Shown in pieces: positions 1 through 41,059 of a DNA stretch of 41,059 nt. A program made the translations under genes and the position numbers. This stretch comes from a virus. The notes beneath the pieces were generated by a model, which did no database searches, was not told where the DNA came from, and saw only the letters and a program-made list of their open reading frames with translations. The DNA lies in the IMG/VR virus record IMGVR_UViG_3300025679_000004, positions 1 through 41,059 of that record; one strand, given 5' to 3'. Position 1 is the stretch's first letter, and every line of letters begins with the position of its first letter.

Positions 1-127
1 AATAAACGAAGCCTATTCAAAAGCGTGTGAGCTGGCCGCTATTAGTGGAATGGTGCTCATGCAGCCATACTTAGACTACACAGGTGATGACCCAGCCCAA
101 GGCTCTTTAAAGGCAAAGGTGTGGGAA
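1..127. repeat. Direct terminal repeat, left copy
   Basis: These 127 bases are identical to the last 127 of the window (40933-41059). A length of exactly 127 is a common largest k-mer of short-read assemblers, so the simplest reading is an assembly overlap of a circular or circularly permuted molecule with a 40,932-bp unit, not a biological repeat. The copy lies inside the portal gene, and the reading frame continues across the junction. Confidence 0.92.
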
Positions 128-1747
128 TATAACTCCTTTATGGTCGATCCATATTTCCGTAATCCAGATATGAGCGATGCTCAGTTCGTTTGGTGCCAAG
201 AGTATATCTCTAAAAGGGAAGCTGAAGCTCGTTTCCCCGATAAAATGGGACAGATTATGCCGATGATGGGTTCTCCTAATCGTTATGGCTCATTTTATTT
301 CCTTCCTGAAAACTATAATATGGCCCGCAATGATCTCATGGTGCTCTCGTACGTTTGGTACAAGTGGAATAGAAAGAAAAAGCGACTTTACTCACCTAGT
401 AGAAATCAATTTTTTGATTATGGTGGTGGACAAGAGCAACTCGACGAAATCCTCTACAATATCCCAGATCTGCAAGTCGTCGAAGTGCAGACCCCATGCT
501 GGAAACTTGCCGTCGTACTCAATGACCAGCTTATGTTCCAGGGCGAAAATCCTCTCGGATTCGACGAATGCCCTTTCGTCCCGGTCTTCTGGAATTATGA
601 ACCGCATGTTAACGTCCCAGGACTTCGCGCGCGGTCGTTAATGATGACTATGCGGTCAAGTCAATTTTTGATGTCGAGGCGCATTCTTTTGAACCACGAT
701 ATCAGTGAGAGTTCTATTAATACAGGGTATATACGTAAAGTAGGAGCTGTAGCTAATGAAGATAATCTCAAGAAATCAGGACAAGGATACGATATTCTTG
801 TTAATGAAGGATACGAAATTGCCGATGTCCAGAAAATCATTCCTAATGCTGTGCCTCCTTCTGATATGGCTCTTGCTGATCAGTTACAGTCTCTGATCTT
901 CGCTACATCTGGCGTGAATATAGAAAACTGGAGCGCTCAGGAAAATGGGCAGGTCTCAAGTCTTACTGTATTACTGAAGCAAGGAGCAAATCTCATGGTT
1001 CTTCAGAAGTACTTTGACCAATGGGACATGGCTCTTAAACTGCTCGGTGATAAGCTTCTTAAGATAGTACTCAATAATTGGAATGCGGCTAAGTGCAGCC
1101 TTATAATCGGTGAAGACCCATCTCCACATTTCTACAGTAAGATATTTGCTAAGTATCAAACACTCGTTGAAGAAGGTCTAAATACTGCAACGCAAAGACA
1201 ACAAGAGTTCATGCAGTGGCTTGAGCTAAATGCTGCTCTTGGTGGTATAATTCCTCCTTCAGAAATTGCTAAACGCGCTACGATCCAAGGCAAAACTGAA
1301 CTTATGGAGATACTTGCCAATGCCGAGAAGCAACAAGCAGCAGTACAAGAGCACACTACGAACGTACAACATGTACTTGAGGAAGCTAAAATCAAAGAAC
1401 TCTATTCGAAATCGGCTGCGAATTTGGCGACTGCTAGGGAGAGACACGGCCGGGCTGAAGCAGACATTGGCCTCTTTGAGGAGCGTCTATCGGAGATTAC
1501 GAATAACCGCTCTATGGCGCTTAAGAACAAAATGGAAGCCCTTTCGAAAATGATGGAAGTCATTCAGAAATATGGTGAGATTGAAACGCAGCTTAAGGAA
1601 TCTCAACTTGAAACTTATGAGTATAAGCAAGAAGTTAATGAAGATCGAGAGAAGGTCGATGCTAAGCAAACTTCGATGAGCAATGAATTTGTACAGCAAA
1701 TGATGATGGGGATGCAACAGGCTCAACCTAATCAATCGGAACTATAG
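2..1747 (+). CDS. Portal protein, C-terminal part (gene crosses the window ends)
   Basis: The frame is open from base 2. The real start is at 40568, and joining the halves over the 127-bp overlap gives one 703-residue protein, close to the P22 portal (725 residues). It should form the dodecameric ring at the capsid vertex through which DNA is packaged and ejected. The part here covers about residues 123-703. The last 150 residues are a charged, Gln/Glu/Lys-rich helical stretch, as expected for the barrel/crown helices of P22-type portals, and end in a Met/Gln-rich tail. Position right after the terminase genes and before scaffold and capsid fits. The assignment rests on length, order and overall look, not on a catalytic motif. 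Confidence 0.85.
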   Translation: MNEAYSKACELAAISGMVLMQPYLDYTGDDPAQGSLKAKVWEYNSFMVDPYFRNPDMSDAQFVWCQEYISKREAEARFPDKMGQIMPMMGSPNRYGSFYFLPENYNMARNDLMVLSYVWYKWNRKKKRLYSPSRNQFFDYGGGQEQLDEILYNIPDLQVVEVQTPCWKLAVVLNDQLMFQGENPLGFDECPFVPVFWNYEPHVNVPGLRARSLMMTMRSSQFLMSRRILLNHDISESSINTGYIRKVGAVANEDNLKKSGQGYDILVNEGYEIADVQKIIPNAVPPSDMALADQLQSLIFATSGVNIENWSAQENGQVSSLTVLLKQGANLMVLQKYFDQWDMALKLLGDKLLKIVLNNWNAAKCSLIIGEDPSPHFYSKIFAKYQTLVEEGLNTATQRQQEFMQWLELNAALGGIIPPSEIAKRATIQGKTELMEILANAEKQQAAVQEHTTNVQHVLEEAKIKELYSKSAANLATARERHGRAEADIGLFEERLSEITNNRSMALKNKMEALSKMMEVIQKYGEIETQLKESQLETYEYKQEVNEDREKVDAKQTSMSNEFVQQMMMGMQQAQPNQSEL

Positions 1748-1763
1748 GAAAAGGAAAAAAATC

Positions 1764-1997
1764 ATGAAAAAGTTAGCTACGAAGAAAGGCGGCGATTCAG
1801 CAAAAACATCTGCTAAGACATCAACTGCGAGTAAGACATCTACAGCTACAAAAACCTCAACGGACGCATATACTCAGGGAAATATTACTGTGACTGGTGG
1901 TGCTGGAAAAGGATCGACTACAGTTAAGATAGGGCTCCCTGGGGGATCTCTCGCCAATAATGCGAAAAAACCAGTTAAGGCTAGCGGAAAGAAATAG
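1764..1997 (+). CDS. Small Ser/Thr/Lys-rich protein of the portal operon
   Basis: This 77-residue protein follows a strong AGGAAAAGGA ribosome site. The first 35 residues are an almost pure K/S/T/A repeat (KTSTASKTSTATKTSTD). The rest is Gly-rich and ends in lysines. Such low-complexity basic proteins between portal and scaffold genes are often minor head proteins, but there is no recognisable domain. The stop (TAG) is directly followed by the start codon of the methyltransferase, so the two are probably translated together. Confidence 0.7.
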   Translation: MKKLATKKGGDSAKTSAKTSTASKTSTATKTSTDAYTQGNITVTGGAGKGSTTVKIGLPGGSLANNAKKPVKASGKK

Positions 1998-3071
1998 ATG
2001 ACGATAATCTGCGGCGATTGCCTAGAAGTAATGAAGTCCTACCCTGATAATCATTTCTCCAGTGTTGTAACAGATCCGCCATATGGCTTATCATTCATGG
2101 GGAAAGGCTGGGATCATGCAGTTCCAGGGAAGGAATATTGGAAAGAATGCCTGAGGGTTACTAAACCTGGTGGATTCATACTTGCAATGGGGGGAACCAG
2201 AACTTACCATCGCCTTACTTGTGCGATTGAAGATGCTGGATGGGAGATCCGTGATTGTATTATGTGGGTATATGGGTCTGGATTTCCTAAAGGAAAAGGA
2301 TGTTTAAAGCCCGCTTATGAACCGATTATATTGGCCCGTAAAAAGGGGCCTATTCCTCTTCTCAATATTGATGCATGTAGAGTTAATTGCGTTTCTAGAC
2401 CTTTGAGATCTTCTGAGAATGGGAAGAGGATAGGAACTATCTATGAAGGTGGCTTCGGAGGAAGTAAAGCGATAGGAGAAACGTCTAAAGGACGTTGGCC
2501 AGCAAACATAATCTTCGATGAAGAGGCGGGGGATATGTTGGATAAGCAGAGTGGGATTTTGAAGAGCGGACAGCGCATAGGTTATCTTTCTGGTGAATCG
2601 ATTAATGAAGTTTACGGCAAACGGGCTTCTAAAAATATAAATCCATTTAATGCAAGTTCCGGCGGAGCATCCCGTTTCTTTTACTGCGCAAAAGCTTCGA
2701 GTCGCGAAAGGAATGAAGGGCTAGAGGGAATGCCAGATATTGAATGCAAAACTGGTTGTGGCGGAGCAATGCCAATAGACGATGACGGCAAAGAAAGGGA
2801 TCGATTCAAAAAGATCGCTAAAAATTCGCATCCAACAGTAAAACCTCTAGCCCTAATGCGCTATCTAATCACCCTAATTTCCCCACCAGAAAACGCTCTA
2901 ATTCTAGACCCCTTCTGCGGTTCAGGTTCCACAATCTTAGCTGCCAAGCAATTGGGTATTGAGGCTGTTGGAATCGACAGGGAAAAGTCATACGCTGAGA
3001 TCGCGCGAAAGCGAATTGAATCATATAAAGACCCCATGGCAGAGCCGGATTTATTTGAAGAATGCTTGTAA
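1998..3071 (+). CDS. Site-specific DNA methyltransferase (N6-adenine or N4-cytosine), beta class
   Basis: This 357-residue protein has the catalytic motif IV DPPYG near residues 26-30 and the SAM-binding motif I DPFCGSG near residue 303, preceded by HPTVKP. The order catalytic motif - variable recognition region - SAM motif defines the beta group of amino-methyltransferases. DPPY is the usual signature for adenine-N6 (less often cytosine-N4) modification. No restriction gene is nearby, so it is an orphan that probably modifies the phage DNA to evade host restriction or affects packaging or regulation. The start abuts the preceding stop; GGAAAG lies upstream. Target sequence unknown. Confidence 0.93.
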   Translation: MTIICGDCLEVMKSYPDNHFSSVVTDPPYGLSFMGKGWDHAVPGKEYWKECLRVTKPGGFILAMGGTRTYHRLTCAIEDAGWEIRDCIMWVYGSGFPKGKGCLKPAYEPIILARKKGPIPLLNIDACRVNCVSRPLRSSENGKRIGTIYEGGFGGSKAIGETSKGRWPANIIFDEEAGDMLDKQSGILKSGQRIGYLSGESINEVYGKRASKNINPFNASSGGASRFFYCAKASSRERNEGLEGMPDIECKTGCGGAMPIDDDGKERDRFKKIAKNSHPTVKPLALMRYLITLISPPENALILDPFCGSGSTILAAKQLGIEAVGIDREKSYAEIARKRIESYKDPMAEPDLFEECL

Positions 3072-3093
3072 GGAATTTCTTTAATCGTATAAT
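3066..3093 (+). promoter_or_regulatory. Sigma70-like promoter for the 3121 gene
   Basis: TTGTAA (3066-3071) and a perfect TATAAT (3088-3093) are separated by 16 bp. Transcription would start near 3100, about 20 bases ahead of the 3121 start codon. The -35 box overlaps the end of the methyltransferase gene. Confidence 0.5.
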
Positions 3094-3120
3094 AGAATAA
3101 AAGCTAAACCTCGAGGGTAT

Positions 3121-3336
3121 ATGGCAGGCGGAATGAAAATAAGTGATAAAGGCGGATATGCGGGAACTTCAACAGCTTTGATGGCTTCAAAGACTCATTT
3201 GAAATCTTTCAGCTCAGCAGAAGGCGCAGGGGCAGAAAATTCGTACGAGGATACAACCGAAGCGATCAAATCTGCACAAGAAAAAGCTAAGGGCAAAGTT
3301 ATGGCTCATCCTTTGAAAGACGGATATAGAAACTAA
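3121..3336 (+). CDS. Small hypothetical protein in head gene cluster
   Basis: This 71-residue protein is rich in Gly, Ala, Ser and Lys, begins MAGGMKISDKGG, and has no recognised domain. It has its own upstream promoter candidate and is followed after 54 bases by a terminator, so it may be a separate short transcript. Such small Ala/Lys proteins next to portal and scaffold genes may be minor capsid components; this is inference from position. Confidence 0.6.
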   Translation: MAGGMKISDKGGYAGTSTALMASKTHLKSFSSAEGAGAENSYEDTTEAIKSAQEKAKGKVMAHPLKDGYRN

Positions 3337-3389
3337 AGTTCTCTCTCCAAAGAGTCGTCATAGCCGTAGGGAGACGTTAAAACACCCTC

Positions 3390-3427
3390 GGGCTTGGGGC
3401 CAGTTACGTAGCTGAGCCCTCTTTTTT
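3390..3427 (+). terminator. Rho-independent terminator
   Basis: GGGCTT (3390-3395) pairs with GAGCCC (3414-3419), with one or two further pairs inside, and is followed at once by TCTTTTTT. It would end transcription of the methyltransferase/3121 unit before the tRNA-like element. Confidence 0.7.
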
Positions 3428-3429
3428 AC

Positions 3430-3511
3430 GCGATGGAAGCATTGATAGTTTGATGTGCTGGGTTTTTCTCATTGGTTCCCAGAGAAGTGGGCGCAAATCC
3501 CAACCTTCGCT
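3430..3511 (+). other. tRNA-like cloverleaf with a 15-nt anticodon loop
   Basis: A full cloverleaf can be drawn. The acceptor stem is GCGATGG (3430-3436) with CCTTCGC (3504-3510), one T-T mismatch. The D-arm is 3439-3456 with a 10-nt loop. A 5-bp anticodon stem is CTGGG (3458-3462) with CCCAG (3478-3482). There is a 4-nt variable loop and a T-arm GTGGG/CCCAA (3487-3503) with the 7-nt loop CGCAAAT. The anticodon loop is 15 nt instead of 7, the outer T-stem pair is mismatched, and T54-T55 are replaced. It could be a decayed tRNA, a tRNA mimic, or the attachment-site copy of a host tRNA 3' end, although no integrase was seen. Confidence 0.35.
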
Positions 3512-3521
3512 AATTTCAGTA

Positions 3522-3550
3522 GATTACAAAATGTAATCGACTCAAGGAGT
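3522..3550 (+). promoter_or_regulatory. Hairpin just upstream of a strong ribosome site
   Basis: GATTACA (3522-3528) and TGTAATC (3532-3538) form a 7-bp stem with a 3-nt loop. AAGGAG (3544-3549) follows and serves the ATG at 3555. The hairpin could protect the 5' end of the mRNA or bind a regulator. Confidence 0.4.
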
Positions 3551-3554
3551 AAAT

Positions 3555-3815
3555 ATGAAAAGCAATGTCAAGTTCAAAGAAACGAACACGATTAAAGACC
3601 AAAAGCCTAAAGATCAACCCAAAGACGGGGTCAAATCTCCTTGGGATTATCGATGTCCTCAATATGATCAAAGATCAAGCAACTTTGTGAATGCTGGTAC
3701 TCATTACGGCGTTGGGATCAACCAACCGATTGGTCATGAAGGGAATCCTAAGCAAACTGTTTCCGTTCTTCCTCAGGGAAGGCACTCAACAATGATGGAT
3801 GATGACCGTGGCTAA
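3555..3815 (+). CDS. Small conserved-motif protein, copy 1 (YGVG-QPIG)
   Basis: This 86-residue hydrophilic protein has a Lys-rich N-terminus and the core YGVGINQPIG near residues 51-60. The next gene carries the nearly identical core YGVGVKQPIG, so the two look like diverged duplicates. Function is unknown; location among head genes suggests a minor virion protein. The ribosome site AAGGAG is ideal. Confidence 0.65.
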   Translation: MKSNVKFKETNTIKDQKPKDQPKDGVKSPWDYRCPQYDQRSSNFVNAGTHYGVGINQPIGHEGNPKQTVSVLPQGRHSTMMDDDRG

Positions 3816-3990
3816 ATCAAAATCAATGGTAAAGCCATACGAGTCCCATGTCTCAAAGACAAAGAAACCAATGGGTGATTTCTACGGTGTAGGAGTTAAG
3901 CAGCCTATTGGGAAGCAGAAGGGTCCTTTACTTGGTTCTGCGAACTTGTCTCAGAAGAAACTTGGCAAACCTCCGAAGACTTTAGCTTAG
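3799..3990 (+). CDS. Small conserved-motif protein, copy 2 (YGVG-QPIG)
   Basis: This 63-residue basic protein overlaps the end of copy 1 by 17 bases and is probably translationally coupled. It contains YGVGVKQPIG near residues 29-38, matching copy 1, and ends in a Lys/Pro-rich tail. Start may be the ATG at 3799 or the in-frame ATG at 3802. The plus-strand unit ends here and faces the minus-strand GroES operon. Confidence 0.6.
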   Translation: MMTVAKSKSMVKPYESHVSKTKKPMGDFYGVGVKQPIGKQKGPLLGSANLSQKKLGKPPKTLA

Positions 3991-4077
3991 ACTCATGTTC
4001 TTCGATGATGTGATTCACTTGCCTTAGGAGCGCTTCAAAGTCAGGGTATCTCATTAGTTTCTTATTTGTCTTTGAGT

Positions 4078-4428
4078 TCACAACTTTTCTCCGAATACCG
4101 CAATCACGTCCTCAGATTTGATCAACTGATATTGCTCCCCATTTATTGTAATCTTCATCCCGCTATGTCTATCAACAAGGATCTCATCTCCTTCATTGAC
4201 TAAAGGGACATCAAGTGATACAACAGCTACTGTCGCTGTTGGGAAACGCTCAGGGGTGGTAGAGGGCATTATAATTCCGTTCACGGTCTTTGGCCCTTCT
4301 TCTTGGATTTGGACTAAGATACGGTTCCCGAGTAGAGTAAATTCATTCATTGGTTTCCTCATATGATATGTTTCTAACATTTCTTCTTTACTTACCCATT
4401 TTCTATACATTAAACAAGGTTCATTCAT
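4078..4428 (-). CDS. groES: GroES-like co-chaperonin (Cpn10)
   Basis: From residue 27 on it reads as a Cpn10: LGNRILVQIQEE, then NGIIMPST, then VNEGDEILVDRHSGMKITING and a C-terminal LIKSEDVIAVFGE. These match the two beta strands flanking the mobile loop (NGIIMP) and the end of the family. It should cap the host GroEL and direct folding of a phage protein such as the capsid, as T4 gp31 does. Two starts are possible. ATG 4428, with AAGGA, overlaps the upstream gene and gives 116 residues. ATG 4350, with GAGGAAACCA, gives 90 residues, the normal Cpn10 length. It is the last gene of a five-gene minus-strand operon embedded between virion genes. Confidence 0.85.
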   Translation of the reverse strand: MNEPCLMYRKWVSKEEMLETYHMRKPMNEFTLLGNRILVQIQEEGPKTVNGIIMPSTTPERFPTATVAVVSLDVPLVNEGDEILVDRHSGMKITINGEQYQLIKSEDVIAVFGEKL

Positions 4429-4582
4429 TGATTTTTTCCTTGGTTACACATATATACATCGGTTTCTCGTCAGCCTGACCTTCAGTAACTTGAACAATCA
4501 TTTCTCCTGCATTGAGTAGGTTTAGATCTCCCATTGTGAGGATTACTTTTATGGTAACTGTGCTTTCTAGATCAATCTTCAT
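4421..4582 (-). CDS. Small hypothetical protein of the GroES operon
   Basis: This 53-residue ORF starts at ATG 4582, which overlaps the stop of the upstream gene (ATGA). Its own stop overlaps the ATG at 4428 of the GroES gene. It begins MKIDLESTVTIKVILTMGD and is acidic with alternating hydrophobic residues. No domain is recognised. The overlaps at both ends are strong evidence that it is a real gene. Confidence 0.65.
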   Translation of the reverse strand: MKIDLESTVTIKVILTMGDLNLLNAGEMIVQVTEGQADEKPMYICVTKEKINE

Positions 4583-5055
4583 AGTAATGTATATCCCGAT
4601 TTCTCAAACTTAGCCTGTTGACCCAATGACTTATAGATCGCATCAATTGCCTCATCACTCAAGTCATCATCATCTGGTTTCTCAAGGAATTCTCGATTAT
4701 TCTCAAAATCATAAATACTTTGGACTACGACTTGAGACTCTGCAATCTTCCCCTGTCCATACTGCTCCCACATATGCCGATCAGGGATCATCCAGTAGAC
4801 TTTAACAGTATCTGAGCCTGGATATCCCTTGAATAGCATAGAGTTGGTCTGCGCTTTCGGCTTGGTTAGGCGAGGCTGCCATATTAAACGCTTAGTGACT
4901 CCGTCTTCATCAGTACGCGCGTGAGCGAAAATGTAAAATGGAGTGTTTCCAAATGGACGCTTATCGATTAGATCTTTGCAGCATTCTGAGATATCTAGCG
5001 ATTGCTTTTGGAATTGTTCTAGGCGGTCGTGGGTTTCTAATCGGTCAATTTTCAT
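4579..5055 (-). CDS. Hypothetical protein of the GroES operon
   Basis: This 158-residue soluble protein has an acidic C-terminal part (DDDDLSDEAIDAIYKSLG near residues 128-145) and a central region rich in beta-type residues with several Trp/Tyr. No family is recognised. Four-base ATGA overlaps join it to both neighbours (5052-5055 and 4579-4582), so it is part of one translated unit. Its link to GroES might reflect a role in assembly, but that is only contextual. Confidence 0.75.
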   Translation of the reverse strand: MKIDRLETHDRLEQFQKQSLDISECCKDLIDKRPFGNTPFYIFAHARTDEDGVTKRLIWQPRLTKPKAQTNSMLFKGYPGSDTVKVYWMIPDRHMWEQYGQGKIAESQVVVQSIYDFENNREFLEKPDDDDLSDEAIDAIYKSLGQQAKFEKSGYTLL

Positions 5056-5318
5056 CTAGGTTGGTCCGGGAGGGGCATCCATTTAATAACTTCTTCACCA
5101 CGTTCATAAAAAACGCCGTATGTCGTCCATTTTCCATCTTTTACTTCATCTGCAAATAGCTCTAACCCAATGTAAAAACCATCCCAAGTAAGGACCGTTT
5201 CATCGATTTTGGGTAATTGTTTATCTACATCAATCCAAACAAATTGTTCGAGACATTTTTTTGCTTCGATAAGAGCATTTGTGATGAATTCTAACTTTGT
5301 CTCTAAGTTATCTTTCAT
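5052..5318 (-). CDS. DUF551-like small protein
   Basis: This 88-residue protein has a pattern typical of DUF551: a Trp followed by DKQLP, then ETVLTWDGFYIG, a GKW element, and the ending VIKWMPLPDQP. DUF551 proteins are frequent in phages and prophages and have no known function. It overlaps its neighbours by ATGA at both ends. The next gene upstream has a degenerate form of the same C-terminus, so the pair may be a tandem duplication. Confidence 0.8.
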   Translation of the reverse strand: MKDNLETKLEFITNALIEAKKCLEQFVWIDVDKQLPKIDETVLTWDGFYIGLELFADEVKDGKWTTYGVFYERGEEVIKWMPLPDQPR

Positions 5319-5665
5319 TTAGGAGGCTCCGGTAAGTGCATATAATGCGTGGGAATCTGGCATCCTTCATATGCGTATGGGAACTTATAGCTACACGAAT
5401 ACCACTCACCATTAAAAAGTTCACCATAATGAATTTTCTTTCTTCGGCGAAAAGCGAGCAAAACTCTTTTCCCTTCTGTAGGCCAAGATTTTTTTGTACT
5501 AATCCACTTTCCAATCTTTGGACTACAACACCAGCATTGCTCACTTGTACATTCTTTCCCTTTCATGAACTCAGGCAAGATATGAGCATAACCAAGATTA
5601 CATGTTTCATAAGGAGGGTATTGAGACATCTCCGCATTTTGCAATATTTTCTTAGTTTTACGCAA
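5315..5665 (-). CDS. DUF551-related protein, first gene of the GroES operon
   Basis: The C-terminal half resembles DUF551: GKRVLLAFRRRKK, then NGEWYS, ending in THYMHLPEPPK. The N-terminal half has a cluster of cysteines (CTSEQCWCCSP) that could bind zinc. The start is uncertain: the longest form uses TTG at 5665 (116 residues), and the first ATG is at 5629 (104 residues); neither has a clear ribosome site. The stop overlaps the next start by ATGA. It is transcribed away from the scaffold gene, so the 76 bases at 5666-5741 should hold divergent promoters. Confidence 0.65.
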   Translation of the reverse strand: MRKTKKILQNAEMSQYPPYETCNLGYAHILPEFMKGKECTSEQCWCCSPKIGKWISTKKSWPTEGKRVLLAFRRRKKIHYGELFNGEWYSCSYKFPYAYEGCQIPTHYMHLPEPPK

Positions 5666-5741
5666 TTCAATAACAAGTTGTGTAGTAGTAAAATATTTGT
5701 TATAACCAGTTGGTAAGGAAATCTTAACAACTCAAGGCCCA

Positions 5742-6413
5742 ATGACTATTGATACAACTGCTCCAGTCGAAGTTAAAACAAATAATGAATCTGCAAACAT
5801 CGCTGAAATGCGTAGACTAATTGGCGATGAGAAAAAGCGTGCTCTTGCTTTGGAAGAAAAGGTTGCTCAATTGGAAGCTGAAAAGCATCAAAAGTTTAAA
5901 GCGTCTCTACCCTACAAAGACGATGATGCAGATGATGATTCCGAGCCATATGTTGACCACAAGAAACTTAATAAGAAACTCGCAGCATTTGAGCAGAACT
6001 TTGAGAAGAAAGTAGATGCTAAAGCGGAGACAATAGCCCGTTCTATGATCGAACAGGAACGTCAATCATCCTTTCTCAAGGCTAATCCTGACTTTCAACA
6101 GATTCTTTCCCCAGAAATGATTCAGAAGTTCGCAGAGAAGCACCCGGATATCGCTGAACCAATGCTTGATATGCCTGATAACTTCTCTCGCCAAAAGCTG
6201 CTTTATCAAAACATCAAGGCTCTTGGAATCAATAGACCCGCAGTAGCTGAACCAAATATTCAACAGAAGATCGATGCGAATCGTAAGTCCCCATACTATC
6301 AGCCAACTGGTGGAAATGCTCCTCCTTATGCAGGACAAGGTGACTTCTCTCAAGCAGGACAGAAGAATGCTTACGCTAAAATGCAGGATCTAATAAACAA
6401 TCGACGGGGTTAA
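5742..6413 (+). CDS. Capsid scaffolding protein
   Basis: This 223-residue protein is highly charged. A coiled coil runs from about residue 20 to 50 and a second helical region from 75 to 115. A Gln/Gly/Pro/Tyr-rich flexible end (PYYQPTGGNAPPYAGQGDF) follows. It sits between portal and major capsid genes, where scaffolds of P22/N4-like phages lie. It would guide procapsid assembly and then be released or degraded. No protease is visible nearby, suggesting release in the P22 manner (inference). Confidence 0.75.
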   Translation: MTIDTTAPVEVKTNNESANIAEMRRLIGDEKKRALALEEKVAQLEAEKHQKFKASLPYKDDDADDDSEPYVDHKKLNKKLAAFEQNFEKKVDAKAETIARSMIEQERQSSFLKANPDFQQILSPEMIQKFAEKHPDIAEPMLDMPDNFSRQKLLYQNIKALGINRPAVAEPNIQQKIDANRKSPYYQPTGGNAPPYAGQGDFSQAGQKNAYAKMQDLINNRRG

Positions 6414-6585
6414 TAGGCTTCGCTGGTCTCGTATCGCAATGGGACCAGCAATCTGGGTATGAATGGCCACATGGTTTATTCATCCATTCATTACATTTTG
6501 GGCAGTAGACTGCATCGTAGTAGTCATCGTACAAGCATTCTGTGTGACAGATGTGGCAGTCGCAGTATTTATATTCATCATTCAT
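6376..6585 (-). CDS. Cys/His-rich small zinc-binding protein
   Basis: This 69-residue protein has the pairs CDCHIC, CPKC and CGH near residues 8-40 and further Cys/His downstream, as in zinc fingers of the Cys4 kind. The start overlaps the preceding stop (ATGA at 6582-6585). The 3' end runs 38 bases into the oppositely oriented scaffold gene. It is the last gene of the minus-strand island that starts with a ribbon-helix-helix protein. Confidence 0.65.
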   Translation of the reverse strand: MNDEYKYCDCHICHTECLYDDYYDAVYCPKCNEWMNKPCGHSYPDCWSHCDTRPAKPINPVDCLLDPAF

Positions 6586-6956
6586 ATAGGTATAGCGTAA
6601 AATCTTTCCATGAATTCGTCCATAAAAAGATCATTATAGAATGTTCCTCTGAGCGTTTCTCTAAGACCAACTAATTCTTCAATTTGTCCGCATTGCAGAA
6701 GGCATTCACGTTTAAATTCTTTATCTGGGAAATCATAATCCATAAATATTCTCCATATTTGAAGAGTCAAATCTAGTTCACTTAATTCACCCCAACCCAT
6801 ACACATATTTCCCTCAGAAAAGGTGAGGTTGCGAATGTGGTTAGGCTCAAAGTCCGATTGATTTCTTTCTATCACATGAAATTTTGTTACTGTTCGATGA
6901 TTATTTCTGTCTACATCCCAGTAAATTCCAGTTCTTTTTTGTGAAAATAAATTCAT
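6582..6956 (-). CDS. Hypothetical protein of the minus-strand island
   Basis: This 124-residue soluble protein has a good ribosome site (AAAGGA ahead of the ATG at 6956). It has no recognised domain; the C-terminal half is acidic and aromatic (FMDYDFPDKEFKRECLLQC). It is coupled to the Cys-rich gene by a 4-base overlap. Confidence 0.65.
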   Translation of the reverse strand: MNLFSQKRTGIYWDVDRNNHRTVTKFHVIERNQSDFEPNHIRNLTFSEGNMCMGWGELSELDLTLQIWRIFMDYDFPDKEFKRECLLQCGQIEELVGLRETLRGTFYNDLFMDEFMERFYAIPI

Positions 6957-6967
6957 TTTTTTATCCT

Positions 6968-7144
6968 TTATAATAGTTTAATTTTTACTTTCATCAATTT
7001 AATTAATGTAGGGAAACATGCTTCACAAGTTTTAAATAGGCATCTATTCCCACGGAGAAAATAGATTCGAGCCTTCTCATTGCTTTCATCGACTTTGAAA
7101 GTTACACCACAAAAATAGCATTTATAACAGCGAGTTTTACTCAG
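6968..7144 (-). CDS. Small zinc-ribbon ORF without a standard start codon
   Basis: A 58-codon frame runs from about 7144 to a TAA at 6968-6970. It contains CYKCYFCG near the start and CLFKTCEAC further on, a convincing four-cysteine zinc-binding layout with a basic end (LIKLMKVKIKLL). It contains only one internal ATG, near its end, and no usable GTG or TTG start. The candidates are CTG at 7142-7144, which overlaps the end of the repressor-like gene (stop at 7137-7139), or an upstream ATT or ATA. It may be expressed by coupling or frameshifting from the upstream gene, or be decayed. Confidence 0.45.
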   Translation of the reverse strand: MSKTRCYKCYFCGVTFKVDESNEKARIYFLRGNRCLFKTCEACFPTLIKLMKVKIKLL

Positions 7145-7310
7145 GATATACCACTCTATTGCGGATACGAAAATTTATAGCCTCGATAATCCACTGATTA
7201 ACGGAAACAATTCCTAAACGTTCGCCAGCTTCTTGTTTTACAATCTCTAGAAGAGCCTTAGGGCATCTCAATGTAAACCTAACTTCATCGGGATATTTTT
7301 TCTTAGACAT
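7137..7310 (-). CDS. Arc-like ribbon-helix-helix DNA-binding protein
   Basis: From the ATG at 7310 the protein has 57 residues. VRFTLRCPKALLEIV forms the beta strand and first helix, and a second helix (VNQWIIEAINFRI) follows, as in Arc/CopG repressors. A longer frame exists upstream to 7502, but that stretch looks non-coding. A palindrome TGTCA-TCA-TGACA (7313-7325) sits just ahead of the start codon and is a natural autoregulatory operator. It probably controls this small operon and possibly the divergent capsid gene (inference). Confidence 0.7.
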   Translation of the reverse strand: MSKKKYPDEVRFTLRCPKALLEIVKQEAGERLGIVSVNQWIIEAINFRIRNRVVYPE

Positions 7311-7312
7311 AG

Positions 7313-7325
7313 TGTCATCATGACA
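7313..7325. promoter_or_regulatory. Palindromic operator candidate for the RHH protein
   Basis: TGTCATCATGACA is a perfect 5-bp inverted repeat with a 3-bp centre, placed 2 bases upstream of the start codon of the ribbon-helix-helix gene. Short palindromes are typical Arc/CopG-family operators. Confidence 0.4.
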
Positions 7326-7520
7326 TATTTCTTCCATTTCAACAATTACCAGACTTTTCTTTAATTCAAATATTTTATACGATGAACATTCGGTCGCTAG
7401 TCCGTTATCTAGCATCGCGTATGGGGAACTCGCACCCTCGATCGGTTTGTCTGTAAACGGACGTAATAGGATCTCGTCCCCCGAGCAGCTTGCCATTAAC
7501 ATTTTAGCCTAAAGGTTAAT
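7326..7520. other. Non-coding stretch with nested inverted repeats upstream of the capsid gene
   Basis: No convincing gene is seen. GTCCGTT (7400-7406) pairs with AACGGAC (7456-7462), a perfect 7-bp closing stem over 63 nt. Overlapping small hairpins are GCTAG/CTAGC around 7397-7414 and CTCG/CGAG at 7473-7485. The stretch may hold the capsid promoter, an mRNA leader structure, or the control region of the divergent operon. AAAGG just before the ATG at 7521 is the capsid ribosome site. Confidence 0.35.
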
Positions 7521-8480
7521 ATGTCCATCACCACCACATCTGGCTTAGGCCCAATGATCTTGCAATCGCTCGCGCCTGCAATGCTCTATGTTCCTACTCC
7601 AACTATGAACTACATCACAATTTGCGATAAGGTTTCAATGCCCGCAAATGGTGGGACCACATGCCGCTTTATGCGTCCACGTGCTCTCACACCGCCTACT
7701 ATTCAATTAGGTAATAGTGGAATCGACCCCGCCGCTCAGGTCCCTCAGAGGGACATAATCGACGCCCAGATGGCCTTTTTTGGAACTGGTTGCATCATCA
7801 ACGAACAAGTTATCCTTCAAGACCAAGAGGGTGTATTAGCTTGGGTTTCTCAACGTCTTGCTGTCGCTATGCGTCAAGCGGAAGATTTGATCCTAAGAGA
7901 CTACATCTTATCTGCTGCATCTGAAATTAATGCTGCTGGTGGATCTAATGGCGACAACCCAACTAATCTTGGTGTATCTGACTTTAGTCTCGTTGCTGCA
8001 ACCCTAGACACAAACAATGCTTACAAGTTTATGTCTGGTATTGAGGGTATGGATCGTTTCGGTACAGGCCCTGTCCGTTCATCTTATTTCATGCTTAGCT
8101 CTACTGAGTTACAGCCTGACTTTGATGCATTGACTGGTAGCGGATTCTTGTCTCAATGGCAATATCCCGCGAACACAAGCGCTCTCCCAAGCGAATATGG
8201 AAACGTATTTAACATTCGTATCCTAACTTCTTCGGAAGCTCCTGTTGCACGTGGCGTGTCTGCTAATAGCCGCGATGTTTACTACAACACTGTTGTTGGT
8301 AAGCAAGCTGTAACGCACATCAATCAAGATGGATTCTCTATGAATCTTATCTACCGAGATCCGTACTATTCCGGAATGCTCGCGCAAAATGCGACACTTG
8401 CTGTGAAGTTTGCTCAGGCGCAGGCGATCACTCAAGATACAGCTATTCGAAACCTACTTTGCACTCGTGCAGGTAACTAA
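7521..8480 (+). CDS. Major capsid protein (N4-gp56-like, HK97 fold)
   Basis: This 319-residue protein has the layout of the N4-gp56 capsid family: a short N-arm, VSMPANGGTTCRFMRPRAL, then a region around AQMAFFGTGCIINEQVILQDQ. A long helix follows (SQRLAVAMRQAEDLILRDYILSA is the spine-like segment). The back half is the A-domain-like part, with SSYFMLSSTELQPDFDAL. It forms the icosahedral shell on the scaffold. Position directly downstream of scaffold supports it. It is likely the most expressed phage protein and the likeliest client of the phage GroES. Confidence 0.85.
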   Translation: MSITTTSGLGPMILQSLAPAMLYVPTPTMNYITICDKVSMPANGGTTCRFMRPRALTPPTIQLGNSGIDPAAQVPQRDIIDAQMAFFGTGCIINEQVILQDQEGVLAWVSQRLAVAMRQAEDLILRDYILSAASEINAAGGSNGDNPTNLGVSDFSLVAATLDTNNAYKFMSGIEGMDRFGTGPVRSSYFMLSSTELQPDFDALTGSGFLSQWQYPANTSALPSEYGNVFNIRILTSSEAPVARGVSANSRDVYYNTVVGKQAVTHINQDGFSMNLIYRDPYYSGMLAQNATLAVKFAQAQAITQDTAIRNLLCTRAGN

Positions 8481-8491
8481 GGAGAAGTATC

Positions 8492-9592
8492 ATGAGCGAA
8501 TATTCTAAATCAGCACGAGGTTCATTTACCTCTACTGGAGCTGCGAAGATTATTAATCTTCCTTTCCAACCGAACTTGATCAAATTGACTAACTATACTG
8601 CATTGGCAACTCCAGCAAATCATGGCGTTCCTTATGCAAGCTGGGATATCGCAATGGGTCAAGGTTTTGCCGCATTAACTTTGTTTAATGCTACACCTGC
8701 TATGACTGGTGGAGTAATCACTTCTAATGGTTTCAGTACTTTTAGCGCTGGTCTTGCTCTCCAATATGGCGCAAAACAACAAATCATTGGTGCTACTGCT
8801 GCAAATCCGATCGTATTTAACGTAACTGCTCACGGATATTCTGTAGGCGATGTCGTTATGTTCCAAGGTTTGTACCAAACTGCAACAACAGGTATGCCAC
8901 AACTTAGCGGTATTCCATTTGTGATTTCTGCTGTTGGTGATGCTGACCATTTCTCTGTCGTATGGCCAGGTGGTGGAAGTAACTACACTGCATTAAGTGG
9001 GTCTCCTGTTGGCGCATTTGTGAAAAAGGTCTTGTATCCTTTCCTCTATGCTCCAGGTGTTTCATTCATTGAAGCAATCACTACAGGGACTACAACTACT
9101 GTTGTCACAACAGATCCTCACAACCTTTCTGTAGGAAGTGAAGTTGCGTTCCGTATCCCTAAATCTTGGGGAACTATTGAGCTCAATTCGTTACCAAACG
9201 TCGCAATTCCTGGATCTCCTATCTATGGATATGTTGTGTCGGTAACTAATAGCACAACTGTTGTAGTTAACATTAACTCAACGGGATACACAGCATTTAC
9301 AACGAACCAAACAGTTGCTTCTGTCCCTGGCTTGTCGTTCCCACAAATGTTGGCTGTAGGTGATGTAAACACAGGTGGACTCGCTATTTCTGCTGGTTCT
9401 CCATTGTATCCATCTCCATTAGTCAATGGTGTATCGACTATCAATGGTCCTGCGATTAACGGAGCATTTGTAAACAACACTAGCCAAGGATTTATCATCG
9501 GTCTCGGTTCTGCCGTAAGCGATGCTTCTTCTCACCTAGTTGGTGCTAATGCTGATGTCTTGTATTGGGAAGCTTACCTTACAGACATGTAA
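8492..9592 (+). CDS. Beta-rich virion protein, likely head decoration or fibre
   Basis: This 366-residue protein follows the capsid gene by 11 bases with AAGGAG. It is almost all Thr/Ser/Val/Gly and beta-type. Two repeats of an 'H-G/N-x-S-V-G-D/S-x-V' element occur (AHGYSVGDVVMFQG near 112 and PHNLSVGSEVAFRIP near 206). The same element occurs in the 9714 and 13045 proteins. Its C-terminal 180 residues are paralogous to the whole 9714 protein. A role as capsid decoration or head fibre is inferred from position and composition. Confidence 0.65.
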   Translation: MSEYSKSARGSFTSTGAAKIINLPFQPNLIKLTNYTALATPANHGVPYASWDIAMGQGFAALTLFNATPAMTGGVITSNGFSTFSAGLALQYGAKQQIIGATAANPIVFNVTAHGYSVGDVVMFQGLYQTATTGMPQLSGIPFVISAVGDADHFSVVWPGGGSNYTALSGSPVGAFVKKVLYPFLYAPGVSFIEAITTGTTTTVVTTDPHNLSVGSEVAFRIPKSWGTIELNSLPNVAIPGSPIYGYVVSVTNSTTVVVNINSTGYTAFTTNQTVASVPGLSFPQMLAVGDVNTGGLAISAGSPLYPSPLVNGVSTINGPAINGAFVNNTSQGFIIGLGSAVSDASSHLVGANADVLYWEAYLTDM

Positions 9593-9665
9593 TTGCCAGT
9601 AAATAACGGTAATGGTGACTAGTTAAACCATTACAAATCGGTCCTCACGATCGGTGGTCTTTCAT

Positions 9666-9686
9666 GGGGGGTCTAAAAAGCCCCCT
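9666..9686 (+). promoter_or_regulatory. G/C hairpin between paralogous virion genes
   Basis: GGGGG (9667-9671) and CCCCC (9681-9685) frame a 9-nt loop TCTAAAAAG. No U-run follows, so it is not a standard terminator; it may adjust expression between the 8492 and 9714 genes. A GTG-initiated extension of the 9714 gene would cross it. Confidence 0.4.
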
Positions 9687-9713
9687 GGTCGACTTATAAA
9701 AATAGGTGTAATC

Positions 9714-10160
9714 ATGGCAGCATTCCTTTTTAGTAACCCTCAGGCTCCAGAACGTAACCCACCGATTGTTCCTCAATTTTATAGACCTAGTGTCTTCTTT
9801 ATTACAGCAATAACTCTTGGACAGACTACCACAGTCACAACTGCTGTAGCTCACAACTATGTCATTGGAAACACTGTTAGGTTACATATTCCCCAAACAT
9901 ATGGGACTCGTCAGCTCAACGAACAGACAGGCTTAGTAATATCAATTCCAAGCCCAACACAAGTACTATTAGCAATAGACTCAACACAATACGATTCATT
10001 TAATTCATCTCCTGCATATGGACCGACTAAACCACAAATATGTGGAACAGGAGATTATAATAGTGGTGCAATTAACGCCTATGGTAGAGTTTCAAATATT
10101 ACCTACATACCAGGAAGTTTTTTAAACACATCTCCAATAGAGGGCACATGGCTAGATTAA
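9714..10160 (+). CDS. Beta-rich virion protein, paralogue of the 8492 C-terminal half
   Basis: This protein has 148 residues from ATG 9714; a GTG at 9654 in frame is less likely because it lies before the hairpin. The pattern F-ITAITLGQTTTV-HNYVIG-VRLHIPQTYGTRQLN matches FIEAITTGTTTTV-HNLSVG-VAFRIPKSWGTIELN of the 8492 protein. A Gly-Asp-Tyr/Val-Asn-x-Gly turn follows in both. So this gene arose by partial duplication, or the larger one by fusion. It overlaps the next gene by 13 bases. Probably a minor structural protein. Confidence 0.65.
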   Translation: MAAFLFSNPQAPERNPPIVPQFYRPSVFFITAITLGQTTTVTTAVAHNYVIGNTVRLHIPQTYGTRQLNEQTGLVISIPSPTQVLLAIDSTQYDSFNSSPAYGPTKPQICGTGDYNSGAINAYGRVSNITYIPGSFLNTSPIEGTWLD

Positions 10161-10696
10161 GCAAAGATTTAGAAGCAGCAATAGTAAATGTCGATCAATT
10201 CGATGCGTCAGTTAAAGCGTTAACAAATGAAGTAGATGTTAATGCACAAAAACCTGAAAGCGAACCACAAGTGAAAATGTCTAACCGTGAGATTGCCAAA
10301 CAGGACGGTATTTATCTCAAACCTGATAGAAGCATCAACTCAAAAGAATCATTCAATGAGAAATACCGAACCGAATATGAATTCAAGAAGGAATATGTCC
10401 CATTTATTGCTGAGAACAAAGAGATCATTGGCGAGACGATAGAGCTTTGGACTAAACCATTTGCAGGAATTTCAGCTGAGTTTTGGAAGGTTCAGACCAA
10501 CAAAAAGGTTTGGGGTCCAAGATATCTTGCCGAACAAATTTCAAGAAAAGGTTATAATAGGTTAACAATGGAAGATCGTCCGGTTTCCCAAGATGGGGGA
10601 CATACTTTCACGGGACAACTTGTTGCTACTAATCGAATTCAGAGATTGGATGCCCGTCCTGCGAGAGGATCGACTATCATGAAAAGTGACTTTTAG
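10148..10696 (+). CDS. Hypothetical virion-cluster protein
   Basis: This 182-residue soluble, charged protein has a helical N-terminus (LSKDLEAAIVNVDQFDASVK) and a C-terminal half rich in aromatic and basic residues. No domain is recognised. It overlaps the preceding gene by 13 bases. Position between decoration-like and adaptor-like genes suggests a head or neck component. Confidence 0.6.
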   Translation: MARLSKDLEAAIVNVDQFDASVKALTNEVDVNAQKPESEPQVKMSNREIAKQDGIYLKPDRSINSKESFNEKYRTEYEFKKEYVPFIAENKEIIGETIELWTKPFAGISAEFWKVQTNKKVWGPRYLAEQISRKGYNRLTMEDRPVSQDGGHTFTGQLVATNRIQRLDARPARGSTIMKSDF

Positions 10697-10706
10697 GTAA
10701 TTTGAT

Positions 10707-10741
10707 GATATGATTCCTTCTAGCGAATAGGGAGTCATATC
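10707..10741 (+). promoter_or_regulatory. Hairpin burying the ribosome site of the 10742 gene
   Basis: GATATGATTCC (10707-10717) pairs with GGAGTCATATC (10731-10741): 11 pairs, one of them a T-G wobble, over a 13-nt loop. The 3' arm contains the Shine-Dalgarno GGGAG and ends one base before the ATG. Full-length transcripts would therefore be poorly translated. T4 free-standing homing endonuclease genes are silenced early by the same device. Confidence 0.6.
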
Positions 10742-11221
10742 ATGAATGAAGTACAAGAAAAATGCTGTAGAGAATACCGAGAAAAGAACAGAACTCTTCT
10801 CAACGAAAAAGCTAAACAATATTACTATGAGCATAGAGAAGAAGTTCTCTTAAAACGAGCAGAATATAAAGAGAAAAATAGGGATAAAATATCTCTTAAG
10901 GAAGCTCAAAAAAGACTTAGTGATCCGGAAAGATTTGAAAAAAATAGATTAAGGCATCTCGCTTGGTCTAAGGACCATAGAGAAGATTTAAATGAGTATC
11001 AAAGAAATTGGTACCAAAAGAATAAAGAAAAAAGAAGAGCGCATGTACAATTAAATCGGGCGATTAAATCTGAGAAAATTGTGAGACCTGCGAATTGTTG
11101 CGAATGCAAGAAGGAGTGTAAGCCTGATGGGCACCACGAGGATTATTCAAAACCTTTTGATGTCATTTGGTTATGCAGAGCCTGTCATTCTAGGAAATCG
11201 CCAAGGACGGTAATTAAATGA
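10742..11221 (+). CDS. HNH-like zinc-binding protein, probable free-standing endonuclease
   Basis: This 159-residue protein has about 100 residues of Lys/Glu/Arg-rich helical repeats with Tyr-x-Asn/Arg motifs, as in DNA-binding arms of phage HNH proteins. A Cys/His core follows: CCECKKEC, GHHEDYSKPFDVIWL, then CRACHSRK. The HH-DY-P-WLC-CH order is common in phage HNH/zinc-finger proteins. It is inserted between structural genes, translated from behind an inhibitory hairpin, and overlaps the next start by 4 bases. A homing-type mobile gene is the best guess; nuclease activity is unproven. Confidence 0.65.
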   Translation: MNEVQEKCCREYREKNRTLLNEKAKQYYYEHREEVLLKRAEYKEKNRDKISLKEAQKRLSDPERFEKNRLRHLAWSKDHREDLNEYQRNWYQKNKEKRRAHVQLNRAIKSEKIVRPANCCECKKECKPDGHHEDYSKPFDVIWLCRACHSRKSPRTVIK

Positions 11222-12495
11222 ATTTGTTATCTGATATAATTACATACATTAGAAGGATAGTAAAAACTCCATCTAACACTTCTCTTTCAGATGACTTAAT
11301 TATAGATTATTGCAACCGTTTTTGGATAAGCGATGTAGATGCTAGAATGCAACTTTTCGACTTCAAAACTAAGTACCAATTCGAAACGATCCCTGGCATA
11401 TGTGATTATAACATGCCTCTCTATTCTGCTCAAAATGAACCCGGCGGACAGATAATTTCACCTTTCCCAGTCTATCAAGGATTCATGGCACCTGCCTATG
11501 CTAATGGCGTGCAGATGCAATATTATACTCAACGCGAACTGTTCTTCAGGACTTATCCTAATTTCCTAGAGTGGAATGATCAAATCGCTGTCGGTGACGG
11601 AACTACCACTACATTTACTTTTGCTCTTCCATCATTTGCTCAAGTTCCAGTTACAAGTCCTGGCCCTACAGGTTCGATAGTCACAGGAATAATTCCAGGG
11701 CATATCGACATGACAGGGATTATCGCTACTGGAAGTACTGAAGATCCAATCTTTACTAATATTTTCCTTAACCAACCTGTCCCAAATAGTTCAGGAACGC
11801 AAGCAACTATTCCATCTACTTCCGTAAAATCAGGTGTATATATAACCTATACGAACGCTAATGGTTCGAACACTGTTGTCGCAGATAGTGGTCAGTTTCT
11901 GGACAGAGGGGTTGCTCACGATTCTACTGATGGAGACCTTTATGGATTACTGATGATTCCAGGAAATGCTCCAAATGGAGATTTAGCATTGGGAACTCAA
12001 CCAGGCGGAACTTATAGCACGACCGAAAACACCATTAACTATAATACCGGTGTAGTAAATGTCACATTCCCATCCACGGCGGTACCTCTCGCGGGTAGCC
12101 CTATCAATGCTCAGTGTGCATTCTACCAACCGGGTCTCCCTCGCCAAGTTCTATTCTATAATAACACCTTATCTATTCGCCCCCCTCCTAATACTCAATA
12201 CCTCATTGAGCTCGACGCGTATCTTACTCCTGCTGCTATGCTATCATCGAGTACGGCTGTACCTTTTGCATATATGGCTGAGTACATAGCGCGTGGAGCT
12301 GCTAGAAAAATCCTGAGTGATACAGGAGATTGGGAACAGTTCGCGGCGTACGAACCTTTGTTTATCGAGCAGGAACGATTAGTTTGGAAACGAAGTCAGC
12401 GGATTATCACTGCGACGCGAACTGCAACAATCTTCTCAAATGGTGAAGGTCAAGGAAATGTAGGATTCAATAATTCAGGTCAAGGAGGTTGCTAA
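11218..12495 (+). CDS. Head-tail adaptor / tail accessory protein candidate
   Basis: This 425-residue protein starts with a helical segment (LLSDIITYIRRIVKTPSNTSLSDDLIIDYCNRFW) typical of podovirus adaptor proteins in the P22 gp4/T7 gp11 position. A long beta-rich insertion follows at about 120-285 (Thr/Gly/Pro-rich). Helices return near the end (FAYMAEYIARGAARKILSDTG, EQERLVWKRSQR). It would bind the portal ring and connect it to the tail hub encoded downstream. The insertion looks like a decoration domain. The assignment is by layout and position. Confidence 0.55.
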   Translation: MNLLSDIITYIRRIVKTPSNTSLSDDLIIDYCNRFWISDVDARMQLFDFKTKYQFETIPGICDYNMPLYSAQNEPGGQIISPFPVYQGFMAPAYANGVQMQYYTQRELFFRTYPNFLEWNDQIAVGDGTTTTFTFALPSFAQVPVTSPGPTGSIVTGIIPGHIDMTGIIATGSTEDPIFTNIFLNQPVPNSSGTQATIPSTSVKSGVYITYTNANGSNTVVADSGQFLDRGVAHDSTDGDLYGLLMIPGNAPNGDLALGTQPGGTYSTTENTINYNTGVVNVTFPSTAVPLAGSPINAQCAFYQPGLPRQVLFYNNTLSIRPPPNTQYLIELDAYLTPAAMLSSSTAVPFAYMAEYIARGAARKILSDTGDWEQFAAYEPLFIEQERLVWKRSQRIITATRTATIFSNGEGQGNVGFNNSGQGGC

Positions 12496-13037
12496 TGCCA
12501 GGCATAACATACAATTTAAACATTCCTTTAGCTACGAACAATCCTTCTGTTGACCAACCGAACATGAAGATCAACACCAATGCGATAGATTCTCTCTTGC
12601 AAGTAGATCATATTAGTTTTAATACGACAAATGGGGGACAGCATCTTCAACTAAATTTCCCTTCTGTAACCACGCAATCTGCCCCTGCTTCCCTTGCATC
12701 TGTCGCTTACACTACAGCCGGAACAGCAAATACGGGAGCAGCTGAATTTTTCCTCAAGAATAGCTCTGCCACTCTGTTACTAAGTTCTATAAAAGCATTT
12801 GGGATATTGGATGCGACTACTGCGTCTGTATTGAATGGATTTAACTGTACAGGTTCTGTGGTAGGGCGCACGATAACAATCACAATGCCTTCTGGTGTGG
12901 TTACAGGAACAAATTATGCAGTACTTGTTTCATCATCTACAGGAGTAAATGATGTTTATTCAATAACGAGTAGCACCCAATTTGCGTTAGGTAATACATC
13001 TGCAGGAACTGTGTCTTTTGCAGTATTACAACTCTAG
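12495..13037 (+). CDS. Beta-rich tail-associated virion protein
   Basis: This 180-residue protein starts at the ATG at 12495, overlapping the previous stop by one base (TAATG), with a perfect AAGGAGG upstream. It is Thr/Ser/Gly-rich and all-beta in appearance, with NTTNGGQHLQLNFPSV near residue 42. No domain is named with confidence. It resembles small fibre or collar proteins in composition. Confidence 0.65.
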   Translation: MPGITYNLNIPLATNNPSVDQPNMKINTNAIDSLLQVDHISFNTTNGGQHLQLNFPSVTTQSAPASLASVAYTTAGTANTGAAEFFLKNSSATLLLSSIKAFGILDATTASVLNGFNCTGSVVGRTITITMPSGVVTGTNYAVLVSSSTGVNDVYSITSSTQFALGNTSAGTVSFAVLQL

Positions 13038-13044
13038 GAAAAAA

Positions 13045-15861
13045 ATGGGTGAAAAAATAGTTGTCGGTCCAATAAATAAAGGTTTGCGAACTGATCGTAC
13101 TCCTTTTGTCATCGACAATGACTCATTTCCTACATTGATCAATGCCTATCAATGGCGTGGAAGGGTTAAGAGAAAGCGTGGAACATCTCAACTTGGACGA
13201 CTTAAAAGATATTTTGACTCCACATCTTCTGCCTTTACTGGAACAACGGTAAATCCATCATTTAAGATTACTTTTGATGGGGGTGGAAATTCTAATCTTT
13301 TTGGCCCCTACACAAATGCCACACCAATTAGTTTTTCATTAGACTCCAGCGGGAATATAGTTCCTGGATCAGTGAGCATAACTGCTTCTGTTGGACCTGT
13401 AACATATACTGATCCCACTAAAGATGGATATTTGACTCCTACAGGGACATTAGGAGTAAATACTATAAATTATGCCTCAGGAGCTATTCATATTCCAGCT
13501 CAAGCAAGTGGAACAGCTACTGTACATTTTAATTATTACCCTACCCTTCCTGTTATGGGATTAGAGGAACTTATATTAGATCCTACTGACTTCCCCGGAT
13601 GTATTGCTTTTGATACACGGTATTCCTATAACATTAGTACAAGTGATCCTTATCCAATTTACGATGTTAGTTTCTATAAAAATGTGGCAACAGGAACATA
13701 TGTAAATTACGTTCAGAAAACAGCCTGGACTCCTACATCATGGAATGGTCAAGACTACCAACAGTTTTGGACTACTAACTATCAAAGAGCGCTATGGACA
13801 ACCAATGGGATTGATATTCCTTTCGATGCTTCAAATGTTGGCATGCAATACAAAGCTATTAGTGCAGTAGCTGTTACATCGGCAGGTGCTCCTGCAAAAG
13901 CTACATTGACTATTTCTGCTCATGGTCTGGTGGTAGGAGATTTTGTATTCATAAACGAAGTGGTTACCACTACAGGGATAAACTTTCAGACTGGGTATGT
14001 TATTGCTGTTACTGATGCGAACACTGTAGTAGTTGAATTCCCGAGTGCTACAATAGCCACGGACGGGACAGGTGGTATTGCTCAATATCTTACGAACCGT
14101 TCGGATGTAACTAAAGACTCTCTTCGCTGGTACGACGGCGATCCTACTACAGGTAATCCATCTATTCCCGCATTTGCTACAGGTGACGGATGGGTTAATT
14201 TTGCACCACCTCTCTCACAATTGGAATATTCTATCTCCGACCTTCCAGCAGCTGAATATTATCTAGTTGGCGCACGTATGATTGTTCCATTCAAGGACAG
14301 GCTTTTGTTAGTTGGTCCAGTCATTCAAACATCATCTCCAGGAAGCCAAGTTTATCTCCCTGACACGGTAATTTACTCGCAGAATGGTACTCCATATTAC
14401 ACCTGCTCATTCCCATATGCTACTTCTGTTCCAGTCGCAGGGATTCCAACTCAAGCGATTCTTGTCCCCACTTTTCAGACAGCTACTTATAGCGCGTATT
14501 GGGAAGACCAGACTGGATTTGGTGGTTATATTCAAGCTGGCGTTTCTCAGCCCATAAATACAGTCTCTAGCAATGAGGACGTATTAATTCTTGGCTTTGC
14601 AACTCAGCAAGTTCGCTTCATTTATACAGGAAATGACATCGTTCCGTTCAACTTCTTTACGATCAACTCTGAGTTGGGATCAGAAAGCACTTTCTCTACT
14701 GTCAATCTAGATCGGGGCGTCCTAACTGTCGGAACTAGAGGCTTTGTTATTACAGCTCAGAACCAAGCGGCGAGATTTGACCCTCAAATCCCTGATCAAG
14801 TCTTTGAGTTTGATTTAACCAATAATGGGTCTCAAAGAGTGTGTTCTCAACGGGATTTCGTCAATGAGTGGATATATTTCACTTACGATACAAATGCCTC
14901 TCCCTACAACTTCCCAAGTCAGACACTACAATACAATTATAGGGATGAATCTTGGGCTATATTCAACGAATCCTATACGACCTATGGAACATTTAAGAAG
15001 AAAACAGGTCTTACTTGGGCAACTCTAGATGTCGAATTGACCTGGGAGTCTTGGAATGATCCTTGGAACTCAAGTATTACTACACTTGCGCAGCCTGAAG
15101 TCATTGGGGGAAACCAACAAGGTTTCGTGATGATTAGAGCTGTTGGAACTGCAGAGGGAAACTCTTTAGCTATCCAGAATATAGTCGGTAACGTGGTCAC
15201 ATCTCCGAATCATGGTCTAAATGAAAATGATTATATCATTATCAATGGAGCATTGGGGACTATTGCCTCACCTGTAAATCAAGTAAATGGGAAGATATTT
15301 TCTGTTCAGAATCCTACAAATGATACATTTATTCTCAATCCAGGAATCGCTGGTGGCACTTACCTTGGCCTTGGAACTATTACCCGAATGTATGTGCCCC
15401 TAATCCAAACTAAACAGTTCCCGGTCTCGTGGGATATGGCTAGGAAGACACGTCTCGGACCTCAGATGTATCTCTTGAGCACAACGAATAAAGGACAGAT
15501 CACTCTTCTGATATTCCTAAGCCAAGATGCATCTGCTCCATATAATGCAGGATCAATCGTTCCTACAGAACTGCCTGCGCCTGTGAATAACTCACTTGTC
15601 TATAGCACCATACTATTCACTTGCCCAGAGAGCACAAATCTTGGATTAACTCCGGCTAATATTAACCTTCAGATGCTTACAGCTTCGTCTCAAGCACAGA
15701 TATGGCATAGGATAAATACTTCTCTTCTCGGAGACACAATTCAGTTAGGGTTTACAATGTCCGACGCTCAGATGAGAGATACCGGAATGAATAATCAATT
15801 CGTGGAGATAGAACTCCATGGATTTATCCTTGATGTTTCACCTAGCATGAACTTGGCATAA
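13045..15861 (+). CDS. Large tail hub / nozzle protein (P22 gp10-like)
   Basis: This protein has 938 residues from ATG 13045 (AGGA upstream; a TTG at 13018 is less likely). The N-terminus KIVVGPINKGLRTDRTPF then FPTLINAYQWRGRVKRKRGT is the usual opening of gp10-type stabilisation proteins. The middle has beta-propeller features: FKDRLLLVGPV, then NEDVLILGFATQQVRFIYTG, then TVGTRGFVITAQNQAARFD. Two 'HG-x-N/V-x-G/E-D' elements (around residues 292 and 725) resemble those of the 8492 protein. It would close the tail channel and keep packaged DNA inside. It is about twice the P22 gp10 length because of beta inserts. Confidence 0.7.
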   Translation: MGEKIVVGPINKGLRTDRTPFVIDNDSFPTLINAYQWRGRVKRKRGTSQLGRLKRYFDSTSSAFTGTTVNPSFKITFDGGGNSNLFGPYTNATPISFSLDSSGNIVPGSVSITASVGPVTYTDPTKDGYLTPTGTLGVNTINYASGAIHIPAQASGTATVHFNYYPTLPVMGLEELILDPTDFPGCIAFDTRYSYNISTSDPYPIYDVSFYKNVATGTYVNYVQKTAWTPTSWNGQDYQQFWTTNYQRALWTTNGIDIPFDASNVGMQYKAISAVAVTSAGAPAKATLTISAHGLVVGDFVFINEVVTTTGINFQTGYVIAVTDANTVVVEFPSATIATDGTGGIAQYLTNRSDVTKDSLRWYDGDPTTGNPSIPAFATGDGWVNFAPPLSQLEYSISDLPAAEYYLVGARMIVPFKDRLLLVGPVIQTSSPGSQVYLPDTVIYSQNGTPYYTCSFPYATSVPVAGIPTQAILVPTFQTATYSAYWEDQTGFGGYIQAGVSQPINTVSSNEDVLILGFATQQVRFIYTGNDIVPFNFFTINSELGSESTFSTVNLDRGVLTVGTRGFVITAQNQAARFDPQIPDQVFEFDLTNNGSQRVCSQRDFVNEWIYFTYDTNASPYNFPSQTLQYNYRDESWAIFNESYTTYGTFKKKTGLTWATLDVELTWESWNDPWNSSITTLAQPEVIGGNQQGFVMIRAVGTAEGNSLAIQNIVGNVVTSPNHGLNENDYIIINGALGTIASPVNQVNGKIFSVQNPTNDTFILNPGIAGGTYLGLGTITRMYVPLIQTKQFPVSWDMARKTRLGPQMYLLSTTNKGQITLLIFLSQDASAPYNAGSIVPTELPAPVNNSLVYSTILFTCPESTNLGLTPANINLQMLTASSQAQIWHRINTSLLGDTIQLGFTMSDAQMRDTGMNNQFVEIELHGFILDVSPSMNLA

Positions 15862-15862
15862 T

Positions 15863-16330
15863 ATGAGCACAAACATCCTTAACCAAGCACCGTTCCTAAG
15901 AACAACAAGGTCTTTTCCTCAGGAAATTAATGCAATTGCTGTGGAAGTTGATAGAGCTTATGTAGACATTGCCAACTCAGTAAACAGTAGAGTTATAGGT
16001 ATATTTCCCGTAAACAAACCAATTGTGAATGGAAAGTCTTTTTTTCTAACAAATCAAAGACAACAAGGTCTTCAACAGTTGTTCTCTTTTACTGCGGCTG
16101 GAAACATTCCTCATGGAATAAATTTATCTAGTATTTCGCAATTTTCTACAGCATACGGTTCTTTTACGGACGGTACCAATTATTATGGTGCCATTTATGG
16201 AAGCAATGTGGCTATAGCAGGACAGGTTTCTTTTTATATTTCCCCCACTAATATCGTTGTTTTAGCTGGAGCTGGTTCCCCGGCTATCGTAAATGGGATC
16301 ATCGTCATAGAATGGATTTCTTTTACATAG
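15863..16330 (+). CDS. Conserved small tail protein
   Basis: This 155-residue protein begins two bases after the hub gene. Typical segments are FPQEINAIAVEVDRAYVDIAN, RVIGIFPVNKP, GNIPHGINLSSI and the end IVIEWISFT. A helical N-terminus followed by a beta domain fits a trimeric tail or attachment protein. Similar proteins are often seen after tail hub genes in environmental podoviruses. Exact role unknown. Confidence 0.65.
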   Translation: MSTNILNQAPFLRTTRSFPQEINAIAVEVDRAYVDIANSVNSRVIGIFPVNKPIVNGKSFFLTNQRQQGLQQLFSFTAAGNIPHGINLSSISQFSTAYGSFTDGTNYYGAIYGSNVAIAGQVSFYISPTNIVVLAGAGSPAIVNGIIVIEWISFT

Positions 16331-16360
16331 ACACATTCCAAAAAAACCTATAAAGTAATG

Positions 16361-16387
16361 CATACGTTGGTTTATGGAGACGGTATG
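16361..16387 (+). promoter_or_regulatory. Hairpin over the start codon of the HNH gene
   Basis: CATACGT (16361-16367) pairs with ACGGTATG (16380-16387) as 7 bp with one bulged G. The start ATG lies in the 3' arm, and the Shine-Dalgarno GGAG (16376-16379) is in the loop. This resembles the hairpin ahead of the 10742 gene in position and effect. Confidence 0.45.
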
Positions 16388-17035
16388 GTAAGAAAGCATT
16401 TCTTTGAAGGAAAAATAGTAAATAATTTTACAGTGGAAAAATTTGAAAATAATAGGTATGAATGTGTTTGCGAATGCGGAAATAAAAGACTAATTAGTGG
16501 ATATGATTTAAGTATAGGAAGGTATAAATCTTGTGGATGTTTAATTGATTTTGATAATCAATCATATGAAAATAATTTCAGGAAAAAATTCTGGTCACAG
16601 GTGATAAAGGGAGAAAATCAATGCCTCAATTGGGTTGGGGTCAAAAGACTTAACTATGGTCGCATAAATTATAAAGGAAAAACAATCGGATGTACAAGAT
16701 TGATATGGCAATGGAATAACGGGAATATTCCTGGGGATTTAATTATTTGCCACAAATGTGATAATCCCGCTTGTGTGAATATCGAGCATCTTTTTTTAGG
16801 AACAAAACTTGATAACATGAAAGATTGCGTGAATAAGGGGAGAAAAAAGGGATTGAAAGGAGAAAAAAGCCCACGTTCAAAACTTACCGATACCAAAGTA
16901 AGGGAAATAAAAAAAATGCTACACGATAAACATAGCATAATCTCAGTCGCAAAGAAATTTTCCGTAGGAACAACAACAATCGGTCATATAAAAAATGAAA
17001 GAACTTGGAGTCATATCTCCTTATCATTTAAATAA
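16385..17035 (+). CDS. HNH homing-type endonuclease
   Basis: This protein has 216 residues from ATG 16385 (GGAGA 4-8 bases upstream; an ATG at 16358 has no ribosome site). There is an N-terminal zinc element CECG ... GYDLSIGRYKSCGC. The central His-Me/HNH core is ICHKCDNPACVNIEHLFLGT followed by NMKDCVNKGRKK. The C-terminal helix-turn-helix (VREIKKMLH ... SVAKKFSVGTTTIGHIKN) binds the target. It probably cuts intron-less or homologous phage DNA to spread itself. It sits in the structural region and ends 12 bases inside a convergent minus-strand gene. Base composition is clearly more AT-rich than neighbouring tail genes, a sign of recent transfer. Confidence 0.88.
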   Translation: MVRKHFFEGKIVNNFTVEKFENNRYECVCECGNKRLISGYDLSIGRYKSCGCLIDFDNQSYENNFRKKFWSQVIKGENQCLNWVGVKRLNYGRINYKGKTIGCTRLIWQWNNGNIPGDLIICHKCDNPACVNIEHLFLGTKLDNMKDCVNKGRKKGLKGEKSPRSKLTDTKVREIKKMLHDKHSIISVAKKFSVGTTTIGHIKNERTWSHISLSFK

Positions 17036-17485
17036 GTTCTTCAGTTTTCTAGTTAATAATTCCAATTCTTTTTTGACTTCCTTAACATCGTCCTTCATGC
17101 GATAAACATCTTCGCAAAGAGAGTCACTCTCAAAAACTTTCTTTAACTTTTTCTCTATCGCCGGCTCACGTTCGTTAAATTTTTTCACCATTCCTTGAAT
17201 ATCGCATTTTAATGTGTTCAAGTCCGAAAATGCGCCTGGATGATCTTTAGAGATGAAGTCATTCACTTCCTTACGCACGATCTGAAGATTAGACATCATT
17301 AATTTATTAATCGTTTCCTCAAATTCTTTAACCATTCGTTGGAGTCTCAATTTCTCGTTCTTGAGTTCTTCAGCTTTTTCGAATAATTTACTTCCGATGT
17401 CAGGGTATTCCTCCTTTAACCATTCTCTTATCTCACTTGATAATGAAGAAACTACAGCTTTTCTAAGATTTTTATCGATTTCCAT
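17024..17485 (-). CDS. Coiled-coil protein on the minus strand
   Basis: This 153-residue, highly charged, Leu/Lys/Glu-rich protein has long heptad-like stretches (KLFEKAEELKNEKLRLQRMV; VYRMKDDVKEVKKELELL). AAGGAATCTCC precedes the ATG. No membrane segment or domain is recognised. It is a single minus-strand gene wedged among tail genes, next to the HNH gene, and may be a moron gene with its own promoter. Confidence 0.65.
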   Translation of the reverse strand: MEIDKNLRKAVVSSLSSEIREWLKEEYPDIGSKLFEKAEELKNEKLRLQRMVKEFEETINKLMMSNLQIVRKEVNDFISKDHPGAFSDLNTLKCDIQGMVKKFNEREPAIEKKLKKVFESDSLCEDVYRMKDDVKEVKKELELLTRKLKNLFK

Positions 17486-17602
17486 GGAGATTCCTTTAGT
17501 AAATTTTACTTTAGCATATTAGGAATCACTGCGTAAGACTGAAACATTTCTTTAATCCCAAAAATTTATTGATAGTGGTACTCTAGAGAAAACGAGGTTA
17601 CA

Positions 17603-18145
17603 ATGAGCAGCATGGCCGGTGGTAGTGGATTAAAAGGAAGCGGGTATCAACAACTAAACGTTCCGCGCATGGGTCAACAAGGTCAAGACATATGGCAACA
17701 GCTCTATAAGGGATCGCAAGGTGGAATTGGAAGTTCGCTTCAAGGACTATCAGATCTAGCTAATGGCGGAGAAGCTCAGTTTACAGCATTGGAAGCTCCA
17801 GCTCGTAGACAATTCCAACAAGATCAAGGCGCGATAGCTAGTAGATTTAGTGGAATGGGTTCAGGAGCTAGACGCTCATCAGGGCACCAGAATGCTCAAA
17901 ATGCGGCTGGATTAGATCTAGCCGAACGGTTACAAGGGCAACGTCTTGGGTTGCAACAGAACGCATGGCGTCAATTATTGGGAATCCATAGTGATCTTAT
18001 GTCTAATCCTACTCATGAGTCTATTCTAGTACCTCAGAAAAAGAAATGGTGGGAGACTTTAGGAGAAGGGATTGGCGGAATAGGCGGTCAAGTCGCAGGT
18101 ACAGCGAGTGGTTTTGGTCTAGGAAAACATATATTTGGTGGGTAG
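17603..18145 (+). CDS. Ejection (internal virion) protein candidate 1
   Basis: This 180-residue protein is Gly/Gln/Ser-rich with amphipathic repeats (GQQGQDIWQQLYKGSQGG; ARRQFQQDQGAIASRFSGMG). The hydrophobic Gly end (GEGIGGIGGQVAGTASGFGLG) could insert in a membrane. P22 gp7/gp14 and similar ejection proteins share this look. It is the first of three such genes between tail hub and fibres. Confidence 0.55.
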   Translation: MSSMAGGSGLKGSGYQQLNVPRMGQQGQDIWQQLYKGSQGGIGSSLQGLSDLANGGEAQFTALEAPARRQFQQDQGAIASRFSGMGSGARRSSGHQNAQNAAGLDLAERLQGQRLGLQQNAWRQLLGIHSDLMSNPTHESILVPQKKKWWETLGEGIGGIGGQVAGTASGFGLGKHIFGG

Positions 18146-18152
18146 GTATAAA

Positions 18153-18788
18153 ATGGTTCAATTATTATCAGAAAATCCGAGTTTCGGTTCAAATCTTGTT
18201 AGAAATTTTACGAACAGTTTTTCCGGGGGCTTGAATAATGGTATGAGCGCAGCTGAAAAGTTCGTGGAAAAATTTGAGAAGAAAAAAATAGAAGATGATA
18301 AAAAGAAAAAATCTCAGTTACTCGCTCAAAATTCATTCAATGAAGCTGCTAATTTATTAAAAGGAAGAAATCTTGGAGGTGGTTCAGGTGTTTCTGCTTT
18401 CCTAGGAAATAATAAAGTTGCTCACGATACAGCCGCATTTAACACATCAATGGGTGGATTGGAATCTTCTATTAGAGAACTTGTAAATACAGGAAAAATT
18501 ACCGATACCCAATTTAAATATATTACTCAGGATTTGCTTCCTAAATCTTCCGATCGCGAAGCTGAAATACAAGGTAAACTAGAGCAAATTGGTAAGATCA
18601 TAGGTGTAGATATTGGGGATATTGAATCATTTAATCCAAATGAACGAGCTAGAACGACAAAGAGAAGGCAACAAAGCACCGGTAGCTCTCAAATGGTTAG
18701 AGTCTTATCGCCCCAAGGGAAAATTGTGAATGTTCCTAAAGATCAAATCAATTCAGCAATCCAAGCTGGTGGGAAAGTGGTAAAATGA
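18153..18788 (+). CDS. Ejection (internal virion) protein candidate 2
   Basis: This protein has 211 residues from ATG 18153 (TAGGT upstream; a GTG at 18135 is less likely). It is helical, with a Lys-rich coiled coil near residues 30-60. The C-terminal motif VRVLSPQGKIVNVPKDQ, followed by INSAIQAGGKVVK, is a short segment also found at the ends of other phage injection or structural proteins. The 4-base overlap with the next gene (18785-18788) couples the two. DNA-injection role inferred from context. Confidence 0.55.
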   Translation: MVQLLSENPSFGSNLVRNFTNSFSGGLNNGMSAAEKFVEKFEKKKIEDDKKKKSQLLAQNSFNEAANLLKGRNLGGGSGVSAFLGNNKVAHDTAAFNTSMGGLESSIRELVNTGKITDTQFKYITQDLLPKSSDREAEIQGKLEQIGKIIGVDIGDIESFNPNERARTTKRRQQSTGSSQMVRVLSPQGKIVNVPKDQINSAIQAGGKVVK

Positions 18789-20371
18789 GCTCAAAATTCG
18801 ATTGGGATAAATTTGAGGAAGTTCCTTCTAAAGAAAGTAAATTCGATTGGGGTAAGTTTGAAGAATCTGAGCCAAGTAAATTTCAGAATTGGTCAAAAGA
18901 GGGCTCTAATAAAAAGCCACTGAATGAATTTTTCGATATGGAGAACATTAATAAATGGAAAAAAGAAGCTAAAGAGCAACAGAGGGTGGTTGGTGAACAC
19001 CCATATAGGTCTGCCGCTTCTGTTGGAATAGGGGTAGGACGTGGATTAAATGCTCCTATCGAATTGGCTGAAAGTTTACTTCGCGGCTCTGGATTAGTAG
19101 ATGAAAATACTACCCCCGCATTTACCTCACAATTACTAGACAAAGCTTCTGAATTTGTTCAACAAAATGTTTCACCAGAAGATCAAGAAAGATTGTCGAA
19201 GTTTGAGAAAGCTGCTGCATGGATTCCACCATCTGCAGCGATTAAGCCATTGGCTAAAGGGGCTAAAGAATTACTAAATAAGATCTCTCAGCAAGCAGAA
19301 AGAGCTGCTCCAAGAGCTTTTAAGAACGTTGCGTATACATTTGAGAGTGGATTGACTAAACCTAGGGCCGTAGAAGCTAAATTCGCGGATAAAGCAATTA
19401 TTACCCCTCAAATGCAAGCGAAAACGATCTCCTCTTTGGAAAAAGAAGCTGCCAATCTAACTCGAAAGTCAGTTGAAAAGCATGTACCAATTACAAAAGA
19501 AATTGAAGCAGGGTTTAATTTTGGAAAGAAATTTGAGTCCGAATTTGGCGAATTAAATCATTTGGCTGAGAAACACAATCTTCATATCGATACGAAGCCA
19601 TTAAATTTATTTTTAAGAGAATCCAAAAGGAAATATCGGAATTTACCAAATCCACATCCAGAAGCAAAAAGTATCCTTGCAGAAGTAAAAGGATGGGCGA
19701 AAAAACCTATATCAGATCTAAGTAATCTTGTTAAAATAGTTAGATCTAATAACAAGAAAATAGGAAAAATTTTTGAAACTTCTCGCACTAATGGGACGCA
19801 AAAAGAATATGTCGATTTTCTGCTAGACACTAATAGGAAAATAGAAGAATCAATCGTCAAATATTTACCTGAGGATTCATATTGGGTTAAGCAATTTCAG
19901 GGATTAAATAAAAGATTCAGCGAATTTAAAAAAGGCCAAGAAACGCTGGCAAAACTTGAACCGGTTCTAGGAAGTAAAATCGACACATCTGTTTTACGTA
20001 AATTGGCTCTAGACCCAAAAAGACAAAAAAAATTAGCTCTGAGCATGGGACAAGAAGGTGCAAAAGAAGTAATTCAAATAAGTAAAGATTTGAAAACGGC
20101 TATCGATTCAATTAAGAAAATGAGCTCTCGAGAAGTTGCTTATTACGAAGCAGCTTACCCGATTAGTTATCTCATTCCTGGGGTTGGTCACGCGACTGGG
20201 GCAGCATCCGTATTGTATAAAGGAAGCAAAATAGCTAGGCGATTGTATGGATCTTGGTTAACAAAACCATCGACCAGAAAAGTCTATGATGATGCGCTAA
20301 ATGCATTGGCAAAAAAGGATTTCCCAGCTTATGTTGAAGCGACTTCAGCTTTGAAAAAAGTAGATCATTGA
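18785..20371 (+). CDS. Large ejection / DNA-injection protein candidate
   Basis: This 528-residue protein opens with a twofold repeat KFDWDKFEE / KFDWGKFEE in the first 25 residues, probably a packaging or interaction tag. It is mostly helical and basic. A hydrophobic region near residues 460-485 (YPISYLIPGVGHATGAASVLY) could cross a membrane. Order and properties match P22 gp16/gp20-type proteins, which leave the capsid ahead of DNA and build a channel through the cell envelope. No lytic transglycosylase motif was recognised. Confidence 0.55.
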   Translation: MSSKFDWDKFEEVPSKESKFDWGKFEESEPSKFQNWSKEGSNKKPLNEFFDMENINKWKKEAKEQQRVVGEHPYRSAASVGIGVGRGLNAPIELAESLLRGSGLVDENTTPAFTSQLLDKASEFVQQNVSPEDQERLSKFEKAAAWIPPSAAIKPLAKGAKELLNKISQQAERAAPRAFKNVAYTFESGLTKPRAVEAKFADKAIITPQMQAKTISSLEKEAANLTRKSVEKHVPITKEIEAGFNFGKKFESEFGELNHLAEKHNLHIDTKPLNLFLRESKRKYRNLPNPHPEAKSILAEVKGWAKKPISDLSNLVKIVRSNNKKIGKIFETSRTNGTQKEYVDFLLDTNRKIEESIVKYLPEDSYWVKQFQGLNKRFSEFKKGQETLAKLEPVLGSKIDTSVLRKLALDPKRQKKLALSMGQEGAKEVIQISKDLKTAIDSIKKMSSREVAYYEAAYPISYLIPGVGHATGAASVLYKGSKIARRLYGSWLTKPSTRKVYDDALNALAKKDFPAYVEATSALKKVDH

Positions 20372-20614
20372 TCTAGGTAAAGATCGAATACATGAAATAC
20401 TACACATATTGAAAGTACGACACCTATCATTTCCTATTCCTCATATTTATCCTTTCTTAACACATTATCCCAATTCCCAGAATTAAGCGTCAGTCCGAAT
20501 CATTTTTTGAGTTGTAACCCCTTATATATGGGGCCAACCCATGGGTTAATCAAATATTCCTTTTACAATATCCCGGTGTAAAGTAAATTTATCTTTACCT
20601 AGCAGGAGTTTTAT
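20372..20614 (+). promoter_or_regulatory. Intergenic control region ahead of the fibre genes
   Basis: These 243 bases hold several inverted repeats: GATCT/AGATC at about 20368-20383, CCCC/GGGG around an AT-rich loop at about 20518-20533, the 12-bp palindrome AACCCATGGGTT (20536-20547), and GTAAAG/CTTTAC (20578-20598) next to the AGCAGGAG ribosome site. No clear -35/-10 pair was found. A late promoter or mRNA-stabilising leader for the fibre transcript is likely. Confidence 0.35.
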
Positions 20615-22237
20615 ATGACGATCCCAACCTCAAACCGATTTGATGGAGTACTTTCAGCTGGAGCCTCAACCGGCCGAGCAGGACTTGTTCCCGTTGTTAC
20701 CATTGTTGCTCCTTCAGCATCTAGTGTAATGGGTCCTAACGGTCCATTCAAACCAGGTCAACTTTGGATCGACACTGTAGCGAACACATCTTACATCCTA
20801 ACTTCTCTTGCCTCAAGCAATGGTCTTGTTACTGCAGTCTGGACAATTTCAGGTGCTGCTGCTGGAACTCTAGATACTTTGACTGCTGATAGCGGTGGAG
20901 CAATCGCCCCTTCAGTAGGAAACATAAACATTCTAGGAACTGCCGGTGAAATCACAACTGCAGGTTCTGGAAGTACGATTACACTAACTCTCCCTGCTGC
21001 GATCTTAACGCCGGGTTCTCTGGAAGTTGCAACTACATTGCTTGTAGATGGCGCTTCAACCCTAACAGGAAACGTAGCCGTCACTGGAACACTTGGCGTA
21101 ACTGGCCTAACATCTCTAGCCGCACTAACACAAGTTGGTACAGCGAACATAAACGCAACAGGCGCAGCTCTAACAACCATCGGGTCTGTCACCGGAGCTT
21201 CTGGCCTAACTGAATTAGTTGGAACAGGAAACTTCCTCCTAGATGGTGTTGCTGGTTCTACATATACAGTTGGGGCATCGACTACTACAGGAACGATCAC
21301 AATTGGCGGAACAGCTCAGACTGGGACCCTAACGCTAGGAAGTTCATCAGGAACAAACATTGTCAATATCGCCGGCGGTTCTGGAGCTACTACTCTGAAT
21401 CTAGCGAATGTTCAGACTGCTGGTTCTGTCCACGTAGGTGCAGGCTTGACCACTGGAACTATTACTGTCGGTGGAACTGCTCAAACTGGAACTATGATAT
21501 TAGGAAGTTCTTCTGGCACTAACATATTAGATATTGCCAATGGATCTGGTGCTACAACACTAAATCTAGCCAACGTTCAGGTAGCTGGAGCTATCAATGC
21601 TGGTGCTGCAATGACTACAGGTACAATTACTATTGGTGGAACAGGTCTCCAAACCGGAACAGTATCAATTGCTCCAGGAACTGGCGCTCAGACTATAGCA
21701 ATTGGAACTGGCGGAACTGGGATCAAGACAATTAACGTCGGTACTGGAGCGATTGGTAATGTCATTACTATCGGAACAGTAACTGGTGCAGCATCTCTAA
21801 CTCTACTCTCTGGTTCTGCTGGAATTGCAATGACTGGCGCGGTGGCTGTCACAGGAGCATTAACAGCTTCTACATCACTTACTGCTTCACTCGGTGCGAT
21901 TACTGCAACAAATGGTAATCTAGTTCTTGGTACTGCTGGGAATAAGATCCTAAGCACAAGTGTAGGAACCACTACAGCTGCTGGAGCAAATACTTTTGGA
22001 TCAGTAACACTGGTCGGAGGAACCGCAACAGTTGCTACAACCGGAGTCACTGCAAGTTCATTGATCTACTTATCAAGACAAAGTGTTGGTGCTACTGGAG
22101 CTGCGGCATTAGGTATGCTTTCTGTTGGAACCATAACTGCTGGAACTTCATTCGTTATTAATGCGGCTTTAACTGCAACAGCAACATCGTTGGCTACTAC
22201 AGATGTATCTGTAGTTTCATACATGATTGTAAACTAA
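20615..22237 (+). CDS. Tail fibre protein with beta-repeat shaft
   Basis: This 540-residue protein is over half Gly/Thr/Ala/Ser. The N-terminus PNGPFKPGQLWIDTVANTSY is a capsid-proximal module seen also in the 27519 protein (GLQVGQRWIDIENNN). A long shaft follows. Residues 224-333 contain two 55-residue repeats (TTGTITIGGTAQTGTLTLGS type) and a degenerate third. The end SLATTDVSVVSYMIVN is the probable trimerisation tip. Likely a trimeric receptor-binding fibre. Ribosome site AGGAG is preceded by a small hairpin. Confidence 0.75.
   Translation: MTIPTSNRFDGVLSAGASTGRAGLVPVVTIVAPSASSVMGPNGPFKPGQLWIDTVANTSYILTSLASSNGLVTAVWTISGAAAGTLDTLTADSGGAIAPSVGNINILGTAGEITTAGSGSTITLTLPAAILTPGSLEVATTLLVDGASTLTGNVAVTGTLGVTGLTSLAALTQVGTANINATGAALTTIGSVTGASGLTELVGTGNFLLDGVAGSTYTVGASTTTGTITIGGTAQTGTLTLGSSSGTNIVNIAGGSGATTLNLANVQTAGSVHVGAGLTTGTITVGGTAQTGTMILGSSSGTNILDIANGSGATTLNLANVQVAGAINAGAAMTTGTITIGGTGLQTGTVSIAPGTGAQTIAIGTGGTGIKTINVGTGAIGNVITIGTVTGAASLTLLSGSAGIAMTGAVAVTGALTASTSLTASLGAITATNGNLVLGTAGNKILSTSVGTTTAAGANTFGSVTLVGGTATVATTGVTASSLIYLSRQSVGATGAAALGMLSVGTITAGTSFVINAALTATATSLATTDVSVVSYMIVN
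21284..21613 (+). repeat. Two tandem 165-bp repeats in the fibre shaft
   Basis: Unit 1 is 21284-21448 and unit 2 is 21449-21613, each coding 55 residues and sharing GSSSGTN and GSGATTLNLANVQ. A shorter diverged third unit follows from 21614. They keep frame, as expected for a modular shaft that lengthens or shortens by recombination. Confidence 0.8.
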
Positions 22238-22246
22238 GAGGTTTAA

Positions 22247-22576
22247 ATGTCTGTTTCAACAGTAATTAAGTTAGACCTCCTTAGGTCTGAAGCCTTCGGG
22301 GGAATATCAGGAGCGTATGTCGCAGTTGGCATACCTTTCGTATTCCCTGTTAGACTGATTTGCTTCACGAACAACACTGATGGGGACATGTTCTTTTCCA
22401 ATGATGGCGTGAATGACAATCTATTTATCCCATCAAATTCGTTTAAGTTGTTCGATGTAACGACTAACCGAAATGGGAATAGCCCATCACTTTGTTTCCA
22501 AACGTACACACAATTTTACGTGAGACAAAGTACGGCGCCTACTAAAGGTGCTGTGTATATTGAATGTTTGGGGTAA
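22247..22576 (+). CDS. Small virion protein of the fibre cluster
   Basis: This 109-residue beta-rich protein has AAGAGG upstream. Segments such as FPVRLICFTNNTDGDMFFSNDG resemble small phage proteins that sit beside tail fibres. It ends 3 bases before the next start codon. Function unknown; virion location inferred. Confidence 0.6.
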   Translation: MSVSTVIKLDLLRSEAFGGISGAYVAVGIPFVFPVRLICFTNNTDGDMFFSNDGVNDNLFIPSNSFKLFDVTTNRNGNSPSLCFQTYTQFYVRQSTAPTKGAVYIECLG

Positions 22577-22579
22577 TTA

Positions 22580-23488
22580 ATGAAAACTCCTGGAAAGTTT
22601 GGGCCTGTTAAAGCTTTGACTCCTGAAGAGCGCATGGATGAACTGGACCGAAAGTTCACGGTCATCCTCGATCGGATACAATATTACGATAAGATCTTGG
22701 TAGAGTTTAGTAATGTAAAATCTACTTTGTCTGGAGTTCTGTCCGATCAACAAGCAGCTAAAGAATCAACAGCGTCTCTTTCCGACTACGTACAAGCATC
22801 TCACAACTTTGCGGTTAAAAATGCTGCATCTTTGCAGTCTTCGTTAACTTCAGTAGCGCAGCAATTGAGTACGGTTGTTCCTTCTATTCAGGAAGCGAAG
22901 AATCAAACTGCTGCGCTATCGAATAACTTGTACCAAGCAATTGGTGTAGTTGACGCTAAGCATACCCAAAACAGTCAATCCTATGTTGTTTCTTCTGATA
23001 TCCATGAATTGGACAGAAACATTTCTAATGCTTTGAACAAAGTGTATTCTCATTTGGAAATTAACTCTAATAAGATACAAGATCTAGGTAAATTACATAA
23101 CGATTTATCACAACAGAATAGTGAGTTGAAAGACTCTCTATCCTCTGTGAATGGGAAATTAGGGCAGACCAATGATGCTCTAGCCCAGCATGTGAAAAAT
23201 ACTGATTTCTCCCTGAAGTCGATTAAGAGCTCATCCGATGCGGCTATTGAGAACGTTAAGGACCAAGTAGTCTCCTATATGAATGCTACGAAAGTGGAGA
23301 TGATTGGTTCTCCTTCTTCCATGGAATCGGTACGTAAAGAGATCATGCACAAGCTTAGCCTGACCTCTCTCGATGGCTCTAACGCTGTTCTAAAAACAAA
23401 TAACCATGATCAACAACTCAAGATTATTGAGAAAAAACTAGAGAATCTATCGATTCTGATGAAGAAAAACGAATTCGATAAGATGTAA
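22580..23488 (+). CDS. Coiled-coil fibre or fibre-connector protein
   Basis: This 302-residue protein consists almost entirely of helical heptads rich in Ser/Gln/Asn/Leu (for example SNNLYQAIGVVDAKHTQ, then DLGKLHNDLSQQNSELKDS). It has the look of an elongated trimeric rod. The TAA stop at 23486 is in the same frame as the next fibre gene, so occasional readthrough would fuse the rod to the glycine-rich fibre. Likely an extension rod in the tail-fibre network. Confidence 0.65.
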   Translation: MKTPGKFGPVKALTPEERMDELDRKFTVILDRIQYYDKILVEFSNVKSTLSGVLSDQQAAKESTASLSDYVQASHNFAVKNAASLQSSLTSVAQQLSTVVPSIQEAKNQTAALSNNLYQAIGVVDAKHTQNSQSYVVSSDIHELDRNISNALNKVYSHLEINSNKIQDLGKLHNDLSQQNSELKDSLSSVNGKLGQTNDALAQHVKNTDFSLKSIKSSSDAAIENVKDQVVSYMNATKVEMIGSPSSMESVRKEIMHKLSLTSLDGSNAVLKTNNHDQQLKIIEKKLENLSILMKKNEFDKM

Positions 23489-23503
23489 TCAGGTAGGTGG
23501 GTT

Positions 23504-25522
23504 ATTTCACAGGCAGGATTAAGAAGCGGAAGTACCACACCAGTTGTTTCATCGATTGAATTTGTAACCAATTCTGGAACGGCAACCACTGATGATGCAG
23601 TAATAAACATCCTCGGTGGTTCGGGAATTACTACAACTGGGTCTGGAAGTACTGTCACCATCTCATCCACTGGAGGAGGAGGAACCGTAACCTCAGTTAC
23701 GGGAACTGCGAACCAAGTTGCCGTAGCTAATCCAACCACTACTCCTGTTATTTCCCTTATTGGACCCTATACTCCTGCAACATATACAGCGCATGGAGTC
23801 CTAATAGGTGAGGGGACGAGTTCTATTGTAACAACAGGTGTTGGGGCTACTGGAACCGTTCTTCAGGGTAATACTGGCGCTGATCCTACTTATTCTACAG
23901 CAACCTACCCATCTACAACGACAGTTAATCAAATTCTCTTCTCTAGCTCTGCTAATGTAGTATCTGGGCTTGCGACTGCTGTCAATGGTCTGTTAATCAC
24001 AAACACGTCTGGAATACCGTCAATCCTAGCGAATGGATCAACGGGACAAGTCCTAACAGCTACTACAGGTTCACCACCTTCTTGGATCAGTCCAGCTACT
24101 TCAGGAACTGTAACATCCGTGTCAGGTACAGCAAATCAAGTCGCTGTAGCTACTGGAACCACTACTCCTGTCATCTCTCTAATCGGTCCCTATACTCCGG
24201 CTACGTTCACTGCGCACGGCGTTCTTATAGGTGCAGGCTCAAGTTCGATTGTAACTACTTCTGTGGGAGCTACAGGCACGGTTCTACAAGGAAATACTGG
24301 GGCTGATCCTACATGGGGAGCTCCTGCCGCATCCTCTATTTCTATCACTGGAAATTCTGGAGGAGCATTAACGGGGAATGCTTTTACTTTTACAGGATCA
24401 ACAACAGGATTAACATTTGCAGGTTCCGGATCTACTGAAACTTTAGGAGGAACTCTAGTCGTAGCAAATGGAGGGACATCAGTAGGATCTTTTACTCCGT
24501 ATATGCCTATTGTTGGAGGCACTACATCAACAGGTGCACTTCAAAGCATCGCTACAGGATCAGCGGGACAAGTCCTTACTTACGTTTCTTCATCAGCATT
24601 ACCAACATGGCAGGCTATCCCAGTGGCAAATCAAAGCTTAACTACAATTTACAATGCGGGCGCTACCTGGACTAAGAATCCACTCACTGTCTACGTAACA
24701 GCGATTATTATTAGCGGTGGTGGTGGTGGAGGATCAGGAGCCCAAGGTTTAACTGCGGCAGCTGGTGGCGGAGGCGGTGGTGGCGGAAGTCCAGTATTAA
24801 TTGCACATCGAGTCCCTGCATCAGCATTCAAAGCGACAGAACTTGTTATAATTGGTTCTGGAGGAGCAGGTGGTTTAGCTGTTTCTGCTACTACTGGAAA
24901 TGTTGGTAATCCTGGAACCAAGTCCTCATTTGGAGGAATTTACGGGGCAGTCGGAACCGCTGGTACTGCTGGATTAACCTCTGGCGCCTCTGGAAACTCT
25001 GCTGCATCAGTCACAGCCCTAGCTTATACATGGGGAAATGCTCCCTCGGGCGCCCTAGCTGGAACCTTAGGTACATCGGGAAATCTCGCCGCCGGTACAA
25101 ACGGAAACACGGTCTTAGCTGTTATAACAGGAACTATTGCTTCATTCGCCGTTCTTCCTGGAGGTGGTGCAGGAGGTGGGGGGGCGAATAGCGCTACAGC
25201 TAGAGCAGGTGGAGTTGGAAGTATATTAGAGGATTCCGGTGGAAACATTGTTATCGCTGGCGGTACTGCTGGATTAGAAACGACCATTATTACTGGAGGC
25301 CAAGGGAATCCTGGAGTTCAGCAGAACGGTTATTTCTTTGGAGGTTCTGGTGGTGGAGGCGGTGGTGGTCAGAAAACTGGTGGATCTGCTGGAACTGGGG
25401 GTCAAGGAGGCCAAGGTGGTGGAGGAGGAGGCGGTGGTGGTGGAAGCTTAGGTGCTACTGTGTCGGGCATCGGCGGCCAAGGTGGTTCGGGACAGGTAAT
25501 CATTATTGAGTGGTTCAACTAG
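23504..25522 (+). CDS. Tail fibre with glycine-rich tip; probable ATT start codon
   Basis: The frame is open from the TAA at 23486 to 25522, but the first ATG/GTG/TTG is far inside (GTG 24119). The residues from 23504 (ISQAGLRSGST) match the start of the next fibre (MSQAGRLNT), so the initiator is most likely ATT at 23504 with AGGTGG upstream, giving 672 residues. A 70-residue module occurs twice (23681-23890, 24104-24313). The last 270 residues are a glycine-rich domain with poly-Gly runs, as in T-even gp38-type adhesin tips, ending GSGQVIIIEWFN. Likely a receptor-binding protein. Confidence 0.7.
   Translation: MSQAGLRSGSTTPVVSSIEFVTNSGTATTDDAVINILGGSGITTTGSGSTVTISSTGGGGTVTSVTGTANQVAVANPTTTPVISLIGPYTPATYTAHGVLIGEGTSSIVTTGVGATGTVLQGNTGADPTYSTATYPSTTTVNQILFSSSANVVSGLATAVNGLLITNTSGIPSILANGSTGQVLTATTGSPPSWISPATSGTVTSVSGTANQVAVATGTTTPVISLIGPYTPATFTAHGVLIGAGSSSIVTTSVGATGTVLQGNTGADPTWGAPAASSISITGNSGGALTGNAFTFTGSTTGLTFAGSGSTETLGGTLVVANGGTSVGSFTPYMPIVGGTTSTGALQSIATGSAGQVLTYVSSSALPTWQAIPVANQSLTTIYNAGATWTKNPLTVYVTAIIISGGGGGGSGAQGLTAAAGGGGGGGGSPVLIAHRVPASAFKATELVIIGSGGAGGLAVSATTGNVGNPGTKSSFGGIYGAVGTAGTAGLTSGASGNSAASVTALAYTWGNAPSGALAGTLGTSGNLAAGTNGNTVLAVITGTIASFAVLPGGGAGGGGANSATARAGGVGSILEDSGGNIVIAGGTAGLETTIITGGQGNPGVQQNGYFFGGSGGGGGGGQKTGGSAGTGGQGGQGGGGGGGGGGSLGATVSGIGGQGGSGQVIIIEWFN
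23681..24313 (+). repeat. Duplicated 210-bp module in the fibre gene
   Basis: Copies at 23681-23890 and 24104-24313 code for GTVTSV-GTANQVAVA-TTTPVISLIGPYTPAT and the following segment to GNTGADPT. DNA has diverged mostly at third codon positions while the protein is nearly unchanged, which points to an old duplication kept by selection. Confidence 0.7.
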
Positions 25523-25573
25523 AAGATTTAAAGATTAACCTATATTCTAAAATAAAAACTATACGAGGAACAT

Positions 25574-27331
25574 ATGTCACAGGCAGGTCGATTAAATACA
25601 GTTGCGGTAACGCCTGGAGATGTGGCAACAGCATATATTACCAATGCGGGAACTGCAGTCCCAGCAGTAAATATACTAAATGTCCTCGGTGGAACAGGAA
25701 TAACGACTAGTGGTGCTGGAAATACGATTACTATTACCAATACTGGTGGTGGCGGCGTTGAAACCTTCAATGTAGATGATGGAGGTTCAGTTACTGGAGG
25801 AACCCTTCAATTATATGGAAATACAGGTTCAGCAAATGCAGGTTCATCTGTAAAGTTTATCGCTTCAAGCGCTACAGAAATCGACCTTCAAACGACCGAT
25901 CTTAATGGGAACACAATGATCGGTGGAGGATCTGGGAATGCCACTATAAGCGGGATCGGTAACACAGCGTTAGGAACCTCGTCAGGGATTGCATTGACCT
26001 CTGGAGGGAACAACACAGCGATTGGGTATACGGCTTTGAACGGATCCCTATCGGACTCTAATAATACTTGCGTAGGTTATAACACGCTAAATTTGACCAA
26101 TGGTGGTGGCGACAATACAGCTATTGGACATATTTCTATGCAGGCAAATATTACCGGAAGCAATAATACCGCCGTTGGATCTGCTACACTTGCAACAGCT
26201 ACAGGAACTGGAAATGTTGCGATAGGATTTTCGAGCGGGATCAATTATGGTGGGTCAGAATCTAACAACACCTTAATAAATGCAGGTGGAACTGGTGCTG
26301 AGAGCAACGTTATCAGAATTGCAGATACTACGGCAATATCTCCAGCCACATCTTGCTTTATAGGAGGCATAAATAATGTAGATTCTTCAGGATTCACATC
26401 TCCATTAGCAGTATTCGTAGACTCGGCGAATGGTCAACTTGGCTTTGGGTCTGGCGGAGGTGGTGGGATTACCACAATTGATGGTGATACAGGTTCTATA
26501 ACCGGATCAACTGTCACAATATTCGCAAACTTAGCAGGAAACAACTGTGGTGCTACAGTCAGTTTTGTTAATTCGGGTACTACGTCTACTTTAAATGTTT
26601 CAGATTTTAATGTTAACACTATTGTTGGTTTAAATTCGGGAAATGCGAATTTAATTGCTGACGGACAGAATAATACTATTTTTGGATCGACAGTTGCAGC
26701 ATTATTAGACAATAGTAGTTTTAATACTTTTATTGGCTCTAATATAAGTACTTCTGCTTCTTCTGCTTCCAATGGGGTATGGATCGGAGACAATGTCGGT
26801 GGAGGGGGAGACAAAAATACTATTATAGGTTCTGCCACAGGCGGTGCTTATGTAGGGACTGAGACAAGTAATGTGCTACTAGGTTATAGAGTCAGTGGCA
26901 TCGCGAATGAATCGAATGTAATCAGGATAGCGGATTCTACAAGTATATCCCCAGCGACAACATGTTTCATTGGTGGGATTTTTGGAGTTACCACATCTGA
27001 TGCTGGTTCATCTACTGCTGTTCTTATTGATAACACGGGAAATTTGGGAACAGTTCCATCATCGATTCGCTTTAAAGAAAACGTCCAGGATATGGGAAAT
27101 GCTAGCGAAATAATTTACAAACTTCGCCCAGTAACATTCAATTATATCAAAGATGCATCTAAGACCATTCAAACTGGATTGATAGCCGAAGAAGTCATGT
27201 CTGTAGACCCTCGACTGGCAGTAATGAACAAAGGGCAGGCAGACAGCGTTAAATATCATGAATTGCCTGCATTACTCTTGAATGAAATCCAGAAACTGAA
27301 TAAAAGAATAGCAACATTGGAGTCAAAATGA
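25574..27331 (+). CDS. Tail fibre with C-terminal peptidase S74 (intramolecular chaperone)
   Basis: This 585-residue protein has the N-terminus MSQAGRLNTVAV, shared with the 23504 fibre. The shaft has YadA-head-like repeats (GNTALG, NNTAIGYTAL, NNTAVGSATL). A 30-residue block, ESNVIRIADTTAISPAT plus CFIGGI, occurs twice. The last 90 residues are a peptidase S74/endosialidase-type chaperone: SSIRFKENV with the catalytic Ser-Lys pair near S496 and K501, then FNYI, TGLIAEEV and a final coiled coil. This domain folds the trimer and cleaves itself off. The stop overlaps the next ATG (ATGA). Confidence 0.88.
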   Translation: MSQAGRLNTVAVTPGDVATAYITNAGTAVPAVNILNVLGGTGITTSGAGNTITITNTGGGGVETFNVDDGGSVTGGTLQLYGNTGSANAGSSVKFIASSATEIDLQTTDLNGNTMIGGGSGNATISGIGNTALGTSSGIALTSGGNNTAIGYTALNGSLSDSNNTCVGYNTLNLTNGGGDNTAIGHISMQANITGSNNTAVGSATLATATGTGNVAIGFSSGINYGGSESNNTLINAGGTGAESNVIRIADTTAISPATSCFIGGINNVDSSGFTSPLAVFVDSANGQLGFGSGGGGGITTIDGDTGSITGSTVTIFANLAGNNCGATVSFVNSGTTSTLNVSDFNVNTIVGLNSGNANLIADGQNNTIFGSTVAALLDNSSFNTFIGSNISTSASSASNGVWIGDNVGGGGDKNTIIGSATGGAYVGTETSNVLLGYRVSGIANESNVIRIADSTSISPATTCFIGGIFGVTTSDAGSSTAVLIDNTGNLGTVPSSIRFKENVQDMGNASEIIYKLRPVTFNYIKDASKTIQTGLIAEEVMSVDPRLAVMNKGQADSVKYHELPALLLNEIQKLNKRIATLESK

Positions 27332-27516
27332 AACACATCCTACCTACAGACACTGTTAACAAAATCCTATCATACCTAGCCTCAAAAGCATTTTCTGAAG
27401 TCTCAAGCTTAATCACAGAGATACAGAGCGTTGCCAAACCATTCGTTGATCCATCTGCACCAGTTGCTCCTGTAATAGCTCCTGTTGCTGAAGTAACACC
27501 AATAATTGAAGAGTAA
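27328..27516 (+). CDS. Small hypothetical protein coupled to fibre genes
   Basis: This 62-residue protein starts with a helical part (LPTDTVNKILSYLASKAFSEV) and ends in a Pro/Val/Ala-rich tail. It overlaps the S74 fibre by ATGA and sits 2 bases before the next fibre. It may be a fibre assembly partner. No domain recognised. Confidence 0.6.
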   Translation: MKHILPTDTVNKILSYLASKAFSEVSSLITEIQSVAKPFVDPSAPVAPVIAPVAEVTPIIEE

Positions 27517-27518
27517 CT

Positions 27519-28832
27519 ATGACAGCCCCAATCGGACAATTCGTTGATACGACCATAGGACGCACGAGTACAAATCCATTTATCACAATGATAAAGGATC
27601 GGCCTCCTACTGGAAATGATGGGATCAACAATGGTCTTCAAGTGGGGCAACGTTGGATTGATATAGAGAATAATAACGACGAATATTTTCTCTTAAGCTT
27701 CATTTCATCTAACGGAGCAGTCCAAGCGAATTGGATCCTTTTGACTCCTGGGGTTGGAACAATCGAAACTCTCGCTGGAAACAGTGGTGGCGCCGTTGGG
27801 CCTGCGATGGATGGAACAATCGACATCGTGGGTGACGGAACGACTGGAGGCCTATTTGTGGGTGATCCTGCGGCAAATAGTCTTACCCTCACACTAAATG
27901 CGATCCCTAATTCAGCATTAGCTCATTCTTCTATTTCTCTAGTGGCGGGAACAGGGATTACAATCTCTTCTTCCCCAGTTTCATTAGGGGGATCAACCAC
28001 CATTTCTGCTGCAAGTTCAACTGTAGTTGAAACTGTGACTGGAAACTCTGGAGGAGCAGTCTCTCCAACTAGTGGAAATATTAACATCGTGGGAGATGGA
28101 ACAACAATAGCGATTGTGGGGAATCCAGGAACTCATACCCTAACCGCATCTCTTATTGGATCAGCTGGACTTTCTTCAGTTAAGACGCAGACTTTTACTA
28201 CTACTGGAACTTACACTCCCACAGCTGGGATGACTCAATGCATTATTGAAGTTGTTGGTGGGGGTGGTGGCGGAGGATCTCTTTTCACAAATGCTTTAGG
28301 ATCTAATTTTTCAGCTGGCGGAGGCGGAGGCGGTGGATATGCTCGCGGACTTTTCAGTGCTGCAACAATTGGGGCTTCTCAAGTTGTTACAATTGGAGCG
28401 GGAGGGGCAGGCGGAGCTGCTGCAGGTGCCAATAATGGAGCCACTGGAGGGACAACATCCGTCGGTTCTTTAATTGGAGCTTCCGGAGGAATAGGAGGTC
28501 AATTTGATCAAAGAGACAGTCCTCCTGCTTTAGGTGGCGGCGGCGGAACTGGAACTGGTGGAGATTTTGTCACAACTGGGACGCCCGGGTTCTGGGGAAT
28601 GACAGTAGGACTTCAACTTCCAATCATATCAGGATTTGGAGGATCTACATTCTTCGGAGGAGGTGCTCCAGGCGTTAGTGTTCTTTCAACAGGACCTACT
28701 TCGGCAGCTGGATTAAATGGTACATCTTATGGCGGCGGAGGAAGTGGAGCTGCTAGTATTGCTGTAATTCCATCAGTTGCTGGGGGAAATGGATTTGCAG
28801 GTATCGTCATCGTAACGGAGTTTGTCGGATGA
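27519..28832 (+). CDS. Tail fibre with glycine-rich C-terminal tip
   Basis: This 437-residue protein has an N-terminal module similar to the 20615 fibre (GLQVGQRWIDIENNN), a short Gly/Thr shaft with two SGNINIVGDGT-like elements, then FTTTGTYTPTAGMTQCIIEV. A 190-residue Gly-rich domain with GGGGGGG blocks follows, ending GFAGIVIVTEFVG. Such domains form poly-glycine II adhesin tips. It overlaps the lipoprotein gene by ATGA. Confidence 0.72.
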   Translation: MTAPIGQFVDTTIGRTSTNPFITMIKDRPPTGNDGINNGLQVGQRWIDIENNNDEYFLLSFISSNGAVQANWILLTPGVGTIETLAGNSGGAVGPAMDGTIDIVGDGTTGGLFVGDPAANSLTLTLNAIPNSALAHSSISLVAGTGITISSSPVSLGGSTTISAASSTVVETVTGNSGGAVSPTSGNINIVGDGTTIAIVGNPGTHTLTASLIGSAGLSSVKTQTFTTTGTYTPTAGMTQCIIEVVGGGGGGGSLFTNALGSNFSAGGGGGGGYARGLFSAATIGASQVVTIGAGGAGGAAAGANNGATGGTTSVGSLIGASGGIGGQFDQRDSPPALGGGGGTGTGGDFVTTGTPGFWGMTVGLQLPIISGFGGSTFFGGGAPGVSVLSTGPTSAAGLNGTSYGGGGSGAASIAVIPSVAGGNGFAGIVIVTEFVG

Positions 28833-29005
28833 AAAAGATAACAAGTTTGTTAATTATTGGCGCATCACTAGGGCTAGGTGGGTGTAATCTTTTTCACCAT
28901 CAAGATGCGTTCGAAATGGAGCGATTGTCTGATGATGTTTTGAATAATAAAAAAGGAGAGGGAATTTCCATCACGATTGTACCAATTCCAGGGCCAGCAA
29001 AATGA
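28829..29005 (+). CDS. Small lipoprotein, possible outer spanin or exclusion protein
   Basis: This 58-residue protein starts at ATG 28829 overlapping the fibre stop. The signal peptide MKKITSLLIIGASLGLGGC has the lipobox L-G-G-C at residues 16-19, so the mature protein has a lipid-modified Cys and about 40 residues ending IPGPAK. Size and Pro at the end resemble Rz1-type outer spanins, but no Rz partner was seen. Superinfection exclusion is an alternative. The stop overlaps the start of the 27-residue peptide gene. Confidence 0.7.
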   Translation: MKKITSLLIIGASLGLGGCNLFHHQDAFEMERLSDDVLNNKKGEGISITIVPIPGPAK

Positions 29006-29085
29006 TCGAAATAATCCTTCTTCTCATCATCCTCGGGATAGCGTGCGCGACGTTAATCCTTCAAATCACTGATCTAAACAAATGA
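29002..29085 (+). CDS. 27-residue single-span membrane peptide
   Basis: MIEIILLLIILGIACATLI, then LQITDLNK: a hydrophobic helix of about 18 residues with a short polar end. It overlaps both neighbours by ATGA (29002-29005 and 29082-29085), the best evidence that it is translated. It could be a very small holin-like or regulatory membrane peptide; this is inference. Confidence 0.55.
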   Translation: MIEIILLLIILGIACATLILQITDLNK

Positions 29086-29282
29086 AAGAGCAAAAGCCAA
29101 AGGGTCAGAACTCATTATCTGCCCGTGGTTGTCAAATTGCTCGAAGAACCGATGTTTGCCCAAGATGCAAAAGAAAATTGACTGTACACAGTTTCCATGT
29201 CCTTTTTAAGGATGTTGTGGAGTGCTATTGTGGTCATGTTTGGATTGCAACGAATCTGGATGTGATTCAACGACTTCTTTAA
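29082..29282 (+). CDS. Zinc-ribbon small protein
   Basis: This 66-residue protein has CPRCKRKL near residue 26 and CYCGHVW near residue 48, forming a typical Cys4 zinc ribbon. It is coupled to the membrane peptide by ATGA and is followed by a terminator-like hairpin. Function unknown. Confidence 0.65.
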   Translation: MKEQKPKGQNSLSARGCQIARRTDVCPRCKRKLTVHSFHVLFKDVVECYCGHVWIATNLDVIQRLL

Positions 29283-29285
29283 ATG

Positions 29286-29316
29286 CCACCCCCGAATCAA
29301 CGAAGGTGGACTTTTC
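29286..29316 (+). terminator. Weak terminator at the end of the fibre operon
   Basis: CCACC (29286-29290) pairs with GGTGG (29305-29309), followed by ACTTTTC. The stem is short and the U-run only four, so it is probably partial. Confidence 0.4.
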
Positions 29317-29429
29317 AAAACTGCTTTATCAATTCTAAGGTGCAAGATATATGAAGTCTTACGTAAAACAGTATGGAATATATTCATGATTTAAAACAAT
29401 TAGTAAACTTTAGTTTAATTAAGAAAGAT

Positions 29430-29492
29430 CGTGGGAGATAGATGTCAACTATCTCTAAGGATATAACCCCCGTGCTCTTACACTATCCCACG
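29430..29492 (+). other. Structured RNA element with 7-bp closing stem
   Basis: CGTGGGA (29430-29436) pairs with TCCCACG (29486-29492). Directly inside lies GATAG-ATGTCAA-CTATC (29437-29453), which can extend to a perfect 7-bp stem GAGATAG/CTATCTC when the outer stem opens. The 7-nt loop resembles an anticodon loop, but D and T arms are missing, so it is not called a tRNA. It may be a regulatory RNA or a protein-binding site. Confidence 0.35.
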
Positions 29493-29563
29493 GTGAAAAA
29501 AGACCTTAGCTGGACGCTACCCCAACCCCTCCGCGATAAACCCACGGCTTGCGCTTACACTAT
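29477..29563 (+). repeat. Two spaced direct repeats (CTTACACTAT)
   Basis: CTTACACTAT occurs at 29477-29486 and 29554-29563, 77 bp apart. Each is preceded by a similar ATA-ACCC-CG-rich stretch, about 24 of 28 positions alike. TACACT could serve as a -10 box, but no -35 is visible. Confidence 0.4.
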
Positions 29564-29577
29564 TGGCCAAATTAAAT

Positions 29578-29604
29578 GCGCCCCTAAATTGGAGAAAGGG
29601 GCGC
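29578..29604. other. Perfect 8-bp GC-rich hairpin
   Basis: GCGCCCCT (29578-29585) and AGGGGCGC (29597-29604) frame an 11-nt loop. On the minus strand it is followed by ATTTAATTT, which could act as a weak terminator; on the plus strand no U-run follows directly. Confidence 0.45.
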
Positions 29605-29713
29605 CAAACATAGGATGACTTTTTACTAAGGTGTCCGCAAAGCTCAAGTTGCGTACGTTCCTGATCTTAGGATATTGGTGAGATTTTCAGCAAGAGGTAG
29701 ACTTTATTTCGAT

Positions 29714-29741
29714 TTGACGGTAGGTTGGAGACTCGTAACAA
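29714..29741 (+). promoter_or_regulatory. Promoter candidate for the replication-initiator transcript
   Basis: TTGACG (29714-29719), 16-bp spacer, TAACAA (29736-29741). The -35 box is good, the -10 box poor. A start near 29748 would place target hairpin 29753-29769 at the very 5' end of the mRNA. Confidence 0.3.
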
Positions 29742-29770
29742 AAAAAATGAGCCTCGGATGTGCGCCGAGA
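29740..29770 (-). terminator. Minus-strand terminator of the antisense RNA
   Basis: Read on the minus strand, GTCTCGG (29771-29765) pairs with CCGAGGC (29757-29751) as 7 bp with one G-U pair, around the loop CGCACAT, followed by TCA and eight Ts (29747-29740). This is a good intrinsic terminator, and no minus-strand protein gene lies upstream of it. Confidence 0.6.
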
Positions 29771-29795
29771 CCCAAAGGATGCAATATGAATATGC
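29740..29795 (-). ncRNA. Putative antisense RNA controlling the replication initiator
   Basis: A minus-strand promoter (29801-29828) and the terminator at 29740-29771 would yield an RNA of about 55 nt starting near 29794. It is fully complementary to the leader hairpin 29753-29769, the leader Shine-Dalgarno (29774-29779) and the leader start codon (29786). Its own hairpin exposes loop CGCACAT, complementary to the 7-nt target loop ATGTGCG, so kissing-loop contact is possible. Plasmid copy-number RNAs (CopA, Inc RNA, RNAI) are built in this way. Confidence 0.5.
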
Positions 29796-29833
29796 GTCCA
29801 ATTCTAACAGGTAGTGAATTAATCACAATCTGA
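29786..29833 (+). CDS. 15-residue leader peptide upstream of the replication initiator
   Basis: MNMRPILTGSELITI, with AAAGGA 6 bases ahead of the ATG. It ends 59 bases before the initiator start, inside the structured leader. A translating ribosome stopping at 29831-29833 would cover sequence up to about 29848 and could change the fold that hides the initiator ribosome site, like RepY/Tap peptides of plasmids. The amino-acid sequence itself has no known function. Confidence 0.45.
   Translation: MNMRPILTGSELITI
29801..29828 (-). promoter_or_regulatory. Minus-strand promoter of the antisense RNA
   Basis: On the minus strand: TTGTGA (29828-29823), 16-bp spacer, TAGAAT (29806-29801) preceded by TGT, an extended -10. 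The start would be near 29794, opposite the leader ORF. Confidence 0.5.
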
Positions 29834-29892
29834 AAGAATTACTTGGCAGTCTCCGGCGCACTTTCCCTGGCTCTTAATCACAGGGAAAATCT

Positions 29893-30693
29893 ATGTCTAA
29901 AAGTCCAGCGCATGCATTTATAATCGATATAGCCATCAAATATGGTCTAAACTGTTCGATACTCATCCAGCATTTCCAATATTGGATCCAGTTCAATCAA
30001 AAACTTAAGAGAAATTTAAAAGAAGGGCGGACATGGATGTACCAGACGAGAAAAGAGCTCGCCGCGCATTTCCCCTACTTCACAGAGAAAGAAATTCGCG
30101 GAGCTATTGATCGCCTAGTCGAGATGAAAGTCATACGAAAGGGGAATTTCAATAAGTCTAAAATCGATCAGACCTGTTGGTATTCATTCGAGAACGAGGA
30201 AGAATTTTTAAATAATGTTTACGATATGACAAAAGGGCCAATGGAGAGTACAAAAGGGCCAATGCAAGATGACAAAAGGGCCAAGCAATACCAAATACTA
30301 AATACAAATACTGAAAACAATCTTCCTCCTCTTCCTCCTCCAAAAGAAATTGAAGATGACCGTCCGTCGACTGAAGAGGAAGAAGAAATTTGTAGGAGAT
30401 TAAAAAATAGACCTAAAAGTGCAAAACCAATTACAATAATGCGTGAGTGGAGAAAACAAGTATTAAAGGACATTAGGTTCGATAGTAAGAAAGAAGATAA
30501 TAGCGAAATATTATTTGAGACGCATAAAAAGATGGCTTATAGCATGGACATGAAGAAATTCGGCGATTGGACGGTATTTGCTTGTCCAGAACATGTAGAA
30601 TTCACATGTGGGAGCCAAGTAAATAGTGTGGAATATGAACGATCCGATCATTCATGGAATCTGTATACGGAGAAATATTGGGGTAAACAATGA
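29893..30693 (+). CDS. Replication initiator (winged-helix) with internal iterons
   Basis: This protein has 266 residues. Residues 1-100 have the pattern of phage replication proteins: AFIIDIAIKYGLNCSILIQHFQYW, then TWMYQTRKELAAHFPYFTEKEIRGAIDRLVEMKVIRKGNFN, a winged-helix DNA-binding domain. A low-complexity linker (residues 110-165) follows, carrying TKGPM repeats encoded by the iterons, then a C-terminal domain with several Trp that may contact host replication proteins. This layout, with ori inside the initiator gene, recalls lambda O. Translation appears controlled by the upstream leader hairpins and antisense RNA. Overlaps the next gene by ATGA. Confidence 0.75.
   Translation: MSKSPAHAFIIDIAIKYGLNCSILIQHFQYWIQFNQKLKRNLKEGRTWMYQTRKELAAHFPYFTEKEIRGAIDRLVEMKVIRKGNFNKSKIDQTCWYSFENEEEFLNNVYDMTKGPMESTKGPMQDDKRAKQYQILNTNTENNLPPLPPPKEIEDDRPSTEEEEEICRRLKNRPKSAKPITIMREWRKQVLKDIRFDSKKEDNSEILFETHKKMAYSMDMKKFGDWTVFACPEHVEFTCGSQVNSVEYERSDHSWNLYTEKYWGKQ
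30229..30284 (+). repeat. Three iterons inside the initiator gene, probable replication origin
   Basis: ACAAAAGGGCCAA occurs at 30229-30241, 30250-30262 and 30272-30284, spaced 21 and 22 bp (two helical turns); the first two copies extend to ...TG. A very AT-rich run with AAATAC repeats (about 30285-30320) follows, a candidate unwinding element. Initiators usually bind such iterons. Confidence 0.65.
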
Positions 30694-31103
30694 CTCCTGA
30701 AATCATAAAGAAAGCTGCTGAAAGATTTGCCAAAGATAACGCAGATTATTTAGAGGCGATCAAAATCAAATGGTTTAAATTTACAGAAAAACTTCCTGAA
30801 TGTAAATGGATATGGTTGTTTAATGGAGGTTATGTAGAACTTGGGCTAGCTGAAGATTATGATAATGACTCTATAATAACTCATTATACTAACTGGCGAT
30901 GGGCTCCGGCAGAAATTGAATATCCAATTCCTCCTGAAAAAGAAAAGCATTTTTGTAGAAATGAACAAGATAATTTCGGATGTTATGAATCTTATCCGCC
31001 TGAAAAACTATTATGGATAAGAGTCTTCCAAAGTGGGAAAGGTAGAATGGATTTCCCTGTTAAATTCTGCCCTTTTTGTGGGTTCTCACTGGAGAATTAT
31101 TGA
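30690..31103 (+). CDS. Early hypothetical protein with C-terminal zinc element
   Basis: This 137-residue protein is coupled to the initiator by ATGA. The middle (WFKFTEKLPECKWIWLFNGG ... TNWRWAPAEIEYPIP) resembles DUF551-type small proteins in rhythm. The end has CPFCGF, and an upstream Cys pair may complete a zinc site. Function unknown. Confidence 0.65.
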   Translation: MTPEIIKKAAERFAKDNADYLEAIKIKWFKFTEKLPECKWIWLFNGGYVELGLAEDYDNDSIITHYTNWRWAPAEIEYPIPPEKEKHFCRNEQDNFGCYESYPPEKLLWIRVFQSGKGRMDFPVKFCPFCGFSLENY

Positions 31104-31145
31104 AATTGGGCTCATTTGATATACTTCAGGAAATGCGAGGTGCGT

Positions 31146-31460
31146 ATGCTGCCCATATCCCCGGTCCAAGTAGATTTTAAACCAGAGCGAAGCTTCAATA
31201 ATTGGAGGTGCTGCTTTGGTTGCAAGTGTTGGAAGATAACAAGTGTCCAAGAAGAAAAGCAGGATTCACCAATATCCATGCAGGTAATCGAGACTGTGAC
31301 TAGAACTTATGAGAAACATAGACACAGTTCGTCCCCAGAGCAGTCTATTCTCCCTTCAGCTCCCGTATTCCCTATGATGGAGTCTGAGATGCCGCCTCAT
31401 TTAAGATCATCGTCTATAGCCGCGTTTAAAGAGATCAAGGAACCTGAGGTGAAGAAATGA
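31146..31460 (+). CDS. Early hypothetical protein
   Basis: This protein has 104 residues from ATG 31146 (GAGG 5 bases ahead; a TTG at 31116 is possible). It has a Cys cluster CCFGCKCW near residue 23 and a Ser/Pro/Met-rich middle (SSSPEQSILPSAPVFPMM) that looks unstructured. No family recognised. A 16-codon ORF overlaps its stop (31457-31507). Confidence 0.5.
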   Translation: MLPISPVQVDFKPERSFNNWRCCFGCKCWKITSVQEEKQDSPISMQVIETVTRTYEKHRHSSSPEQSILPSAPVFPMMESEMPPHLRSSSIAAFKEIKEPEVKK

Positions 31461-31496
31461 TTGACCGTGGACAAGATGAAATATCGGAGAGAGAAA

Positions 31497-31754
31497 ATGG
31501 AATGTGACATACCGCATACAATTCTTACTTTAACCTCACAAGTTGATTATAAAAAACAGATTGAAATACTCAAAAATGCCTTTAGTTTAGTATTTGATTG
31601 GGCGAATGATGCTGGTTTAAAAGGGGAAAAAGTTTCCGGGTTCTCAATTAGGGAAGATGATCCTTCTATTGGCCCTGAATATGGAAAGACATTCTTATGG
31701 TGCAGGATTGAATGTACTAAAGAGGAAAGGGAAGAATGGGAAAAGAGTCGATGA
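31497..31754 (+). CDS. Early hypothetical protein
   Basis: This protein has 85 residues from ATG 31497 (GGAG upstream); ATG 31476 would add 7 residues. It is helical in the middle (EILKNAFSLVFDWANDAG) and ends in a charged helix. Its stop overlaps the ATG of the metallophosphoesterase (ATGA at 31751-31754). Function unknown. Confidence 0.6.
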   Translation: MECDIPHTILTLTSQVDYKKQIEILKNAFSLVFDWANDAGLKGEKVSGFSIREDDPSIGPEYGKTFLWCRIECTKEEREEWEKSR

Positions 31755-32395
31755 TTAAAATTACATGTATCTCTGACCTTCATGGGAATATACCTCCAGA
31801 TTTGGAACCGTGCGATCTTTTGATTGTTTCTGGCGATTTGACGGCCTCTGACCAGGAGTACCAATACTTCGAAGTCTTTACGTGGCTTGATCGCCAACCA
31901 TGCAAAGAAAAGGTTTTGATTGCCGGGAACCACGATATGCGGATGGAGTTTGAGAATTATGCCGGTCCTACAGGCAATGAATTTCATTTTCTACATGATG
32001 AAGGGATTGAACTCTTCGGTCTCAAGATATGGGGTCTCCCTTATTCGCTCCTATTCGATGGCATAAACCCTAAGTGCGTCGCATTTTGTGGAGAGGAGAA
32101 GGATTTACAAGGTGTCTGTGACAAAATACCGAATGACATCGATATTTTAATTAGTCATGGACCTGCATCGGGAGTGCTAGATAAAACCGTGAGAGGTGAG
32201 CATGTTGGTAGTTATGCCCTCCTTTCAGCATTGGATCGCATCAAACCTAAGCTTTTAGTGACAGCTCACATTCATGAGGCATATGGTCAGTTAGTATATA
32301 AGCACCAAGGACCAAATACATTATGTATCAACGCATCGTATGTGAATGCAAAATACAAACCTGTGAACAAACCGATCACTATTACCTTGGAGTAA
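31751..32395 (+). CDS. Calcineurin-like metallophosphoesterase
   Basis: This 214-residue protein carries all metal-binding motifs of the family: SDLHG (D9, H11), SGDL (D29), GNHD (N60, H61), SHGP (H136) and AHIH (H173, H175). It hydrolyses phosphodiester or phosphomonoester bonds with a two-metal centre. Candidate substrates are nucleic acids, nucleotides or cyclic-nucleotide signals; the sequence does not decide. It sits in the early operon after the initiator, so a role in replication, repair or countering nucleotide-based defence is possible. The start is chosen by the ATGA overlap with the preceding gene. Confidence 0.88.
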   Translation: MIKITCISDLHGNIPPDLEPCDLLIVSGDLTASDQEYQYFEVFTWLDRQPCKEKVLIAGNHDMRMEFENYAGPTGNEFHFLHDEGIELFGLKIWGLPYSLLFDGINPKCVAFCGEEKDLQGVCDKIPNDIDILISHGPASGVLDKTVRGEHVGSYALLSALDRIKPKLLVTAHIHEAYGQLVYKHQGPNTLCINASYVNAKYKPVNKPITITLE

Positions 32396-32397
32396 TA

Positions 32398-32565
32398 ATG
32401 GAAGAAAATATGGATATAGGTTATTGGATTCAAGATTTGTATGATGAGATACATACTATGGAAATTAATATAGGAAAGTTAAACAAAAAGATCCAAGAGA
32501 CACGAGAACGAAGGCAATATTTAATAGATTTAATGGCAAAAAATAGGGAAGAAAAGAAAAAATGA
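32398..32565 (+). CDS. Small coiled-coil early protein
   Basis: This protein has 55 residues from ATG 32398 (TTGGAG upstream); a longer in-frame reading to 32323 would overlap the phosphoesterase. It has an acidic N-terminus, then a basic coiled coil (EINIGKLNKKIQETRERR) and a Lys-rich end. It overlaps the next start by ATGA. Confidence 0.6.
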   Translation: MEENMDIGYWIQDLYDEIHTMEINIGKLNKKIQETRERRQYLIDLMAKNREEKKK

Positions 32566-32840
32566 GCATTCAAATTCTTAACTATCAAGATGTAATGGGA
32601 AACCAATATACCGCAGCGACTTTTGAGATCTACTTCCCTTCATGGCAAATGACATGGGTCGGGGTGAAGCTTATCAAGACTAAGAAAGGTGGGTATATGA
32701 TCGGTCTCCCGACTAAATCTGAAAAGAGGGATGACGGGAAATTTAACTTTATCCCTTACATCAAGTTCTCAGATCAGAAAGGGAAGGACTTTCAGAAGGA
32801 AGTTTTGCATTTACTAGCACCGTTCCTTCCAATTGGATAG
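32562..32840 (+). CDS. Early hypothetical protein, SpoVG-like appearance
   Basis: This 92-residue protein has the pattern GVKLIKTKKGGYMIGLPTKS followed by a DDGKF segment. It distantly recalls the basic loop of SpoVG-like nucleic-acid-binding proteins, but the match is weak. It is the last gene of the initiator operon before the convergent recombination operon. Confidence 0.6.
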   Translation: MSIQILNYQDVMGNQYTAATFEIYFPSWQMTWVGVKLIKTKKGGYMIGLPTKSEKRDDGKFNFIPYIKFSDQKGKDFQKEVLHLLAPFLPIG

Positions 32841-32949
32841 CAGTTTTCCCCGCAGACAATCCACGGGGGCTGCATTCTAGTTAGGACGAATCTAAAATAT
32901 GACGTTAATTTAGCACAACATTATATTGTAGTAAACTTGTGTCAAGTAT
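32841..32949. other. Convergent intergenic region
   Basis: It contains a CCCCG/CGGGG hairpin (32848-32868) without a U-run, and a palindrome ACTTG-TGT-CAAGT (32935-32947) next to the end of the exonuclease gene. A minus-strand TTGACA and TATAAT are present but only 14 bp apart. Confidence 0.35.
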
Positions 32950-33576
32950 TTATTTTAATATCTTGGACCACAATTTAATATCCCTTTTCGAATCAGGACA
33001 TGTAAACGTAGAAAGATTCTCTTCCTCAAACTTCTGACATGCAGCGACTATTTCTGCGATCTTCTTTTCATCACGGGGATACCGAACAATTACGTTATCT
33101 GTCGGACTTCTGTATACGAATAGAATCGCTAAGTCTAGTCCAGTCACTGCTAGTTGGTGTTGGATCTGGTACTCCCAATGGATAGGAACATTGTCTAGGA
33201 AGCATTGCTCATACACCTTTTGACCTGGAACTTTGATCTCCAGGATGACATTGTGTGAAGCATTGATTCCGTCCAAAGATGCCATGAGAAAATCATATTC
33301 TTCACTTACCACTACGGCAGGAGAGAATTTGTATTGCTCACCAGGAGTTGGAATGATGCTATTGAAGTAATCTCTAGCCTCTCCCTCCTTGTCCGTTCCG
33401 TTCTGCATGGCTGCATTGACATATCCCTTTTCTCCAAAGACCATTTCGTTGTAAACATCGACTGGAGTCTTGTACGGGGAAAGGTTAAGCAATGATGGAG
33501 AGGAAGACGCACCTATTTTAGTGCGCCTAAGTGCGTGCCATTCGAATGATCCTTGCTCGACATCAACGAATTTCAT
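32950..33576 (-). CDS. YqaJ-family (lambda-exonuclease-like) recombination nuclease
   Basis: This 208-residue protein opens with QGSFEWHALRRTKIGASSSP, the YqaJ start motif. It continues with NGTDKEGEARDYF (catalytic Glu), FLMASLDGI (Asp), ILEIKVPG (the E-x-K pair) and YQIQHQLAVTG. It degrades one strand from dsDNA ends to give 3' tails for the Erf annealing protein encoded just upstream. The pair overlaps by 4 bases (33573-33576) and forms a lambda Red-type module for recombination and concatemer formation. Confidence 0.9.
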   Translation of the reverse strand: MKFVDVEQGSFEWHALRRTKIGASSSPSLLNLSPYKTPVDVYNEMVFGEKGYVNAAMQNGTDKEGEARDYFNSIIPTPGEQYKFSPAVVVSEEYDFLMASLDGINASHNVILEIKVPGQKVYEQCFLDNVPIHWEYQIQHQLAVTGLDLAILFVYRSPTDNVIVRYPRDEKKIAEIVAACQKFEEENLSTFTCPDSKRDIKLWSKILK

Positions 33577-34154
33577 TTATTTTTCCTAGCTCTAAGGTTT
33601 TTAACAATCACTGAGAAATGCTCAGATGCAATCTCACCTAATTTGTTTACCTTATATCCAGTGAGAATTCGATTCAATAGTTCCATGTCGTCTTCAATTA
33701 GGACGTCGATTTCTTCAATCTGGTCTTTATTCAACGGCTTGGATTGAACCTTTTGAACCTCAGCGGCAACTTGTTCTTTCACAGCGGCTTCGCCATCATC
33801 ATCTTCTTCTGTAGGGAGTCCAAGAAGTGAGCAAACTGCATACTTCCTAGCATAAGTTAGAGCAGATGCAAACCCTTGGCTCGTCATCTGATCAATGAAC
33901 ATAGGCATACACCCTGTTAACCTCTCTCCAGACACGTGCAATAGGTTTGTCTCTAAGAAGTGTTTAGCTCCATCTGATAGAACCGTATGGGTCAAACTAA
34001 GGCCATTCTTAGCCAAAGGAATTCGGCATGCATCATAGATTGAGTCCAGTGAGCAGTAGGAAGACTTGAATCTAGGATTTACTTTGTCTTTCTTTGGTGG
34101 TGTGATTTCAAGCTGTGTCTTTACAAGCGCAGCGATCAGAGCGTTATTGGTCAT
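33573..34154 (-). CDS. erf: ERF-family single-strand annealing protein
   Basis: This protein has 193 residues from ATG 34154 (GGAG 6 bases ahead; ATG 34160 is too close to it). The segment NPRFKSSYCSLDSIYDACRI, then LAKNGLSLTH, and later GFASALTYARKYAVCSLLGL are the conserved ERF features (cf. P22 Erf, Sak). An acidic linker and a small helical C-terminal part follow. It anneals complementary single strands produced by the YqaJ exonuclease. Confidence 0.9.
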   Translation of the reverse strand: MTNNALIAALVKTQLEITPPKKDKVNPRFKSSYCSLDSIYDACRIPLAKNGLSLTHTVLSDGAKHFLETNLLHVSGERLTGCMPMFIDQMTSQGFASALTYARKYAVCSLLGLPTEEDDDGEAAVKEQVAAEVQKVQSKPLNKDQIEEIDVLIEDDMELLNRILTGYKVNKLGEIASEHFSVIVKNLRARKNK

Positions 34155-34347
34155 CTTCATCTCCAGTATATTCTTTTTTGTATTCTAGGTTTTGTTCCCA
34201 CTCTTCGTTACATTCAGGGCAACATTTCCCTTTAACGCAACGATCATCGGTGCATTCATCATCTGGGCCAGCGTCGTCATAAGGTCTTCCAGCGGTATAT
34301 TCTATGTAACGAGCATAAGCTATGTCGCTTGCTTCTTTAAAGTTCAT
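34144..34347 (-). CDS. Small acidic Cys-rich protein of the recombination operon
   Basis: This protein has 67 residues from ATG 34347, whose start lies inside the end of the preceding 44-residue gene (coupled translation); a GTG at 34356 is also in frame. CTDDRCVKGKCCPECNEEW gives a possible zinc site. It overlaps the erf start. Function unknown. Confidence 0.6.
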   Translation of the reverse strand: MNFKEASDIAYARYIEYTAGRPYDDAGPDDECTDDRCVKGKCCPECNEEWEQNLEYKKEYTGDEDDQ

Positions 34348-34471
34348 AGCAATCACACATATTATCCACTAAGTTCCCATACCAATCTTGTGTCTCTTCA
34401 AAAGTTGGCTCTCGGCCGTGCTCTTCCTCAAAACATTCAACAAAATTCTGGAAATATTCTTTGTAATCCAT
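34337..34471 (-). CDS. 44-residue first gene of the recombination operon
   Basis: Starts with ATG 34471 and an excellent AAGGAG. Acidic and aromatic: MDYKEYFQNFVECFEEEHG, ending NMCDCYEL. It is the first gene behind the 34501-34529 promoter. Function unknown; small acidic early proteins are often regulators or host takeover factors. Confidence 0.65.
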   Translation of the reverse strand: MDYKEYFQNFVECFEEEHGREPTFEETQDWYGNLVDNMCDCYEL

Positions 34472-34500
34472 ACACACTCCTTGACTTGTTTTGTGCTATT

Positions 34501-34529
34501 ATCATACAATCTTGTACATAAGATGTCAA
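34501..34529 (-). promoter_or_regulatory. Strong sigma70 promoter of the recombination operon with operator
   Basis: On the minus strand: TTGACA (34529-34524), 17-bp spacer, TATGAT (34506-34501). The palindrome TACAA-TC-TTGTA (34505-34516) overlaps the -10 box and spacer and is a good repressor site. Confidence 0.8.
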
Positions 34530-34556
34530 ACGTAAATGTAAAATTATGGTATAAGA

Positions 34557-34766
34557 ATGGCGCAAGTTGCACAAAATGATTGGGTTAAATTCGCGGAATT
34601 TGCCCCGAAAATTGCTCATATTATGACTGAAAGGTCGCTTAGAGACACGGTAAATAAGAGAAAAACTAATGGAGCCTCGCACTTTTGTAAGAGCCCAAGC
34701 GGATTCCTTTATTTGTCTCTCTCTAGATTTTATGAATGGATCGAAAAGGAAGGGAAGTGTGAGTGA
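34557..34766 (+). CDS. Excisionase-like / small helix-turn-helix protein
   Basis: This 69-residue protein has the layout W-KFAEF ... LRDTVNKRKTNGASHFCKSP-G-LYLSLSRFYEWIEK, resembling small excisionase-like (MerR-type) winged-helix proteins where a final Tyr/Phe-x-x-Trp motif packs the wing. It is divergent from the recombination operon and could bind the palindrome at 34505-34516. Ribosome site is poor. Confidence 0.55.
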   Translation: MAQVAQNDWVKFAEFAPKIAHIMTERSLRDTVNKRKTNGASHFCKSPSGFLYLSLSRFYEWIEKEGKCE

Positions 34767-34899
34767 GAATCGCGGGTTGTTTTTGGTTACTCTTCTTTTC
34801 GGAATTCTCGTTGGGATATGCGCTTTCTTCGTCGGATATCAAAGTGGATATGACGATTGCTCTATAGCCCAAAAGGTGAGATATTCCTCTGTTGATTAA
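34759..34899 (+). CDS. Small single-span membrane protein
   Basis: This protein has 46 residues from GTG 34759, overlapping the previous stop, with GGGAAG upstream. LFLVTLLFGILVGICAFFVG is one transmembrane helix, followed by a short polar tail. A longer upstream frame to 34669 runs through the previous gene and is probably not used. It may be a holin-like or regulatory membrane protein. Confidence 0.5.
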   Translation: MSENRGLFLVTLLFGILVGICAFFVGYQSGYDDCSIAQKVRYSSVD

Positions 34900-34928
34900 A
34901 ATTTGAAATACAAGTAAACCGTTAAGGT

Positions 34929-35330
34929 ATGATCCTTATCGAAATCTCCGGTGATCCGGTTCCTTGGGCGGCGCATAGAGGCTATGGAAAAAGAGCATTC
35001 AATCCTAGAAAAGAACAACGTGAAAAATACCAATGGCAAATCAAGGCGCAGTATAACCAACTTGACCCACTCTCAGGGCCACTCAAAGTGGACTATACGT
35101 ATTTCGTCGGTATACCCAAATCTACCTCCAAAATTAGGCGAATGCAAATGCTAAATGGGAAGATGCATCCAATCACTAGGCCAGATATAGATAACTATGA
35201 CAAGTTCCTTTCGGATTGTCTCACAGATATTGTTTGGCAGGATGATTCGCAAGTGATAGAAAAGATGTCTAGAAAGATATATGGAGAGAGGGAAAAAACG
35301 ATCATACGCATCGAGTCCCTCTCCCTTTAA
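34929..35330 (+). CDS. rusA: RusA-family Holliday junction resolvase
   Basis: This 133-residue protein has conserved features PVPWAAHRG, VGIPKSTSK, and the catalytic block RPDIDNYDKFLSDCLTDIVW followed by QDDSQV. The three Asp of this region bind magnesium. It forms dimers that resolve Holliday junctions made by the Erf/YqaJ system and clears branched DNA before packaging. Length is standard (about 120). Confidence 0.92.
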   Translation: MILIEISGDPVPWAAHRGYGKRAFNPRKEQREKYQWQIKAQYNQLDPLSGPLKVDYTYFVGIPKSTSKIRRMQMLNGKMHPITRPDIDNYDKFLSDCLTDIVWQDDSQVIEKMSRKIYGEREKTIIRIESLSL

Positions 35331-35549
35331 TTAAATCGAAGAAGAAATGACTTCTTTTCCACGGATAATGTAGTCCCAATTTCTAAATGAGGCTATTGTA
35401 TCGTCGCCTATGAAAAAGTCTACTAGACTTTCATCGTCTCCAAAACTACGATAGCTGTCCGCATTTAAAATAAGCTTATCCCCTTTAGTAAATATTACGT
35501 ATTCATAAATCGGGTCTGCTTTAATCTTGTTTGCTGTCGCTTTTCCCAT
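35331..35549 (-). CDS. Small hypothetical protein, minus strand
   Basis: This 72-residue protein has AAAGGAG ahead of ATG 35549. A basic start is followed by a beta-rich middle (YEYVIFTKGDKLILNAD). The gene converges exactly on the RusA gene (stops are adjacent). No family recognised. Confidence 0.55.
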   Translation of the reverse strand: MGKATANKIKADPIYEYVIFTKGDKLILNADSYRSFGDDESLVDFFIGDDTIASFRNWDYIIRGKEVISSSI

Positions 35550-35826
35550 GATTATTCTCCTTTTTCTGTTCTCTAAACCAATGGACTGATCCTACACAAT
35601 GTAGGTATTTCCATGGAATCAGGATGTTTATAACCCCATTTGTTCGTGCAGAGTTTGATTGGTCATAGACATTCGCCATGTACCCGACTACTCCAGATTC
35701 TTCATATTCAGTAGCAATGATAAAATCGCCTCCATACACTAATTGCACACTGTCCTTTCCTTCGGGCGAAATCTGGAACATTTTTCCAATGGATAGTTGT
35801 TCAAGAGGAATATCCGGTCTTTCCAA
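35521..35826 (-). CDS. Hypothetical protein with TTG start
   Basis: This protein has 101 residues from TTG 35826 (GAGG 6 bases upstream); TTG 35838 would add four residues. It is beta-rich (MFQISPEGKDSVQLVYGGDF) with an aromatic stretch near the end. It overlaps the next gene by 29 bases. Divergent from the 35907 operon. Confidence 0.5.
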   Translation of the reverse strand: MERPDIPLEQLSIGKMFQISPEGKDSVQLVYGGDFIIATEYEESGVVGYMANVYDQSNSARTNGVINILIPWKYLHCVGSVHWFREQKKENNHGKSDSKQD

Positions 35827-35906
35827 TGTTAACCTCAAATAAAGATTGTATATATAAAGTAATTGATTCGTTCCGTATAATGCCTTTTCTTTTTAGGAGA
35901 ATCAAG

Positions 35907-36086
35907 ATGAAAAATAAAACTTTATACGAAGCTTTTGAATTTAAGCTGCACCTTTGGGAAAATAGATTGGCGAATGCGCAATATAACGTAGGACTCTATC
36001 GCGAAGCTTTAGAGATGGCAGCGAAAAAGACGAATATGGTACCAACTAAGAGAAAGATTGAGCAACTCGAGATGTTTACTGCATGA
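35907..36086 (+). CDS. Small early protein
   Basis: This protein has 59 residues from ATG 35907 with TAGGAG; a TATAAT at 35876-35881 could be its -10 box. Helical (YEAFEFKLHLWENRLANAQY), basic in the second half. Overlaps the next start by ATGA. Unknown function. Confidence 0.6.
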   Translation: MKNKTLYEAFEFKLHLWENRLANAQYNVGLYREALEMAAKKTNMVPTKRKIEQLEMFTA

Positions 36087-36277
36087 ATACATTTGAGCAG
36101 AGAAGAAGGGAAGCGCATCAATTGGCTCACATAATCGATGAATCTCTCCCTGAAAATTATGACGTTGATTCCTTGGCGATAGCTACTCTGGCAATAGCAA
36201 TTGGTTGTTATAAAGAATGCGATTTAGATTTAGCTACCTTATTGAGTGATGCTGCTCGTGCTTGGGAGATAAAATGA
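36083..36277 (+). CDS. Small early helical protein
   Basis: This 64-residue protein is coupled by ATGA on both sides. Mostly helical with Ala/Leu (DSLAIATLAIAIGCYKECDL). No domain recognised. Confidence 0.6.
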   Translation: MNTFEQRRREAHQLAHIIDESLPENYDVDSLAIATLAIAIGCYKECDLDLATLLSDAARAWEIK

Positions 36278-36600
36278 ATCCTGATGATCTGGCTGACTTC
36301 CGAGAGGATTGCACTAGATTATTAGTTCTTCTTCAAGATATGGATCTTTCCTCCGAATTTTCTGATAATGTAATCGGATCGACTTTCTACAAAGTTGCAG
36401 CGATGAAAGTTCTTCGTTGCGGGATAAACTTAGAGAGTTTCCTTGCTCTCGGAGAATCGTTCTATTTAACTATTGAGGAAATGCTAGCAGAAAGTGATAA
36501 TGAACTTTTGAACGATTCAAAACAGGAGAATCCTAATGAAAATGAAGAAGATCGAAAAAGAATTGAAAGCGCACGAGAAAAAAGACGTAAAGAAAGATAA
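36274..36600 (+). CDS. Early hypothetical protein with charged tail
   Basis: This protein has 108 residues from ATG 36274 (overlaps previous stop; ATG 36262 less likely). A helical acidic body is followed by a highly charged end (NENEEDRKRIESAREKRRKE). The last 65 bases also encode the 36536 ORF in another frame. Confidence 0.6.
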   Translation: MNPDDLADFREDCTRLLVLLQDMDLSSEFSDNVIGSTFYKVAAMKVLRCGINLESFLALGESFYLTIEEMLAESDNELLNDSKQENPNENEEDRKRIESAREKRRKER

Positions 36601-36637
36601 GAAAATGGAAAAAGAGATGAAGAAGGGCTGCAAATAA
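36536..36637 (+). CDS. 33-residue Lys/Glu-rich protein, overlapping gene
   Basis: ATG 36536 has a perfect AGGAG 7 bases ahead, and its stop overlaps the next start (TAATG). It begins MKMKKIEKELKAHEKKDV and is about half lysine. It reads in a different frame over the end of the 36274 gene. Ribosome site and coupling support translation. Confidence 0.55.
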   Translation: MKMKKIEKELKAHEKKDVKKDKKMEKEMKKGCK

Positions 36638-36822
36638 TGCTCGAAATCTCTGTCAAAGTATCGAATGCAGACCAAACGTTTGTCATGAAATACCTAGAAT
36701 ATGCCGAAGACATTGTATTATCCAAGGACGACCCCAAACTATCAGGAATGGTAGAGAAAGCAGTGAAAGCTTTCGGTGGGGTCGTTGAGGATGTTGTCGT
36801 TAGGATCAAGTTGGTATGGTAG
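36637..36822 (+). CDS. Small early protein
   Basis: This 61-residue protein has an alternating pattern LEISVKVSNADQTFVMKYLE and an ending VVEDVVVRIKLVW, compatible with a small alpha/beta fold. It starts in the TAATG overlap and ends in 17 bases of overlap with a convergent gene. Confidence 0.55.
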   Translation: MLEISVKVSNADQTFVMKYLEYAEDIVLSKDDPKLSGMVEKAVKAFGGVVEDVVVRIKLVW

Positions 36823-36979
36823 TATCGGTCTCAAATCCGCATTCTCCTATCAACTTCATATCATCTTTATCTAATGTAGTTTTTCCCGCAAATTTGCATA
36901 GCAATAGGCTAATGCTGCATCTAGGGTAGAATCGTATACGTCCATAGGCTCGAGATATATGGAATTTAAGTATGTTCAT
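36806..36979 (-). CDS. Small hypothetical protein, minus strand
   Basis: This protein has 57 residues from ATG 36979, overlapping the stop of the membrane gene (TAATG). Basic and hydrophobic N-terminal half (RAYGRIRFYPRCSISLLLC). Last gene of a four-gene minus operon. Unknown function. Confidence 0.5.
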   Translation of the reverse strand: MNILKFHISRAYGRIRFYPRCSISLLLCKFAGKTTLDKDDMKLIGECGFETDTTIPT

Positions 36980-37086
36980 TATAATGCCCACTTGATTAAA
37001 AATCCAATTCCTATTCCTAAAAATAGAATGAAAATTGATATACAGATTAATTGAAATAATAAACCATCAAACATTCCTTGTCCCAT
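36979..37086 (-). CDS. 35-residue membrane protein
   Basis: ATG 37086 with TAGGAG 6 bases ahead. A single hydrophobic helix: LLFQLICISIFILFLGIGIG then FLIKWAL. Start and stop overlap the neighbouring genes as TAATG. Could be a small holin-type or signalling membrane peptide. Confidence 0.6.
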   Translation of the reverse strand: MGQGMFDGLLFQLICISIFILFLGIGIGFLIKWAL

Positions 37087-37358
37087 TATTCACTCCTATT
37101 GGATAAGATTTTATCGGCTGCTCCTTGAGCAATAGAATTAATGAATTCCTTGTTGATCGTATCTGCTATGTATTTATGAAGTACCTTTTCATTCATCTTG
37201 TATTCCCCTGGACATTCAGAGAATTGTTTAGCAGGAGTTGTAAACCGCATTAATTTGTCCCCATCCCTACATTTTTGGCAATTAAAAGGAGAATTAAATT
37301 TATTTTTCTTATGTTCTTTATTTGTCCATTCATATTTGCAAATTTCACATCTGTACAT
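37086..37358 (-). CDS. Zinc-finger small protein
   Basis: This 90-residue protein has CEICKYEW near residue 4 and CQKC near residue 27, forming a Cys4 site; helical C-terminal half. GGAG precedes ATG 37358. Unknown function, possibly nucleic-acid binding. Confidence 0.65.
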   Translation of the reverse strand: MYRCEICKYEWTNKEHKKNKFNSPFNCQKCRDGDKLMRFTTPAKQFSECPGEYKMNEKVLHKYIADTINKEFINSIAQGAADKILSNRSE

Positions 37359-37360
37359 TT

Positions 37361-37642
37361 CTACTCCAGAGATTTATAAAATTTTTGCCAATCTATGAAA
37401 GCTTCTAGGACTCTGATAGGGTTTTCTACTAATCCTTCGGCATCATATTCATATAGCTCAGAAAATGCTAGATCTTCTACTTTTACCCGCGCATCATGGC
37501 AATCTAATTTCCATACATCATAATGGTCTTGATGATCCCCAAAAACTTCAATTAATTTATCACTGAATTGCCAGTTGTCCCCGCAGAAACAAGCGAATTG
37601 TTCTAAATGTTGTTCTTTGGTGTTTTGTAGTTCTAAGCACAT
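37361..37642 (-). CDS. Hypothetical acidic protein, first gene of minus operon
   Basis: This protein has 93 residues from ATG 37642 (AAAGGA 8 bases ahead); ATG 37651 adds three residues but lacks spacing. Acidic and aromatic (VFGDHQDHYDVWKLDCHD). Directly behind the promoter at 37675-37704. Confidence 0.6.
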   Translation of the reverse strand: MCLELQNTKEQHLEQFACFCGDNWQFSDKLIEVFGDHQDHYDVWKLDCHDARVKVEDLAFSELYEYDAEGLVENPIRVLEAFIDWQKFYKSLE

Positions 37643-37668
37643 GTTGTCCATCCTTTGTTTCTCTAACG

Positions 37669-37704
37669 CCTGTTAGTATACAGGGACTAGGAGAATTAAC
37701 GCAA
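37669..37704 (-). promoter_or_regulatory. Promoter with overlapping operators for the minus operon
   Basis: Minus strand: TTGCGT (37704-37699), 18-bp spacer, TATACT (37680-37675). Inverted repeats CCTGT/ACAGG (37669-37684) and CTAAC/GTTAG (about 37663-37676) overlap the -10 region, suggesting repression. Confidence 0.5.
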
Positions 37705-37743
37705 GATAGAGACTTTATTTTAATTAGTTAAATTATGTAGTAT

Positions 37744-38214
37744 ATGGCTATGGCAGCAGAACTAGGCAACAAGTACGCAGTGAAATTAGTAAGTATCGAG
37801 CTTAAAAAAGAAGCTTATGATGACTATTGTAAACATATAGCTTCAGGTTTATCTAAAGATAGTTGGTACTTCAAAGATGAGAAAAGGCTTCTTTGTACCT
37901 ATCAAACTATCGAATCTTATATGAAGGAAGATACCGAAGTTTTCCCGCCTATACAAATGGGAATTGCTAAATGTAAGTCAAAAGGTGTATGGGAAGGTAA
38001 AGGTATTGATATGATGGATGGCAAGCGACATTGTGAACCTGCGATCTATCAAATGTTCATGCGTAACAAATTCGATTGGGATAAACCAGACAAATCTGTC
38101 AGTGCTGAGGAAGGGAAATCTGATCTGAAGCAATATTCGTCTGCAATGAAATCAGGGCGGACTGAACTGCCTCAAGAGCAAGCATCAAGTCATAGTGACT
38201 CACCGGAGTGTTGA
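37744..38214 (+). CDS. terS: Terminase small subunit
   Basis: This 156-residue protein opens with AAELGNKYAVKLVSIELKKEAYDDYCKHI, has a central helical region (YQTIESYMKEDTEVFPPIQMGIA) and ends in a Ser/Asp/Glu-rich tail. GNKYA and the small helical layout just upstream of terL are usual for small terminases, which recognise phage DNA and load the packaging motor. Weak ribosome site. Confidence 0.75.
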   Translation: MAMAAELGNKYAVKLVSIELKKEAYDDYCKHIASGLSKDSWYFKDEKRLLCTYQTIESYMKEDTEVFPPIQMGIAKCKSKGVWEGKGIDMMDGKRHCEPAIYQMFMRNKFDWDKPDKSVSAEEGKSDLKQYSSAMKSGRTELPQEQASSHSDSPEC

Positions 38215-38272
38215 TCGCTCCATGGTAGGCGCTCCCTTCCATTTCTCTTAATCGTTTAATGAGGTCGTTTAG

Positions 38273-39526
38273 ATGAGTCAAGTTACCCTCTCTGATAAGC
38301 AAAAAGAGTTTATACGCAATTCAACTGCTAAAATCAACATCGCTCATGGGTCTGTAAGGTCCGGTAAAACTTATAGCACTCTCCTCAGGTTTGCTGAGCT
38401 CGTCATAGATTGTCCCGATAATAAAATCATCATGATAGGAAATAGCTTCGGAGCCATTAAAGAGAATGCTGTGAAGCTCCTGACTGATGAGCTGTTTAAA
38501 GGCTATTGTGTTTGGAAGCCAGGAAAGCAATGTCTCGTGTTTGGGGATAAGGAGATTCGGGTGATTGGAGCCCATGATGAAGGTAGTATTCGAGCTATCC
38601 AGGGGAATACGCATTCACTCTCTTATGTTGATGAGATTACGACTATACCATACGGGTTTATCGACATGCTTACAACTAGGTTAAGTCATCCATGGTCAAA
38701 GATGATAGCTACGTGTAATCCTAACTCTCCTGTGCATCCTGTTAAAGCAAATCTCATTGATAATCCAGACCGTGACTACTCCTATAATCTTCATTTTAAC
38801 ATTGATGACAATCCTGCTCTAAGCGATCGTGCTAGGCATGATCTCAAGAATCAATATACTGGCTTATTCTATAGACGTTACATCCTGGGTGAATGGGTGG
38901 CTGCTGAAGGTGCAATATATAGCGATTTCTCCAGGCAGAGTCATGTATTACCCCGCGCCCCTCACTTCGCCGATAACTACTTTGTGGGGGTGGATTATGG
39001 CATTCACAATGCTTTTGCTGCTGTACTTATTGGCCAATCAAATACTTATAGTCCACATTTATGGGTGGAGAAAGAGTTTTATTGGGACTCTAAAAAGACT
39101 TATAGACAAAAGCTAAACTCGGAACTAGCCGATGATTTGGAACAATTTATTGAAGGCTACAACGTGCGCGGTATTTATCTGGACCCAAGCGCTTCGTCGT
39201 TTGAAGTCGAACTTAAGAGACGACGAATGCGTGTCATTCAGGCTCAAAATGATGTTTATCCTGGTATTACTTTTGTGGCTAATCTTATCTCTAATCACGA
39301 GCTGAAGATTGTGAAGGATTGCACAAATACTATAGGCGAGCTAGAGCAGTATGTATGGGATAGCAAGAAGGCTATAAACGGTGATGAAGAGCCTGTGAAG
39401 CGAAATGACCATGCTATGGATGCGATGCGTTATGCCCTATTCACAGCATTCGGTAAAAAAAAGAACCTCCGTTGGGGTGATGAGAACGTAGATGGACGAT
39501 CACTTGGAAATACGAGGCAGTTTTGA
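38273..39526 (+). CDS. terL: Terminase large subunit (ATPase and nuclease)
   Basis: This 417-residue protein has Walker A GSVRSGKT (residues 26-33), Walker B YVDE (118-121), coupling motif TCNP, and RNase-H-like nuclease Asp residues in VGVDYG (about 240), YLDPSAS (about 300) and NDHAMDAMRY (about 383). It pumps DNA into the procapsid through the portal and cuts concatemers. Compact PBSX/P22-like size. Overlaps the next gene's TTG by 4 bases. Confidence 0.95.
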   Translation: MSQVTLSDKQKEFIRNSTAKINIAHGSVRSGKTYSTLLRFAELVIDCPDNKIIMIGNSFGAIKENAVKLLTDELFKGYCVWKPGKQCLVFGDKEIRVIGAHDEGSIRAIQGNTHSLSYVDEITTIPYGFIDMLTTRLSHPWSKMIATCNPNSPVHPVKANLIDNPDRDYSYNLHFNIDDNPALSDRARHDLKNQYTGLFYRRYILGEWVAAEGAIYSDFSRQSHVLPRAPHFADNYFVGVDYGIHNAFAAVLIGQSNTYSPHLWVEKEFYWDSKKTYRQKLNSELADDLEQFIEGYNVRGIYLDPSASSFEVELKRRRMRVIQAQNDVYPGITFVANLISNHELKIVKDCTNTIGELEQYVWDSKKAINGDEEPVKRNDHAMDAMRYALFTAFGKKKNLRWGDENVDGRSLGNTRQF

Positions 39527-39789
39527 CAGACGAGGAACTTTTTGTTATTCAACGGATGAACTTAGAACGATATAATCTCGAGAAAGAAGCGATTTATGCT
39601 GAATATTGTAAAATGGATGAGTTTATCATGGAAGGATTGAAGAAGAATGCAAAACATCAACACTTCTCCACTAAAAAGAAGGTTAAAGAAGCAATGTTAA
39701 GAGATAACAATCCATTCAATACTTTTTCCTCAGGAAAAAATATGGGCGAGGCAATAAAAGCAGGTAAGCTAAATGATCCAGCAACTTAA
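39523..39789 (+). CDS. Small hypothetical protein after terminase (TTG start)
   Basis: This 88-residue protein uses TTG 39523 with GAGG 5 bases ahead and a 4-base overlap with terL; the first ATG is at 39556. Helical and charged (NLERYNLEKEAIYAEYC). Overlaps the next gene by 17 bases. Unknown. Confidence 0.6.
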   Translation: MTDEELFVIQRMNLERYNLEKEAIYAEYCKMDEFIMEGLKKNAKHQHFSTKKKVKEAMLRDNNPFNTFSSGKNMGEAIKAGKLNDPAT

Positions 39790-40261
39790 TCCCCCACTTC
39801 CAATCCGAACCCCTAAAGGCCCCGCTCTCGCCCATTTCCTAATAGACTACGGTCCCGAATCGAATCTCTTTTGGGTATGCTTTATAAACTCAACCGGTGA
39901 ATGCTGGACATTTGCTAATCCAGATATCCGAGCCGATAAGAATATCACTCTAGGCCGAGATTATATCTCCCCATTCTATAATCCTGATGATGTAAAGTTT
40001 CCCTCAAATTTTGAAGAACTTATCAAACCTCCCGCACTAAAAGACCCGTCTTTAGAGAAAATCACATGCACTGGATGTGGATTGCAACATCTAGTCAAAT
40101 TAGAGGATGCAGCTGATTGGGAATGTCCGAGATGTTATGGATCAACGATCGATAGAAAGATTTCGAATGACTATGAATGTAACAAATGTCAATCAAGGCA
40201 TTGGGTTACTGATCAAATGAGTGGAACATGGAAATGTGCTAAGTGTTTCAACCAAAAATAG
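39773..40261 (+). CDS. Phage protein with two zinc ribbons
   Basis: This 162-residue protein has an N-terminal conserved part QQLNPPLPIRTPKGPALAHF, then GRDYISPFYNPDD. Two zinc ribbons follow: CTGCGLQH with CPRC (about 106-128), and CNKCQSRHW with CAKC (about 142-160). Proteins of this type are common between terminase and portal genes in phages; function unknown. Confidence 0.7.
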   Translation: MIQQLNPPLPIRTPKGPALAHFLIDYGPESNLFWVCFINSTGECWTFANPDIRADKNITLGRDYISPFYNPDDVKFPSNFEELIKPPALKDPSLEKITCTGCGLQHLVKLEDAADWECPRCYGSTIDRKISNDYECNKCQSRHWVTDQMSGTWKCAKCFNQK

Positions 40262-40515
40262 TAGAGACTAGGGCTTGTATTAAGTGTGGGGAACAGAAGC
40301 CTTGGCCTTCCGACTACATCACTAGCTTTAAGAAGGGAACTACAGAAAGCTCATGTGGAGCTTGTCGCACACTCAGAAGAAAAGCTGATAAGATCAAACG
40401 TGAAGGGAATATAGAGATGAGTCATGGTTGGCGCTCGTCAGATAGCAATTACCGTAAACGATCAAATGCAATAGTTGCTCGCAAAAACAAAGAGAGCGAT
40501 GAGAAACTCCCTTAA
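40243..40515 (+). CDS. Small zinc-finger basic protein
   Basis: This protein has 90 residues from GTG 40243 (overlaps previous gene by 19 bases). CIKCGEQKPWPSDY and CGACRTLRRKADK form a zinc finger followed by a basic tail, suggesting nucleic-acid binding. Precedes the portal gene by 52 bases. Confidence 0.6.
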   Translation: MFQPKIVETRACIKCGEQKPWPSDYITSFKKGTTESSCGACRTLRRKADKIKREGNIEMSHGWRSSDSNYRKRSNAIVARKNKESDEKLP

Positions 40516-40567
40516 CAAGTAAAATATTTACTGATACTCTAAATTACACATCGAATTAGAGGTCCCA

Positions 40568-41059
40568 ATGTCTTTCTACATGCCACCTTGGCAAGATAAT
40601 CTCGAGCCTAATCAAGGCAATGTCAGAGGATGGCTCGACAACCTATATGCCAAATTCCAACCACTAGAGCAAGCGCGTTGGAACGAATCGAACATAGATA
40701 CCCTCTTTTATGCGGGAGCGCAGAGCTTTGTCAACCGACATTTTAACGTTTCTCACGGAACGAATAACAATCAGCAATTCTACTTCAACATATCCCAGCA
40801 GCCGATCAACATGATAACGGGCTATCAACGCCAGCACCGAAAATCAATTAACTACATTCCAACTGAAGGGGCAGACCCTCACACAACCGACCAATATACG
40901 CGAATCATCGATCATGTCGCCAATGGAGAAGGAATAAACGAAGCCTATTCAAAAGCGTGTGAGCTGGCCGCTATTAGTGGAATGGTGCTCATGCAGCCAT
41001 ACTTAGACTACACAGGTGATGACCCAGCCCAAGGCTCTTTAAAGGCAAAGGTGTGGGAA
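40568..41059 (+). CDS. Portal protein, N-terminal part
   Basis: Starts at ATG 40568 behind TAGAGGTCCC and runs open to the window end, encoding the first 164 residues (MSFYMPPWQDNLEP ...). The last 127 bases repeat 1-127, and the frame continues there to the stop at 1747. The segment FYFNISQQPINMITGYQRQH is the typical N-terminal domain of P22-type portals (substrate clip and wing start). Confidence 0.85.
   Translation, partial: MSFYMPPWQDNLEPNQGNVRGWLDNLYAKFQPLEQARWNESNIDTLFYAGAQSFVNRHFNVSHGTNNNQQFYFNISQQPINMITGYQRQHRKSINYIPTEGADPHTTDQYTRIIDHVANGEGINEAYSKACELAAISGMVLMQPYLDYTGDDPAQGSLKAKVWE
40933..41059. repeat. Direct terminal repeat, right copy
   Basis: Identical to 1-127; see the left copy. 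When building a single molecule one copy is removed, giving 40,932 bp. Confidence 0.92.

Follow-up and report, generated by a model that had tools for sequence, protein, structure and literature searches.

The usual picture of a phage is one of replication at full speed, and antisense brakes on initiator synthesis are a plasmid trait. The staphylococcal RepA_N plasmids pSK41 and pSK1 make an antisense RNA, RNAI (~83 nt), against a part of the rep leader that lies ~100 nt before the start of translation; once it is bound, a stem-loop forms and conceals the ribosome site of rep (PMC5703833). In pT181, the 5′ arm of a hairpin close before the start of rep can be captured by a leader segment, the pre-emptor, and the antisense RNA takes this competitor away (PMC5703833). 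The I-complex plasmids (IncB/O, IncI-alpha ColIb-P9 and IncK) use RNAI-pseudoknot control, for which the key literature is listed in PMC10724649. The nearest described phage cases are lambda OOP and the RNA-based origins of mycobacterial prophages. OOP, an antisense RNA of 77 nt that terminates itself, is transcribed beside the initiator gene O (PMC3349717), and the mycobacterial extrachromosomal prophages have a plasmid-like replication that uses RNA (PMC7157519).

Here we analyse a window of 41,059 nt, meaning the whole stretch of viral DNA under study, in which the leader of a phage replication initiator probably contains an antisense-RNA-controlled translational switch that exerts negative feedback on genome copy number. 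Like pSK41, this leader has a hairpin (hairpin A) that ends 118 nt before the initiator ATG, a further hairpin (hairpin C) that hides the ribosome site, and an antisense RNA, here a predicted one. It differs from pSK41 in its initiator family, in an antisense RNA with one hairpin instead of two, in being carried by a phage and not a plasmid, and in its competitor, which is a degenerate copy of the antisense hairpin. As in pT181 and pSK41, a leader segment that the predicted antisense RNA would block competes for the 5′ arm of the initiator-proximal hairpin, in the window for part of that arm only. The main effect in pT181 is transcription termination, whereas hairpin C lacks a T-run. Likenesses to the I-complex are the predicted antisense RNA directed against a stem-loop I, the loop complement beside the ribosome-site hairpin and, in this phage, a leader ORF. 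The proposed switch follows the pre-emptor logic of pT181, acts on translation as in pSK41 and adds an IncI-like loop contact; it is a member of neither.

The two phage cases are more distant. OOP overlaps the end of cII and is not part of a leader switch of O. In the mycobacterial prophages, which carry parABS, RNA takes part directly in initiation, whereas here a protein initiator is under proposed RNA control and neither ParA nor ParB was detected in the window or in ten related phage records. Our search of the open-access literature (subscription papers were outside its scope) turned up no tailed phage in which the initiator leader is under antisense control.

The phage and its replication initiator

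The first 127 bases of the window (1-127) are identical to the last 127 (40933-41059). This direct terminal repeat indicates a complete genome whose map closes into a circle of 40,932 bp. The window encodes a P22-like portal, terminase, major head protein and tail fibre/tailspike-type proteins, together with ERF and YqaJ recombination proteins and a RusA resolvase. The replication initiator (29893-30693, plus strand; 266 aa) matched PHROG 11233 (E 2.9e-27) and is a DnaD-like helicase loader. No Pfam family was found for it at E 0.1, and no close homologue in viral or genome contigs. It is neither a RepA/RepZ protein of the IncFII/IncI family nor a RepA_N or Rep_trans protein, but belongs with PHROG phage initiators and DnaD-like loaders.

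Among 50,697 named phage records the portal had only one relative, with a 21% match, and it had 275 matches in IMG/VR and a few in MAG contigs. The near absence from named phages, set against the IMG/VR matches, indicates an uncultured group. Members of this portal group were binned in MAGs labelled Simkania, Patescibacteria, Bacteroidetes, Nitrospiraceae and others, ~40-kb contigs included; one of the MAG contigs with portal-group phages, JAGXTH010000002.1, is referred to below as L323. An integrase was present in only one of ten related phage records. The switch may serve a plasmid-like state or the lytic cycle.

Leader hairpins and a predicted antisense RNA

Hairpin A (29753-29769, plus strand) has a 5-bp stem (CTCGG/CCGAG) and the loop ATGTGCG. 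It is the predicted antisense target, and on the antisense strand its pairing extends outward to 29748-29774. In the minimum free energy (MFE) structure it is followed by hairpin B (29777-29799; GGATGCA/TGCGTCC) around the start codon of a leader ORF, and a hairpin stands at the same place in the folds of the related loci L104, L119 and L323. The leader ORF (29786-29833, ATG to TGA, 15 codons) is preceded by the Shine-Dalgarno (SD) sequence AAAGGA (29774-29779); its translation may modulate the switch in this phage without being a general part of it. Hairpin C (TTTCCCTG/CAGGGAAA, 29862-29888) covers the initiator ribosome site AGGGA (29882-29886), with the initiator ATG at 29893. The letters after hairpin C are ATCTATG and not the T-run of a terminator, so any effect of this hairpin should be on translation.

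Between the leader ORF and hairpin C lies CGGCGCAC (29854-29861), the exact complement of GTGCGCCG (29760-29767) in hairpin A. The original prediction had described a complementarity of these 8 nt, but the pairing is not limited to them. In the MFE fold, 29749-29776 pairs with 29843-29873 over most of its length, which identifies the second segment as a degenerate copy of the antisense terminator hairpin. This degenerate copy pairs with hairpin A and its flanks, includes CGGCGCAC and enters the 5′ arm of hairpin C.

On the minus strand, a predicted promoter (29801-29828; TTGTGA-16-TAGAAT with the TG of an extended -10) scored better than all 300 shuffles of the same interval. Together with a 10-pair terminator hairpin (29774-29748) followed by U8 (29747-29740), it defines a predicted antisense RNA of ~55 nt (29740-29794, minus strand; fold -14.7 kcal/mol) that would be complementary to the leader stem-loop, hairpin A. 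A scan of 2.4 kb gave six promoters (shuffled expectation 6.4) and two terminators (expectation 2.1). Since these counts match those of shuffled sequence, each element alone means little, and the case rests on their combination. Hairpin A, the leader ORF, CGGCGCAC, hairpin C and the minus-strand promoter and terminator had all been named in the original prediction, and each was found where it had been placed.

The string TTAATCACA occurs at 29819-29827 and 29874-29882, that is, twice in 64 bases, and four times in the window. Its first occurrence overlaps the -35 region of the antisense promoter, the loop of hairpin C contains the second, and AATCACA strings resembling it are present in L119 and L104. 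Possibly, TTAATCACA resembles a DnaA box.

In the mechanism that we propose, two folds of the leader would compete: one with hairpins A and C, in which the ribosome site is hidden, and one in which A is paired with its degenerate copy. The antisense RNA would be made in proportion to the number of genome copies. With few genomes in the cell it would be scarce, A would pair with the degenerate copy, and the long helix would draw in the 5′ arm of C so that the initiator is translated. With more genomes, antisense RNA would cover A, the long helix would be blocked, C would close and initiator synthesis would fall.

Recurrence in related phages

Because the initiator is without a close homologue, relatives were reached via the portal; missing genome parts were added and the initiators were then found by homology. 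The portal group was sampled as the best 80 per query of more than 300 matching records, and the set scanned comprised 3,796 ORFs from the window and ~85 related phage contigs (~2 Mb). A detector of the whole layout (A-run plus hairpin A, loop complement, hairpin C over the ribosome site, start codon) ranked the start of the window initiator first among these 3,796 ORFs. We also ranked the 1,514 ORFs with an antisense-type terminator upstream by the pairing energy of hairpin A to the leader. Initiators occupied ranks 1 (L323), 2 (the window, with a duplex of hairpin A and degenerate copy of -39.7 kcal/mol), 3 (L263), 4 (L119) and 6 (L104). With the window left out, they made up four of the top five (hypergeometric P = 9e-7); since the window and the first relatives were already known when the scans were devised, this and the following P values describe enrichment and are not those of a pre-registered test.

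A second scan ignored terminators and required pairing into the 5′ arm of the ribosome-site hairpin. It placed 10 of the 27 initiators in the top 38 of 1,216 (P = 2e-7 once the window and a duplicate are removed). The 5′ side carried an A-run in nine of ten high-scoring initiators and in 35 of 110 other hits (Fisher P = 0.001, duplicate removed). The antisense terminator is thus associated with these leaders without having been selected for. Loci fetched after the method had been fixed contained one new instance (L331/L330), in a held-out set that was small (P ~0.06). Most initiator leaders in the family do not score.

The same layout is written in other letters in L104, L119 and L323, the last with an identical match in L328. 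L104 has two tandem A hairpins, and TACGACCC pairs with GGGTCGTA and CCCCG with CGGGG of the 5′ arm of C; in L119, GAACCTCG-GGAGAG-AAGCCC pairs with GGGCTCTCTCGAGGTTC. Both L104 and L119 have the loop complement beside the ribosome-site hairpin, arranged as in the window. Variants with weaker parts, or with the competing segment just 3′ of hairpin A, were found in L263, L287, L162/L163, L160 and L265. All proteins encoded downstream are replication initiators, from different PHROG families and mostly not alignable with each other. In nearly all leaders the antisense promoters outscored shuffled intervals (p below 0.003 to 0.05), and the -10 hexamer TAGAAT of the window recurs in the best-scoring antisense sites of L323, L263 and L287. 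The layout, with other letters, recurs in at least five distinct phages, and the arrangement that the original prediction presented for a single phage is not confined to it.

We lean, if only slightly, towards a wider interpretation in which the whole uncultured portal group carries a plasmid-type antisense/pre-emptor copy-number module before the initiator, with the layout kept and the sequence not, across several initiator families. Each leader would hold a degenerate copy of its own antisense RNA as competitor, and the module would be an exchangeable replication brake that defines incompatibility. A conserved but sequence-diverse antisense switch before initiators suggests that copy number is held down at some stage, whether in a prophage of plasmid type, in a carrier state or in a timed lytic programme. 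Each phage would gain an RNA-defined incompatibility type that is predictable from sequence, and the group would supply natural antisense/leader pairs for work on RNA regulators.

Predicted competing folds of the leader

The leader of the window folds with z = -5.9 (173 nt) or -7.3 (160 nt), and those of L119 (-6.3), L104 (-5.5), L323 (-4.9), L331 (-4.9) and L263 (-4.2) gave negative scores as well. In the window, the long helix beats A plus C by roughly 14 to 18 kcal/mol. The helix of A with its degenerate copy uses up the 5′ arm of C in L119, L323, L104 and L331, and only part of it in the window.

We simulated the antisense RNA by forbidding the stretch that it covers to pair, and took the accessibility of the ribosome site as the readout. 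Under this block, accessibility fell from 0.54 to 0.01 in the window, from 0.50 to 0.17 in L119, from 0.55 to 0.26 in L323 and from 0.37 to 0.06 in L331. When blocks were slid along these four leaders as controls, the largest drop occurred at hairpin A or its partner. Blocking A had a small effect in L104 (0.42 to 0.33) and L160 (0.27 to 0.22), left accessibility unchanged in L263 and L287, and moved it the opposite way in L265.

The accessibility of the window site without antisense RNA ranged from 0.00 to 0.72 depending on the length folded. The long-range core and hairpin C can coexist within ~3 kcal/mol, and because C can sit beside the core helix, the site is predicted to be open for some RNA lengths only. 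Whether the window site opens could be decided by folding during transcription or by a ribosome translating the leader ORF, but not by static folding.

Alternative explanations

The original prediction had likened the locus to the IncB/IncI-alpha plasmids. In such a switch, a ribosome on the leader ORF would open hairpin C, a pseudoknot between loop A and CGGCGCAC would activate the ribosome site, and the antisense RNA would block both leader translation and the pseudoknot. The loop complement does lie directly beside hairpin C, and hairpin C need not open for the long-range core to stack on it. A leader ORF with an SD sequence is present in the window (15 codons), L263 (18 codons) and L104 (7 codons), but none was found in L119, L323, L160, L287 or L162, and that of the window stops 20 nt short of the pairing site, too far for a terminating ribosome to open C. 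Moreover, the pairing extends far beyond the loop, to a long helix in place of a loop-only pseudoknot, and in L119, L323, L104 and L331 it consumes the 5′ arm of C. The recognition loop of the I-complex contains a YUNR U-turn motif, which is absent from loop AUGUGCG and from its complement CGCACAU, and the initiator belongs to an unrelated family. We therefore regard an IncI-type mechanism as improbable, and the phage switch is not an I-complex replicon. Of the plasmid-style switch originally proposed, the idea that an antisense RNA controls a phage initiator whose ribosome site is buried is backed by the independent instances in related phages, whereas the close match to IncB/IncI-alpha is not upheld.

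The repeats might instead act as DNA, as a cruciform, an initiator binding site or an origin element, with the RNA folds as by-products. Origins often have inverted repeats next to an initiator gene, the initiator is preceded by a gap of 611 nt with no plus-strand ORF of at least 60 aa, and TTAATCACA occurs twice in this gap. A palindrome, however, would not need the one-sided A-run of the high-scoring initiator leaders (nine of ten), and a DNA element needs neither a third segment over the ribosome site nor an antisense promoter. Letters that differ between phages while the layout is kept also argue against it, and we give this explanation little credence. Slightly less probable still is that the antisense RNA acts mainly through RNase III cleavage or a direct block of leader translation, with hairpin C and the degenerate copy only passively structured. 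The sense-antisense duplex would be perfect over 55 nt, and the lambda OOP RNA exerts its effect on cII-O mRNA by way of RNase III (Krinke and Wulff 1990, as cited in PMC3349717). Such an action would leave unexplained why the antisense RNA is mimicked before the ribosome site in at least five phages.

Further searches and other leaders

In the sets searched, the initiators of the window, L119 and L104 had no close relative that could serve as a partner for base-by-base covariation. The exact 16-mer of hairpin A gave eight scattered matches, about the chance level. Relatives were also sought through the terminase, but the initiator was not found in those records; the portal route worked. No plasmid countertranscribed RNA family of Rfam matched the window above its gathering score, the only match within 29650-29950 being an irrelevant one (E 1.9). 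The layout was absent from named phages that share the Rep domain (BcepMigl, C3_41T2LP, D'Alembert and others). A test by RNAduplex on the loop alone, for which a single terminator was picked automatically in each leader, gave noisy results, the window and L119 being the only ones below p = 0.02; the wider scans took its place. L112 scored with the whole-layout detector and was discounted, as the match appears inside the preceding coding sequence.

Three further features of leaders were observed. At positions 555-632 of L104, the tandem antisense-type hairpins GCCCCGG...CCCGAGGC and GCCCCGG...CCCGAGAC differ in their loops, and only the second matches the partner site; they are perhaps a duplicated target that is changing its specificity. 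L180, the closest Rep relative (47%), has three tandem GGAGAACTTCCACATG-type segments at 2300-2492, all of which are complementary to the hairpin at the ribosome site, namely to its 5′ arm. In L246 (~1800-1893) and L202 (~2140-2231), two other phages with this Rep family, a long inverted repeat or a hairpin with a T-run directly precedes the initiator, and from its sequence this element looks like a transcription attenuator.
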